Shown: in pieces, positions 1-52,423 of the stretch
Numbering within the stretch: position 1 is the first letter of the stretch
Layout: every line of letters starts with the position of its first letter
The notes under the pieces: generated by a model
The model's input: the letters and a program-made list of their open reading frames with translations, nothing else
What the model was told of the DNA's origin: nothing
Database searches by the model: none
Program-made: the position numbers and the translations under genes
DNA from: Jiulongibacter sp.
GTDB lineage: Bacteria; Bacteroidota; Bacteroidia; Cytophagales; Spirosomataceae
Length of the DNA: 52,423 nt
Assembly (NCBI GenBank): GCA_024645245.1
Contig: JAHEBN010000007.1
Location: forward strand, 1-52,423
Direction: 5' to 3'

Positions 1-2167
1 CATTCGAAACAGACAAAATTTTCAAAACCGTGAGATTAACCGAGGTAGAGGCTGTACAACCATTGGAATTTGTGGCAATTACGGAATAAACTCCAGCCTG
101 CTCAGGAATAATATTGTCAATCGAAATTGTAGGATCAACAGAAGAGAAACCATTTGGGCCCGACCACGAATAGGATTGTCCTCCTGTGGCTTGAAATTGT
201 GCTGAGTTACCTTCTAAAACCTCAACAGGACCTGTAATTTCGGTTTTGATTTCGTCAATTCTGACTAAAATTGAATCGCTGTAATTGCTATTACTGCATT
301 CATTGGAGGTACAAATTGCCTTAAAAGTATTATCAGATATTCCATTAAAAATAATTTGATTTTCACTTTCACCGGTATTCCATAAAAGGTTTCCTAACGT
401 ACAATTTCCGGTTAATGTCAGGTTTTCATCCCGACAAATCAGGTTCTTTTCTGAACTGATTTTTGGAGCACTTAAGGAATAAATAGTAATAGCTAGTGGG
501 TTATTATTTACAAGTTTAGAATTGGAATTAATTACAGAAAGTGATACACTACCATCTTCTAAAGCTTCAGGAATGGTATATTTTCCCGTCACAGAGTCTA
601 TTTCTAATTTCACATCCAATCCGTTTTGACTGGCGTAAATTTCATATTCATTGCTACCGTTTTGATCTGTGTTTATTGAGAATTTTTCACCCACACAATA
701 GGAACTTTTATCGGTGTTCGCATTAAATGAATGCACCAGGCCATATTCTCCTTCGCGTGAAAGATAATTGGTGTACAAGTCATATGTGGCATCGGCGGCT
801 ATGTCATCATTTTTGGTAGCAGAATAAAATATGATAACCCCTCCACTGGGATGCGATAATAAGCGATATACTCCATACCATTTAAAATCGGTCAACTTTT
901 TTCCTTGTTCACCCCAAAGCATATTTCCATCTCCATCAAGATGTTGAATAGTTAAATCATATCCAATAGTTTTCGGAGTAAACCAAAGACTGTAACAACC
1001 ACCGTTACCATCGGTTACAAACTTATTCGGAGAAAAATAATTTGTACCTTCCACTCCATTAAAAACCGGCTTTTCCCATATCGTATTTCCTTGATTATCA
1101 ATCCGTGCGGCCATCATTCTCTTGGTGGTTGAATTAGGTTCAATCCATGCCACTATGGCTCCCCCATCACTATTGGCAGCGACTTGTATATCAAAGCCAG
1201 TTCCCGATCCAAAAACCGCTCCACCAGTTTTCCAGACATTGTTAAGGTCTCTATCCAGTTTTTGGGCTATAACTTTCTTTTGCCCACCCCCTTCTAAGGT
1301 ACGACCTATTATCAGGTTGTCAGCTTTAGTATTTAAGTAATCAATTCTGGATGAGCCAGGAAATGGATTATTCAGAAATCTTTTTGATTCTATACTAATA
1401 TTACCAGAATATTTTTCATTTAATTGAACCGTATAATCAAATGAAATATCTTTTTTCAATACAAATAACTTTTTCCCAAAAAAGTTTTCACTAGCTTCTG
1501 ATGTAGGTGGTGAAATTTTGGACTTTTCTCCATTTGCCGTAAAAAGTAATTTATGGACTAAAACATTATCGGGTAAAAAAGTGTAATTGTATAATTCCAT
1601 TCTATGAAAATAGACCTTATCTTCATTAGTAAATTTATTATAACTATTATAAGTCAGTACAAGGGAGGCATCAGCTTTATATCCCTCCAAAATGGCTTCG
1701 TTAACATCAATATTGTAAATTGGTTCTGAAATAATCTTCTTTCCAATTTCACCTAAATACTGTTTGCCCTCTTTATTAACAGCATTTAACCATATTTCCT
1801 TAATTCCCAAATCATTTGAGTTAATTGATTTATGCCAAATTACCGCTACATTATCGCCGTCATACAGTACAATAGATTTTTTAGATAAGTTATAATTTTT
1901 ATTTACTGCCGCGACTCCTATCGTAATTCCATTTGCTTGCCACATTGGCACCCCAAATGGAGTGAGCTTTTGTAATTTTATAAGAGGTAAACTTGTTGAG
2001 TAATCTGTCCAACAATAATAAGTATTACCCTCATTATCATGGTTATATACAGCATCAAACTGAATATCTGGTGCATTAGAAAGTACATTTGGTGTAGCGT
2101 CTTGATAATCCCATTGAGCAAATAATAGCGATGGGTAAATCAAGAGAATTGCAAATATTCTTTTCAT
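1..2167 (-). CDS. Secreted Ig-like/PKD-type surface protein, C-terminus outside the window
   Basis: The reading frame is open from the ATG at 2165-2167 to the left edge (about 722 codons), so the protein is partial. The first residues, MKRIFAILLIYPSLLFAQWD, form a typical signal peptide with likely cleavage before the Gln. The next 450 or so residues are rich in Trp, Asn, Gly and Asp strands typical of beta-propeller-like repeats in bacteroidete surface proteins. They are followed by Ig/PKD-like modules (for example GPVEVLEGNSAQFQATGG and then QAGVYSVIATNSNGC). Proteins of this build in Bacteroidota usually end in a type IX sorting domain, but that end is not visible here. The start codon overlaps the stop of the upstream membrane protein as ATGA, so the two are probably translationally coupled. 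No enzymatic motif was seen and the function is unknown. Confidence 0.8.
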   Translation of the reverse strand, partial: MKRIFAILLIYPSLLFAQWDYQDATPNVLSNAPDIQFDAVYNHDNEGNTYYCWTDYSTSLPLIKLQKLTPFGVPMWQANGITIGVAAVNKNYNLSKKSIVLYDGDNVAVIWHKSINSNDLGIKEIWLNAVNKEGKQYLGEIGKKIISEPIYNIDVNEAILEGYKADASLVLTYNSYNKFTNEDKVYFHRMELYNYTFLPDNVLVHKLLFTANGEKSKISPPTSEASENFFGKKLFVLKKDISFDYTVQLNEKYSGNISIESKRFLNNPFPGSSRIDYLNTKADNLIIGRTLEGGGQKKVIAQKLDRDLNNVWKTGGAVFGSGTGFDIQVAANSDGGAIVAWIEPNSTTKRMMAARIDNQGNTIWEKPVFNGVEGTNYFSPNKFVTDGNGGCYSLWFTPKTIGYDLTIQHLDGDGNMLWGEQGKKLTDFKWYGVYRLLSHPSGGVIIFYSATKNDDIAADATYDLYTNYLSREGEYGLVHSFNANTDKSSYCVGEKFSINTDQNGSNEYEIYASQNGLDVKLEIDSVTGKYTIPEALEDGSVSLSVINSNSKLVNNNPLAITIYSLSAPKISSEKNLICRDENLTLTGNCTLGNLLWNTGESENQIIFNGISDNTFKAICTSNECSNSNYSDSILVRIDEIKTEITGPVEVLEGNSAQFQATGGQSYSWSGPNGFSSVDPTISIDNIIPEQAGVYSVIATNSNGCTASTSVNLTVLKILSVSN

Positions 2168-2505
2168 TTTTTAATAAGGCCGCTCATGACAAGTAAAATA
2201 GAAACAATACCTAAGCCAAGCGATTCTCTGCCTAATTCTATATTTAAAGTTTTCATGCCCATTTCATCAAGTAAAACTCCCTCCCAAGCGGGTGGAAATT
2301 GATTCAATGCCCACAAAAAATAGACTGCAGCTGTGAAGAAATAAACTTCGCTTGAATATCCATCCTTTATTTTCTTATATATTAGAAAAGCAGGAATAAG
2401 ATAAAGGGGAATCCAAACCTGTGGATCGGGATCGTTCCATTGGAAAAATGCAAACAGTAACATAAAAGCTACACCTACCCAAAGAAAAATTTTACTAGCA
2501 TTCAT
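2164..2505 (-). CDS. TMEM220-family small membrane protein
   Basis: A 113-residue protein with about four hydrophobic segments. The stretch FQWNDPDPQVWIPLYLIPA near residues 21-39 matches the conserved core of the transmembrane family 220 proteins (FQxNDPDPxxW), whose function is not established. It is followed on the same strand by the secreted Ig-like protein, with a 3-base stop/start overlap, which suggests one transcript. No promoter with the TAnnTTTG pattern was found directly upstream, where the divergent SRP RNA begins about 120 bases away. Confidence 0.75.
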   Translation of the reverse strand: MNASKIFLWVGVAFMLLFAFFQWNDPDPQVWIPLYLIPAFLIYKKIKDGYSSEVYFFTAAVYFLWALNQFPPAWEGVLLDEMGMKTLNIELGRESLGLGIVSILLVMSGLIKK

Positions 2506-2617
2506 AATTGGTTCTGTTTCAATTGAAAGTATATTTCAAAGGTATATAATTCCTGAATAATAAAATAAGTGATAAATAAATAAAGTGTTTGTTCTTGGGT
2601 AAATCTCAAAAAAGTTC

Positions 2618-2625
2618 TAATTTTG
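2618..2625 (+). promoter_or_regulatory. -7 promoter element of the SRP RNA gene
   Basis: TAATTTTG is an exact match to the bacteroidete -7 consensus TAnnTTTG. A CTTG at 2594-2597 lies 20 bases upstream, the usual place for the -33 TTG element. Transcription would begin about 4-7 bases after 2625, which is where the SRP RNA stem starts. Confidence 0.75.
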
Positions 2626-2628
2626 TGA

Positions 2629-2707
2629 CGGCAAATTACCAGCTCCTGCTGAATCCCCCAGGACCGGAAGGTAGCAAGGGTAGGTGGTTGTAGCGGTGAA
2701 TTTGCCA
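2629..2707 (+). ncRNA. ffs: Signal recognition particle RNA, small bacterial type
   Basis: The core contains CCCCCAGGACCGGAAGGTAG (2655-2674) followed by CAAGGGTAGGTGG, the conserved GGAA tetraloop and asymmetric-loop region where Ffh binds. The ends pair: GGCAAATT (2630-2637) with AATTTGCC (2699-2706). The length of about 80 bases fits the short SRP RNA without an Alu domain. It has its own promoter upstream and a T-run directly after the closing stem. The RNA forms the signal recognition particle that targets nascent membrane and secreted proteins. Confidence 0.93.
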
Positions 2708-2716
2708 TTTTTTTTT
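2699..2716 (+). terminator. Intrinsic terminator of SRP RNA (closing stem plus T-run)
   Basis: The closing arm of the SRP RNA (AATTTGCC, 2699-2706) is followed by nine T residues at 2708-2716. The mature RNA's own terminal helix therefore appears to act as the terminator stem. Confidence 0.65.
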
Positions 2717-2755
2717 AATCCAATCATTCTCAATCAGATACAATTTTAAATTCCC

Positions 2756-3412
2756 ATGAAGTTTTTCATTGATACAGCCAGTCTTACCGAAATTAAAGAA
2801 GCTCAAGATCTAGGTGTTCTGGATGGCGTAACCACTAACCCATCACTTATGGCCAAAGAAGGCATTGGTGGTGATGATAATGTAAAAAAACATTACGTTG
2901 ACATTTGTAATATTGTGGATGGCGACGTAAGTGCTTAGGTTATTTCAACGGATTTTGAAGGCATTGTTCGCGAAGGTGAAATTTTAGCTGCTTTGCACGA
3001 ACAAATCGTGGTGAAAGTACCAATGATCAAAGATGGTATTAAAGCGATCAAATACTTTTCTGAGAGAGGTATACGAACCAATTGCACATTAATATTTTCA
3101 CCAGGTCAGGCTTTACTAGCTGCAAAGGCTGGTGCTACTTATGTATCCCCTTTCATTGGCAGATTAGATGATATTTCAACTGATGGCCTTCAATTAATAC
3201 ATGAAATCCGAACTATTTACGATAATTACGGATACGAAACGGAGATTTTAGCTGCTTCGGTTCGTCATGCAATGCACATTATTAATTGTGCTAAAATTGG
3301 TGCTGATGTTATGACAGGGCCTCTTTCAGCAATTTTATCTTTATTAAATCACCCGCTTACGGACAGTGGTTTACAGAAATTTCTTGCAGATCACGCCAAA
3401 GTGAATAAATAA
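2756..3412 (+). pseudogene. Small transaldolase (FSA/TalC type) interrupted by an in-frame TAG
   Basis: Read through the stop, the frame gives 218 residues, the normal length of the small transaldolase/fructose-6-phosphate aldolase family, which moves a dihydroxyacetone unit between sugar phosphates in the non-oxidative pentose phosphate pathway. Motifs are intact on both sides: FIDTA (Asp6) and TTNPS in the first part, VVKVP (Schiff-base Lys87) and later family motifs in the second. Codon 61 (2936-2938) is TAG, at a place where homologues read SAEV, so a single GAG-to-TAG change explains it. The frame resumes at once with [13 protein letters not shown] and no other lesion. Translation ending here would separate the catalytic Lys from Asp6 and Asn. 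It may be a recent mutation, a sequencing error, or read through; TAG serves as an ordinary stop elsewhere in the window (8363-8365, 26602-26604), so global recoding is excluded. A terminator follows directly. Confidence 0.85.
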
Positions 3413-3435
3413 ATTAAAAGTTTTAAAGACTCATT

Positions 3436-3483
3436 CGGGTTTAGGAAAAGAAATGAATAATTTTGTTCCTAAACCCGTTTTTT
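3436..3483 (+). terminator. Intrinsic terminator after transaldolase, ending at the ftsE start codon
   Basis: A perfect 12-base inverted repeat, CGGGTTTAGGAA (3436-3447) and TTCCTAAACCCG (3466-3477), is followed by six T residues at 3478-3483. The next base is the A of the ftsE ATG. The 18-base loop holds a promoter-like TAATTTTG. Confidence 0.8.
3458..3465 (+). promoter_or_regulatory. Probable ftsE -7 promoter element inside the terminator loop
   Basis: TAATTTTG matches TAnnTTTG exactly and lies in the loop of the terminator that precedes ftsE. Transcription would start at about 3469-3472, leaving a leader of only about 12-15 bases. No clear -33 TTG was seen at the expected distance, so this rests on the -7 match and position. 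Confidence 0.5.
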
Positions 3484-4167
3484 ATGCCCGAAAATGTAAT
3501 TGAGCTTGAAAATGCTTATATCTACCAGAAAGATCAATTAATTCTGAAAGACATCAGCTTTCAAATGAGTAAAGGAGAATTTGTGTATTTGATTGGGAAA
3601 ACCGGAAGTGGAAAATCTTCCCTTCTAAAAGCATTGTATGCCGAATTATGGCTGGAACATGGTAAAGGAGAAGTGGCTGGTTATAAACTACAGGAGATTA
3701 GAAAAGCTGAAATCCCTTTTCTTCGTAGAAAAATTGGAATCGTTTTTCAGGATTTTCAATTATTATCAGATAGAAACATCGGCCAAAATCTACGTTTTTT
3801 TCTGAAGGCAATGGGTTGGAAAAATAAAGACGAGATAGAATCACGAATTGAAGAGGTAGTTAACCAGGTCAGTCTCCCTGATGTTTTGGATAAAATGCCT
3901 CATCAACTTTCTGGCGGAGAACAACAAAGAATCTCCATAGCAAGAGCTTTATTAAATTATCCGGATGTAATTATGGCAGATGAACCAACAGGAAATCTGG
4001 ATCCGGAAAAGTCATTGGATATCCTAAGATTATTCCTTAAAATAAATGAAGATTCAGAAACAGCCGTCATTATGGCCACACATGATTTGGAACTTATAGA
4101 AAGGTATCCACGCAGAACACTTTATTGTGATAACCAGATTATAAATGACCTTAGTCAAAACCAGTAA
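3484..4167 (+). CDS. ftsE: Cell division ABC transporter ATP-binding protein FtsE
   Basis: A 227-residue ABC ATPase with Walker A GKTGSGKS (residues 38-45), Q-loop VFQDF, signature LSGGEQQRISIARAL, Walker B VIMADEPTGNLDP and switch His in ATHD. Its size and the FQDFQLL/LPHQLSGGEQQR style are those of FtsE, which pairs with FtsX and governs peptidoglycan hydrolases at the septum. I chose the ATG at 3484: an in-frame TTG at 3463 would put the start inside the terminator stem and add seven residues (FLNPFF...) that look like translated hairpin. The partner ftsX lies 7.7 kb downstream at 11844, not adjacent. The 3' end overlaps the convergent outer-membrane gene by 17 bases. Confidence 0.88.
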   Translation: MPENVIELENAYIYQKDQLILKDISFQMSKGEFVYLIGKTGSGKSSLLKALYAELWLEHGKGEVAGYKLQEIRKAEIPFLRRKIGIVFQDFQLLSDRNIGQNLRFFLKAMGWKNKDEIESRIEEVVNQVSLPDVLDKMPHQLSGGEQQRISIARALLNYPDVIMADEPTGNLDPEKSLDILRLFLKINEDSETAVIMATHDLELIERYPRRTLYCDNQIINDLSQNQ

Positions 4168-4846
4168 TTCCAACTTTCATCATTAGTAAGTTTTCCCGAA
4201 CCAAGGCTTTCCCAAAACTCGTAAAGCCATTTGAATCTACCAATGAGGAGTTAAAAATCATTCTCTTTGACCCTTCCGAAATATTGTATTGAATACCAAA
4301 ATCAAGATATTTGGAAGTCCCTCTTTTGGAAGGTAATTTAAAACCGACACCGGTACCTATATGATAATTTTTGGCAAAATTATTATATTTATCTAAGATG
4401 GATGTTTCGTCCTGAGAGATCCTCTCATGTATTTTGGACGAATAAAATTTTGGGCCAATAGCCACATCAAAATAAGGGTTCAACTTGCTAAAATTCACTA
4501 TTGGCCTATACCGAAGCTTTAAATTAAAATACCAGGACGAGTGTGATTCAAAAAAATCACCTCCTACCCTGTTGGGCGTAGTATAATTACCATAGCTTTG
4601 AAAACCAATTTCAGGGCCAATAAAAACCGGCGAAGTGATTCTTTGATTTTTTAGGGTATTAAATAGCCATCCGCAAGAAAAACCAAAGGCCATATTTTGA
4701 CCCTTGTTTTTATCTACATATTTTTTATAATTCCCCACTGCTAATCCAGGACTCATATTGATATACCAGGTAGATTTGTCAAACTGAGCCTGACTATGGG
4801 AAACAAATAATAAACCGATAAAAAGACTTGTTAAAAATTTAATCAT
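4151..4846 (-). CDS. Outer-membrane beta-barrel protein, PorT/OmpA-barrel-like
   Basis: A 231-residue protein with a signal peptide (MIKFLTSLFIGLLFVSHSQA, cleavage before QFDKS). Alternating hydrophobic strands with aromatic ends follow (WYINMSPGLAVG, SWYFNLKLRYRP, NPYFDVAIGPKFY, YHIGTGVGFKLP, MMKVGITGFD), typical of the small 8-strand barrels common in Bacteroidota. No specific family was recognised. Its start codon overlaps the porX stop (ATGA, 4843-4846), so it is probably made from the porX transcript by coupled translation, which raises the possibility of a role in envelope or type IX secretion. That link is inference from position only. Confidence 0.7.
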   Translation of the reverse strand: MIKFLTSLFIGLLFVSHSQAQFDKSTWYINMSPGLAVGNYKKYVDKNKGQNMAFGFSCGWLFNTLKNQRITSPVFIGPEIGFQSYGNYTTPNRVGGDFFESHSSWYFNLKLRYRPIVNFSKLNPYFDVAIGPKFYSSKIHERISQDETSILDKYNNFAKNYHIGTGVGFKLPSKRGTSKYLDFGIQYNISEGSKRMIFNSSLVDSNGFTSFGKALVRENLLMMKVGITGFD

Positions 4847-6408
4847 CTGGGTTTTAAATACACAAAAGGAATTATTATTTCTTCTAATGAAACACCCCCG
4901 TGCTGGAAAGTATCCTTGTAATGGTTCACATAATGATTGAAATTATTAGGATATGCGAAAAAATAATCATCAGTTGTAAAGAAATAAGAAGTAGAAACAT
5001 TTGGACTTGGAAGGCCAAAATTGGCAGGTTTTCTTACTTCTATAATGTGATCCGACTTATCGCTTAGATTAAGGTTTTTTCCTTGTTTGTATCGTAAATT
5101 GGTATTCACATTTCGATCACCAACTATTCTTTTAGGGTTACGTACACGCACCATACCATGATCTGTAGTAATAATCACCCTAGATCCACTTTCGGCGATT
5201 TTGTTAAGAAATTCCAAAAGCGGGGAGTGCTCAATCCAGGAACGTGTAATTGAACGATAGGCCGACTCATCCGGTGCTAATTCTTTAATTACGGTCATGT
5301 CTGTTCTTGCATGGGAAAGCATGTCCACAAAATTATAAACCACGCAATTCAAATCGTTCTTAAGCAAATTGTTGAAATTTTCATTAAGAGCTTTTCCATG
5401 TGAATTGGTGATTATTTTATTATAGGAGAATTTTGTATTTCGTCGGTTTTTATCCAGAAAACGTCTTAAAAATTCTTCTTCATTTTTATTTAAGCCATCC
5501 TCATTATCGCCCTCATCATTTACCCATAGATCAGGATGGAATTTTGACATATCATAGGGAGTCATTCCTGAAAAAATTGCATTTCTAGCGTAGGAAGTGG
5601 CCGTAGGTAAAATTGAATAATACGTTTCTTCCGATTCGGTTATAAAGGTTCCCGATATAACTTCTTCCATAACCCTCCATTGGTCATACCGGAAATTATC
5701 GATCAAAATAAAAAATAAAGGGGCATCTTCCTGAATTAAAGGTAAAACCTTTTTTCTCATCAAATTATGAGACATCACAGGCTTGTCAACGGTATCCTTG
5801 CTCATCCAATCTTCGTAATTTTCGTCGATAAAACGCGAAAATTTATTATTGGCATCTGATTTTTGCATTTCAAAAACCTCTTCCATCGATTTATCAGCTG
5901 ATTTGTCCAGTTCCAATTCCCAATAAACCAGCTTTTTGTAAATTTCAGCCCATTCATTAAAATCAATATCATCGCTGTATTGCATGGCGAGATGCCTGAA
6001 ATCTTGTTGATAACTCAGATTAGTTTTTTCCGATACTAATCTCTTGTTGTCCAATAATTTCTTAACCGATAATAAAATCTGTTTTGGATTTATGGGTTTA
6101 ATCAGATAATCTGCTATTTTCGAGCCAATTGCATCTTCCATTATCTGCTCTTCTTCTGATTTAGTAATCATTACCACAGGCAGAGTTGGCTTAATTTGTT
6201 TAATTTTCGCAAGAGTTTCAAGTCCAGTCATACCCGACATCATTTCGTCTAAGAATACAACGTCGTAATTAAACTGCTCCACTTTATCTAAAGCATCTGA
6301 TCCGGAAGGAACTGGTGTAACATCGTACCCTTTTTGTTCTAAAAAAACTATATAAGGCTTTAGTAAGTCAATTTCATCATCTGCCCATAAAATGGAATAT
6401 CTGCTCAT
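4843..6408 (-). CDS. porX: Type IX secretion response regulator PorX (receiver + PglZ domain)
   Basis: 521 residues. The receiver domain (about 1-120) has the acidic pair Asp10/Asp11, phospho-acceptor Asp54 in VVFLDEMMSG, Thr82 and Lys104. The C-terminal half (about 220-515) is a PglZ, alkaline-phosphatase-fold domain with PTATSYARN, FIL-DNFRYDQW and TTDHGM motifs that carry the metal and nucleophile positions in this family. PorX is known in Porphyromonas and Flavobacterium as the regulator, with the kinase PorY, of the type IX secretion system, and its PglZ domain acts as a nucleotide phosphodiesterase. Length and domain order are normal. The short overlap with the following outer-membrane gene suggests an operon; porY is not in the window. 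Confidence 0.9.
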   Translation of the reverse strand: MSRYSILWADDEIDLLKPYIVFLEQKGYDVTPVPSGSDALDKVEQFNYDVVFLDEMMSGMTGLETLAKIKQIKPTLPVVMITKSEEEQIMEDAIGSKIADYLIKPINPKQILLSVKKLLDNKRLVSEKTNLSYQQDFRHLAMQYSDDIDFNEWAEIYKKLVYWELELDKSADKSMEEVFEMQKSDANNKFSRFIDENYEDWMSKDTVDKPVMSHNLMRKKVLPLIQEDAPLFFILIDNFRYDQWRVMEEVISGTFITESEETYYSILPTATSYARNAIFSGMTPYDMSKFHPDLWVNDEGDNEDGLNKNEEEFLRRFLDKNRRNTKFSYNKIITNSHGKALNENFNNLLKNDLNCVVYNFVDMLSHARTDMTVIKELAPDESAYRSITRSWIEHSPLLEFLNKIAESGSRVIITTDHGMVRVRNPKRIVGDRNVNTNLRYKQGKNLNLSDKSDHIIEVRKPANFGLPSPNVSTSYFFTTDDYFFAYPNNFNHYVNHYKDTFQHGGVSLEEIIIPFVYLKPR

Positions 6409-6505
6409 TCAAAATTTGTTTTAGTTAGTAGATTAATGGTAAATCAAAGAAGAATATTGTTCCGAAGCATATATTTGAAAGGTAATTGGCAAAAAAGGCC
6501 TCATT

Positions 6506-7243
6506 TTAAAGTAATTTAAGAATTTCATCCACATCTTCGGGAACATCCACCCCAACATTATTATATTCTGTAATGCATACATTTATTTTATACCCATACC
6601 CCAACCATCGTAATTGTTCCAATTTTTCCGTCTTTTCTAAAACATTTATCGGAATTTTAATGATTTGTTCGATTACATCTGAACGATATGCATAAATGCC
6701 TATATGTTTGTAAAAATCATGGTTTTCAAGCCAGTCTTTCTTTTCCAATCCACGTACATACGGTATTACTCCACGGCTAAAATACAAGGCCTGTTTTCTC
6801 ATGGTCATCACTACTTTAACGATATTTGGATTTTCCAGATCCTCGAGGTTTTTTATTACGCTAGCCGCGGTAGCAATTTCAGTCTTGTAGTCAAGTAATT
6901 CTGTTAATTTATCTATCAATATTGGGTTAATTAGTGGCTCATCTCCTTGAATGTTAATAACATAATCGTATTTTTCCCGACCTGGAATTTTCAAAAAAGC
7001 CTCAGCACATCTATCTGTACCACTAGCTTGCACCCCAGTGAGAATTGCATTACCACCAAAACTTTTAACATGTTCAAGAATACGTTCATCATCTGTGGCA
7101 ACAATCACTTCTGAAAGTTTTTCTGACTTTATACATTGCTCATATACGCGTTGTATCAACGTTTTCCCTTTAATATCTACCAAAGGTTTACCTGGAAAAC
7201 GCTCCGCTTCAAAACGGCTCGGTATTATTCCTAAAATTTTCAT
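6506..7243 (-). CDS. kdsB: 3-deoxy-manno-octulosonate cytidylyltransferase
   Basis: 245 residues that start with the nucleotide-binding signature IIPSRFEAERFPGKPL. Further motifs are ATDDERI, SGTDRCAEA, INIQGDEPLI and HIGIYAYR, all hallmarks of KdsB. The enzyme activates Kdo with CTP to give CMP-Kdo for the inner core of lipopolysaccharide, in the cytoplasm. It stands alone on the minus strand, about 100 bases upstream of porX, and a TAnnTTTG element lies about 125 bases upstream of its start. The heptose kinase at 27176 serves the same LPS core pathway. Confidence 0.93.
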   Translation of the reverse strand: MKILGIIPSRFEAERFPGKPLVDIKGKTLIQRVYEQCIKSEKLSEVIVATDDERILEHVKSFGGNAILTGVQASGTDRCAEAFLKIPGREKYDYVINIQGDEPLINPILIDKLTELLDYKTEIATAASVIKNLEDLENPNIVKVVMTMRKQALYFSRGVIPYVRGLEKKDWLENHDFYKHIGIYAYRSDVIEQIIKIPINVLEKTEKLEQLRWLGYGYKINVCITEYNNVGVDVPEDVDEILKLL

Positions 7244-7369
7244 TCAAACGATTTTTTAATCTCTTAAAAAAGAACTTTCAAATTTCATGCTGCAATAAAT
7301 ATTGAAGGTATTCTTTTTAAATTACTTATTTAACGATGCTGGACACAACGAAATCTGATTTTTAGCACC

Positions 7370-7377
7370 CAAATATA
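7370..7377 (-). promoter_or_regulatory. Candidate kdsB -7 promoter element
   Basis: On the minus strand this reads TATATTTG, an exact TAnnTTTG match, in the divergent gap between kdsB and the LysM gene. It would give kdsB a leader of about 120 bases; no convincing -33 element was seen. Confidence 0.4.
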
Positions 7378-7439
7378 CAAGTAATTGAAGTTTTAGTCGT
7401 TTTTTATTCACAAAAGCTGCATGAAGTCTGAATAATACT

Positions 7440-7447
7440 TAAATTTG
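7440..7447 (+). promoter_or_regulatory. Candidate -7 promoter element of the LysM gene operon
   Basis: TAAATTTG is an exact TAnnTTTG match that ends 12 bases before the ATG at 7460 (21 before the ATG at 7469). This predicts a very short leader. The -33 element is not clear. Confidence 0.5.
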
Positions 7448-7459
7448 TTCTAATCAAAT

Positions 7460-8365
7460 ATGATTAATATGAAAACGTTGAACATTACGATTATTTTAAT
7501 CGTGTTCTTCGTACGTGCTTTCTGTAACAATAATAATTCTACCACTACAGACTCTCTAGGTCTGGAGAGTTTAAATGGAAAAACCTTTATTATCCATCAG
7601 GTTAAGCCGGACGAGACACTTTACAGACTTTTGAAAAAGTACAATTGTACTTCAGGCGAGGTAATTGCCGCAAATCCTGATATCAGGAGTAATTCAGTTA
7701 TTTATTCGGGGCAAAAAATTAAATTTCCTGTAAAACAAAGGTATCTGGCAGCAAGTGAAACAATTACCAGTGAATTGCCTTTGGAAGAGCCCAAAGCAAA
7801 CTTAACTAAAAGCCCGGAAGTGGTCAAAACCACCGTACTTCCAAAATCGCCTCAAATTTATCATAAAGTAATGTCTGGTGAGACACTTTATAGTATTTCC
7901 AGACAATATGGCAAGTCGGTTGAAGAAGTTAAGCAATTAAATGCATTGGAAAATTCTGAAATCAGAATAGGCCAGAATTTACTTATTGGCGGTAGCACTT
8001 CGATTGGTGTTCAGGTATTCCCACCAGCCAAAACGGATGAAACCTGGCGTATTCCAAATGCACCTACAGGCAAGAAAGTATCGGAGTTAGGAATTGCCGA
8101 AGTGATTAACACAGGAAATCGTACAAGCAAATACCTTGCTTTACATCGTACAGCCCCTATTGGTTCACTTGTAAAAGTTAAAAATGAAGCAACGGGAGAT
8201 CAGGTAATGGTAAAAGTGATTGGTAAACTACCGGAAACAGGCAACAATCATGACGTAGTTATACGCCTTTCCCCATCAGCTTATCAAAAATTAGGACCAA
8301 GAGATTCCAGAATAAGGGCTGAAGTAGTATACACTCTTCTACCTGAAATGAATGCTTCTAAATAG
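7460..8365 (+). CDS. Secreted LysM (x2) protein with C-terminal RlpA-like double-psi barrel
   Basis: 301 residues. An N-terminal signal peptide (a second ATG at 7469, giving MKTLNITIILIVFFVRAFC, is an equally likely start) is followed by LysM 1 (about 45-91, HQVKPDETLYRLLKKYN), LysM 2 (about 133-177, HKVMSGETLYSISRQYG) and a C-terminal domain (about 205-293). That domain follows the RlpA pattern: GIAEV, LALHRTAPIGSLVKVKN, then VIRLSPSAYQKLG. RlpA proteins are septal lytic transglycosylases or peptidoglycan binders. The segment that in active RlpA reads NDRGP, with the catalytic Asp, reads IGKLP here, so the domain is probably a non-catalytic peptidoglycan binder. The Cys after the hydrophobic stretch lacks a good lipobox. 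It heads a tight plus-strand operon: the next small gene starts one base after its TAG stop. Confidence 0.8.
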   Translation: MINMKTLNITIILIVFFVRAFCNNNNSTTTDSLGLESLNGKTFIIHQVKPDETLYRLLKKYNCTSGEVIAANPDIRSNSVIYSGQKIKFPVKQRYLAASETITSELPLEEPKANLTKSPEVVKTTVLPKSPQIYHKVMSGETLYSISRQYGKSVEEVKQLNALENSEIRIGQNLLIGGSTSIGVQVFPPAKTDETWRIPNAPTGKKVSELGIAEVINTGNRTSKYLALHRTAPIGSLVKVKNEATGDQVMVKVIGKLPETGNNHDVVIRLSPSAYQKLGPRDSRIRAEVVYTLLPEMNASK

Positions 8366-8366
8366 T

Positions 8367-8516
8367 ATGATCAAAAAAATCTGGACAGGAATTTTCTCCA
8401 TCTTATATCCCATTTTGTTAATTTTTTCAATAGTTTTCACAGCTGTATTATCCACATTTTCAGCATTTTCGAAATGGGTTGTAGCCATTTTAAACAAATT
8501 TGGAAGTGATAACTGA
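8367..8516 (+). CDS. Small membrane protein, 49 residues, unknown function
   Basis: A short frame from the ATG at 8367 to the TGA at 8514-8516 encodes MIKKIWTGIFSILYPILLIF and continues through SIVFTAVLSTFSAFSKWVV to a polar end (NKFGSDN). It has a positively charged start and one long, or two short, hydrophobic helices, as expected of a single-pass inner-membrane microprotein. The start lies one base after the TAG of the LysM gene, and the end overlaps the beginning of the TIGR02757 gene, so it fits exactly into the operon without leaving a gap. That placement, plus the clear membrane pattern, is the case for it being real. I do not recognise a family. Confidence 0.55.
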   Translation: MIKKIWTGIFSILYPILLIFSIVFTAVLSTFSAFSKWVVAILNKFGSDN

Positions 8517-9294
8517 TTTTCAATTGGTAGAAGATTTATTGAATGAGAAGTATGAAAAATACAATAATCCATTATTTATTGAGGTAGACCCTATCCAAAT
8601 ACCACATCGCTTCAAATGCAAAGAAGATATTGAAATAGCCGGATTTATTTCTTCAATTTTTGCATGGGGAAATCGTAAAACCATTTTAAATAAATCAAGC
8701 GAATTTCTTAATTATATGCATAATTCGCCCTATGAATTTCTATTAAATCATAAAACAACAGACCTAAAACCTTTTCAAAAATTCAGGCACCGAACTTTCA
8801 ATGCTATTGATTCGCTTTATTTTATTGAGGTGCTCACTGACATATATCAAAACAAAGGAGGCCTGGAAAATGTATTTTCATTAGGCATAAATGACAATGA
8901 CTTAAGTTCAGAAAATGCATTAGTTGAATTTAGAAATCATTTTTTCAACCAGGAAAATCATCTAAAAAGAACGGAAAAACATATTTCCAGTCCAAAAAAT
9001 GGGGCTTCGTGTAAAAGACTCAATATGTATTTAAGATGGATGGTAAGAAAAGACAATAAAGGTGTTGATTTTGGTTTATGGTCCAAAATAAAACCTAGCC
9101 AATTGGTATGCCCGGTTGATGTTCATGTGAAAAACGTAGCTACCAAACTTGGCCTGTTACAAAATACTGGTAATGAATGGAGTAAAGCATTTAACCTTAC
9201 CCAGTATTTAAAAATGTTTGACCCCGTTGATCCTGTAAAATACGATTTTGCACTTTTTGGAATGGGTATAGAAAATTACTTCGGCGATAAATAA
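8500..9294 (+). CDS. TIGR02757 (DUF2400) family protein
   Basis: About 264 residues. The pattern DPIQIPHRFKCKEDIEIAGF, then WGNRKTIL, then KRLNMYLRWMVRKD and PVDVHVKNVATKLGL near the end is that of the TIGR02757 family, widespread in Bacteroidota and spirochaetes. The C-terminal part resembles helix-hairpin-helix DNA glycosylase folds, but no function has been shown. No ATG is present near the beginning: the candidates are TTG at 8500 or GTG at 8506, both overlapping the end of the small membrane protein gene, which favours coupled translation. A weak AT hairpin follows at about 9292-9312. Confidence 0.8.
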   Translation: MEVITDFQLVEDLLNEKYEKYNNPLFIEVDPIQIPHRFKCKEDIEIAGFISSIFAWGNRKTILNKSSEFLNYMHNSPYEFLLNHKTTDLKPFQKFRHRTFNAIDSLYFIEVLTDIYQNKGGLENVFSLGINDNDLSSENALVEFRNHFFNQENHLKRTEKHISSPKNGASCKRLNMYLRWMVRKDNKGVDFGLWSKIKPSQLVCPVDVHVKNVATKLGLLQNTGNEWSKAFNLTQYLKMFDPVDPVKYDFALFGMGIENYFGDK

Positions 9295-9319
9295 AAGAGT
9301 AATATTCTTTTATAAAGCT

Positions 9320-9327
9320 TATTTTTG
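9320..9327 (+). promoter_or_regulatory. -7 promoter element of the aldose epimerase gene
   Basis: TATTTTTG is an exact TAnnTTTG match that ends 19 bases before the ATG at 9347. The predicted leader is about 12-15 bases. Confidence 0.5.
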
Positions 9328-9346
9328 CGGTCAATTAACATAAAAT

Positions 9347-10225
9347 ATGTCGATTCTAACCATAATAAGTAAAACAGGCGGAAGTTATGCTCTGATTGAT
9401 TCCAATAATGGCGGAGCTATTACAAAATTAGTTTTAAAAGGACAGGATATAATCCGGCACCCTCTTAAAGATGATGATCCCAAAAAAGGCTATCCGTCTG
9501 CTATATTATTTCCCTTTCCCAATAGAATTAAAGATGGCAAGTATGAGTTTGAAGGTAAAGAATACAAGTTGGAAATTAATGAACCTCAAAATCACAATGC
9601 AATTCATGGCTTTGTAGCTTTTCAAACATTCCAGATATTAAAACAAGGAGATTCTTCGGTAGAACTAATGTTTCAATACACAGGTGAAAAAGAAGGCTAT
9701 CCTTTTCCATTTAAAATAAAGATAATTTATACGATTAAAGACAATGAATTATCATTCATAACGGAAGTTGAAAATACTGGTAATGGCAACTTACCCTGTG
9801 GATTTGCCTGGCATCCTTACTTTGGGTTTAATGGTAGTTCAGTTTCAGAAATGACATTAAAAAGGCCTAAAAGTATAAAAATTGGATTGGACGAAAGGAA
9901 TATACCGAATGGAGAATTTGAGCCTGAAAGAGGAGGGCTTTTGTCTCTTAAAAATATTTTTCTGGACAACTTGTACATGTTAGATGATAAAAAAGGTGAA
10001 ACTTCGATAGAATTACGGTATAAGAAAAAGAAAATAATCATTTATCAGGATTCCGGTTTAGGTAAACTTAATTATTTCATTCTTTACACTCCGCCAAATA
10101 GAAATTGTATCGCAATTGAACCTCAAAGTAGTAGCACCGATTGTTTTAATAATAAAAAAGGCTTGATAGTGATTAAACCAAAAGAAAAGAAAACTTTTCA
10201 TATTAAAGTTGAAGTTACGATTTGA
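9347..10225 (+). CDS. Aldose 1-epimerase family protein
   Basis: 292 residues of the galactose mutarotase-like fold. The conserved positions are visible: QNHNAIHGF (first His), CGFAWHPYFGF (second His, with WHPY) and IAIEPQSSSTDCFNN (catalytic Glu). Such enzymes interconvert the alpha and beta anomers of free sugars, and some close relatives act on glucose-6-phosphate or unknown sugars, so the substrate is open. No signal peptide is seen, so it acts in the cytoplasm. It appears to be transcribed from its own promoter. The next gene has a separate promoter about 60 bases further on. Confidence 0.85.
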   Translation: MSILTIISKTGGSYALIDSNNGGAITKLVLKGQDIIRHPLKDDDPKKGYPSAILFPFPNRIKDGKYEFEGKEYKLEINEPQNHNAIHGFVAFQTFQILKQGDSSVELMFQYTGEKEGYPFPFKIKIIYTIKDNELSFITEVENTGNGNLPCGFAWHPYFGFNGSSVSEMTLKRPKSIKIGLDERNIPNGEFEPERGGLLSLKNIFLDNLYMLDDKKGETSIELRYKKKKIIIYQDSGLGKLNYFILYTPPNRNCIAIEPQSSSTDCFNNKKGLIVIKPKEKKTFHIKVEVTI

Positions 10226-10286
10226 TATTTTTTAAAATGATTTTTTTGCTATCTTCAAATAAGCTTAAATAAATAAATTAACATTA

Positions 10287-10294
10287 TATATTTG
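10287..10294 (+). promoter_or_regulatory. -7 promoter element giving a predicted leaderless mRNA
   Basis: TATATTTG matches TAnnTTTG exactly and ends only four bases before the GTG start at 10299. With the usual 4-7 base distance to the transcription start, the mRNA would begin at or within the start codon. Confidence 0.5.
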
Positions 10295-10298
10295 TATA

Positions 10299-10904
10299 GT
10301 GGATAAAATAAAACTTCAAATATTAGACCTATCACCCAGCCAAATTCAAGCTGGATCTTTCACTCTTATATTAGCCGAGGAAAATGGTGACCGACGTTTA
10401 CCTATAATTATTGGGATGTTCGAAGCACAGGCGATAGCCATTGAGTTAGAAAAAATTAAACCAACCAGACCATTAACACACGATTTATTTAAATCTTTTG
10501 CGAAATCTTTTGATTTTGAAGTGGAAGAAGTTATTATTTCTGACATAATAGAAGGTGTTTTCTTTTCAAAAATTATCTGTACGGATGGTATAAGACAAAA
10601 AAATATTGATTCCCGACCATCTGATGCAATAGCAATAGCTTTAAGATTTAAGGCATCTATATTTACCACAAATCAAGTACTTGACGAAGCAGGGATTAGT
10701 ACATCGGATATGAATTCAGGTGATGAAGAATCTTTATCCAAGCCAAAAGATAATTTCACGGTTAAAGTTGAAAATGATAAATCATCGAAATCATTGAATG
10801 AAATGTCCATTGATGAATTAAAAAAGAAACTTAATATCGCCTTAAAAAACGAGGACTACGAAAACGCCGCTAAAATCAGAGACGAAATTGATCGGCGTAA
10901 TTAA
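10299..10904 (+). CDS. Bifunctional nuclease domain protein with C-terminal UVR motif
   Basis: 201 residues. The N-terminal DUF151/BFN domain (about 1-125) has the family motifs LPIIIGMFEAQAIAIELE, the PRPLTHDL region and DSRPSDAIAIALR. The C-terminal end (about 165-198, ELKKKLNIALKNEDYENAAK) is a UVR motif as in UvrB/UvrC and McsA. The BFN fold has been reported to cleave DNA and RNA in a plant homologue; the role in bacteria is not settled. The start is GTG: no ATG lies upstream in frame, and residues DKIKLQILDL are the usual family beginning. This, together with the promoter element four bases away, predicts translation without a leader. The acyltransferase gene follows after 27 bases. Confidence 0.85.
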   Translation: MDKIKLQILDLSPSQIQAGSFTLILAEENGDRRLPIIIGMFEAQAIAIELEKIKPTRPLTHDLFKSFAKSFDFEVEEVIISDIIEGVFFSKIICTDGIRQKNIDSRPSDAIAIALRFKASIFTTNQVLDEAGISTSDMNSGDEESLSKPKDNFTVKVENDKSSKSLNEMSIDELKKKLNIALKNEDYENAAKIRDEIDRRN

Positions 10905-10931
10905 TTCCGGGTAATATCACGTGATACAATT

Positions 10932-11780
10932 GTGAAGTTTAAACCATTTTCAAATTTCTTACCGAAAGGCACTGCCAGTTCCAGCATGATCATGCAGGCT
11001 ATTTCGTATATAGACTTATTCGGTATACTTGACAAAGATCCTTTTGGTAATTACCTAATATTAAAACGTTTGGTTATTTTTTTTGCCGGATGGCCAACAT
11101 TCTGGCGTATCGCTGTAGCTAATAAATTAAAGATTGAGGGAGCACAACATTTAAGTAAGCTTCCAAATACCAATGTTTTCTTTATCTCAAATCATCAAAC
11201 TTATTTTGCTGATGTTATAACATTTTATCACATTTTCTCTGCTTCAAAGTGGGGATTTAAGAATAAAATTTATCCTATCTATCTGTTTTCGCCTCGAGCA
11301 AGGACTTTCTATGTGGCTGCAAAAGAAACCATGCAAAAAGGCATTATACCTAAGTTATTTAGTCTTGCTGGTGCAATTCTGGTGGAAAGGTCATGGCGAG
11401 CTCAGGGACAAAATGTGGCAAGAGAGGTAGATAACAGTGCTGGTGACAACATAAGTGAAGCTTTAAAATTTGGTTGGGTAATTAGTTTTCCACAAGGAAC
11501 CACAAGCCCTTATGCTCCTGTAAGGAAAGGAACAGCACATATTATTAAAACTAATAATCCAATTGTAGTTCCGGTTGTAATAGATGGTTTTCGCAGAGCA
11601 TTCAACAAAACCGGGCTTAGCTATAAAAAACGAAATACTACACTTCACGTCAGATTCAAAGAGCCAGTATATTTTAATGAAAATCAACCTTTAGAAGAAA
11701 TTGTAGATATTGTTACGAAAATTATCGGGCAGAATATTCCGGAAAATATTGCTGAATGGAGAACTGATGAAAGCAGTTAA
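10932..11780 (+). CDS. 1-acyl-sn-glycerol-3-phosphate acyltransferase family protein
   Basis: 282 residues of the PlsC-like acyltransferase fold. Motif I reads ISNHQTYFADV (His88, Asp94), so the His and Asp are separated by five residues rather than the usual four, and motif III reads FPQGTTSPYAPVRKGTAHI in place of FPEGTRS. Substrate-side motifs (LVERSWR, PIVVPVVIDGF) are normal. Enzymes of this family transfer an acyl chain to lysophosphatidic acid or related lipids at the membrane; the variant motifs suggest a bacteroidete subfamily, possibly with another acceptor. It starts at GTG and follows the BFN gene by 27 bases. Confidence 0.8.
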   Translation: MKFKPFSNFLPKGTASSSMIMQAISYIDLFGILDKDPFGNYLILKRLVIFFAGWPTFWRIAVANKLKIEGAQHLSKLPNTNVFFISNHQTYFADVITFYHIFSASKWGFKNKIYPIYLFSPRARTFYVAAKETMQKGIIPKLFSLAGAILVERSWRAQGQNVAREVDNSAGDNISEALKFGWVISFPQGTTSPYAPVRKGTAHIIKTNNPIVVPVVIDGFRRAFNKTGLSYKKRNTTLHVRFKEPVYFNENQPLEEIVDIVTKIIGQNIPENIAEWRTDESS

Positions 11781-11843
11781 AAATCTTTAACAAAGTAAAT
11801 TGTCTTATTATTATTACTAATTTTAGAAGGTTAAATTCAAAAC

Positions 11844-12725
11844 ATGTCTATAAGCTCTAATAAACCCGGCAGTTACCCAGGCGTACTCATCACCGTGAGT
11901 CTAACGATTGCCTTGTTTTTAATAGGGTTTTGTGGTTGGGTTGCCTTTACTTCCAAAGAATTAATAAAATATGTAAAACAAAATATTGAAGTACAAGTTT
12001 ATCTGGAAAATGATCTGGATTCGGCTCAAATAGCTAAAATAAAATCAATTATTATTGCTAATGAAGCGGTTGCCATGAAAGACAATCAATCTTTAATAAA
12101 TTTTATCTCCAAAGAAGAAATTGCGGGTAAATTTGTAACCGAAACCAAAGAAGATTACAAAGAAATTTTAGGAAATAATCCTTTTCACGATCTATTCAAC
12201 TTGAAAATTAAAGAAAACTACCTTTCTCAGAATAAACTTGCCAAATTAAAAACTGAGTTGGAGTCAGTTTCCGGTGTATATGAGGTCGATTATGCCAAAG
12301 ATTTTGTCAATGGTATTACCGAAAATGCCAACAAGGCTTATATTATTATGTCGGCCATTGTAATAATTTTCCTTTTGGCAACAATATTGTTAATAAATAA
12401 TACCATAAAACTAGCTTTATATTCCCAACGATTCTTAATTCGTACAATGCAATTAGTGGGTGCAACAAACGGATTTATTCAGAAACCTTTTTTGTTAAAA
12501 GGGGTTTATCAGGGTTTAATCGCCGGTGTAATAGCAAGTATGTTGGTTTTTTTAACACAACAATTGGCCGTAAAGCAAATATCTGGGTTATCATTAATTC
12601 AAAATAATTACTGGTTGATTGTAGTACCGCTCATACTGCTTATTTTAGGACCTTTGATTGGAGTAGTTAGTACATTTCAATCTATTTCCAGGTATTTATC
12701 GATAGATTTAGACGAATTATATTAA
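11844..12725 (+). CDS. ftsX: Cell division protein FtsX (ABC permease)
   Basis: 293 residues with one N-terminal transmembrane helix (about 15-37), an extracytoplasmic domain (about 38-165, beginning VQVYLENDLDSAQ), then three helices (about 165-190, 212-235, 257-280). The MRTMQLVGATNGFI-type coupling helix (here RTMQLVGATNGFIQKPFLLK) is the FtsX signature that contacts FtsE. FtsX relays ATP hydrolysis by FtsE to cell-wall hydrolases at the division site. Its ATPase partner is at 3484. It opens the block ftsX-DUF3098-uppP-truB-ribF, an arrangement common in Bacteroidota. A near match to the -7 element (TAATTTTA, one base off) lies just upstream of the start. Confidence 0.92.
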   Translation: MSISSNKPGSYPGVLITVSLTIALFLIGFCGWVAFTSKELIKYVKQNIEVQVYLENDLDSAQIAKIKSIIIANEAVAMKDNQSLINFISKEEIAGKFVTETKEDYKEILGNNPFHDLFNLKIKENYLSQNKLAKLKTELESVSGVYEVDYAKDFVNGITENANKAYIIMSAIVIIFLLATILLINNTIKLALYSQRFLIRTMQLVGATNGFIQKPFLLKGVYQGLIAGVIASMLVFLTQQLAVKQISGLSLIQNNYWLIVVPLILLILGPLIGVVSTFQSISRYLSIDLDELY

Positions 12726-12733
12726 GAAACAAA

Positions 12734-13012
12734 ATGTCAAAACAAAAGAAAAGTTTTCAATCGGAATCAAAAAACGAAGAAACAAAAGTAAAGGAATTAA
12801 CAAATTCTTCAACAGCTTCAGGATTCCCATTTGCAAAGGGAAATTTTACTGTAATGCTGATTGGTGTGGCTATTATAGCCATAGGATTTTTCATCATGAC
12901 AATGGACAAAGAAGAATTCGGATTTGGTTTTCTTGGGATAACTTTAGGCCCGATAATAGTTTTTATTGGCTTTATGATCGAATTTTTTGCTATTCTGAAG
13001 AAAAAATCCTGA
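12734..13012 (+). CDS. DUF3098 family small membrane protein
   Basis: 92 residues: a Lys/Glu/Ser-rich cytoplasmic N-terminus (about 1-33) and two hydrophobic helices (about 37-55 and 66-88). The core FPFAKGNFTVMLIGVAIIAI and the glycine-rich FGFLGITLGPIIVFIGFMIE are those of DUF3098, a family found next to ftsX and uppP in Bacteroidota. The function is unknown, although conserved linkage to ftsX suggests an envelope or division role. It starts 8 bases after ftsX and ends 12 bases before uppP. Confidence 0.85.
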   Translation: MSKQKKSFQSESKNEETKVKELTNSSTASGFPFAKGNFTVMLIGVAIIAIGFFIMTMDKEEFGFGFLGITLGPIIVFIGFMIEFFAILKKKS

Positions 13013-13024
13013 TAAACCTTATCT

Positions 13025-13816
13025 ATGAACATTTTGCAGGCCATTATTCTGGCCATAATAGAAGGGTTAACTGAATATTTGCCAGTTAGTTCTACAGGTC
13101 ATATGATCATTGCTTCCTCATTTATGGGAATAAGTGAACTTAATTTTACTAAAATATTTGAGGTAAACATCCAATTTGGAACCATACTTTCTGTAATTGT
13201 TCTTTATTATAAACGTTTTTTTCAATCCTTGCAGTTTTATTATAAATTATTCGTTGCATTTATTCCCGCAGCAGTAATTGGTTTTCTCCTAAATGATTTC
13301 ATAGATAGTCTCTTAGAAAGTGTTACAGTTGTGGCCATTATGCTGTTATTCGGTGGGGTAATACTCTTGTTTATTGATAAATATTTTGAGAATAAAGCGA
13401 GCAAGGAAGCAATAAGTTACGGTGATGCTTTTAAAATAGGATTTTTCCAGTGCATTGCTATGATTCCGGGTGTTTCCAGATCAGCGGCTAGTATAATTGG
13501 TGGTATGTTTCAAGGGCTATCTCGTAAAAATTCAGCCGAATTTTCATTTTTCCTTGCCGTTCCAACCATGTTTGCTGCAGCCAGTTATAAACTTTTAAAG
13601 GGTTATTTAGCCCACGAACTTACATTTAGTTATGAGGAGTTAAAATTATTAATGATTGGAAATGTTGTTGGATTTTTAGTGGCCCTGGCTGCAATTCGCT
13701 TTTTTATTGGTTTTTTGCAAAAGTATGGGTTCAAAGCATTTGGTTATTACAGAATTGCTTTGGGTCTAATCTTATTAATTTTAATTTGGGCCGGATTTGA
13801 CCTGAAAATTGCCTGA
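13025..13816 (+). CDS. uppP: Undecaprenyl-diphosphatase (bacitracin resistance protein)
   Basis: 263 residues, polytopic. Both catalytic-region motifs are present: [17 protein letters not shown] near the start and [15 protein letters not shown] near residues 152-166. UppP removes a phosphate from undecaprenyl diphosphate so that the lipid carrier can return to peptidoglycan, O-antigen and capsule synthesis. The length is typical. It lies in the ftsX-DUF3098-uppP-truB-ribF operon, one base before the truB ATG. Confidence 0.95.
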
Positions 13817-13817
13817 A

Positions 13818-14507
13818 ATGATAGATTTCTACGACGAAGCTGGGTGTGTATTGCTAGTTGATAAGCCACTTAATTGGACATCCTTTGATGTTGTGAATAA
13901 AATCCGGTATTCAGGTAAATTTAAAAAGGTAGGACATGCCGGTACTTTGGATCCCTTAGCGACCGGATTACTAATTTTATGTGTTGGCAAAAAGACAAAA
14001 TCCATTGACTCATTTCAAGCTCAGGAAAAAGAATATACCGGGCAAATGCTTTTAGGAAAGACAACTCCTTCGGTTGATTTAGAAACCGAATTCAATTCTG
14101 ATTTCCCTACTGATCATATTACCGATGAGTTACTTTTCGAAGCTAAATCAAAACTGACCGGAATGATAACCCAAACTCCTCCTGCTCATTCTGCAGTAAA
14201 AATAAATGGAAAAAGAGCTTATGAATCTGCCAGAATAGGTGAAACCCCAAAAATGAAGGAGCGGGAAGTAATGGTTATGGAATTTGATATTGACACCCAA
14301 AAATTTCCGGAAATCTCCTTTCGGATCAAATGTTCAAAAGGTACATACATAAGAAGCATTGTGCGTGACTTTGGAACATTATTAAACTCTGGTGCCTGCC
14401 TTACAGAGCTTAGAAGAACTAAAATTGGTGATTTCCGTGTAGAAAATGCATCTGATGTATTGGTTTTAGCAAATCAAATAAATCAAGTACGTGAAAATTT
14501 ATCATAG
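13818..14507 (+). CDS. truB: tRNA pseudouridine(55) synthase TruB
   Basis: 229 residues with the catalytic motif GHAGTLDPLATGLL, the early motif DKPLNWTSFDVV and a later KCSKGTYIRSIVRDFG. TruB makes pseudouridine 55 in the T-loop of almost all tRNAs. I chose the ATG at 13818, one base after the uppP TGA; an upstream TTG at 13809 would overlap uppP and add three residues. The 3' end overlaps ribF by 17 bases, which points to translational coupling. Confidence 0.94.
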   Translation: MIDFYDEAGCVLLVDKPLNWTSFDVVNKIRYSGKFKKVGHAGTLDPLATGLLILCVGKKTKSIDSFQAQEKEYTGQMLLGKTTPSVDLETEFNSDFPTDHITDELLFEAKSKLTGMITQTPPAHSAVKINGKRAYESARIGETPKMKEREVMVMEFDIDTQKFPEISFRIKCSKGTYIRSIVRDFGTLLNSGACLTELRRTKIGDFRVENASDVLVLANQINQVRENLS

Positions 14508-15414
14508 TCTTTCTGAATTTACACCTCTGCGAAATGCCGTGGTTACCTCTGGTACTTTCGACGGCGTACACCTGGGTCATCAGAAAATCATTAACCGATT
14601 AACGGAAATAGCTAAAGTAAAAAATGGTGAATCAGTAGTAATTACCTTTTGGCCTCATCCACGTTTAGTTGTTTCTCCTTCTTCATCCGATATTAAGTTA
14701 TTAAGCACACTAGATGAAAAATCTCATATTTTGGCTGATTTAGGTGTGGATCATTTATTGGTTTTACCTTTTACTCGCGAATTTTCAGAGTTAAGTTCTG
14801 AAAAATATGTCGAAGAAATTTTAATTAAGGCTATTGGCACAAAAACCCTTGTAATAGGTTATGACCATAGATTTGGTCGTAATCGGGAAGGTGGATACGA
14901 TTATCTGGATAAAAATGCAAGTCGATTTAAAATTGAGTTAGTTGAAATTCCAAGGCAGGAAATAGATCACCTGACCATTAGTTCTACCAAGATCAGAAAA
15001 GCTTTAGAAACCGGCGAAATACAAATAGCATCCGAACTTCTTGGACGAAATTATACATTTTCCGGATTGGTAAAGAAAGGTCGCCAATTGGGACGAACAA
15101 TTGGTTTTCCTACCGCCAATGTACATGTGATGAAAAAATATAAGTTAATACCGTCAAATGGTGTCTATGCGGTTTATGTCTATCTAAGAAATGAAAAATT
15201 CAAGGGAGTCATGAATATTGGAGAAAGACCAACAGTTGATGGCGAAGGTATTACCCAAGAAGTACACATACTAGATTTCAAGGATGACATATACGGTGAA
15301 ATCCTTAAAGTTGAAATCGTAGATTTTATACGAACAGAAACCAAATTCGATACACTTAAAGAATTGATAAATCAGATTTACCTGGATTGCGAAATTGCCA
15401 GAATTAAACTCTGA
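14491..15414 (+). CDS. ribF: Bifunctional riboflavin kinase / FAD synthetase
   Basis: 307 residues. The N-terminal FAD synthetase domain (about 1-180) has GTFDGVHLGHQKII and GYDHRFGRNREGG, with SSTKIRKAL at its end. The C-terminal riboflavin kinase domain (about 185-305) has GRTIGFPTANV and SNGVYAVYV followed by MNIGERPT. The enzyme phosphorylates riboflavin to FMN and adenylates it to FAD. It starts at GTG inside the end of truB. It ends one base before the convergent pheA stop, with no hairpin between them. Confidence 0.95.
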   Translation: MKIYHSLSEFTPLRNAVVTSGTFDGVHLGHQKIINRLTEIAKVKNGESVVITFWPHPRLVVSPSSSDIKLLSTLDEKSHILADLGVDHLLVLPFTREFSELSSEKYVEEILIKAIGTKTLVIGYDHRFGRNREGGYDYLDKNASRFKIELVEIPRQEIDHLTISSTKIRKALETGEIQIASELLGRNYTFSGLVKKGRQLGRTIGFPTANVHVMKKYKLIPSNGVYAVYVYLRNEKFKGVMNIGERPTVDGEGITQEVHILDFKDDIYGEILKVEIVDFIRTETKFDTLKELINQIYLDCEIARIKL

Positions 15415-15415
15415 A

Positions 15416-16489
15416 TCAGGTATTTCTTACATAACTGCCTAAAATCTTGATATCGTTTTTGTGTCTGGAAATTACCTTTTGGAAGGTTTCGTCTTTGTAA
15501 TATCCCAGAAATTCAATAAAAAACCAGAAGTTAAATTCCTGGCTTCCTTTAAATGGTCTGCTTTCAATCTTTGTAAGATTAATACCGTGATTTTTGAAAT
15601 CCAACAAAAAATCAGCTAACACGCCCGGGCTGTCTGTATTCGGTAGCCGTGCAATAATGGTGGTTTTATCATTCCCACTTGGTAAATTTTCAAATTCCTT
15701 ACTAAGAATAAAAAATCGGGTTTGATTATTACTGTTATCTTCAATATTCTTAAACAATACTGGTAAACCGAACAGTTTAGCCGCAATTTCTGAACAAATA
15801 GCAGCACTTTCCGGATCTTCAAAAGCAAGTTTCGCAGCTTTTGATGTAGACTCCACCTGTATTTCTTCAATATTGCTTTGTTCGAAATATTTATTCAAAA
15901 ATCCACGGCATTGCCTGAATGCGATATCTTTCGAATAAATTCTTTTTATGTCTTTGAGGTGATCGGCTACAGTAGCCAAAGCGAAATGAACCGGAATTTT
16001 TAATTCCGCAGCAATATTAACATTACATTGATTTAATAAATCTACCGTTTCATAGACAATTCCTTCCTGATTATTTTCAATTGGTATTACACCAAAACGT
16101 GCCCTGGATGTATCTACAGCTTCAAAAACAGATTGAATAGTGGGTAAAGTAATGTATTCGCTCATTGCACCAAACCTACTTTCAGCAGCTTGGTGCGTAA
16201 AGCTTCCCTCTGGCCCTAAGTAAGCAACTTTTTCGGGTAATTCTAAATTCCTGGCTACTGCAAATATTTCCAGAAAAATGGCTTCTATGGCATCTTTACT
16301 TAACAGACCTGTGTTTTCACCATCAAGTCTGTTAACGATTTCCTTTTCCCGCTCTGGTCGATAGATAACACTTTTTTCCTTTCTTTTAAGTTCCCCAACC
16401 ATTTTCACAAGATCCATTCTCTCACTTAAAAGTTTAAGTATATTACTGTCAACGGCATCAATACGATTTCTTAATTCCCCTAATGTCAC
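15416..16489 (-). CDS. pheA: Bifunctional chorismate mutase / prephenate dehydratase
   Basis: 357 residues in the order AroQ chorismate mutase (about 1-85, LRNRIDAVDSNILKLLSERM), prephenate dehydratase (about 88-265, LGPEGSFTHQAA, IPIENNQEG, and NQTRFFIL with the catalytic Thr in TRF) and an ACT domain (about 275-350, with ESRPF, the phenylalanine-binding signature). It converts chorismate to prephenate and then phenylpyruvate, the phenylalanine branch. The ACT motif suggests feedback inhibition by phenylalanine. The usual ENS of PIENSxEG is ENN here. A TAnnTTTG element lies about 50 bases upstream. Confidence 0.93.
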   Translation of the reverse strand: MTLGELRNRIDAVDSNILKLLSERMDLVKMVGELKRKEKSVIYRPEREKEIVNRLDGENTGLLSKDAIEAIFLEIFAVARNLELPEKVAYLGPEGSFTHQAAESRFGAMSEYITLPTIQSVFEAVDTSRARFGVIPIENNQEGIVYETVDLLNQCNVNIAAELKIPVHFALATVADHLKDIKRIYSKDIAFRQCRGFLNKYFEQSNIEEIQVESTSKAAKLAFEDPESAAICSEIAAKLFGLPVLFKNIEDNSNNQTRFFILSKEFENLPSGNDKTTIIARLPNTDSPGVLADFLLDFKNHGINLTKIESRPFKGSQEFNFWFFIEFLGYYKDETFQKVISRHKNDIKILGSYVRNT

Positions 16490-16539
16490 TATTTTATTTT
16501 TAACGTAATACTTTCATTTTAAATACTATAAAGTTAAAG

Positions 16540-16547
16540 CAAATTTA
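16540..16547 (-). promoter_or_regulatory. Candidate pheA -7 promoter element
   Basis: On the minus strand this reads TAAATTTG, an exact TAnnTTTG match in the 64-base gap between parE and pheA, predicting a leader of about 45 bases. Confidence 0.45.
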
Positions 16548-16553
16548 AATTTA

Positions 16554-18467
16554 TTAAGCTGCCAAATCTAAATCATCATTGGCCTCTTCCGGTTTTATCA
16601 GGTCAAGTTTTTCAATGATGTCTTTTTCTATTTTCAAATTTTCAATAATAAATTTCTGTCTTTCGGGTGTATTTTTACCCATATAGTAACCTAATACTTT
16701 CCCAATTGAAGATTCTTTTTCCAAGATAACTGGATCCAGTCTTATATCTTTACCAATAAACCCTTCAAATTCGGATGGAGAAATTTCGCCCAAACCTTTA
16801 AAACGTGTAATTTCAGGTTTACCACCAAGCTTATGAATAGCCTCCTGCTTTTCCGTATCTGAATAACAATAAAATGTTTCTTTCTTATTTCTAACACGAA
16901 ATAAAGGGGTTTGAAGAATAAATAAGTGACCTTCTCTAACTACATCCGGAAAAAACTGAAGAAAGAATGTTAATAATAAAAGCCTTATATGAGAACCATC
17001 TACATCGGCATCTGTGGCGATTATTATCTGGTTATAGCGAAGGCCTTCTATACCATTCTCGATATCCAGGGCATGCTGAAGTAAATTAAACTCCTCATTT
17101 TCATAAACTACTTTCTTATTTAAGCCAAAACAATTCAAAGGTTTACCTCTTAAACTGAAGACTGCTTGAGTTTCCGGACTTCTGGCTTTCGTAATTGAGC
17201 CACTTGCTGAATCACCCTCGGTAATAAAAATCATGGTGTTCAACTTATCTTCATTTTTATCATCAGTAAGATGAAATCGACAATCTCTTAATTTCTTATT
17301 ATGCAGATTGGCCTTTTTTGCCCTCTCATTTGCCAATTTTTTAACACCTGCCAGTTCTTTTCTTTCCCGCTCTGACTGCTCAATACGCTTTTTTATTGAG
17401 TCACGGGTAGATGGGTTCATATGAAGAAAATTGTCCAATTTTTCTTTAATAAACTCATTAACAAAACTCCTTATAGTGGTAGAGTGATCTTCCGGAGAAA
17501 TATTCTGTGAGCCTAATTTGGTTTTTGTTTGTGATTCAAAAACCGGCTCTTGAATTCGCACAGAGATGGCACCTATAATTGAAGCTCTGATATCTTCTGA
17601 TGCATAATCTTTACCAAAATGATCACGAATAGTCTTTACAATTGATTCTTTGAAAGCAGAAAGGTGGGTACCTCCCTGCGTGGTATTTTGACCATTAACA
17701 AAAGAATAATATTCTTCTCCATACTGATTACCGTGCGACATTGCCAATTCGATATCATCGCCCTTAAGATGAATAATGGGATATCTGAGAGAATCCTCGT
17801 CGGTCTTTCTTCTAAGCAAATCCAGGAGCCCATTTTGTGAAATATATTTTCTTTTATTAAAAACAATTGTGAGTCCTGCATTTAAGTAGCAATAGTTCCA
17901 AATCATATTTTCTACATATTGTGGTATATAGTGGTACTTTTTGAAAATATTATTATCTGGAATAAATTCAATAAGAGTTCCATTTTTCTCATCACTTATT
18001 TGTTTATTTCCCTGATCAGTTAATTCTCCCAAACTAAATTCAGCCCAGGCAGATTCACCTTCCCGGAAGGCCTGAACTTTAAAATAAGACGATAAAGCAT
18101 TAACCGCCTTGGTACCAACGCCATTCAGGCCAACAGACTTTTGAAATGCTTTACTATCGTATTTAGCACCAGTATTGATTTTGGAAACTACATCCACCAC
18201 TTTTCCCAAAGGGATTCCTCTTCCGTAATCTCGCACTATAGCTTTTCCCTCATCCAGTGTGATTTCAATAGATTTACCATGACCCATTGCATATTCGTCA
18301 ATACTATTATCCAAAACTTCTTTCAATAAAACATAAATTCCATCATCCGGAGATGAGCCGTCTCCTAATTTCCCAATGTACATACCCGGCCGAAGTCTAA
18401 TGTGCTCTTTCCAATCCAGAGACCTGATACTTTCTTCATCGTACTTTACCTTACTTCCTTCTTCCAT
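16554..18467 (-). CDS. parE: DNA topoisomerase IV subunit B (ParE)
   Basis: 637 residues. The GHKL ATPase domain has [15 protein letters not shown], the DYGRGIPLG motif and [13 protein letters not shown]. The TOPRIM region has [20 protein letters not shown] and [17 protein letters not shown], the metal-binding acidic triad. The opening [20 protein letters not shown] and the short length favour ParE over GyrB, which usually begins with an IQVLEGLEAVRKRP-type motif. It forms topoisomerase IV with ParC to separate replicated chromosomes. ParC is not adjacent in this window; the next gene on the strand is pheA. Confidence 0.88.
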
Positions 18468-18492
18468 ATTTTCTAACTGAGCTTCTTTTTAT

Positions 18493-18500
18493 CAAAATTA
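18493..18500 (-). promoter_or_regulatory. Candidate parE -7 promoter element
   Basis: On the minus strand this reads TAATTTTG, an exact TAnnTTTG match 26 bases upstream of the parE ATG, predicting a leader of about 20 bases. Confidence 0.5.
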
Positions 18501-18635
18501 TAGTTAATAAAATAAATGTAGTGGTATTAAACGCTTATGATCTTCCTTAAACCAAAAAAGTTCTGTTATTTTGCACTTCATTTGAAATAATGGCGTTTAA
18601 AATCCAAATATAAAGTACAGACTAACACATAAAGT

Positions 18636-21089
18636 ATGGAATTTTCCAAAGTTAGGAATTCAGAACGATTCATAAAAATACTGCCCGCTATAATAATTTT
18701 TCTTTTCCTGAATTCTGTTTCAATCGCTCAGGTAATACAACAATTCCCGAGTAATTATCCGCAACAGGGTTACCCTCAAAATTTCCCTAATCAAGGTACT
18801 ACATACCCACAGACACCTATAGGAAGAGATGCCCAAATAAACCAAACAGGAACATTAAATAAGACCACCAACAGAACTACAGACCTTACACTTGAGGAGC
18901 AGGAAGATATGACCCATGAAGACTCTGTTAAGGCCTATAATGACGCTTTGGAAACAGAGGATTTAGCTTTAATGTCTTATAGAAAACGAATTTTTGGTTA
19001 TAAATTATTTAATGACTCAAAACTTGACATTAATTCAGCAATAAATATATCCACACCTAATAATTATGTACTTGGATCTAACGATCATTTGATAATTGAT
19101 ATTTATGGATACTCTCAATTTCAACAAGAAGTTGTGGTATCTACTGATGGATATATTACCTTAAGCAGAGCAGGCTTAGTTAAAGTAGGTGGCTTGGCTA
19201 TTGAAGACGCCAAACTTAAAATTAAACAAGCCTTTTCGAATGTATTTGTAGGTTTGAAAAGCGGAAACACTTTTATAAATGTTTCCTTAGGTAATGTACG
19301 CGGAATAAAAGTTAATATTACTGGTGAAGTAATTGCTCCGGGTACTTATACCGTTACTTCCTTTACTTCTCTATTAAATGCCTTATATATATGTAGCGGC
19401 CCAAATGAAATTGGCACTTACCGTCAAATTAAGTTAATAAGAAATAATAAGGTAGTTACAGTTCTTGATGTTTATGATATTTTAATTAATGGTTCATCAG
19501 CCAATAATATTCTCCTTCATGATCAGGACATAATTCAAGTCGGTACATTTGCCTCCAGAATTGCAATAAGTGGAAATACAAAAAGAGAGGGACTCTTCGA
19601 AATGCTTCCAATGGAAAATCTTGAAAAAGCCCTGACTTATGCTGGTGGATTTGATCAAAATGCCTATACGGATAAGGTGAAAATTTACCGAAATACAAGT
19701 AAAGAAAAGAAAATATTGGATGTAAAATTTGATGAATTCCAAAATTTTATAATGCAAACAGGTGACTCTGTAGTTGTTAATGAGGTTTTGGAAAGGTTTG
19801 AAAATATGGTAAAACTGGAAGGGGCAGTTTTTCGACCCGGGGAATATTCACTTGATAATAGTCCTACGCTATTATCATTAATTAATTCTGCGGATGGATT
19901 CAGAGGAGATGCTTTGTTGGGTAGGATTAACATCCTGAGAACTACTGCCGATTTAACTATTCAAAACATTTCAGTAAATGGTAAAGAAATTATAAATGGT
20001 AACATTGAAGATTTTAAATTAGAAAGAGAAGATCAGATTATTGTTTCTTCCATATTTGATTTAACCGAAGTCTCCACAATAAAAGTTTCAGGTGCTATTA
20101 ATAATGAAGATGCTGCTGATGGGATTGAATTACCTTATGTTAAAAAAATGACCCTTGAAGATGCACTCGTAAAAGTTGGTGGAATAACAGAGGCTGCCAG
20201 CTTATCACGCATCGAGATTGTCAGGAGAAAAAGAAACGTCGACCCAACTCAGACGAATGCTCAGATTTCCGATATTATTTTGGTAGAAATCAGTAAGGAT
20301 TTGGAGATTTCAATCGGTGAAAGTAAAATTGAACTAATGCCTTATGATGAAATATTTGTTAGGTCTTCGCCAAATTACCAGGAACAATCGATAGTGGAAT
20401 TGCAAGGAGAGGTGTTTTATCCTTCGCAATATGGTATAAATAATAAGGAAGAAAGAATATCTGATATCATTAAAAGAGCCGGAGGATTAACCCCGCAAGC
20501 ATATATCCCAGGAGCAACGCTAATAAGAACAGTAACTTTAAGCCCGATTGAATTAGAACAAAAGAAAAAGACTTTTCAAGATCTTCAAAAGTCAACCGTA
20601 AATAATCAATTACTGGAACTGGAAGAAGTAGAAGAGACTACAACAAGCTCCATCGGTATTAAACTGGATAAAATAATTAATAATCCTGGAGGCGATGAAG
20701 ATATGATTCTTCGGGATGGTGACATTTTAAAAATACCTTCTCGCTTAGAAACTGTTCGGGTTCAAGGCGAGGTACTATATCCCAATACTGTTAAATTTAA
20801 AGGAAATGAGTCTTTTAAAAATTATATTTCAGGAGCCGGAGGTTTTACAAATACATCACTTAGAAAAAAGAGTTATGTGTTATATGCAAATGGATCAGTT
20901 GATAGAACAAGAAAGTTCTTGTTCTTTAACTTATATCCAGTAGTTGAACCGGGATCTGAAATAATTGTTCCTGCCAGAAAAGTAAATACCCAACAACAAA
21001 TTACACAATTACAAGGTATTGTTTCAACCTTAAGTGCCACAGTAACCGGAATAGTTACATTATTTGGAATAATAAAATTAACTAAGTAA
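18636..21089 (+). CDS. Polysaccharide export protein with multiple SLBB domains (Wza-like)
   Basis: 817 residues with a signal peptide (hydrophobic ILPAIIIFLFLNSVSIAQ, about 19-36) and a Gln/Pro/Asn-rich linker. A Poly_export domain (about 140-215, GSNDHLIIDIYGYSQFQQE) follows, and then about six SLBB-like units recognised by their opening strands: VNITGEVIAPGTY, IAISGNTKREG, VKLEGAVFRPGEY, IKVSGAINNED, VELQGEVFYPSQY and VRVQGEVLYPNTV. A hydrophobic C-terminal helix could anchor it, as in Wza. It is more than twice the size of Wza, as usual for bacteroidete exporters, and should form the outer-membrane or periplasmic channel of the export locus. It starts the plus-strand locus; the next gene begins directly after its stop. 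A near match to the -7 element (TTATTTTG, 18566-18573) lies 63 bases upstream. Confidence 0.85.
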   Translation: MEFSKVRNSERFIKILPAIIIFLFLNSVSIAQVIQQFPSNYPQQGYPQNFPNQGTTYPQTPIGRDAQINQTGTLNKTTNRTTDLTLEEQEDMTHEDSVKAYNDALETEDLALMSYRKRIFGYKLFNDSKLDINSAINISTPNNYVLGSNDHLIIDIYGYSQFQQEVVVSTDGYITLSRAGLVKVGGLAIEDAKLKIKQAFSNVFVGLKSGNTFINVSLGNVRGIKVNITGEVIAPGTYTVTSFTSLLNALYICSGPNEIGTYRQIKLIRNNKVVTVLDVYDILINGSSANNILLHDQDIIQVGTFASRIAISGNTKREGLFEMLPMENLEKALTYAGGFDQNAYTDKVKIYRNTSKEKKILDVKFDEFQNFIMQTGDSVVVNEVLERFENMVKLEGAVFRPGEYSLDNSPTLLSLINSADGFRGDALLGRINILRTTADLTIQNISVNGKEIINGNIEDFKLEREDQIIVSSIFDLTEVSTIKVSGAINNEDAADGIELPYVKKMTLEDALVKVGGITEAASLSRIEIVRRKRNVDPTQTNAQISDIILVEISKDLEISIGESKIELMPYDEIFVRSSPNYQEQSIVELQGEVFYPSQYGINNKEERISDIIKRAGGLTPQAYIPGATLIRTVTLSPIELEQKKKTFQDLQKSTVNNQLLELEEVEETTTSSIGIKLDKIINNPGGDEDMILRDGDILKIPSRLETVRVQGEVLYPNTVKFKGNESFKNYISGAGGFTNTSLRKKSYVLYANGSVDRTRKFLFFNLYPVVEPGSEIIVPARKVNTQQQITQLQGIVSTLSATVTGIVTLFGIIKLTK

Positions 21090-22187
21090 ATGTCGGATAA
21101 TATTCAGATAGTTGAAGACTCAATAAGTACAAAAGATTTTATTTTAAAAGTTTTTAATTTTTTCAAACTTATTTCAAAAAACTGGAGATTGATATTAATC
21201 GGTTTACTTGCCGGTACATCAATTTCATTGGTAATTGATTTAATGAGCAAAAAGAAAACAAATTATCGATCTACCATAATATTTAATCTGGAATTAGGTG
21301 GTGGCGGGGGTAATAGTCAACTTGGCGGGCTAGCCAGTGCTTTTGGTATTATGGGAAATAATAACCTTTCAGGTGGCGAACTTTTCACCAGCCAAAATTT
21401 TCCAACAATAGTACTTTCAAGAGCTGTTTTTGAAAGAGCTTTAATGAAAAATGTTGAAGTTGATGGTGATTCTCTTTTAATGATCAATTATGTAATGGAC
21501 AGCAGTGACATCAAAACCAATGAATGGGCCGGAACTTTGTTTAGAAAACCATTTAGTGCAGCCATAAATTACCGATTCAAAGAAGCTAAAAATCCCAAGG
21601 ATTTTACTGAATTAGAGAATTTAATAATTACCGGTGTTTATGATAAATTAAAAGATCTGACTACTATTGATCCACTTAAAACTACCAATAGTATTGTTGT
21701 ACTGTCAGCTGTTCTTACAAATGAAAAATTGGTAAAAAAATGGGTTGATGTTGTTCTTGAATCTACTGAGGAGTTTTACATTGAAATGAAAACTAAGAAA
21801 ACAAGAGAAATGCTCAAAATTCAAGAAAAAAAGTTAAATGAAATTGAATCTCAATTGAATCATACTGATATTAAAATAGCTCGATTGAATTATGAAAACC
21901 CGAATGTAGTAGACCCGATGGCACAATTCAAACAAACCCAGGTCACAAGAAATTCATCTTTTCTAACAAATCAGTACATAACCCAACTAACCAATATTGA
22001 GGGACTAAAAAGAGTTTTACTTGAGCAGACTCCAATTTTTACAATTATGGAAGAAACAAGGCTTCCGTTGGAAAAAGAATATCCATCTAAAGGTTTATCC
22101 TTAAAATTAATTAGTGTCGCATTTCTATTTATTACCATGTTAGGAATAGTGCTTCGCGATATCTATTTGGAAATAATGAATTCCTAA
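21090..22187 (+). CDS. Wzz-like chain-length/polysaccharide co-polymerase protein
   Basis: 365 residues with one transmembrane helix near each end (about 32-50 and 339-357) and a periplasmic portion that includes a coiled-coil-prone region (about 235-310, KKTREMLKIQEKKLNEIESQ), the layout of Wzz/polysaccharide co-polymerases. There is no kinase domain, so it resembles PCP-1 or the PCP-3 proteins of ABC-dependent capsule export (KpsE/CtrB). A glycine-rich loop (LELGGGGGNSQLGG) follows the first helix. It begins directly after the upstream TAA, so the exporter and this protein are co-translated neighbours; the ABC permease follows 12 bases later. Confidence 0.8.
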   Translation: MSDNIQIVEDSISTKDFILKVFNFFKLISKNWRLILIGLLAGTSISLVIDLMSKKKTNYRSTIIFNLELGGGGGNSQLGGLASAFGIMGNNNLSGGELFTSQNFPTIVLSRAVFERALMKNVEVDGDSLLMINYVMDSSDIKTNEWAGTLFRKPFSAAINYRFKEAKNPKDFTELENLIITGVYDKLKDLTTIDPLKTTNSIVVLSAVLTNEKLVKKWVDVVLESTEEFYIEMKTKKTREMLKIQEKKLNEIESQLNHTDIKIARLNYENPNVVDPMAQFKQTQVTRNSSFLTNQYITQLTNIEGLKRVLLEQTPIFTIMEETRLPLEKEYPSKGLSLKLISVAFLFITMLGIVLRDIYLEIMNS

Positions 22188-22199
22188 ATTTTATCAAAT

Positions 22200-23039
22200 T
22201 TGAAAGAAGGTAAAGAAAGAATTATAAAAGCAAAATTCTCCGTAATTGATTACTGGAAAGAAATTTTAGAATACAGAGAATTATTCTGGATTCTTGCAAA
22301 ACGAGATATAATCGTAAGATATAAACAAACAATATTTGGATTAGCCTGGAGCGTAGTAAGACCCTTGGTTACTTCCATTGTAATGGTTTTTGCTTTTGGA
22401 AGAGTGGGGAATCTAAGCGAAGGTGTTTCTATTCCTTACATTCTTGTAGTTTTACCAGGAGTAATTTTGTGGCTATTTTTTTCACAATCATTGATGCAAA
22501 TAAGCATGAGTATTGTTACCAATAATAATTTAGTTTCAAAAGTATTTTTCCCCAGAATAATTATCCCATTCAGTTCCTTTTTCCTGGGATTAATCGATGC
22601 TGTAATAGCATTTATCCTTTTTGTGGCTATGTGTTTTTATTATAATGTTTTGCCTGATTGGAAAATAATATTTGTCCCAGCTTTTATAATCCTTTCCTAT
22701 CTGGTAGCAACTGGAGCAGGATTATTTGCGGCAGTGTTAAATGTAAAATATCGGGATATTGGTCAGTTAATTCCATTTGTTATTCAATTTGGGATGTATA
22801 TATCGCCGGTAGCCTATATGAGTGAATTTGTATTTGACAAAAATCCTTCAATATATTCCTGGTACGTATTAAACCCTGTGGTTGGGTGCATAGATGGTAT
22901 GAGGTGGGCGATGCTAGGTGATTTTGCTCCCTTTAACTGGCAAAGTTTTATTCCTATGATTGTTTTTATTTGCATTAGTTTAATTGTAGGAATCCGCTTT
23001 TTCAGAAAACATGAAAACTCCTTCGTTGATTACATTTAA
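22200..23039 (+). CDS. ABC-2 type polysaccharide export permease (Wzm-like)
   Basis: 279 residues with about six transmembrane helices. The N-terminal stretch LFWILAKRDIIVRYKQTIFG and WSVVRPLVTSIVMVFAFGRV is the typical ABC-2 membrane motif of O-antigen/teichoic-acid exporters, and VKYRDIGQLIPFVIQFGMY is the usual region near the fourth helix. It moves the lipid-linked glycan across the inner membrane with its ATPase partner, encoded 11 bases downstream. The start is TTG at 22200; there is no ATG before the first conserved residues. Confidence 0.87.
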   Translation: MKEGKERIIKAKFSVIDYWKEILEYRELFWILAKRDIIVRYKQTIFGLAWSVVRPLVTSIVMVFAFGRVGNLSEGVSIPYILVVLPGVILWLFFSQSLMQISMSIVTNNNLVSKVFFPRIIIPFSSFFLGLIDAVIAFILFVAMCFYYNVLPDWKIIFVPAFIILSYLVATGAGLFAAVLNVKYRDIGQLIPFVIQFGMYISPVAYMSEFVFDKNPSIYSWYVLNPVVGCIDGMRWAMLGDFAPFNWQSFIPMIVFICISLIVGIRFFRKHENSFVDYI

Positions 23040-23050
23040 GACTGAAAACG

Positions 23051-24289
23051 ATGAATGTTATAAATATTGAAAATGTCTCTAAAAGCTATATTATCAAACA
23101 TAATGTAGTTAAACAGGATACCTTAAGAGATAGTATGACAAATTTTGCCAAAGAAATATTTAAAGGTAAAAAGTCATCTGAGAAAGAGGAGTTTTGGGCT
23201 CTTAAAAATATAAACCTAAAAATTGAGAAAGGTGAAAGGCTTGGCCTCATTGGTGCGAATGGAGCCGGAAAATCTACATTACTTAAAGTTTTAAGTAGAA
23301 TTACTTCTCCTACAACTGGAGAATTAAGAATTAAGGGAAGAATGGCCAGTCTACTGGAAGTAGGTACGGGCTTCCATCCTGAATTAACCGGCAGAGAAAA
23401 TATATTTCTAAATGGAGCTATTCTTGGAATGCGAAAGGCAGAGATTAAGTTGCAATTCAATAACATAGTTGAATTTGCCGGAATTGAAAAATTTCTTGAT
23501 ACTCCTGTAAAAAGATATTCTTCCGGCATGTATGTGAGATTGGGTTTTGCTATTGCTGCACATTTAGAACCTGAAATATTAGTAGTTGATGAAGTATTGG
23601 CAGTTGGTGATGCAGATTTCCAGAAAAAAAGTATTGGGAAAATGCGTGATGTATCCAAAAGTGGTAGAACCATTATTTTTGTATCTCATAATTTAACCGC
23701 TGTTCAAAGCCTTTGCAATACGGGTGCATTATTAAAAAAAGGTGAATTAGTTGAATCGGGTCCAATAAATAGCGTTGTTAATAATTATATTCAGGAGATT
23801 TCGACCAATAACTTAAAAAGAGAATGGTTGTCTAAAAATATAGCACCTGGCAATGAGGGTGTATTTGCCAAATATCTTTGTATTGAAGCAACCTCTGGAC
23901 TTTATAATAATCAAATAATTACAAGTACCTCTTTAAAACTTACTTTTGACTTTTGGAACGAACTTGATCAGGTAAAATTAAATATATCTGTATTTCTTTA
24001 TACCATTACAGGAGAATGCATATTTAACATTGCAAATACTGGAATTTTGTTTTCAAAAGGGGTGATAAGAAATGAATTTGAGATTCCAGGTGATTTACTG
24101 AATGATGGTTCCTATTTCATTTCAATCATGGTAGTGAGAGATGATGCCAAACCTATTTTCTTTTTAGAAGAAGCATTGACATTCGATATCCATGATTTCA
24201 GAGAAGGCACAGAATGGCTTGGAAAATGGCCCGGAGCCGTAAGACCCGTCAATTTAAAAATAGTGAGTAGTCAATTGGAGCTGGAATAA
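23051..24289 (+). CDS. ABC polysaccharide export ATPase with C-terminal carbohydrate-binding domain (Wzt-like)
   Basis: 412 residues. The ATPase domain has Walker A GANGAGKS (68-75), then the LLEVGTGFHPELTGRENIFLN region, signature YSSGMYVRLGFAIAAHLEP and Walker B ILVVDEVLAVGDADF, all typical of the O-antigen/teichoic-acid exporter ATPases. The C-terminal part (about 270-405) is beta-rich and corresponds to the Wzt C-terminal domain that in studied systems binds the capped end of the finished glycan and so decides export specificity. It is in the same operon as the permease. A gap of 75 bases follows before the aminotransferase, with a one-off match to the promoter element (AATATTTG). Confidence 0.88.
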   Translation: MNVINIENVSKSYIIKHNVVKQDTLRDSMTNFAKEIFKGKKSSEKEEFWALKNINLKIEKGERLGLIGANGAGKSTLLKVLSRITSPTTGELRIKGRMASLLEVGTGFHPELTGRENIFLNGAILGMRKAEIKLQFNNIVEFAGIEKFLDTPVKRYSSGMYVRLGFAIAAHLEPEILVVDEVLAVGDADFQKKSIGKMRDVSKSGRTIIFVSHNLTAVQSLCNTGALLKKGELVESGPINSVVNNYIQEISTNNLKREWLSKNIAPGNEGVFAKYLCIEATSGLYNNQIITSTSLKLTFDFWNELDQVKLNISVFLYTITGECIFNIANTGILFSKGVIRNEFEIPGDLLNDGSYFISIMVVRDDAKPIFFLEEALTFDIHDFREGTEWLGKWPGAVRPVNLKIVSSQLELE

Positions 24290-24364
24290 ACTATTCAGAA
24301 GCCAGGTGCTGACTTTGTTGTTTGGATTCAGTAATTTTAGTGATATAATATTTGAAACCCAACT

Positions 24365-25450
24365 GTGAGAATAAACGTCGTAAAATCTTTCTTACCTCCC
24401 AAAGAGGATTATAATAAATATCTCGATCAGATATGGGACTCTCATTGGTTGACAAATAATGGTCCTTTGTTGCTTGAATTAGAAAAAGAACTTAAAAACT
24501 ATCTTAAGTCCGATAAACTTCTTTTTCTTGCTAATGGCACAGTTGCACTTCAGCTTGCAATAAAGTCATTAGGTTTAAAAGGCGAAATCATAACCACGCC
24601 TTACTCCTATTGTGCTACTACCACCTCCATAATTTGGGAAAACTGCATTCCCCGATTTGCTGATATTTCGCCTGATAATCTAAATATTAACCCGGATTTA
24701 ATAGAGGGTTTAATTAACGAAAATACATCGGCAATTTTGGCGACACATGTATATGGCCTTCCTTGTGACGTAGATCAAATTGAAAGCCTTTCTAAAAAGT
24801 ATAATATACCAGTTATATATGATGCTGCACATGCATTTGGAGTTAGTTTAAATAACAGATCCCTGTTGGATTATGGAGATATATCAACTTGTAGTTTTCA
24901 CGCGACCAAAGTTTTTCATACTACCGAAGGAGGCTTAGTGTTATGCCATGATGATAAAATATTTGATAAACTATCACTTTATCGAAGTTTTGGACATGTA
25001 AATGACAATTATTATGATATTGGTATTAATGCAAAAAATTCGGAGTTTCATGCTGCAATGGGCTTAGCTAATCTTCCTTATTTAAATTCAAATATAGCAA
25101 AGCGTAAAATTGTAAGTGAAAGATATGATAATTTGCTAAATTTCAATCACATTCAAAAACCATTTAATAATCTTTCAGGTTTGATCTATAATTATGCTTA
25201 TTATCCCATAATTTTAGAAAATGCCTCTGTTTGCAATCAGGTAATTGAAGCATTGAATAAAGAAGACATATTTCCGAGGCGATATTTTTACCCCTCTTTA
25301 AATACATTAAATTATTCAAAAAGCACGGATAGTTGCCCAATTTCCGAATCCATTGTCCACAGAGTATTATCTATTCCATTATATCCAGAGTTGGAACTCA
25401 TGATCGTAGATAAAATTGCAGAAATTATTAATCAAGTAGTGGTACATTGA
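24365..25450 (+). CDS. DegT/DnrJ/EryC1/StrS family aminotransferase (nucleotide-sugar type)
   Basis: 361 residues of PLP-dependent fold type I. The PLP Lys (182) is in CSFHATKVFHTTEGG, the usual FHxTKxxxTxEGG motif of this family, with LFLANGTVALQLAI and IYDAAHAFGV further upstream. These enzymes transaminate keto sugars of nucleotide-activated hexoses, so the exported glycan probably carries an amino sugar; a matching dehydratase is not in the window. The start is GTG. It overlaps the next glycosyltransferase start. Confidence 0.87.
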   Translation: MRINVVKSFLPPKEDYNKYLDQIWDSHWLTNNGPLLLELEKELKNYLKSDKLLFLANGTVALQLAIKSLGLKGEIITTPYSYCATTTSIIWENCIPRFADISPDNLNINPDLIEGLINENTSAILATHVYGLPCDVDQIESLSKKYNIPVIYDAAHAFGVSLNNRSLLDYGDISTCSFHATKVFHTTEGGLVLCHDDKIFDKLSLYRSFGHVNDNYYDIGINAKNSEFHAAMGLANLPYLNSNIAKRKIVSERYDNLLNFNHIQKPFNNLSGLIYNYAYYPIILENASVCNQVIEALNKEDIFPRRYFYPSLNTLNYSKSTDSCPISESIVHRVLSIPLYPELELMIVDKIAEIINQVVVH

Positions 25451-26604
25451 GATTAATCAAGAAAAAAATATTATTTGTTTCCCACGATGCAAACAGAGCA
25501 GGTGCTCAGTTAATGCTTTGGGATGTTTTGAAGGAATTAAAATTCAGTGGTTATAAAATATACATCTTACTATTAGATGAATTTGGTCCCTTGTTAGAAG
25601 AATTCCGAAGTGAATTTGAAGTATTTGTATTACCCAAAACTCATGGTAAAATAAATAAGATAAGAAGTTTAATAGGATCAGATATTTTACAAAATTTTTT
25701 TACAAAAAAAATTAAACCGTTAAATATTGGTTTGATTTATGCCAATACCGTGGCTACCAGTCCATATGCCTCCTACATTAAAGAAATTCTGAATGTAAAA
25801 CTTATAAGCCATATTCACGAATTGGAATACTCCATTTCAATGTACTCCACAAAAAAAAACACCAAAGATTTATTAGAATCAAGTGATAAAATAATTGCCT
25901 GTTCGCCTTCTGTCCGTGCTAATTTACAAAAGAATCATGGCATAAAAGCTTTAAAAATAGCAACTATTCCTTCTTTTGTTGAAAATGACGAGATGCTCAG
26001 GATAAGTTCTACTAGCTCTATCGAAAAAATTAAAAAAGAATTTAAAATACCATTAGATAAATTTATTGTTGGCTGTTGTGGTAATGCCGAATGGAGAAAA
26101 GGAGTCGATTTATTTTTGAATCTTATTAAAATAAGCCAAAACCATATTCTTAAAGACAAATTACATTTCGTTTGGGTTGGAATTTCGCATAAGGGTGAAT
26201 ATAGTGAAAAACTTCATTTCGATATCAAAAAATTAAATATTGAAAATCAAATTTCGCTTATTGAACCAACTCTAAAAGCAAAAGAATTGATAAATTCATT
26301 TGATTGTTTCTTCTTAAGCTCAAGAGAGGATCCATTTCCTCTAGTAATGCTTGAAGCTGCTCTTTGTAAAAAACCATTATTAGGTTATGAGGGTACAGGA
26401 GGTACCTCTGATTTTATTAGCCCTGAAATTGGATTTTTATCTGCTTTTGGTAACAATTATTCGGTTTTAGAATCGATAGAAAAATTATTTAGCGACTCCG
26501 CGATGTCGAAAGAAATGGGTGAAAACGCCAGATTAAAAATTCTAAACAATTATAGTTTTGAGCTATCAGTTTCTAAAATAAAAACTTTGATAGATGCGAT
26601 TTAG
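25447..26604 (+). CDS. Glycosyltransferase family 4 protein
   Basis: 385 residues with the GT-B fold. It starts KILFVSHDANRAGAQLML, contains ISHIHELE and IIACSPSVRANL, and ends with the GT4 signature SSREDPFPLVMLEAALCKKP (E-x7-E), which binds the nucleotide sugar phosphate. It probably adds one sugar to the surface glycan made by this locus; donor and acceptor cannot be read from the sequence. The start is TTG at 25447 overlapping the TGA of the aminotransferase, a coupled arrangement. Its TAG stop interleaves with the convergent rnhB stop. Confidence 0.85.
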   Translation: MRLIKKKILFVSHDANRAGAQLMLWDVLKELKFSGYKIYILLLDEFGPLLEEFRSEFEVFVLPKTHGKINKIRSLIGSDILQNFFTKKIKPLNIGLIYANTVATSPYASYIKEILNVKLISHIHELEYSISMYSTKKNTKDLLESSDKIIACSPSVRANLQKNHGIKALKIATIPSFVENDEMLRISSTSSIEKIKKEFKIPLDKFIVGCCGNAEWRKGVDLFLNLIKISQNHILKDKLHFVWVGISHKGEYSEKLHFDIKKLNIENQISLIEPTLKAKELINSFDCFFLSSREDPFPLVMLEAALCKKPLLGYEGTGGTSDFISPEIGFLSAFGNNYSVLESIEKLFSDSAMSKEMGENARLKILNNYSFELSVSKIKTLIDAI

Positions 26605-27176
26605 CTTATTCTGAAGGTTAATCGGTGATGCTCAGTTAAACCAAATTCTTTAATGGCTTTTCGGTGAAAAACGGTGGGGTAGCCGGCATTTTTTTCCCAA
26701 CCATATTCAGGATATTGTACTGATAATTCAGCCATCAAATTATCTCTGTAGGTTTTTGCCAAAATACTGGCCGCTGCAATACTTTGGTATTTAGTATCCC
26801 CTTTGATAATACAGGTGTGGGCTACACCTAAATACGGCTTAAACCTGTTGCCATCGACCAATAAATGTTCAGGCTTAATCGATAGCGAATCCACCGCTTT
26901 ATGCATGGCCAAAATACTGGCATTTAAAATATTGATTTCATCAATTTCGAACTGGGAACAAATGCCAATAGACCAATTCAATGAATTATTTTTTATTTCT
27001 GAAATCAGGTTATTTCGTTGTGATTTTGTTAATTGCTTCGAATCATTTAAAAAGGAATTAGAATAACCTTTAGGAAAAACAACTGCGGCTGCCACAACGG
27101 GTCCGGCAAGACATCCCCTCCCAGCTTCATCAAGTCCTGCTTCTACAACTGTATCGTTATAAAAAGGCAATAGCAT
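26601..27176 (-). CDS. rnhB: Ribonuclease HII
   Basis: 191 residues with the RNase HII signature GLDEAGRGCLAGPVVAAAVV, catalytic acidic residues in DEAGRG and in LLVDGN, and YQSIAAASILAKTYRD. It removes RNA from RNA-DNA hybrids, including single ribonucleotides misplaced in DNA. The start codon overlaps the stop of the upstream heptose kinase gene by one base (TAATG), so the two are coupled. Confidence 0.93.
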   Translation of the reverse strand: MLLPFYNDTVVEAGLDEAGRGCLAGPVVAAAVVFPKGYSNSFLNDSKQLTKSQRNNLISEIKNNSLNWSIGICSQFEIDEINILNASILAMHKAVDSLSIKPEHLLVDGNRFKPYLGVAHTCIIKGDTKYQSIAAASILAKTYRDNLMAELSVQYPEYGWEKNAGYPTVFHRKAIKEFGLTEHHRLTFRIS

Positions 27177-28075
27177 TATATTAAATCTTTAATTTCTTCC
27201 CGTTTAACAGCATAGGTACCAATTTTTGAAACCGCAATACCAGCTGCATAATTTGCCAATTTCACAGCATCCTCGATCTTGCGGCCTTCATTTAAAAATA
27301 CGGTCAAGGCAGCCACTACTGTATCCCCTGCCCCTGTTACATCAAAAACTTCTTTGGCAAAAGTATTGAAATGATATGCTTCATTCTTTCCCATAACGCT
27401 TATTCCTTTTTCAGAACGGGTAACAACGAGGTAAGTCAAGTTTAGATCCTCAATAATTTCTTTTGCTTTTTTAGTGATTAAATCAGTCTCATTTTCGAAA
27501 GTATCGTTGAAGTATTCCTGAAATTCTTTAAAATTTGGCGTTATTAAAAAAGCTCCATAATATTTTCTCCAATCTTTTCCTTTGGGATCAACAATAACCT
27601 TAAGATGTTGATTTGAAATTAAGGTTTGACAGATTTCCTTTGAACAAAAGCCTTTACCATAATCAGAAATGATAACATAATTGAAGTTAGTTAAATCGAT
27701 TTCTCTAATATCTTCTTCAATAGCCTGATAAAATTTTTCATAGTCCAAACGTACTATTTGTTGATTTTCACCAATAATTCGCGTTTTTTGAATAGTTCTG
27801 AAGTCAGTTTTTAAAATGGTTTTATTCTCGACTAAAATTCCATTCAACAAATCAATGAACAAAGAAGATTCTATATCATTACCTAAAAACCCGGTAAGAG
27901 AAACCTCAGAATGTAATGAAACAATATTGTGAGCAACATTAGCCGCTCCACCCAATTTATGTACTTCAGAGCTTACATTTACTATCGGTACCGGAGCCTC
28001 CGGGGAAATACGTGTAACTTTACCAAATATGTATTTGTCTAAAATTAAATCACCAGCAACTAATATTTTTTTCAT
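27176..28075 (-). CDS. D-glycero-beta-D-manno-heptose-7-phosphate kinase (PfkB family)
   Basis: 299 residues of the ribokinase/PfkB fold. Motifs typical of the RfaE/HldE kinase domain are VAGDLILDKYIFGKVTRISP, GGAANVAHNI and the catalytic GAGDTVVAAL. The cytidylyl/adenylyl-transferase domain found at the C-terminus of HldE is absent, so this is the kinase-only form (HldA-like). It makes heptose-1,7-bisphosphate for the LPS core or other surface glycans. It is followed by rnhB in the same transcript and preceded by the gltBD terminator. Confidence 0.82.
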   Translation of the reverse strand: MKKILVAGDLILDKYIFGKVTRISPEAPVPIVNVSSEVHKLGGAANVAHNIVSLHSEVSLTGFLGNDIESSLFIDLLNGILVENKTILKTDFRTIQKTRIIGENQQIVRLDYEKFYQAIEEDIREIDLTNFNYVIISDYGKGFCSKEICQTLISNQHLKVIVDPKGKDWRKYYGAFLITPNFKEFQEYFNDTFENETDLITKKAKEIIEDLNLTYLVVTRSEKGISVMGKNEAYHFNTFAKEVFDVTGAGDTVVAALTVFLNEGRKIEDAVKLANYAAGIAVSKIGTYAVKREEIKDLI

Positions 28076-28087
28076 TTTTTAAGAAAT

Positions 28088-28118
28088 AAAAAAGCAGCCG
28101 AAATTAAATTCCGGCTGC
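28088..28118 (-). terminator. Terminator of the gltBD operon
   Basis: The arms GCAGCCG (28094-28100) and CGGCTGC (28112-28118) form a perfect 7-base stem with an 11-base loop. On the minus strand the stem is followed by a T-run (complement of the A-run at 28088-28093). It lies 23 bases after the gltD stop. Confidence 0.85.
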
Positions 28119-28140
28119 CAATATAAAGATTTCAATCTGT

Positions 28141-29658
28141 TTAAACACTCAAATATTCAGGAGAAATCATAGATACTGACTTAGATTCTAAATACGAAAC
28201 TCCATTCATCAAATATTCATCTACTTTTCTAGCCGCTTCTCGACCTTCTGAAATTGCCCAAACCACTAAAGATTGCCCCCTTCTCATATCACCAGCAGCA
28301 AAAACTTTTTCTACTGAGGTTTTATAATCTTTTGAAGCCACATTACCCCTTCCATCATACTCAACTCCAAGGTCGTTTAGTAATCCTTCCTGTTGTGGAT
28401 GAACAAAACCAGCGGCTAATAAAGCTAGTTCACATGGTATTTCTTTTTCACTGCCCTCCACTTCTACCATTTGAAATCGTCCATTTTCAAATTTCCATTC
28501 AACCTTCACTAATCTTAACGCTTTTAAATTACCATTTTCATCACCAATGAAAGCTTTGGTATTAATATTCCAATCTCTGTCACAACCCTCTTCATGTGAG
28601 GTACTTGTACGTAACTGCATGGGCCACATTGGCCATGGTGTCGAATCATCTCTCTCCAAAGGGGGTTTATCCATTATTTCAATTTGTGAAACAGATTTAG
28701 CTCCTTGACGATTTGAAGTTCCGACACAATCAGACCCGGTATCCCCACCTCCAATCACAACCACATTCTTACCTGTAGCCAAAATTTCCCCATAAGGATA
28801 AACAGATCCGGTATGATCATTTTCAAAATCTACAATAACCCCTCTTTTATCTGCTACTCTCTTATTTTGTTGGCTAAGGAATTCCATTGCGAAATGTACA
28901 CCATTCAATTGCCTACCAGGTATATCAAGATCTCTAGGTAAAGTGGATCCTCCAGTCAAAACAATTGCATCAAAATCCCGGAGTATTTCTTTGGCCTTTA
29001 TATCCACACCGACATTACAATTTGTTTTAAAAACCACTCCTTCCTCAGCCATTACACTAATTCTGCGATCAATAATTTCTTTATTAAGTTTAAAATCCGG
29101 AATTCCGTATCGTACTAAACCACCAATTTGATCGGCTCTTTCAAATAAAGTAACTGTATGTCCTGCTTTATTCAATTGTGCTGCGGCAGCCATACCAGCA
29201 GGTCCGGATCCAACAACGGCAATAGTTTTACCTGTACGTACTTTAGGTTTGTTAGGTAAAACCCACCCCTCCTGAAAAGCCTTTTCAATTATAGATTTCT
29301 CAATATACTCAATTGCTACAGCGGGTTTATTTATTCCTAATACACAGCTTGATTCACAAGGAGCAGGGCAAATTCTTCCCGTAAACTCGGGGAAGTTATT
29401 TGTACTGGATAATAAATCATATGCCATTTTCCAGTTTTCTTCATATACCGCATCGTTAAATTCGGGTATAATATTCCCTAAAGGACAGCCACTATGACAA
29501 AATGGAATGCCGCAATCCATGCATCTCGCTGCTTGATTCAGGCTTTGATTATTATCAAATGGAAGTTCAACTTCCTTATAATCCTTTTTTCTTTCTTCAA
29601 CATTTCTTTTTTGTGAAGCTTTTCTTTCAAATTCTAAAAATCCGGTTGGCTTACCCAT
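28141..29658 (-). CDS. gltD: Glutamate synthase small subunit
   Basis: 505 residues. The N-terminal Fe-S region has CMDCGIPFCHSGCP and FTGRICPAPCESSCV; the FAD-binding GSGPAGMAAAAQL and NAD(P)-binding GGGDTGSDCVG follow, and the end reads FAAGDMRRGQSLVVWAISEG. GltD takes electrons from NAD(P)H and passes them to the large subunit for reductive transfer of glutamine amide nitrogen to 2-oxoglutarate. It lies 29 bases after gltB on the same strand and ends before a strong terminator. Confidence 0.96.
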   Translation of the reverse strand: MGKPTGFLEFERKASQKRNVEERKKDYKEVELPFDNNQSLNQAARCMDCGIPFCHSGCPLGNIIPEFNDAVYEENWKMAYDLLSSTNNFPEFTGRICPAPCESSCVLGINKPAVAIEYIEKSIIEKAFQEGWVLPNKPKVRTGKTIAVVGSGPAGMAAAAQLNKAGHTVTLFERADQIGGLVRYGIPDFKLNKEIIDRRISVMAEEGVVFKTNCNVGVDIKAKEILRDFDAIVLTGGSTLPRDLDIPGRQLNGVHFAMEFLSQQNKRVADKRGVIVDFENDHTGSVYPYGEILATGKNVVVIGGGDTGSDCVGTSNRQGAKSVSQIEIMDKPPLERDDSTPWPMWPMQLRTSTSHEEGCDRDWNINTKAFIGDENGNLKALRLVKVEWKFENGRFQMVEVEGSEKEIPCELALLAAGFVHPQQEGLLNDLGVEYDGRGNVASKDYKTSVEKVFAAGDMRRGQSLVVWAISEGREAARKVDEYLMNGVSYLESKSVSMISPEYLSV

Positions 29659-29687
29659 TTATTTTTAATACTTTAAAGATTCCTTAA

Positions 29688-32600
29688 TTAAGCAGCTAAT
29701 GATGATTGCTGTTCCTTTTTACTCAATAAAATGTTTTTGTAATCTGTAGGGAACACTTTAATAAATTTCTTTATCTCATTATCCCAATCTGTTAGAATTA
29801 ACCTTGCAATTTCACTTTTGGTTAAATCAAAATGTTTGGTAATCATTGATTTTAATACTTCCAAATCATTCTCTTCAGGTATTACCAATTCCACCATTTC
29901 CATATTACATTTTGAAGCGAAAGTTGCATTCAGATCGTAAACAAATGCGATTCCTCCACTCATTCCGGCTGCAAAATTTCTACCTGTTTCACCAAGTATT
30001 ATAGCAATACCACCGGTCATATATTCACATCCATGATCACCAATACCTTCGACAACTACTCTTGCTCCGGAATTTCTTACACAAAACCTCTCTCCTGCCA
30101 TACCTCTTATATAAGCTTCACCTGATGTGGCCCCATAGAAAGAGACATTTCCAACCGACATATTTTCCTCAGCCTTAAATGTTGAAGATCGATCAGGATA
30201 TGTTATTAATTCGGCACCACATAGACCTTTACCAAAATAGTCATTAGCATCACCTTCTAATTCGAATTTAAGTCCTTTAGTAGAAAAAGCTCCAAAAGAT
30301 TGACCCGCTGTACCACGGAATTTAAAGTGAATAGTTCCATTAGGTAAGCCTTCCCCTTTATATTTTTTCGAAACCTCATTCGAAAGCATAGCTCCTAAAG
30401 TACGATTCAAATTATCAACAAGATATTCTTTATATACTTTTTCTCCATTTTCCAGAGCTTTAACAGCATCTTTTATCATTTGAATGTCTAATACGGCATC
30501 AATACCGTGATCTTGCTCTTCTTGCTTGTATTGAGCTACATCTAAGCTTACTGGCTCTTTAAATAAGATTTTTTCTAAATTAATGTGTTTGTATTTCCAG
30601 TTATTAATATCCGGCCTTTTTTCAAGCATTTGAACCTGCCCCACCATTTCATTCACTGTTCTAAAACCCAATTCAGCCATAATTTCTCTCACTTCCCGGG
30701 CTAGATATCTGAACATATTTACTACATGTTCGGGTTTTCCGCTAAATAAGGCTCTTAGCTCTTTGTTTTGAGTTGCCACGCCTACAGGACACGTATTTAA
30801 ATGACACTTACGCATCATTATACAACCTACGGCAACCAAGGCTGCGGTAGCTACTCCAAATTCTTCAGCACCTAGCAATGCAGCAACTACAATGTCTTTC
30901 CCTGTTCTTAATTGCCCGTCTGCCTGAACAACAATCCGACCTCTTAATTTATTTTTTAAGAGAGTTTGATGTGTTTCTGCAAGTCCTAATTCCCAAGGCA
31001 AACCTGCATGACGTATTGATGATAAAGGAGAAGCACCTGTGCCACCATCATGACCGGCAATTAAAACTACATCTGAATGTGCTTTTGCTACACCGGTAGC
31101 AACCGTTCCCACTCCAGCCTCAGATACAAGTTTCACAGATATACGTGCTTGTCTGTTTGCATTTTTAAGATCAAAAATCAACTGTGCCAGATCTTCTATC
31201 GAATAAATATCATGATGTGGAGGAGGAGAAATTAATCCGACACCCGGAGTACTATGTCTTACGCGACCAATCCAATCATCCACTTTGTGTCCGGGAAGTT
31301 GGCCACCTTCACCAGGCTTTGCTCCCTGAGCCATTTTTATCTGCAATTCTTTCGCATTACTTAGGTAATAACTTGTAACTCCGAAACGCCCTGAGGCCAC
31401 TTGCTTAATTTTAGACGAAAGATTATCTCCATTTTCGTCCAATTCATACCTAACTTCATCTTCCCCACCTTCACCCGAATTTGAACTACCGCCAATCCTG
31501 TTCATGGCTATAGCAAGGGTGGTGTGAGCTTCCCAGGAAATTGAACCAAAAGACATAGCTCCGGTAGCAAATCTTTTCAAAATATTTTCTTCAGGCTCTA
31601 CTTCATCCAGAGAAATTGAACTCCCTTTTTTAAATTGTAAAAGCCCCCTGAGTGTTAATGCTTGCTTTGTCTGATCGTTTATCAGATTAGAATATTTCTT
31701 GAAAATAGTATAACCTTTTTCGAAGTCTTTTTCTCCTATTCTACCTGATTGCTGTAATAAATGAATTGTTTCAGGATTAAAAATATGCTTTTCGCCACGT
31801 TGCTTCCACTGATATATTCCTCCAACTTCCAAACGTTTTACACTTTCTATATCATTGTCTGGGTAGGCGACCCGATGTCTTATAACACATTCCTTAGCAA
31901 TTTCATTTATTCCAAGTCCACTTATACGCGATATAGTACCCGTAAAATATTTATCTACCACTTCTTTGTTAAGGCCCAAACACTCAAAAATCTGAGCACC
32001 TTGATACGACTGAAGAGTAGAAATTCCCATTTTAGAGAATATCTTAAGTAATTCTTTATCAACAGCTTTAGTGTAATTTTTATAAAGAACATCATCGCTA
32101 AACTCCCCTTCAATCATTCCTTTGGAATTCATATTAGCGATAGTTTCAAAGGCCATATATGGGCAAATGCCTGAAGCACCATATCCGATTAAAGTGGCAA
32201 AGTGATGGGTTTCCCATACATCACCCGATTCTATCAAAATACCAGCTTTCCCTCTTAGACCCTTTCTTATCAAATAATGATGAACTGCTGCAGTAGCCAA
32301 TAAAGATGGTATTGGAGCATGGTCGGAATCTATTGCTCTGTCCGATAATATTAATATTTCAAAGCCATCAAGTATGGCATCTTCTGCATAACGACAAATG
32401 CGGTTTAAAGCAAATTCAAGTGCCTGACCAGGGTCATTGTTATTTATAAAAAAATAGGTATTTATTGTTTTTGCCTGAAAACCTTCGAAATCCACAAATC
32501 GTAGTTTATCGAACTCTTTAGGTGTTAAAACCGGTTGGGTAAGCTTAACCTGCCTGCAATGTAAAGGAGACTCGGTAAGAATATTATCCGCAGAACCAAC

Positions 32601-34247
32601 ATAAGAAATCAGAGACATTATCGATCGCTCACGAATAGAATCAATTGGTGGGTTAGTAACCTGAGCAAAAAGTTGCTTGAAATAATACGACATGTGCTGG
32701 CTCTGATTACTCAAAACAGCTAGTGGTGTATCTACACCCATTGATCCTATTGCTTCTTTTCCAGTGGTTGCCATAGGAGCCAAAATCATTCTCAGGTCTT
32801 CAGAAGTATAACCTGTAGCTAATTGTCTTCTTAAAAGAGATTTCTCATCATATTTCGTATAAGGCCGAATTGATTCTGGTAATTCGGCAATATCTATTTT
32901 ATGCTCATCTAACCATGCTCTGTATGGTTTTCTGGAACATATCTCTTGTTTTAATTCTTCATCGGGAATTATTTTACCTTGCTCCATATCAACAACAAAC
33001 ATTCTTCCCGGCTGAAGTCTGCCTTTATATAACACCATTGACTGGTCAATATCCAAAACACCAGCCTCTGAGGCCATTATTACAGTATCATCCTTCAATA
33101 CCCAATACCTGGATGGTCGCAATCCGTTTCTATCCAACGTAGCTCCAACAATTTTACCGTCTGTAAATGAAATAGATGCTGGACCATCCCATGGCTCCAT
33201 TATTGTGGCATGATATTCATAAAATGCTTTACGGGTTTCATCCATATCATCGTTTCCATCCCATGCCTCGGGAACCAACATCATCATCACATGAGGAAGT
33301 GATCTGCCGGAAAGGTATAATAACTCAATTGCATTATCCAACATCGCTGAATCCGAATTACCAGCTTCACATATTGGTAATATCATCTTCATCTCTTCAT
33401 CTGTAAAAAATTCAGAGAAAAATGTCCTTTCAGCAGCTCTGATCCAGTTTACGTTTCCTTTCACAGTATTGATTTCACCATTATGAGCAATATATCGGAA
33501 AGGTTGAGCTAAACGCCAGGCAGGAAATGTATTAGTTGAAAAACGGGAGTGAACAATAGCAAAAGCCGATACAACCTCTTTGTCTTCAATATCCGGGAAA
33601 TAATATTTAAGCTGGTTAGTGGTTAATTGACCTTTATATGAAATAGTTCGGCACGATAAAGAGGAAAAATAGAAATGCTCTTTGATATTTTTTACCGATT
33701 CTTTTATTACCCGGGATGCATATTGACGAAGTACATAAAGTTTTCTTTCAAACTTCATTTCATCTTCAATTTCAGAAGGTCTTTTAATAAAAACCTGTTC
33801 AAAGTGCGGTTCAACTGAGAGACTTCCTTCCCCTAGCTGACTGTTCATGGTAGGTACATCGCGATAACCTAACAATTCCATACCAAGTTTCTCAATCTTA
33901 CGATTCAAAATTTCTCTTGCTTCGTCTCTTTGTTTTTGATCCGAAGGGAAAAACACCATTCCTACACCATATTCACCGACGTCGGGAAGGCTAAAACCTA
34001 ACTTTCTACACTCATCAAGAAAAAACTCATGCGGAATTTGTATCAGGATTCCAGCTCCATCTCCGGTATTAGGATCGCACCCGCATGCACCGCGGTGGTC
34101 CATACGCTCAAGCATTTTTACTGCATCACTTACAATACTATGAGATTTTCTACCTTTTAAATGAGCTCTGAACCCAATACCACATGCATCGTGCTCAAAT
34201 TCCGGTTGATAGAGTCCGGCGTTTTGTTCTTGTAACGAATTATTCAT
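29688..34247 (-). CDS. gltB: Glutamate synthase large subunit
   Basis: 1519 residues in the usual order: an N-terminal class II amidotransferase with nucleophile Cys22 in HDACGIGF, the central domain, the FMN-binding synthase domain with HDGGTGASPL, the 3Fe-4S cluster motif CIMMRKCHLNTCPVGVATQ, and the C-terminal GXGXG beta-helix region (GGEAYIRGMAGERFCVRNSG-type repeats). It converts glutamine plus 2-oxoglutarate to two glutamates. Length and order are normal and no disruption was seen. No clear TAnnTTTG motif lies directly upstream in the 257-base gap to cysN. Confidence 0.97.
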   Translation of the reverse strand: MNNSLQEQNAGLYQPEFEHDACGIGFRAHLKGRKSHSIVSDAVKMLERMDHRGACGCDPNTGDGAGILIQIPHEFFLDECRKLGFSLPDVGEYGVGMVFFPSDQKQRDEAREILNRKIEKLGMELLGYRDVPTMNSQLGEGSLSVEPHFEQVFIKRPSEIEDEMKFERKLYVLRQYASRVIKESVKNIKEHFYFSSLSCRTISYKGQLTTNQLKYYFPDIEDKEVVSAFAIVHSRFSTNTFPAWRLAQPFRYIAHNGEINTVKGNVNWIRAAERTFFSEFFTDEEMKMILPICEAGNSDSAMLDNAIELLYLSGRSLPHVMMMLVPEAWDGNDDMDETRKAFYEYHATIMEPWDGPASISFTDGKIVGATLDRNGLRPSRYWVLKDDTVIMASEAGVLDIDQSMVLYKGRLQPGRMFVVDMEQGKIIPDEELKQEICSRKPYRAWLDEHKIDIAELPESIRPYTKYDEKSLLRRQLATGYTSEDLRMILAPMATTGKEAIGSMGVDTPLAVLSNQSQHMSYYFKQLFAQVTNPPIDSIRERSIMSLISYVGSADNILTESPLHCRQVKLTQPVLTPKEFDKLRFVDFEGFQAKTINTYFFINNNDPGQALEFALNRICRYAEDAILDGFEILILSDRAIDSDHAPIPSLLATAAVHHYLIRKGLRGKAGILIESGDVWETHHFATLIGYGASGICPYMAFETIANMNSKGMIEGEFSDDVLYKNYTKAVDKELLKIFSKMGISTLQSYQGAQIFECLGLNKEVVDKYFTGTISRISGLGINEIAKECVIRHRVAYPDNDIESVKRLEVGGIYQWKQRGEKHIFNPETIHLLQQSGRIGEKDFEKGYTIFKKYSNLINDQTKQALTLRGLLQFKKGSSISLDEVEPEENILKRFATGAMSFGSISWEAHTTLAIAMNRIGGSSNSGEGGEDEVRYELDENGDNLSSKIKQVASGRFGVTSYYLSNAKELQIKMAQGAKPGEGGQLPGHKVDDWIGRVRHSTPGVGLISPPPHHDIYSIEDLAQLIFDLKNANRQARISVKLVSEAGVGTVATGVAKAHSDVVLIAGHDGGTGASPLSSIRHAGLPWELGLAETHQTLLKNKLRGRIVVQADGQLRTGKDIVVAALLGAEEFGVATAALVAVGCIMMRKCHLNTCPVGVATQNKELRALFSGKPEHVVNMFRYLAREVREIMAELGFRTVNEMVGQVQMLEKRPDINNWKYKHINLEKILFKEPVSLDVAQYKQEEQDHGIDAVLDIQMIKDAVKALENGEKVYKEYLVDNLNRTLGAMLSNEVSKKYKGEGLPNGTIHFKFRGTAGQSFGAFSTKGLKFELEGDANDYFGKGLCGAELITYPDRSSTFKAEENMSVGNVSFYGATSGEAYIRGMAGERFCVRNSGARVVVEGIGDHGCEYMTGGIAIILGETGRNFAAGMSGGIAFVYDLNATFASKCNMEMVELVIPEENDLEVLKSMITKHFDLTKSEIARLILTDWDNEIKKFIKVFPTDYKNILLSKKEQQSSLAA

Positions 34248-34465
34248 ATTTCCTGTATGACTTTTGTACTTCCTGTTTTGTCGTACTAATTCTTAAAACT
34301 TATCTTCTTAAACTGTAGGTTGCGATGGACAAATGATTTGCAATATAATAACAAAAAAAATTCAGATTATTAACTCTTACTTGAATTAGATTCAAGACAT
34401 TGAATAAAACCGTTTTAATAAAAGAAAAAATAAAAATTATGCAATTCGGGATTCTTAAAATAAAA

Positions 34466-34484
34466 AAAGGGCATAAAGCCCTTT
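34466..34484 (-). terminator. Terminator of the sulfur assimilation operon
   Basis: AAAGGGC (34466-34472) and GCCCTTT (34478-34484) form a 7-base stem with loop ATAAA. On the minus strand the stem is followed by Ts (complement of the A-run at 34462-34468). It lies 20 bases after the cysN stop. Confidence 0.85.
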
Positions 34485-34504
34485 ACTTTTTCGCACAAAT
34501 CTTT

Positions 34505-35767
34505 TTAAAAATTAGTAACAAAACCTAATCCACTAGTATTATTAGTCATAGGATCAATTAAAATAAACGAACCATTCGAGCTTAAATCTTCGTATTTATC
34601 AACAAATATCGGAGAAGCCAAACGAAGATTAATTATGCCAATTTCATTCAATTTTATGGAATCAGGAGTTTCTTTCTCATTAAAATGTTCTACTTCAAAT
34701 ACGCTTTCTATTGAATTGATCTTGGCTTTAACCGTATTAATTCCATGTTGAATCAGGTAATTTTTTCCGGCAGAAAGCGGAATATGATCCATCCAACATA
34801 TACGGGCTGTTAGTAATTTCACTTGTTCGGGTGTTTGACCCACTTTTGCAATCATACTTCCTCTGCTTACATCTATATCGTCTTCCAGGCTAATAACCAC
34901 GGAATCTCCAGCCTGGGCATCATTTAATTTATTTTCGTATTTTTCAATGCTTTTAATCTTACTCATTTGGCCACCTGGTAAGGCTTCAATTAAATCGCCC
35001 ACATTAAATTGGCCACTACTAATTCTACCTGCATAGCCCCGGTAATCATGAAATGCCTCTGTTTTTGGACGAATTACCATTTGAACAGGAAAACGTGCAG
35101 GTATTTCAGATGCGGCAACTAAATGTTGTCTGTTCTCCAAATTTTCCAAAACACTTAACAAAGGATCACCATCATACCAATCCATTTGGCTCGACTTTTC
35201 GACAATATTTTCGCCAAAAAGAGAAGAAATAGGTATAAAAGAAATTGATTGTCCGTCAAATCCAGCGTTACCTACTGTTACCTTAAATTCCTTGCATATC
35301 TCATTAAACCTTGATTCAGAATATTCAGCCAGATCCATTTTGTTAACGGCAACAATCACATGTGGCATTCTCAATAGGGAAGCAATGTAAAAATGTCTTT
35401 TTGTTTGCTGGCTTACCCCATTACGGGCATCTATCAAGATTATCGAAACCGAAGCGTTACTTGCCCCAGTTACCATATTTCTGGTATATTCAAAATGGCC
35501 AGGTGTATCGGCAATAATGTATTTACGATTTGGCGTATTAAAATATATATGGGCAACATCAATAGTAATTCCCTGTTCGCGTTCAGCAATTAAACCGTCT
35601 GTTAACAACGACAAATCAACAAAATCAAGCCCTTTTCTTTTTGAAGCAGCCTCTAATGCCTGAATTTTGTCTTTAGTTATTGATTTAGTTTCATAAAGCA
35701 GTCGTCCTATTAATGTGCTTTTTCCATCATCGACCGATCCCGCTGTTGCTATTCTTAATATGTCCAT
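34505..35767 (-). CDS. cysN: Sulfate adenylyltransferase large (GTPase) subunit
   Basis: 420 residues of the translation-factor GTPase fold. G1 is AGSVDDGKST (residues 9-18), switch II is DTPGHFEYTRNM, and G4 is VNKMD. It couples GTP hydrolysis to APS formation from ATP and sulfate with CysD. It is the CysN-only length; no APS kinase (CysC) domain is fused. It is the last gene of the operon, 92 bases downstream of cysD. Confidence 0.95.
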   Translation of the reverse strand: MDILRIATAGSVDDGKSTLIGRLLYETKSITKDKIQALEAASKRKGLDFVDLSLLTDGLIAEREQGITIDVAHIYFNTPNRKYIIADTPGHFEYTRNMVTGASNASVSIILIDARNGVSQQTKRHFYIASLLRMPHVIVAVNKMDLAEYSESRFNEICKEFKVTVGNAGFDGQSISFIPISSLFGENIVEKSSQMDWYDGDPLLSVLENLENRQHLVAASEIPARFPVQMVIRPKTEAFHDYRGYAGRISSGQFNVGDLIEALPGGQMSKIKSIEKYENKLNDAQAGDSVVISLEDDIDVSRGSMIAKVGQTPEQVKLLTARICWMDHIPLSAGKNYLIQHGINTVKAKINSIESVFEVEHFNEKETPDSIKLNEIGIINLRLASPIFVDKYEDLSSNGSFILIDPMTNNTSGLGFVTNF

Positions 35768-35859
35768 TTGATTTTTTAATTAAAATTAATTAGTAGTATT
35801 ATCTCTACATTACCACCTATTTTTTGCTTTTTATCATGTAAGTGGTTAATAATGAATTA

Positions 35860-36801
35860 TCAAAAATAACCCTGCTGTTTTCTTTTTTCCATTGCAGCCT
35901 CTGATCGTTTGTCATCAATTCTTGCACCTCTTTCTGAAATCTCAGCACCAATAATTTCATCGATAATGGTATCAATATTATCGGCATCACTCAATACAGC
36001 AGCTGTACAAGTCATATCACCAACAGTTCGGAATCTTACAGTTGCTTCATAAGCTTTTTCGTCATCCGATTTATTTATAAATTCTGAATCCGCCCAAATC
36101 ATACCATCTCTTTTAAATACGTTTCTTTGATGAGAATAATATATCGACGGGATTTCCATCTCTTCCTCCTTTATATAATTCCAAACATCCAGTTCCGTCC
36201 AATTACTTATAGGGAAAACCCTTACATTTTCTCCCAATTCGATTTTACCATTCAGAATGTCGAACATTTCAGGGCGTTGTTTTTTGGCGTCCCATTGTCC
36301 AAAATCATCCCTAACACTAAAAATACGCTCTTTAGCCCTAGCTTTTTCTTCATCTCTGCGGGCTCCTCCAATACATGCATCAAATTTACCCGCTTCAATT
36401 GTATCCAATAATGTAACAGTTTGCAAAGCATTTCTGCTGGCATATTTACCGGACTCTTCTTTCACTTTTCCTTCTTTAATTGATTCTTCAACATGGCCTA
36501 TTATTAATTCAAGTCCTAGCTCTTCAACTAATTTATCCCTAAAATCAATGGTTTCCGGAAAATTATGACCAGTATCAATATGTACTAATGGAAATGGTAT
36601 TTTACCTGGGTAAAAAGCTTTTTGAGCTAACCTAACCAAGGTAATTGAATCTTTCCCTCCTGAAAAAAGTAAGGCGGGTTTCTCAAACTGTGCCGCGACT
36701 TCCCGTATAATATAAATAGCCTCATCTTCCAACTGTCTTGGAAAACTACGGTTTGATTTAAAATTCTGTTTCGATTGCATTTTTACTAATTCTTGTTCCA
36801 T
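35860..36801 (-). CDS. cysD: Sulfate adenylyltransferase small subunit
   Basis: 313 residues of the PP-loop superfamily: PALLFSGGKDSITLVRLAQK (PP-loop SGGKDS), PLVHIDTGHNFPETI and GGARRDEEKARAKER. It forms the ATP sulfurylase with CysN. Length and motifs are normal. It lies between cysH (9 bases upstream) and cysN. Confidence 0.96.
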   Translation of the reverse strand: MEQELVKMQSKQNFKSNRSFPRQLEDEAIYIIREVAAQFEKPALLFSGGKDSITLVRLAQKAFYPGKIPFPLVHIDTGHNFPETIDFRDKLVEELGLELIIGHVEESIKEGKVKEESGKYASRNALQTVTLLDTIEAGKFDACIGGARRDEEKARAKERIFSVRDDFGQWDAKKQRPEMFDILNGKIELGENVRVFPISNWTELDVWNYIKEEEMEIPSIYYSHQRNVFKRDGMIWADSEFINKSDDEKAYEATVRFRTVGDMTCTAAVLSDADNIDTIIDEIIGAEISERGARIDDKRSEAAMEKRKQQGYF

Positions 36802-36810
36802 AAATTTAAA

Positions 36811-37485
36811 TTAAGAGGAGTGCAGGCCGCATTCTTTTTTTGATGCTTCCCATGACCATCTACCCGCCCGGGGTTCTTCGCCCTCCATTATTGCTCTTGT
36901 ACAAGGTGCACAGCCTATACTTATAAAATTTTTCCGATGGAGAATATTGTCAGGAATCTTATTTTCCTGAATAAAAACCACCATTTGGTCATATGTCCAA
37001 TCTAAGAGTGGATTAAATTTAAAAACATTATTAGGCTCATCCCACTCCCAAATATTCATATTACTGCGATTATCACTTTGTTCAGCTCGTAGGCCTGTGA
37101 TCCATACTTCGGCTCCTTTAAGAGCTTTTTTTAAAGGAATAATCTTACGAATATGACAACACTCTTTTCTGTTTTCCACCGACTCGTAAAAGCTATTGAA
37201 ACCTTTTTCTTTAACCAGATTTTGAACCATCTCAGTTTCTGGAAAATAAGTTTTAAATTCCATTTTATACCTACTTTTGGTCTTATCCATTAACTCATAA
37301 GTTTCCTGAAAAAGTCTTCCAGTATCTAATGTGAAAATTTCAATTGGTAATTTATGCGTCCAGATTTCATGTGCAATTACCTGATCTTCCTGCCCAAAAG
37401 ATGAGGAAAAAACAACATTCTCATAGTTTTCCGCTACCCATTTTAAACGATCCGTCAATGAGAATTCCAATAGTTTTCCATTCAT
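36811..37485 (-). CDS. cysH: APS reductase, assimilatory, Fe-S type (CysH family)
   Basis: 224 residues of the PP-loop fold. The cluster-binding cysteines are Cys109-Cys110 (KECCHIRK) and Cys192/Cys195 (GCAPC), which mark the 4Fe-4S reductases that use APS, unlike the PAPS reductases that lack them. The C-terminal catalytic Cys219 is in KKECGLH. It reduces adenylyl sulfate to sulfite with thioredoxin-type donors. The absence of an APS kinase in the operon fits direct use of APS. It sits 4 bases after the TauE-type gene and 9 bases before cysD. Confidence 0.92.
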   Translation of the reverse strand: MNGKLLEFSLTDRLKWVAENYENVVFSSSFGQEDQVIAHEIWTHKLPIEIFTLDTGRLFQETYELMDKTKSRYKMEFKTYFPETEMVQNLVKEKGFNSFYESVENRKECCHIRKIIPLKKALKGAEVWITGLRAEQSDNRSNMNIWEWDEPNNVFKFNPLLDWTYDQMVVFIQENKIPDNILHRKNFISIGCAPCTRAIMEGEEPRAGRWSWEASKKECGLHSS

Positions 37486-37489
37486 ATTC

Positions 37490-38371
37490 TTAATATATAT
37501 ATCTGATTATATTCAAAATACTTATTAACACCACAATTAGGCCTACACTTATCATTAATTTCTTTGCAGCAATAAAGCGAACTAACCAAGCTCCTAAAGG
37601 AGCTGCAAATATACCTCCTAAAACCAATCCTACTATGGGCTGCCAGGCTTCCAAATCAATAAAAATCATAAAAACACCTGTGCTGAAAAAAGCTACAAAA
37701 AATTCGGCGGTATTCACAGTTCCGACTGTTTCTTTAGGAGGATTTCCCTTTCTCAACAAATTAGATGTAACCAAAGGACCCCATCCCCCACCTCCGATCG
37801 CATCCAAAAAACCACCATAAAAACCTAAAATACCCAGATTTTTGTTTACTGGTGTTTGAGGGCGTCCTTTAAATGCCTTGTATAAGATCAAACCACCGAG
37901 AACAACCATATAAGCGGAAATGAATGGTCTGATAAAATCCGGTTGAAAAACTTCTGATATAAGATATGCCCCTATCATGGCTCCAATAACCCCAGTAATA
38001 ACAATTCGAAAGAATAATTTTTTATCAATATTGCCAAAATATATATGAGACAAACCACTAAATCCGGTTGTAAAAACTTCTGCGGTATGAACACTGGCTG
38101 TTGCAAATGCTGGGGGCACCCCTACCCCTAGTAATAAGGATGTACAAGTAGCTCCATAAGCCATTCCAAGAGCTCCATCAATAAGTTGAGCAAAAAAACC
38201 AACACCTACAAAATACGCAAACAAGGGGTCGATTTGAAATGCAAGTTGATTCATTGAGTTGAATATTCTGAAAGCCAATAAACTAATAAGACCAATTTTC
38301 ATTAAAATCATAACAATTGCTATGTATTTGAATTTAATTGAGTTACTAAGTGATATAGCGATTTTTTCCAT
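37490..38371 (-). CDS. TauE/SafE-family membrane permease
   Basis: 293 residues with about eight helices. The motif GFFAQLIDGALGMAYGATCT and the later GGFLDAIGGGGWGPLVTSNL are the two repeats of the TauE/SafE (DUF81) family. Members move sulfite, sulfoacetate or other anions; in sulfate-assimilation operons they are often taken as sulfate or sulfite carriers. Inside this operon it may import sulfate or release excess sulfite; the sequence cannot decide which. It lies 41 bases downstream of the SUMT gene. Confidence 0.85.
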   Translation of the reverse strand: MEKIAISLSNSIKFKYIAIVMILMKIGLISLLAFRIFNSMNQLAFQIDPLFAYFVGVGFFAQLIDGALGMAYGATCTSLLLGVGVPPAFATASVHTAEVFTTGFSGLSHIYFGNIDKKLFFRIVITGVIGAMIGAYLISEVFQPDFIRPFISAYMVVLGGLILYKAFKGRPQTPVNKNLGILGFYGGFLDAIGGGGWGPLVTSNLLRKGNPPKETVGTVNTAEFFVAFFSTGVFMIFIDLEAWQPIVGLVLGGIFAAPLGAWLVRFIAAKKLMISVGLIVVLISILNIIRYIY

Positions 38372-38382
38372 ATTCTATATTT

Positions 38383-38402
38383 GTCCTACCGTTTAAGTAG
38401 AC
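38383..38402. repeat. Imperfect dyad between cobA and the TauE gene
   Basis: GTC-C-TAC (38383-38389) and GTAGAC (38397-38402) form a dyad with one bulged base, close to the pattern of the palindrome upstream of the operon (shared TCTACT). It may be a second regulator site, or chance. Confidence 0.25.
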
Positions 38403-38412
38403 TTAGTTAAAA

Positions 38413-39174
38413 TTAATAAACATTCTCTTGAAGCATTAATTCCGAAAGCTTTTCTGGTAAATTCAAAGAATTAACCACCTCACCAATTACAATTACTGCA
38501 GGGTTTTTAATATTATTTCTTAAAACTAAATATTCCATATTCTCGATTGTACCCTTTATTATTCTTTGATTCTCAAAAGTTGCATTGGCAATTATTGAAA
38601 AAGGTTTAGCTCCGGCCCCGTTTTGTAGCATTAACTTTTGAATTAATGAAATTTTACTCATCCCCATCAGTATTACCAATGTAGAATTAGATTGAGCTGC
38701 AAGTTCAATATCTTTACTTAAAGATCCGTCGGATTTATGCCCTGTAATTACCCAAAAACCGTCGGCATATTGTCTGTCTGTTAGCGGTATATCATTGATA
38801 CCTAGTGTTTGAAAACTGGAAATACCCGGCACAAAAATTGTTTCTACTCCTCTTTGCCTTGCAAAACGTGTTTCTTCACCACCTCTTCCAAAAATAAATG
38901 GATCACCACCTTTTAATCTCACCACTGTACCTTTTTGATATGCTTTTTCAACAATCAGGTAATTAATTCCATCCTGACTTATGCCTGGCTTGTGCCCTTC
39001 TTTACCAACAAAAATTTTCTCGCAAAGTGGATGACAATAATCTAATAAGGACAAGTTTACCAGTTTATCATACAAAATCACATCCGCTTCACGAAGTGCA
39101 TTTATGGCTTTAAGCGTGATCAGTTCCGGATCTCCTGGTCCTGCTCCCACCAGAATAAGTTTTGGTGATTTCAT
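38413..39174 (-). CDS. cobA: Uroporphyrinogen-III C-methyltransferase
   Basis: 253 residues when started at the ATG at 39172-39174. It has the tetrapyrrole methylase motifs LVGAGPGDPELITLKA, VRLKGGDPFIFGRGGEE and FVPGISSF. It makes precorrin-2 for siroheme, the cofactor of the sulfite reductase encoded just upstream. A longer frame exists back to 39327, but it overlaps the sulfite reductase 3' end by 130 bases and its extra 51 residues look like out-of-frame sequence. The dehydrogenase and chelatase steps are not encoded here. Confidence 0.92.
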   Translation of the reverse strand: MKSPKLILVGAGPGDPELITLKAINALREADVILYDKLVNLSLLDYCHPLCEKIFVGKEGHKPGISQDGINYLIVEKAYQKGTVVRLKGGDPFIFGRGGEETRFARQRGVETIFVPGISSFQTLGINDIPLTDRQYADGFWVITGHKSDGSLSKDIELAAQSNSTLVILMGMSKISLIQKLMLQNGAGAKPFSIIANATFENQRIIKGTIENMEYLVLRNNIKNPAVIVIGEVVNSLNLPEKLSELMLQENVY

Positions 39175-39193
39175 TTTGTTCAGGATAAAATTT

Positions 39194-41272
39194 TTAATTA
39201 ACTGCCAATAGTTTTTCTCTATATGTTGCACACTTATTAACAATGTCTGAAGCCTGTGCAATATAATTTTCTGCAAATATCTTATCCGGAGGATTTCTAT
39301 TAATTTCCATAATAGCGTTTGAAACATTTAAACCTAACATTTCGCTAAAATGCTCTCCGAAATCAACTATTATTTTCGTTTGAGTATTACAATTGATCCC
39401 TTTTTCTAGTAAAAGAGCCTTACCAGCACTTATTTGAGCCGAATAAGCATAGTAGATTGCATCTGACCAGGCATTTTGTTTATATGATTCCAAAGATGAA
39501 TTCAATTTTTCTTCAGCCTCAAAAATCAAAATGCCAATAAGATCAACAACAACACCCGCACATTCTCCAACACCAATCGCGGTTTCAAACAATTCATCCC
39601 TACCCCAATCAATGAAATCGGCATTGGACAGGGTACTTAAATCCGCCAGCGGCTTCAATAAATCATAAAAATAAATTTTACCCTTTCTATCAAAATAATC
39701 ATTAAAATATTCACCATCAAGTGCATTCAATTCAAAATCAGCGAAAATAGACCTAAGTACATCCGGCCCTCTTTTACTAGGTACTTTTATTACTTTTTCT
39801 GCTGCTTTTCCAATGCCATCACCTAGAGTTCCACCACCTAATAATACCTGTAATGCCGGTAAAACTTTTTTATCTAAAGATTTCAAACTGCTTCCATGAA
39901 AGCCAATATTTGCCATACCATGTTGACCGCAGGAGTTCATACACCCGCTTATCTTTATCGTAATGTTATTATTTTTTACTAAATCAGGAAATTCCTCAGT
40001 AATTACATTCTCCAAAACATGTGTTATGCTAGTGCTATCCGAAATGGCCAGATTGCAGGTATCAGTGCCAGGGCATGCAGTAATATTGGCTACACTATTA
40101 GCACCTGGTGAAGACAAATTGTATTTTTTCAATACGTTAAATACATAGGCTAAATTTGCTTCGGGAATATTTCTAAAAAACAAACCTTGATTTATGGTAA
40201 CCCGCACATCATTACCTATATAACCCTCGAGCTCAGCTATGAGATTTCTCGAGACTGTGCTACTAATATTTCCTAAAGGTACCCGAACATATACCCCAAA
40301 AAGTCCTTGTTGTCGTTGTCGAATCACATTCGTTTGATACCATAAATCATATTCATTCTTCAATCCAACAAAGGAATCGGATGATAATTTATTTGGAATC
40401 TCAATGGTATCTGAAAATGGATTTATATCTACTTTTTGGTGGCTTAAAGCATTATTCTCCATTTTTACCAAATCGATGAATTGATCAAAACCAATTTTTT
40501 GAATCAGAAATTTAAGTCTTGCTTTATTTCTGGAATTACGCTCACCATGGCGATCAAATACACGAAGTACCGATTCAATAAAAGGAATAAGCTTATTAGC
40601 CGGAAGGAAATTATAAGCTAATAAAGCCATATGGGGCTGAGCACCTAAACCGCCTCCAACCATTACTTTAAATCCTAAAATTCCATTATTTATTTTCGGG
40701 ATAAAACCTAAATCATGTATATAAGTAAGGGCGGTATCAAGTTCATTATTTGAAAAAGCCATTTTTATTTTTCTACCCATTTCCTGACAGATAGGGTTTC
40801 TCAAAAAGAATACAAAAACGGCATGAGCATATGGAGTGACATCAAAAAGTTCATTTATATCAACTCCTGCAGTTACCGATGCAGTTACATTCCTGACTGT
40901 ATTGCCGCATGCTTCACGCAAAGTAATACTATCTTGCTCCAAAAGGCTCCAAAGTTCAGGTGTTCTATCCAGACTAACATAATGAATCTGTACATCCTGT
41001 CTCGTGGTTAAATGAAGATTTCCTATTGAATACTCATCAGAAATATCGGCTATCTTTTTCCATTGGTTAAAAGTCATTTTACCATAAGGTAACTTAATTC
41101 TTACCATTTGTACACCTGGTTGCCTCTGACCATATACCCCACGTGCTAATCTCAGACTTCTAAATTTATCTTCATCAATTTTACCTTCTTTAAAAAGTTT
41201 TATCTTTTTTTCAAGATCAATTATATCTTTCTCGACTAAAGGATTTTCTAATTCAGTTCTAAAGCTTTGCAT
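39194..41272 (-). CDS. Sulfite/nitrite reductase-family protein with C-terminal HEPN-like domain
   Basis: 692 residues. The first about 540 are a siroheme-[4Fe-4S] reductase of the sulfite/nitrite family: two ferredoxin-like halves, and cluster cysteines Cys400/Cys406 (ACPGTDTC) and Cys444/Cys448 (GCMNSCGQHG). Residues about 580-690 are an added helical domain with AIYYAYSAQISAGKALLLEKGI and DFGEHFSE, the pattern of HEPN domains (AYYAMFHAAKALLLxKGI...FGKHF). The R-x4-6-H RNase motif of toxic HEPN proteins is not evident, so a structural or nucleotide-sensing role is more likely. In this operon it should reduce sulfite to sulfide; no CysJ flavoprotein gene is near, so ferredoxin is the probable donor. 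It is the first gene of the operon, with a promoter element and a palindrome upstream. Confidence 0.82.
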   Translation of the reverse strand: MQSFRTELENPLVEKDIIDLEKKIKLFKEGKIDEDKFRSLRLARGVYGQRQPGVQMVRIKLPYGKMTFNQWKKIADISDEYSIGNLHLTTRQDVQIHYVSLDRTPELWSLLEQDSITLREACGNTVRNVTASVTAGVDINELFDVTPYAHAVFVFFLRNPICQEMGRKIKMAFSNNELDTALTYIHDLGFIPKINNGILGFKVMVGGGLGAQPHMALLAYNFLPANKLIPFIESVLRVFDRHGERNSRNKARLKFLIQKIGFDQFIDLVKMENNALSHQKVDINPFSDTIEIPNKLSSDSFVGLKNEYDLWYQTNVIRQRQQGLFGVYVRVPLGNISSTVSRNLIAELEGYIGNDVRVTINQGLFFRNIPEANLAYVFNVLKKYNLSSPGANSVANITACPGTDTCNLAISDSTSITHVLENVITEEFPDLVKNNNITIKISGCMNSCGQHGMANIGFHGSSLKSLDKKVLPALQVLLGGGTLGDGIGKAAEKVIKVPSKRGPDVLRSIFADFELNALDGEYFNDYFDRKGKIYFYDLLKPLADLSTLSNADFIDWGRDELFETAIGVGECAGVVVDLIGILIFEAEEKLNSSLESYKQNAWSDAIYYAYSAQISAGKALLLEKGINCNTQTKIIVDFGEHFSEMLGLNVSNAIMEINRNPPDKIFAENYIAQASDIVNKCATYREKLLAVN

Positions 41273-41301
41273 AAAGGTGATTAATTTCTCTAAGATTTAT
41301 A

Positions 41302-41309
41302 CAAATATA
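41302..41309 (-). promoter_or_regulatory. -7 promoter element of the sulfur assimilation operon
   Basis: On the minus strand this reads TATATTTG, an exact TAnnTTTG match that ends 29 bases before the sulfite reductase ATG, predicting a leader of about 23 bases. A palindrome occupies the bases just upstream, where the -33 region should be. Confidence 0.6.
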
Positions 41310-41314
41310 GCATT

Positions 41315-41335
41315 ACTCTACTAAGCTTATAGAGT
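41315..41335. promoter_or_regulatory. Palindrome, candidate operator of the sulfur operon
   Basis: The arms ACTCTA (41315-41320) and TAGAGT (41330-41335) flank a perfect TAAGCTTA (41322-41329) with one extra C at 41321. This is a 20-base palindrome with a single bulge, placed 5-26 bases upstream of the -7 element on the minus strand. That position fits repressor binding over the -33 region, or activator binding beside the polymerase. No regulator gene lies in the window. Confidence 0.5.
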
Positions 41336-41415
41336 ATATAGACTTTTTATTTACTTTTTTTTAGCCAAACTTTAAATAATTATTAAATTTTTAGGGAAAG
41401 TACAAAACAAAGTAT

Positions 41416-42321
41416 TCAAACAGTATACAAAATGTATTGTTCAGCAATTAAAGTATTACTAAAAACTTCTAATGCTTCAGATAAATGAGTTAATTCATTG
41501 CCATATCTTGACGAGAAATGTCCAAGAAGTAATTTAGAAACATTCGCTTCTTTTGCAATTAAGGCAGCTTGACGAGCTGTACTGTGAAATGTATTTTCGG
41601 CCCTTTTGCTATCCACGTCGGTAAAAGTAGCTTCATGATACAATAAATCTGATTCAAAAATAACAGGTAAAATATCTTTATTAAATGCTGTATCCGAGCA
41701 ATAAGAAAAAACTTTTGCTTTGTTCCCTTCCTTCGTATAAGTGGAATTAAGGAAAATTTCGCCGGTTAATTCATCTTTGACATCCTTACCTTCTTTGAGC
41801 ATTTTAATATATGGTATTGGGAAATTCACCGGAAGTATATCCTTAATTATTTTTCTTTTAGATGCTTTTTGAATTAATTTAAAACCTGTGGTTGGTATCC
41901 GATGAATCAATGGAAAAGTATATATTTCCAAAGCAGCATTTTCAAAGATCTTTGAAACGTGAACATTTTGTGTTGCAATGAATTCAAGTTTAAAAGAAAG
42001 AGTAGAACCAGAGTGAAACAATTGTAAATGAATAATCTCCAATAAAGCCTCAGGCCCAATCAAAGTTAAGGGTTCCGTTCTGTGATGAAGACTAAAAGTA
42101 GAAAGCAGACCTACGAGACCGAAATAATGATCTCCATGTAAGTGACTTATACAAATTGTTTTAATTCGACTTGTTTTTACCTTATGTTCCAAAAATCGAA
42201 ATTGTGTTCCTTCACCGCAATCAATCAAAACATATTCATTATCGACTGAAAGTAAAAAAGCTGAAGGATTTCTATTTCTTTGGGGAGTTGCAGACCCTAC
42301 ACCAAACACTTGTAATTCCAC
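41416..42321 (-). CDS. rnz: Ribonuclease Z
   Basis: 301 residues of the metallo-beta-lactamase fold. The metal motif is ISHLHGDHYFGLVGLL, with later His/Asp ligands in YCSDTAF and LLYHEATF, then HSTARQAALIAKEA and LLLGHFSSRYG, as in tRNase Z. The enzyme removes the 3' trailer of tRNA precursors. It lies 11 bases after a STAS-like gene, probably in one transcript. Confidence 0.93.
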   Translation of the reverse strand: MELQVFGVGSATPQRNRNPSAFLLSVDNEYVLIDCGEGTQFRFLEHKVKTSRIKTICISHLHGDHYFGLVGLLSTFSLHHRTEPLTLIGPEALLEIIHLQLFHSGSTLSFKLEFIATQNVHVSKIFENAALEIYTFPLIHRIPTTGFKLIQKASKRKIIKDILPVNFPIPYIKMLKEGKDVKDELTGEIFLNSTYTKEGNKAKVFSYCSDTAFNKDILPVIFESDLLYHEATFTDVDSKRAENTFHSTARQAALIAKEANVSKLLLGHFSSRYGNELTHLSEALEVFSNTLIAEQYILYTV

Positions 42322-42332
42322 TATTAAATTAT

Positions 42333-42728
42333 TTAATCATCGTATTCATCCGATTGTTCCAGGTCAAATCCAAAATCATTCTCCATTTCATTCATAAAAA
42401 CCGCTTCTATCGCCTCCTCTACAGTCGGTAAAATAGTTGCATTTTCTAATTCGAGTTCCATAAAGTCGGCTGCAAGATCTATTGCCGTAACTAAAACCAG
42501 AATTCCCGATTCATTTTCACAAACCCTGTTTATTTTTTTTAATAAATTAGATAAATCGGTAGAAATTGACTCCAATTCTTTCAATTCTAAAATATAGTTG
42601 GCATTTCCATCTACTCGATAACTTTTAACTATTTCCTTCTCAATAATATCACAATTTGATTTATTAAGATTATGTTCCGACAAAGTGAGCAACAGATACT
42701 TTTCTTCTTTTTTTAAGGCTAAATCCAT
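42333..42728 (-). CDS. STAS-like protein upstream of rnz
   Basis: 131 residues. The fold pattern (beta strand YLLLTLSE, then YILELKELESISTDLSNLLK, then GILVLVTAIDLAADFMEL) resembles the STAS/anti-sigma-factor-antagonist fold, and SIST lies where the phosphorylated Ser usually sits. A strongly acidic tail (about 110-131, EMENDFGFDLEQSDEYDD) follows. Similar small genes are found next to rnz in Bacteroidota. The function is unknown. A TAnnTTTG element lies about 50 bases upstream of its start. Confidence 0.6.
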   Translation of the reverse strand: MDLALKKEEKYLLLTLSEHNLNKSNCDIIEKEIVKSYRVDGNANYILELKELESISTDLSNLLKKINRVCENESGILVLVTAIDLAADFMELELENATILPTVEEAIEAVFMNEMENDFGFDLEQSDEYDD

Positions 42729-42775
42729 TTCTTATGTAGTTTTAAATCAATTAATATAATAAGGTTCCGCAAAAT

Positions 42776-42783
42776 CAAATTTA
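42776..42783 (-). promoter_or_regulatory. Candidate promoter element of the STAS-rnz pair
   Basis: On the minus strand this reads TAAATTTG, an exact TAnnTTTG match that overlaps the stop codon of the upstream polytopic gene. It predicts a leader of about 40 bases. Confidence 0.45.
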
Positions 42784-44130
42784 TTTTGATCCTATTGGAA
42801 CTTCTTCTTTTGACTTATTAACGAAAGTTTTAAGGTAGCGGGTTATAAATATCATATAAATCCAATTTTGGTAACCATAAGGTAAACCTTGAGTTAAATT
42901 TGATACGGTACACAGGAAAAAGATGCCACAAACAAAGAATAATACTGAGCTATATTCATTTCTGATGTATTTTCTTATATTTAAAAAGGCTAATAAATGC
43001 CAGGAAATAAAAATAATAAACCCTATTATACCCATATCCTGAAAAATTTGAATAACCGGTATATCCAGATAATAAAATGCATAACCATGACCAAAAATCA
43101 ACCTAAGTAAGTCAAAAGATTCAAAGTCATCAATTAGATTATTGTACATGAAATTTATGGTCTCTACCCTGGTGCCGGCTGACATATCTGTTTCTAAAGC
43201 TGAATTTTGATCGTATTTGCCGACTACCAAAGTGTTTATAATTTTAAATCCGCGACCTACGAAAATATTTACAATTAAATCGACTTCCTTCGCATGTGCT
43301 GAATAAAATGCCAATGAGCCGATTAAGCCAATTCCAAGAATTATTATATTGATTGGTTTTCTAATTTGTTTTTTAAATACGCCAAGAATATATCCTTTTG
43401 GCAAAAATAAAATTAAAAAAAAAGCAAAAAGTAAAATAGATAAAATAGTTGCCATTGAAAATGTAAAAGCTAATACTAGTATGGAGCTCACGGTTGCTAT
43501 AAATAGGGCTATTTTACTAACGCTTTTCAGTTTAAATTTCAAACAAGACAGTACTATTAGTAATCCGGTATATGCACTTTTGGCAAATATGTGCGGATTT
43601 GTTACACCTTCTACTTCTCCTGTTTTATTTACAACTGCAAGATTTAATCTTCCTCCCAATTGAAAATTACCTCCTAATAAACTTATCGCCAGTACACCCA
43701 CATTTTGAATAATTATCAAATAAATCAAAAAATTCAAAAAACCATTTTCTTCCAATTCTGCTAAAGACAAGAAAGACAACAAAAAAAGGAAAATCATATT
43801 TATGGATAAATAAATAATTTCTGTACCCACATTTACATGACTGGCATGATAAATCCATAAATAGACAAAACAGATAACGTGAAACAATACCACAATTAGT
43901 GTCAACCGATTATCTGGTTTATAAAGTCTTTTGTAATGATCTAAAGGAATCATTAAAAGAAGGCTAAAGAACAAGAAAGCCTGTGTAAAAATTGAACTAC
44001 TTGGTGCCAATCTTAGTCCGTCTCGCAACAAATAATTTAATGGAAAACCGAATAAAAAAAGAGAAAGGCCTATAATACTCTTCTTTCTAATAAAAGCTGT
44101 GAAATAAACATCAAATAGGTTTTTAGTCAT
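42781..44130 (-). CDS. Polytopic membrane protein, O-antigen ligase/polymerase-like
   Basis: 449 residues with about 11-12 hydrophobic helices and one long loop (about 285-345, ending LIFGHGYAFYYLDIPVIQIF). That layout, with a large external loop in the second half and a late RLIFGHG-type motif, is typical of Wzy polymerases and WaaL ligases. It probably joins or extends a surface glycan, but the family assignment is by topology and weak motif. It follows the neighbouring membrane protein by 18 bases on the same strand. Confidence 0.55.
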   Translation of the reverse strand: MTKNLFDVYFTAFIRKKSIIGLSLFLFGFPLNYLLRDGLRLAPSSSIFTQAFLFFSLLLMIPLDHYKRLYKPDNRLTLIVVLFHVICFVYLWIYHASHVNVGTEIIYLSINMIFLFLLSFLSLAELEENGFLNFLIYLIIIQNVGVLAISLLGGNFQLGGRLNLAVVNKTGEVEGVTNPHIFAKSAYTGLLIVLSCLKFKLKSVSKIALFIATVSSILVLAFTFSMATILSILLFAFFLILFLPKGYILGVFKKQIRKPINIIILGIGLIGSLAFYSAHAKEVDLIVNIFVGRGFKIINTLVVGKYDQNSALETDMSAGTRVETINFMYNNLIDDFESFDLLRLIFGHGYAFYYLDIPVIQIFQDMGIIGFIIFISWHLLAFLNIRKYIRNEYSSVLFFVCGIFFLCTVSNLTQGLPYGYQNWIYMIFITRYLKTFVNKSKEEVPIGSK

Positions 44131-44148
44131 TTTTAATTTATTTAAAAA

Positions 44149-45411
44149 TTAAATTATACTATCCAAATCGGACTTATAATGACTATAAGCATAAAGAAAA
44201 CCTAAAATAACAGGCACAAATAAAGGTGAAATATGACGTTCAATTCCCCATGCCAATATGAAGGCAGATAAATATAACGCATATAAAATTAAACACGACA
44301 ATACCATCATTTTAACCCTTAGGCCTACTGCCTTGTTTCTGAATATTTTTAAGAATAAAAACATTCCATAAAATTCTATAAGCCTGAATATAAACATAAA
44401 TACCATTCCTATAATCTGATATTTATCAAATTCCTTTTCAAATCTACCGGTGGGTCTAATGTCAACCAATAAAATCAGGCTTTTCTTTAGGTACATGGTA
44501 AGAACCTCTTTCTTATGCTCAGAAACGTAATCCTGATAAACTTTTTTATAAAAATCATCAAACTCCCATTCATTTTTCACCTGATTTTTTTCTAAAATTG
44601 GCGATATTTGATCAAAAACATCGAGAGAATATTCTGGATAGTATTTGAAAGTTTCTGCATTATTTCCCTTATACAAATTCCAATATTTCCAGGGATATTG
44701 TAATGTAAACTTACCGGTATTCATTTTGTTAAACGACAACAACATTAAATTACATATAATGTAACCTATTATCCCAACTGTCAAGATTTTAATATCCCGA
44801 CATAAGTAATAAATAACCCCCAACATAAATGGGATTATATAAACAAAATTATTTTTCAGCCAATAACAAATCATCATTAAAGCTAAAAGTTTCCAGTATT
44901 TAGATTTAGAATGTTCCGATTCGAACAATAATATAGCGAAAAAGGCAGTAAAAACTGAAATAATATAACCTTCTTCCATGCCAAGTGTAAAGCTATTCTT
45001 GATTACTTGAGGGAAAACCAGGATAAATGAAATTGACAATATCTTAAGGTTCTTTTTCAAACCGGGAAAACGCCATACCAAAAGCAAAGAGTAATAAAAT
45101 GGTATCTGCCAAATCAAATTCTTAATAAGAGAAATGAAATTTGTATCTTTTGTATGGAAAATTTTTGAAATTAAAACTATAAAGTATGGTATTAATGGCA
45201 GTCTATGGGCCTTAAAAGTTAAATACACTCCATTGGTATTAACTAAATTATAACTCTCAAATTTCCCTTTTTCTATTATAGACTGTAACAATTCGCCATA
45301 ATAAAATGACAAATGGTAAATATCAGAACCTGCTTCATTAAAATTAAAAAAAACAAAAATAATCCATCCCCAAAGCACAAAAACAAAGTAAAAAAGAATT
45401 TTTCGGGTCAT
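44149..45411 (-). CDS. Polytopic membrane protein of unknown function, glycosyltransferase-like
   Basis: 420 residues with about 9-10 transmembrane helices and a soluble loop near residues 230-310. The arrangement resembles GT39/ArnT-like or WecF-type lipid-linked sugar enzymes, but the acidic pair of the first loop of GT39 enzymes is not clear (the loop reads NEAGSDIYHLSFYYGEL). It probably acts with the following Wzy-like protein on a surface glycan. It has its own well-formed promoter upstream and no counterpart gene on the plus side. Confidence 0.5.
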   Translation of the reverse strand: MTRKILFYFVFVLWGWIIFVFFNFNEAGSDIYHLSFYYGELLQSIIEKGKFESYNLVNTNGVYLTFKAHRLPLIPYFIVLISKIFHTKDTNFISLIKNLIWQIPFYYSLLLVWRFPGLKKNLKILSISFILVFPQVIKNSFTLGMEEGYIISVFTAFFAILLFESEHSKSKYWKLLALMMICYWLKNNFVYIIPFMLGVIYYLCRDIKILTVGIIGYIICNLMLLSFNKMNTGKFTLQYPWKYWNLYKGNNAETFKYYPEYSLDVFDQISPILEKNQVKNEWEFDDFYKKVYQDYVSEHKKEVLTMYLKKSLILLVDIRPTGRFEKEFDKYQIIGMVFMFIFRLIEFYGMFLFLKIFRNKAVGLRVKMMVLSCLILYALYLSAFILAWGIERHISPLFVPVILGFLYAYSHYKSDLDSII

Positions 45412-45450
45412 AAATTATTCCTGATTGTAAAGGCATTCTAAAATAGTCGA

Positions 45451-45481
45451 CAAAATTATACACAAAACAAAGAAGATACAA
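45451..45481 (-). promoter_or_regulatory. Promoter of the polytopic membrane gene pair
   Basis: On the minus strand a TTG (45479-45481) and TAATTTTG (45451-45458) are separated by exactly 20 bases, the bacteroidete -33/-7 layout. The start codon is 40 bases downstream. This is the best-formed promoter of the window besides that of the SRP RNA. Confidence 0.6.
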
Positions 45482-45653
45482 CTAATTTAGACGTTGCAAA
45501 CCTGAAATAAGCTTAATCTGAATTTGCAGGCTTTATGACTAATAATTTAAATAGGCACATTCACTGTATAAATATATGAACAGATATAATGTCTCCAGCT
45601 TTTCTTTTATCTTTACCCACAAGAAAATACTTTTAATTACTTTTTAAATTCCT

Positions 45654-47600
45654 ATGGCAAAAAAGACTACAAAACCAGAAGAAATCCAAATTGTCCCTGT
45701 ATTGGTAGAACCATTCAGCCTTTTTACTGATTTTGATATCGGGCTATTCAAGTCTGGCAAACATTACAGGTTATATGAAAAAATGGGTTCGCATGTTTTG
45801 GAAAAAAACGGCCAGTCCGGAACTTATTTTGCAGTATGGGCTCCAAATGCATTATCGGTTTCTATAATAGGAAACTTTAATGGATGGAATAAGTCCTCTC
45901 ATAACCTAATGCCCAGATGGGATAGTAGTGGTATTTGGGAGGGATGGATTCCAAATATTGGCAATGGCGAAGTATACAAATACGCGATTAAATCAAATTC
46001 AGGCGAAGAGTTGGAAAAAGGAGATCCTTTTGCTTTAAGATGGGAAGTACCACCCAAAACTGCCTCCATAATTTGGGATACCTGGTATGAATGGAAAGAT
46101 GAAGAATGGATTAACAAAAGAAAAGATAGAAATTCATTAAAATCGGCTTTCTCAGTTTACGAATTACATTTAGGTTCATGGAAGAGAGACCCTTCTGATG
46201 ACAATCGCCGACTTACTTATAGAGAAATTGCCCGTGATTTGGTACCTTATGTAAAAGATCTGGGTTTCACTCATGTGGAATTTATGCCTGTAATGCAACA
46301 TCCATATGAACCAAGCTGGGGATATCAAATAACCGGATATTTTGCAGCAAGCAGCCAATTTGGTTCTCCACAAGACTTTATGTACTTAATCGAAGAACTG
46401 CATAAAAATGACATTGGAGTAATATTGGATTGGGTTCCCTCCCATTTTCCGAATGACTCCCATGGTATTTACCGATTTGATGGTTCAGCATTATACGAAC
46501 ATCAGGATCCTAAGGAAGGATATCACCCTGATTGGAAAAGCTATATTTTTAATTATGGCAGATATGAAGTACGCTCGTTTCTTATAAGCAATGCGATGTT
46601 TTGGCTTGACAGGTTTCATGCTGATGGCCTTAGAGTTGATGCGGTGGCTTCTATGCTTTATCGCGATTACTCCAGAAAAGAAGGTGAATGGGTACCTAAT
46701 ATGTACGGCGGTCGGGAAAATCTCGAAGTAATTTCACTTTTCAAAGAAATAAACCAAGAAATATATAATTCTTTCCCGGATGTGCAAACAATTGCGGAAG
46801 AATCAACAGCATTTCCTGGTGTATCCCGCCCGGTATATTCTGGTGGATTAGGATTTGGCATGAAATGGATGATGGGATGGATGAATGACACCTTGAGGTA
46901 TTTCGAACGAGATCCTATGTACAGGTCATTTCATCAGGATGAAATAACATTCAGTACGGTATATGCATTTTCTGAAAATTTTATGTTGCCATTTTCTCAT
47001 GATGAGGTGGTATATGGTAAGAACTCACTTTTAAATAAAATGCCCGGAGATGAATGGCAAAAATTTGCTAACCTCAGATTGATGTATGTATATATGTTTA
47101 CACATCCTGGCACCAAACTCCTTTTTATGGGTGCCGAATTTGGCCAAAGTGCTGAATGGGATTTCCGATTTAGTCTGGATTGGCATCAGCTCGATTACGA
47201 TAATCACAAAGGGGTCTCTAACATTATTCGCGACTTAAATAATGTATATAAATCGGAAAATGCATTAACCCAAAAACAATTTGATGCCGATGGTTTTGCC
47301 TGGAAAGACACTACTGATCGCCAAAACTGTGTACTTTATTTCTGTCGGAAAGGTGAACAAGAGACCGTTTATATCGTGCTTAATCTTACGCCTGTACCAA
47401 GAGAGAATTATTTATTGGGGGTTCCTGAGGAAGGGAATTATATTGAATTACTGAATAGCGATAATAAAGATTATTGGGGTTCAGGGCAAATGAACGAGTT
47501 GATGAAAACAGAAAATATAGCTATGCACGGTGATCAATATTCAATCTCACTAAATTTACCGCCACTAGCAGGTATAATTTTTAAAAAGAAAAAAGAATAA
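45654..47600 (+). CDS. glgB: 1,4-alpha-glucan branching enzyme
   Basis: 648 residues in the order CBM48 (about 25-130, VWAPNALSVSIIGNFNGWN), (beta/alpha)8 catalytic domain and C-terminal beta domain. The catalytic nucleophile is Asp329 in DGLRVDAVASM, the acid/base is Glu382 in IAEEST, and the third acidic residue is in PFSHDE. It makes the alpha-1,6 branches of glycogen. No other glycogen gene is beside it. A 7/8 match to the -7 element (TATCTTTA, 45608-45615) precedes it by about 40 bases, and a strong hairpin follows. Confidence 0.95.
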   Translation: MAKKTTKPEEIQIVPVLVEPFSLFTDFDIGLFKSGKHYRLYEKMGSHVLEKNGQSGTYFAVWAPNALSVSIIGNFNGWNKSSHNLMPRWDSSGIWEGWIPNIGNGEVYKYAIKSNSGEELEKGDPFALRWEVPPKTASIIWDTWYEWKDEEWINKRKDRNSLKSAFSVYELHLGSWKRDPSDDNRRLTYREIARDLVPYVKDLGFTHVEFMPVMQHPYEPSWGYQITGYFAASSQFGSPQDFMYLIEELHKNDIGVILDWVPSHFPNDSHGIYRFDGSALYEHQDPKEGYHPDWKSYIFNYGRYEVRSFLISNAMFWLDRFHADGLRVDAVASMLYRDYSRKEGEWVPNMYGGRENLEVISLFKEINQEIYNSFPDVQTIAEESTAFPGVSRPVYSGGLGFGMKWMMGWMNDTLRYFERDPMYRSFHQDEITFSTVYAFSENFMLPFSHDEVVYGKNSLLNKMPGDEWQKFANLRLMYVYMFTHPGTKLLFMGAEFGQSAEWDFRFSLDWHQLDYDNHKGVSNIIRDLNNVYKSENALTQKQFDADGFAWKDTTDRQNCVLYFCRKGEQETVYIVLNLTPVPRENYLLGVPEEGNYIELLNSDNKDYWGSGQMNELMKTENIAMHGDQYSISLNLPPLAGIIFKKKKE

Positions 47601-47614
47601 ATTTAAATTACTTT

Positions 47615-47656
47615 AAAGAGTTGTACCTGTAATGGCTACAACTCTTTTATTTTTTA
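47615..47656. terminator. Hairpin terminator between convergent glgB and thrC
   Basis: AAAGAGTTGTA (47615-47625) and TACAACTCTTT (47637-47647) are a perfect 11-base inverted repeat with an 11-base loop, followed on the plus strand by a T-rich tract (47645-47656). On the minus strand the right arm reaches into the thrC stop codon. It should end glgB transcripts well, and thrC transcripts more weakly since the minus-side T-run is poor. Confidence 0.7.
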
Positions 47657-48954
47657 AGAAGATAATTTTTAAATGAATTAAATTCACTGGAAATCCCAAC
47701 CGCTTTTTTCTCCAAATTCAATAATTCAGAAAGTCTTTCAGGTATTTCAACTTTATGATTTAGAGTAGGCTGCACCTCATCCAAAAATTTTGCATAATGA
47801 GCGGTAGAAAGAAAAACTCCTAACGTATCTGCTTCATTTTTATTAATATATTCTTTGAGACCCAAATATGCCACGGCGGTGTGAGGACAAACAGTATAAT
47901 CGTATTTATTATAGATTTCAAGCATTGCTTCTCTGGTCTGATTATCATCAAACCAAAACCCAGAAATATTTGATCTTAAAAGTTCAATATTATTTTCATG
48001 CAAAGCCAATAGCCTAGGAAAATTGCTTGGATTACCAACATCCATGGCATTAGAAATTGTTGTTTCAGACGGGCTAATTGAATTGTAGACTCCTGTTTTC
48101 AAAAACTCTGGGACAACTTTATTAATATTTGTAGCGGCAATGAATTTATGAGTAGGCATTCCCATTCTTTGAGCAATTATTCCAGCACTTAAATTTCCAA
48201 AATTTCCTGAGGGCACACTAAATACTATAGGTTTACCAATTCCTTTTAATCTAGACCAGCAATAAGCATAATAAAATGATTGAGGAATTAATCGGGCAAT
48301 ATTTATTGAATTGGCTGATGCCAGGTTATGCTTCTGTTTTAAATCAGAATCCAAAAAGGCTGATTTAACTAGTCTCTGGCAATCATCAAAAGTACCTCTT
48401 ACTTCCAAAGTACTTATATTTCCACCTAATGTAGTGAGCTGTTTTTCCTGAATCTCACTAACTTTTCCTGATGGGTATAATATTATTACTTCAATATTTT
48501 TATGACCAAAAAAACCTTGTGCTACAGCCCCACCTGTATCACCGGAAGTAGCGACCAATATGGTAATTTTTTTGTCACTTTTTGATAAATAATGAGCCAT
48601 TATTCCAGCCATAAATCGAGCACCGAAATCTTTAAATGCCATCGAAGGGCCATGAAATAACTCTAAACAATACAAATTATCATTCAATTTAATCGTAGGT
48701 GACTCAAAATCAAAAGCATGGTTTATTATTTTTCCTAGGTCAGTTTTAGAAATTGAACCTTCAAAAAATGGAAAACTCATCTCTAAAGCAATTTCTGTAA
48801 AAGTCATTCCATCCGCATTATTCCAAAAGTCCGGCCCCAATACGGGAATTGACTCAGGCATATATAAACCATTGTCATCCGGTAATCCTTTAAGAATTGC
48901 AGTTTCAATATTTACATGTAAATGATTGTTTTTGGTACTATTAAAATAAATCAT
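47647..48954 (-). CDS. thrC: Threonine synthase
   Basis: 435 residues. The PLP Lys108 is in SMAFKDFGARFM, and phosphate-binding ATSGDTGGAVA and SVPSGNFGNLSAG are present. The enzyme converts O-phosphohomoserine to threonine. The start has zero gap to the stop of the upstream GT39-like gene, so thrC sits at the end of a glycosyltransferase operon rather than next to thrA or thrB. Length and motifs are normal. Confidence 0.94.
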   Translation of the reverse strand: MIYFNSTKNNHLHVNIETAILKGLPDDNGLYMPESIPVLGPDFWNNADGMTFTEIALEMSFPFFEGSISKTDLGKIINHAFDFESPTIKLNDNLYCLELFHGPSMAFKDFGARFMAGIMAHYLSKSDKKITILVATSGDTGGAVAQGFFGHKNIEVIILYPSGKVSEIQEKQLTTLGGNISTLEVRGTFDDCQRLVKSAFLDSDLKQKHNLASANSINIARLIPQSFYYAYCWSRLKGIGKPIVFSVPSGNFGNLSAGIIAQRMGMPTHKFIAATNINKVVPEFLKTGVYNSISPSETTISNAMDVGNPSNFPRLLALHENNIELLRSNISGFWFDDNQTREAMLEIYNKYDYTVCPHTAVAYLGLKEYINKNEADTLGVFLSTAHYAKFLDEVQPTLNHKVEIPERLSELLNLEKKAVGISSEFNSFKNYLLKK

Positions 48955-50391
48955 TTAATTTTCGGGTAATAAGTTATAAAGATATACATACGCTTTTTCA
49001 TCAGAAATCACTTCAGCCACTTCACATAATTTAACCATTTTATGGTCACTTATAGCTACATATTTGTCTAAAGATGAATTTGAATAAATTATGGCGTTCT
49101 TACCTGTTTTTAGAATCAACTTTTGTACTAATTCAAAATTCATATCTTCCTTTGTTAATACTCTATCCCAGGAAATAAAAGATATTTCATCCTCATATCC
49201 GAAAGAATAAAAATATTTTTTACCCAAAGCTGTTGCCAGACCTTCAACCATAAAAAATGGTTTTCCAATCAAAATCCTATCTTTTAGATGTCCTTTTTGA
49301 ATTATTTCGGATACCTTACTAATCCCGGAATATGGAAATTTATACTCCTTATATGTTGCACTTAATAAAAAAGGGAACTGAATGAGGAAAATTAATAAAA
49401 AAATAGTATTAAAAACAGGTGGTAATTTTATAGAAGTATGGATGTTTTGAAAAATCCAAATCAAAATTATTGCCATAATAAAAACATGGCCAAAATGCCT
49501 TAATGACCCGGGATAAACAAAATTAAAAAAAAATACTATTAAAGTTGATGTAATAAAAAAGGCTATTATGAAAGCATTTTTTTTAAAAAAGGAATACCAT
49601 TTCTCAAAGAAGTACAAACAAGAAATTACTGCAATAAGAGAAGATAATAAAACCGAAACTATCAGTATATTTTTATTTAGTAAATGAAATATTGTCTTTA
49701 ATTTATTAATTCTTACAATAAGTTGAGGTAAGATAATATATATTAATACAATACATAAAAGTATAATTAATCCAACAAAAACGTTTCTTAACAATTTTGG
49801 ATCAATTTTACTATTTTCTTTAAAGTTTATATATAATAATGGCAAAAGCCCAATTAAAATAAAAATTACACATAAGTTGGTTAAACAAGCAAATAAAACA
49901 AGAAAAGAAGTTATGAAAAGGTTTTTTAAATCAAGCGGCTTAGAAGTATAATATGCAATTAAAAATAACAATAAAACACCAATTGCATAATTTCTTGCAA
50001 ATACATTAAATTCATACAGAAAGAGATAATTAAATGTCAAAGTAAACTTTACAAAACGATTAAAATTACTTTTAAATAGTAAAATAATTACTGAAGAAAT
50101 AGCAATAATTATATTTACCAATTGCATCAAAAATAGCGGCTGTGCAAAACTTTTAAGTGAAAACAGAATTAAATACCATAAAGGTGGATGACCTTCTAAT
50201 TTGATATTCCCAAAAAGATCAAATACACTTGTACTCACAAATGCAATTTGAAAGGAATGATATTCATCCCTCCACATTTCATGATAAAAAAGAATAATAA
50301 AGGAAAAAAACACAAAAAAGACAATCAATACCCATTCGAATAATCCAATATTGATTCCAAATAAAAATTTCCTTATTTTAGAATATACCAC
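48955..50391 (-). CDS. GT39-like polytopic membrane glycosyltransferase
   Basis: 478 residues with about 11 transmembrane helices. After the first helix comes MWRDEYHS (acidic pair in the first external loop) and then GHPPLWYLILF, the pattern of PMT/ArnT-like GT-C enzymes that use polyprenyl-phosphate sugars. A C-terminal soluble domain (about 375-478) follows the last helix. It probably adds a sugar from the lipid-linked donor made by the GT2 enzyme upstream. The start is GTG, overlapping the GT2 gene by 19 bases. Confidence 0.68.
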   Translation of the reverse strand: MVYSKIRKFLFGINIGLFEWVLIVFFVFFSFIILFYHEMWRDEYHSFQIAFVSTSVFDLFGNIKLEGHPPLWYLILFSLKSFAQPLFLMQLVNIIIAISSVIILLFKSNFNRFVKFTLTFNYLFLYEFNVFARNYAIGVLLLFLIAYYTSKPLDLKNLFITSFLVLFACLTNLCVIFILIGLLPLLYINFKENSKIDPKLLRNVFVGLIILLCIVLIYIILPQLIVRINKLKTIFHLLNKNILIVSVLLSSLIAVISCLYFFEKWYSFFKKNAFIIAFFITSTLIVFFFNFVYPGSLRHFGHVFIMAIILIWIFQNIHTSIKLPPVFNTIFLLIFLIQFPFLLSATYKEYKFPYSGISKVSEIIQKGHLKDRILIGKPFFMVEGLATALGKKYFYSFGYEDEISFISWDRVLTKEDMNFELVQKLILKTGKNAIIYSNSSLDKYVAISDHKMVKLCEVAEVISDEKAYVYLYNLLPEN

Positions 50392-51113
50392 TTAATTATT
50401 TTCAAGTTGTGTAAGAAATATAAAAATGAAACGCGAAGTACACCTAGTCCATATTTAACACTTCTAATAAAATTTATTGAAGAGGCTTCTGGGAAATATT
50501 TTGTTGGACAACTTATTTCACCAATTTGATAACCTTTATTACAGATTTGAGCAATTATTTCATTGTCAAATACAAAGTCATCATTGCATTTTTCAAAATT
50601 TATCGATTTCAAAACTTCAGTGCTATATGCTCTATATCCGGTATGGTATTCGGATAATTTCTGATTCATTAGTATATTTTGAGTAAAAGTGAGCATTCTA
50701 TTAAAAATATACTTATATAGTGGCATTCCACCAACCAAAGCTCCTTTCCCAAGTATTCTTGATGCAAAAATAACAGGATACAGATCTTCCCCAATCATTG
50801 AAATTATAGCTCTTAAAAGCAATGGAGTATATTGGTAATCCGGATGAAGCATAACCACAATATCACCATCTAATTCTATAGCTTTTTTATAGCAAGTTTT
50901 TTGATTACCTCCATAGCCTAAATTTTTCTCATGTCTAATTACGTGATTAATACCTAGACTTTTTGCAACTTCTACTGTATTATCAGGACTTGAATCATCT
51001 ACTAATACTACTTCATCAACAATATCATATGGTATTTCGTCTAAAGTTATTTTTAATGTTTTGGAAGCATTATATGCCGGCATTACAATAATTACTTTTT
51101 TGTTTTTATACAT
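50373..51113 (-). CDS. Glycosyltransferase family 2, polyprenyl-phosphate sugar synthase type
   Basis: 246 residues. The GT-A fold starts KVIIVMPAYNASKTL, with VLVDDSSPDNT, the HEKNLGYGGNQKTCY motif and MLHPDYQYTP (in place of the plain DxD). The last, with the downstream EYHTGYRAYS, is typical of dolichyl/undecaprenyl-phosphate mannose or glucose synthase-like enzymes. It lacks the membrane helices of the DPM1-GtrB fusion forms. It probably makes a lipid-phosphate sugar for the GT39-like partner, which overlaps it by 19 bases. Upstream lies a 397-base gap. Confidence 0.82.
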   Translation of the reverse strand: MYKNKKVIIVMPAYNASKTLKITLDEIPYDIVDEVVLVDDSSPDNTVEVAKSLGINHVIRHEKNLGYGGNQKTCYKKAIELDGDIVVMLHPDYQYTPLLLRAIISMIGEDLYPVIFASRILGKGALVGGMPLYKYIFNRMLTFTQNILMNQKLSEYHTGYRAYSTEVLKSINFEKCNDDFVFDNEIIAQICNKGYQIGEISCPTKYFPEASSINFIRSVKYGLGVLRVSFLYFLHNLKIIKWYILK

Positions 51114-51510
51114 TATAAATTTAATTTGATAAAATATTATTAGAACAGTTCAATTTGTCAGAGGTAAAAATGAATTATACAGAATAAAAAAAATCAATAA
51201 TCTTTCAAATTACCTATCAAGAATTGTTGATTAATGACCAGTAAATACAAACTATTTTTTGTAAAAGAAATTCTGTAAAATGACTACATTAGGGATAAAT
51301 CATTAAAAATTTTCATTCATTTAGTCAAACTTTTTAAGTTTTAAAATGTAAGTTTAATAAAGACTTGACTTGTAAAATTTGAAAAACGAACATAAAAATG
51401 AATTTTTGCAAATTTATTGCTTTTTAATCAAAATGAAGCCTAATTAGTGTGTATATAAATATTCTGTCTTCAAAATTACTTAGACAAAATGAATTTGTAA
51501 TATAGATTCA
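51114..51510. other. Divergent intergenic region, no gene seen
   Basis: 397 bases between the GT2 gene (minus) and the methyltransferase gene (plus). No frame longer than about ten codons and no RNA structure was recognised. It is AT-rich. It holds an exact minus-strand TAATTTTG (51471-51478), about 360 bases from the GT2 start, and a 7/8 plus-strand match TGAATTTG (51490-51497) that ends 13 bases before the methyltransferase ATG. Confidence 0.6.
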
Positions 51511-52423
51511 ATGATTAAATTTCAAATTATTATTAAAACTCTTTCTGGTTTGGAAGACGCACTTAGTTGCGAAATAATTAAACTGGGAGGCTCTGAGGTA
51601 AAGAAATTAAAAAGAGCCGTAAAATTCTTAGGTGATGATAAATTATTATATCTGGCAAACTTAAGTTTAAGAACGGCATTACGTGTTTTGGTACCTATTA
51701 ACGAATTTGAAGCACATAATCAAGATGAATTATATGAAGGTATTTACAATTTCCCATGGGAACAAATATTTACTAAAGAACAAACCTTTGCTATTGAATC
51801 TGTTGTAAATAGCCGAAATTTCAATAATTCTCATTATGTATCACTTAAAATTAAAGATGCCATAGTAGACAGGTTTAGAGAAAAATACGGAAGCCGGCCA
51901 AATATTAATAAAATTAATCCTGATATACTTATAGATGCGTATATTCATAATGATTCAGTGAGTATTTCATTAGATTCAAGCGGTATAAGTCTGGATAAAC
52001 GTGGTTATCGAAAATTTGCCAATGAAGCTCCAATAAATGAAGTATTAGCTGCCGGAATCATTGAAATAAGTGGTTGGAATGCAGAAATTGACTTTTATGA
52101 TCCGATGTCTGGATCGGGAACTTTTGCCGTAGAAGCAGCATTAAAGGCATGTAAAATTGCTCCCGGGAAAAACAGGAAATTTTCATTTCAAAACTGGCCT
52201 GATTATAATTATTCCCTCTTTTCAGAATTGAAAGATCGGCTTCAATCCGAAGAAACGGTATGTTCAGTTGGAATATTTTCTCGAGACATTGAATTAAAAA
52301 ATCTTGAAATTATTGCTCTAAACGCCAAAAATGCAGGTGTTTCAGATTGTATTGATATTAAAAAAGAAGACTTCTTCACTTCAAAACCCATCGGTGCTTC
52401 TGGTTCAATATTTCTAAATCCTC
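51511..52423 (+). CDS. THUMP-domain class I RNA methyltransferase (RlmL/YpsC-type), partial
   Basis: The frame runs from the ATG at 51511 to the right edge (304 codons), so the C-terminus is missing. The N-terminal THUMP domain (about 1-160) starts IIIKTLSGLEDALSCEIIKL, with LDSSGISLDKRGYRKFANEA marking its end. The SAM-binding region then has DPMSGSGTFAVEAALKA and SIFLNP (opening of the NPPxxxR catalytic motif, cut by the edge). Members methylate guanosine in 23S rRNA. The predicted leader is about 8 bases. Confidence 0.88.
   Translation, partial: MIKFQIIIKTLSGLEDALSCEIIKLGGSEVKKLKRAVKFLGDDKLLYLANLSLRTALRVLVPINEFEAHNQDELYEGIYNFPWEQIFTKEQTFAIESVVNSRNFNNSHYVSLKIKDAIVDRFREKYGSRPNINKINPDILIDAYIHNDSVSISLDSSGISLDKRGYRKFANEAPINEVLAAGIIEISGWNAEIDFYDPMSGSGTFAVEAALKACKIAPGKNRKFSFQNWPDYNYSLFSELKDRLQSEETVCSVGIFSRDIELKNLEIIALNAKNAGVSDCIDIKKEDFFTSKPIGASGSIFLNP

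Follow-up and report, generated by a model that had tools for sequence, protein, structure and literature searches.

An isolated amber codon at the catalytic glutamate position of the only transaldolase gene found in a draft Jiulongibacter genome

Closest described systems

Transaldolases of the TalC/MipB type (TIGR00875, PF00923) are represented by solved structures such as PDB 1vpx and PDB 3s0c, the latter presumably from Thermoplasma acidophilum, and carry a catalytic Glu in the active site. The gene considered here (tal), which lies in a window of 52,423 nucleotides (the whole stretch of DNA that was analysed), encodes a protein of equal length that matches the family profile from end to end and shares with these enzymes Asp6, Asn28, Lys87, Thr111 and Phe133, but it has a TAG codon where they have the Glu.

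Broken transaldolase genes are not without precedent. In Bacillus methanolicus MGA3, minor sequence changes have broken the sole chromosomal tal, and the truncated product proved inactive; PCR and sequencing verified the altered start codon, and crude extracts still showed transaldolase activity (PMC7092467). Both cases concern a broken single tal, although in MGA3 the change affects the start codon and is confirmed (PMC7092467), whereas the present one is an internal amber codon read from draft sequence. Another precedent is technical: low coverage and low read quality create spurious internal stops in assemblies (PMC11017572), and the present locus is alike in that its conserved gene, also from a draft genome, contains an isolated internal stop. 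Among the titles listed in literature searches on transaldolase with sedoheptulose and Bacteroidetes, on internal stops in assemblies, on catalytic residues and on transaldolase with a premature stop or amber codon, none announces the present case. The one-base lesion looks like an ordinary event, a recent mutation or a wrong base call, rather than a new mode of gene reading.

The amber codon and the residue that it replaces

The tal gene occupies positions 2756-3412 on the forward strand, where 218 codons closed by a terminal TAA encode a TalC-type transaldolase. Its sole internal stop is the TAG at 2936-2938 (codon 61), inside the motif SA*V, and the remaining codons contain neither a second stop nor a change of frame; the translation thus bears out the earlier note, which had placed an amber codon at codon 61 of an SAEV stretch in a gene of normal length. 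The 5' part (2756-2935, codons 1-60) bears Asp6 and Asn28, and the 3' part (2939-3412, codons 62-218) bears the Schiff-base Lys87 and runs to the TAA. When the whole frame was compared with TIGR00875, with an X at the stop, a single full-length match of 279.6 bits was obtained, above the curated cutoff of 245.95 bits, in which the first 60 codons correspond to model positions 1-56 and the remainder to positions 58-211. PF00923 was the only Pfam family matched (193.5 bits). Since the two halves match successive parts of the profile and the related loci invariably have Glu at codon 61 (see below), the stop does split a real transaldolase frame, and chance does not explain it.

Directly upstream, a small SRP RNA gene (RF04183) was found at 2623-2710 on the forward strand, with an Rfam gathering match of 67.8 bits. 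The same RNA lies upstream of tal and on the same strand in 10 of the 12 relatives' loci that were searched, the other two (L010 and L016) having no match above threshold.

The position of the stop, a point absent from the earlier note, is that of the catalytic residue. In an alignment with the E. coli proteins, on which the residue numbers of FsaA and TalB were counted, codon 61 falls in the column of TalB Glu96 and FsaA Gln59, which we take to be that of the acid-base residue, as we likewise assume the other active-site roles given to TalB and FsaA residues. Lys87 falls in the column of the Schiff-base lysines of both enzymes and Asp6 is likewise aligned, so that the Schiff-base Lys and the catalytic Asp are both present in tal, while the acid-base position, Glu in transaldolases and Gln in fructose 6-phosphate (F6P) aldolases, is occupied by TAG. 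Because codon 61 aligns with the acid-base residue, neither half of tal carries it, and the residue lost is, by homology, the catalytic Glu61. One source lists Asp6, Asn28, Gln59, Lys85, Thr109 and Tyr131 for FsaA (PMC13259622), and another gives the transaldolase triad Asp-Glu-Lys as D20-E84-K107 for the B. methanolicus protein (PMC7092467), at a spacing that differs from that of the present tal. The five other active-site residues retained by tal (Asp6, Asn28, Lys87, Thr111 and Phe133) are each found in all 111 related loci, and two features are of the transaldolase type, namely the Phe at 133 (Tyr in FsaA) and the Glu at 61 in the relatives.

Conservation among relatives

The comparison was based on an alignment of 111 related loci, 31 and 80 of them from two genome sets with a possible overlap of species. 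Codon 61 encodes Glu in every one of them (84 GAA and 27 GAG), and none is split or has an internal stop in tal. Conservation in at least 95% of the covering rows was found for 121 columns, each covered by 30 to 111 rows, and tal departs from the majority residue at codon 61 and keeps it at the other 120. These results, together with the match of each half to its own part of TIGR00875, agree with the earlier view that both halves are otherwise intact.

Among 98 other related genomes, 95 have a transaldolase match, and no stop besides that of the window was seen in them among the matches listed. At the level of the family, a match at E <= 1e-60 was obtained for 217 of 221 other genomes and, again among the matches listed, the stop appears only in the window's own gene. 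The codon-61 stop is, in short, not conserved in the related species examined, and a conserved stop was rejected on the basis of its absence from the 111 aligned loci and from the matches listed for the 98 genomes. The genomes returned included none from a second species of the genus, which limits this result at the closest range.

Origin of the stop

Taken as a whole, the evidence makes it very likely that the TAG is an isolated nonsense change at the catalytic Glu61 of a single-copy tal, either a recent mutation or a wrong consensus base, with no role in translation. As for its two forms, there is about an even chance that it is a recent and real mutation in the sequenced lineage, and a slightly smaller one that the draft consensus carries an erroneous base or a minority variant. 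The earlier note had already offered a single substitution or a sequencing error in an otherwise intact gene, and the intact remainder and the invariant Glu of the relatives support it. Three observations count against this explanation. A stop would fall by chance on one of the 3 to 6 active-site residues among the 218 in only about 1 to 3% of cases; moreover, tal was the sole gene kept as broken among 106 surveyed (see below) and no frameshift was found, which indicates an assembly that is not generally poor. The third is the higher nonsynonymous difference after the stop than before it, relative to the nearest relative (see below). The case mainly calls for caution: when a draft genome shows a lone in-frame stop in a gene of central metabolism, this should not be taken for recoding.

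The alternative that survives best, though very unlikely, is functional readthrough, in which UAG would be decoded at some level to yield the full-length enzyme. It would fit with the conserved residues kept in both halves and with the fact that tal is the only transaldolase-family match found, as expected if its product were still needed. However, TAG is an ordinary terminator in this genome: in 649 kb there are 267 stop-to-stop frames that reach 300 codons or more (antisense frames not filtered out), of which 189 end in TAA, 54 in TGA and 24 in TAG, and within the window TAG terminates 2 of 23 long frames, in line with the earlier statement that the code is standard. The codon-61 stop occurs in no relative examined, and the other gene found to be interrupted (nnrD/E, see below) is broken by TAA rather than TAG. 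A suppressor was also sought among the tRNAs, as the earlier note had proposed: none of the 30 tRNA genes found has a CTA anticodon, in a set that is incomplete given that no tRNA-Ile was called and that scoring covered 150 of the 391 first-look candidates. Relaxing the threshold brought in one further match, itself sub-threshold, and ARAGORN found no CTA-anticodon tRNA in 40 stretches of the genome; in a set of this kind the result is suggestive, not proof against a suppressor. Genes for tRNA-Ile are often located within rRNA operons, and these may be missing from the draft genome. The position of the stop is a further difficulty, because readthrough inserting any residue other than Glu would give no usual active site, and the usual near-cognate insertions at UAG (Gln, Tyr and Lys) would not restore Glu61. 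Hence, neither the regulated readthrough nor the low enzyme level maintained by an amber suppressor that had been suggested earlier found positive support.

A variant of this idea regards the amber as a switch, low readthrough with Gln at codon 61 producing a little of an F6P-aldolase-like enzyme in place of transaldolase. Gln does stand in the codon-61 column in E. coli FsaA and, in the alignment of solved relatives, in the chain of PDB 4xz9, which also has Tyr for Phe133 and is presumably the variant engineered by Sautner et al. 2015; this variant is nonetheless highly improbable.

Equally hard to credit is a two-piece enzyme, whose halves would be made separately by reinitiation and then assembled. 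Both parts are long and conserved, and an in-frame TTG at 2993 (codon 80) opens a frame of 139 amino acids that retains Lys87. Nevertheless, the next in-frame ATG beyond the stop is codon 90, past Lys87; Glu61, invariant in the relatives, lies on neither piece; and none of the 111 related loci is split. With the catalytic Glu on neither fragment and an ATG only beyond Lys87, such an enzyme is implausible.

An old and decaying pseudogene is just as improbable. The frame is interrupted, and relative to L003, the nearest relative among the matches listed (90% identical), the nonsynonymous difference per site rises from 0.032 upstream of the stop to 0.094 beyond it, which could mean relaxed selection downstream, while the synonymous difference is at saturation in both parts (0.84 and 0.91, respectively). 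However, the contrast is smaller against other relatives, the ratio of after to before being 1.2 to 1.7 for six of them, while two reference pairs of intact relatives give 1.3 and 2.4; in addition, tal is free of further stops and indels and keeps the majority residue at its other conserved columns. In the other conserved codons there are zero changes over 276 nonsynonymous sites, from which any period without selection on tal may be estimated at roughly 0.011 substitutions per site at most; either the stop would then be of recent date or erroneous, or selection would still be acting on the gene.

Reassignment of UAG to an amino acid in this organism, which nothing beyond tal supports, is the least probable of all and was rejected, since TAG terminates long frames as described above, and tal holds the only in-gene TAG kept in the 106 genes surveyed, one more having been set aside as the low-identity end of an alignment.

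Metabolic consequences if the base is real

If the isolated nonsense change is present in the organism, ribosomes would be expected to halt after 60 residues, the full set Asp6-Glu61-Lys87 would be present on no fragment and transaldolase activity would be lost. No second transaldolase-family gene, which the earlier note had proposed to look for, was found in the 4.55-Mb draft, where no PF00923 match other than tal reached E <= 0.001. The suggestion in the earlier note that the enzyme may be missing is supported, the enzyme being probably absent on the condition that the base is real. A bypass might then consist of transketolase, 6-phosphofructokinase and fructose-bisphosphate aldolase acting via sedoheptulose 1,7-bisphosphate. 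For clostridia with no annotated transaldolase, a published account describes a sedoheptulose-bisphosphate route with a pyrophosphate-dependent phosphofructokinase (PMC7029132). In the present genome, one 6-phosphofructokinase match and one class II fructose-bisphosphate aldolase match were found, both with no stop, and the N-terminal half of transketolase, the only half searched, lies in a 288-residue frame that is also free of stops. Given these intact genes and the broken tal of MGA3, the loss of transaldolase would be plausible. The species would in that case serve as a natural test case for the ability of the phosphofructokinase/aldolase route to replace transaldolase in its family. In metabolic models built from this assembly, the presence of transaldolase should be regarded as uncertain.

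Other interrupted frames in the assembly

The draft assembly comprises 315 contigs with a total of 4,550,241 bases; its listed completeness is 98.5% and its listed contamination 2.19%. The homology survey, in which frames from 1.2 Mb of genome G044 were compared with 649 kb of this genome including the window, covered 106 genes and 34,196 codons and gave 4 raw events, of which that in tal alone was kept; the others (L179 4012, L169 4548 and window 9341) were set aside by eye as gene boundaries or low-identity ends. The reverse control, against G044, covered 102 genes and gave 3 raw events, all at alignment ends and set aside by eye. With frames taken from the loci of 80 relatives, 22 genes yielded 3 raw events, namely tal, nnrD/E (a match of 40% identity) and one terminal end.

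Ab initio scanning of 376 kb under a strict filter, which recovers 1,188 of 3,180 mock stops (37%), returned five candidates: tal, nnrD/E and three that were read as neighbouring genes. With a looser filter, 22 candidates emerged from 649 kb of this genome and 46 from 1.2 Mb of G044, a similar density, so that the raw counts show no excess in this genome. The 22 were sorted by reading the stretches, short ones such as L153 14790, L173 18187 and L175 10759 by eye, and Pfam was run on tal and nnrD/E; the G044 counts were left raw. Also among the 22 is a putative transposase-like frame, named by eye, with an in-frame TGA at about 13100 on the reverse strand of L180.

The nnrD/E gene (L154 7698-9182, reverse strand, G000:C232) has one in-frame TAA, at 8834, inside its YjeF_N domain, and no further YjeF_N match was found in the genome. 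As this gene is unrelated to tal, isolated stops are special neither to tal nor to amber. At the tal loci of L003 and L017, the strand opposite the gene is open over its whole length in one frame, which illustrates how long antisense frames may lead a simple choice of genes astray.
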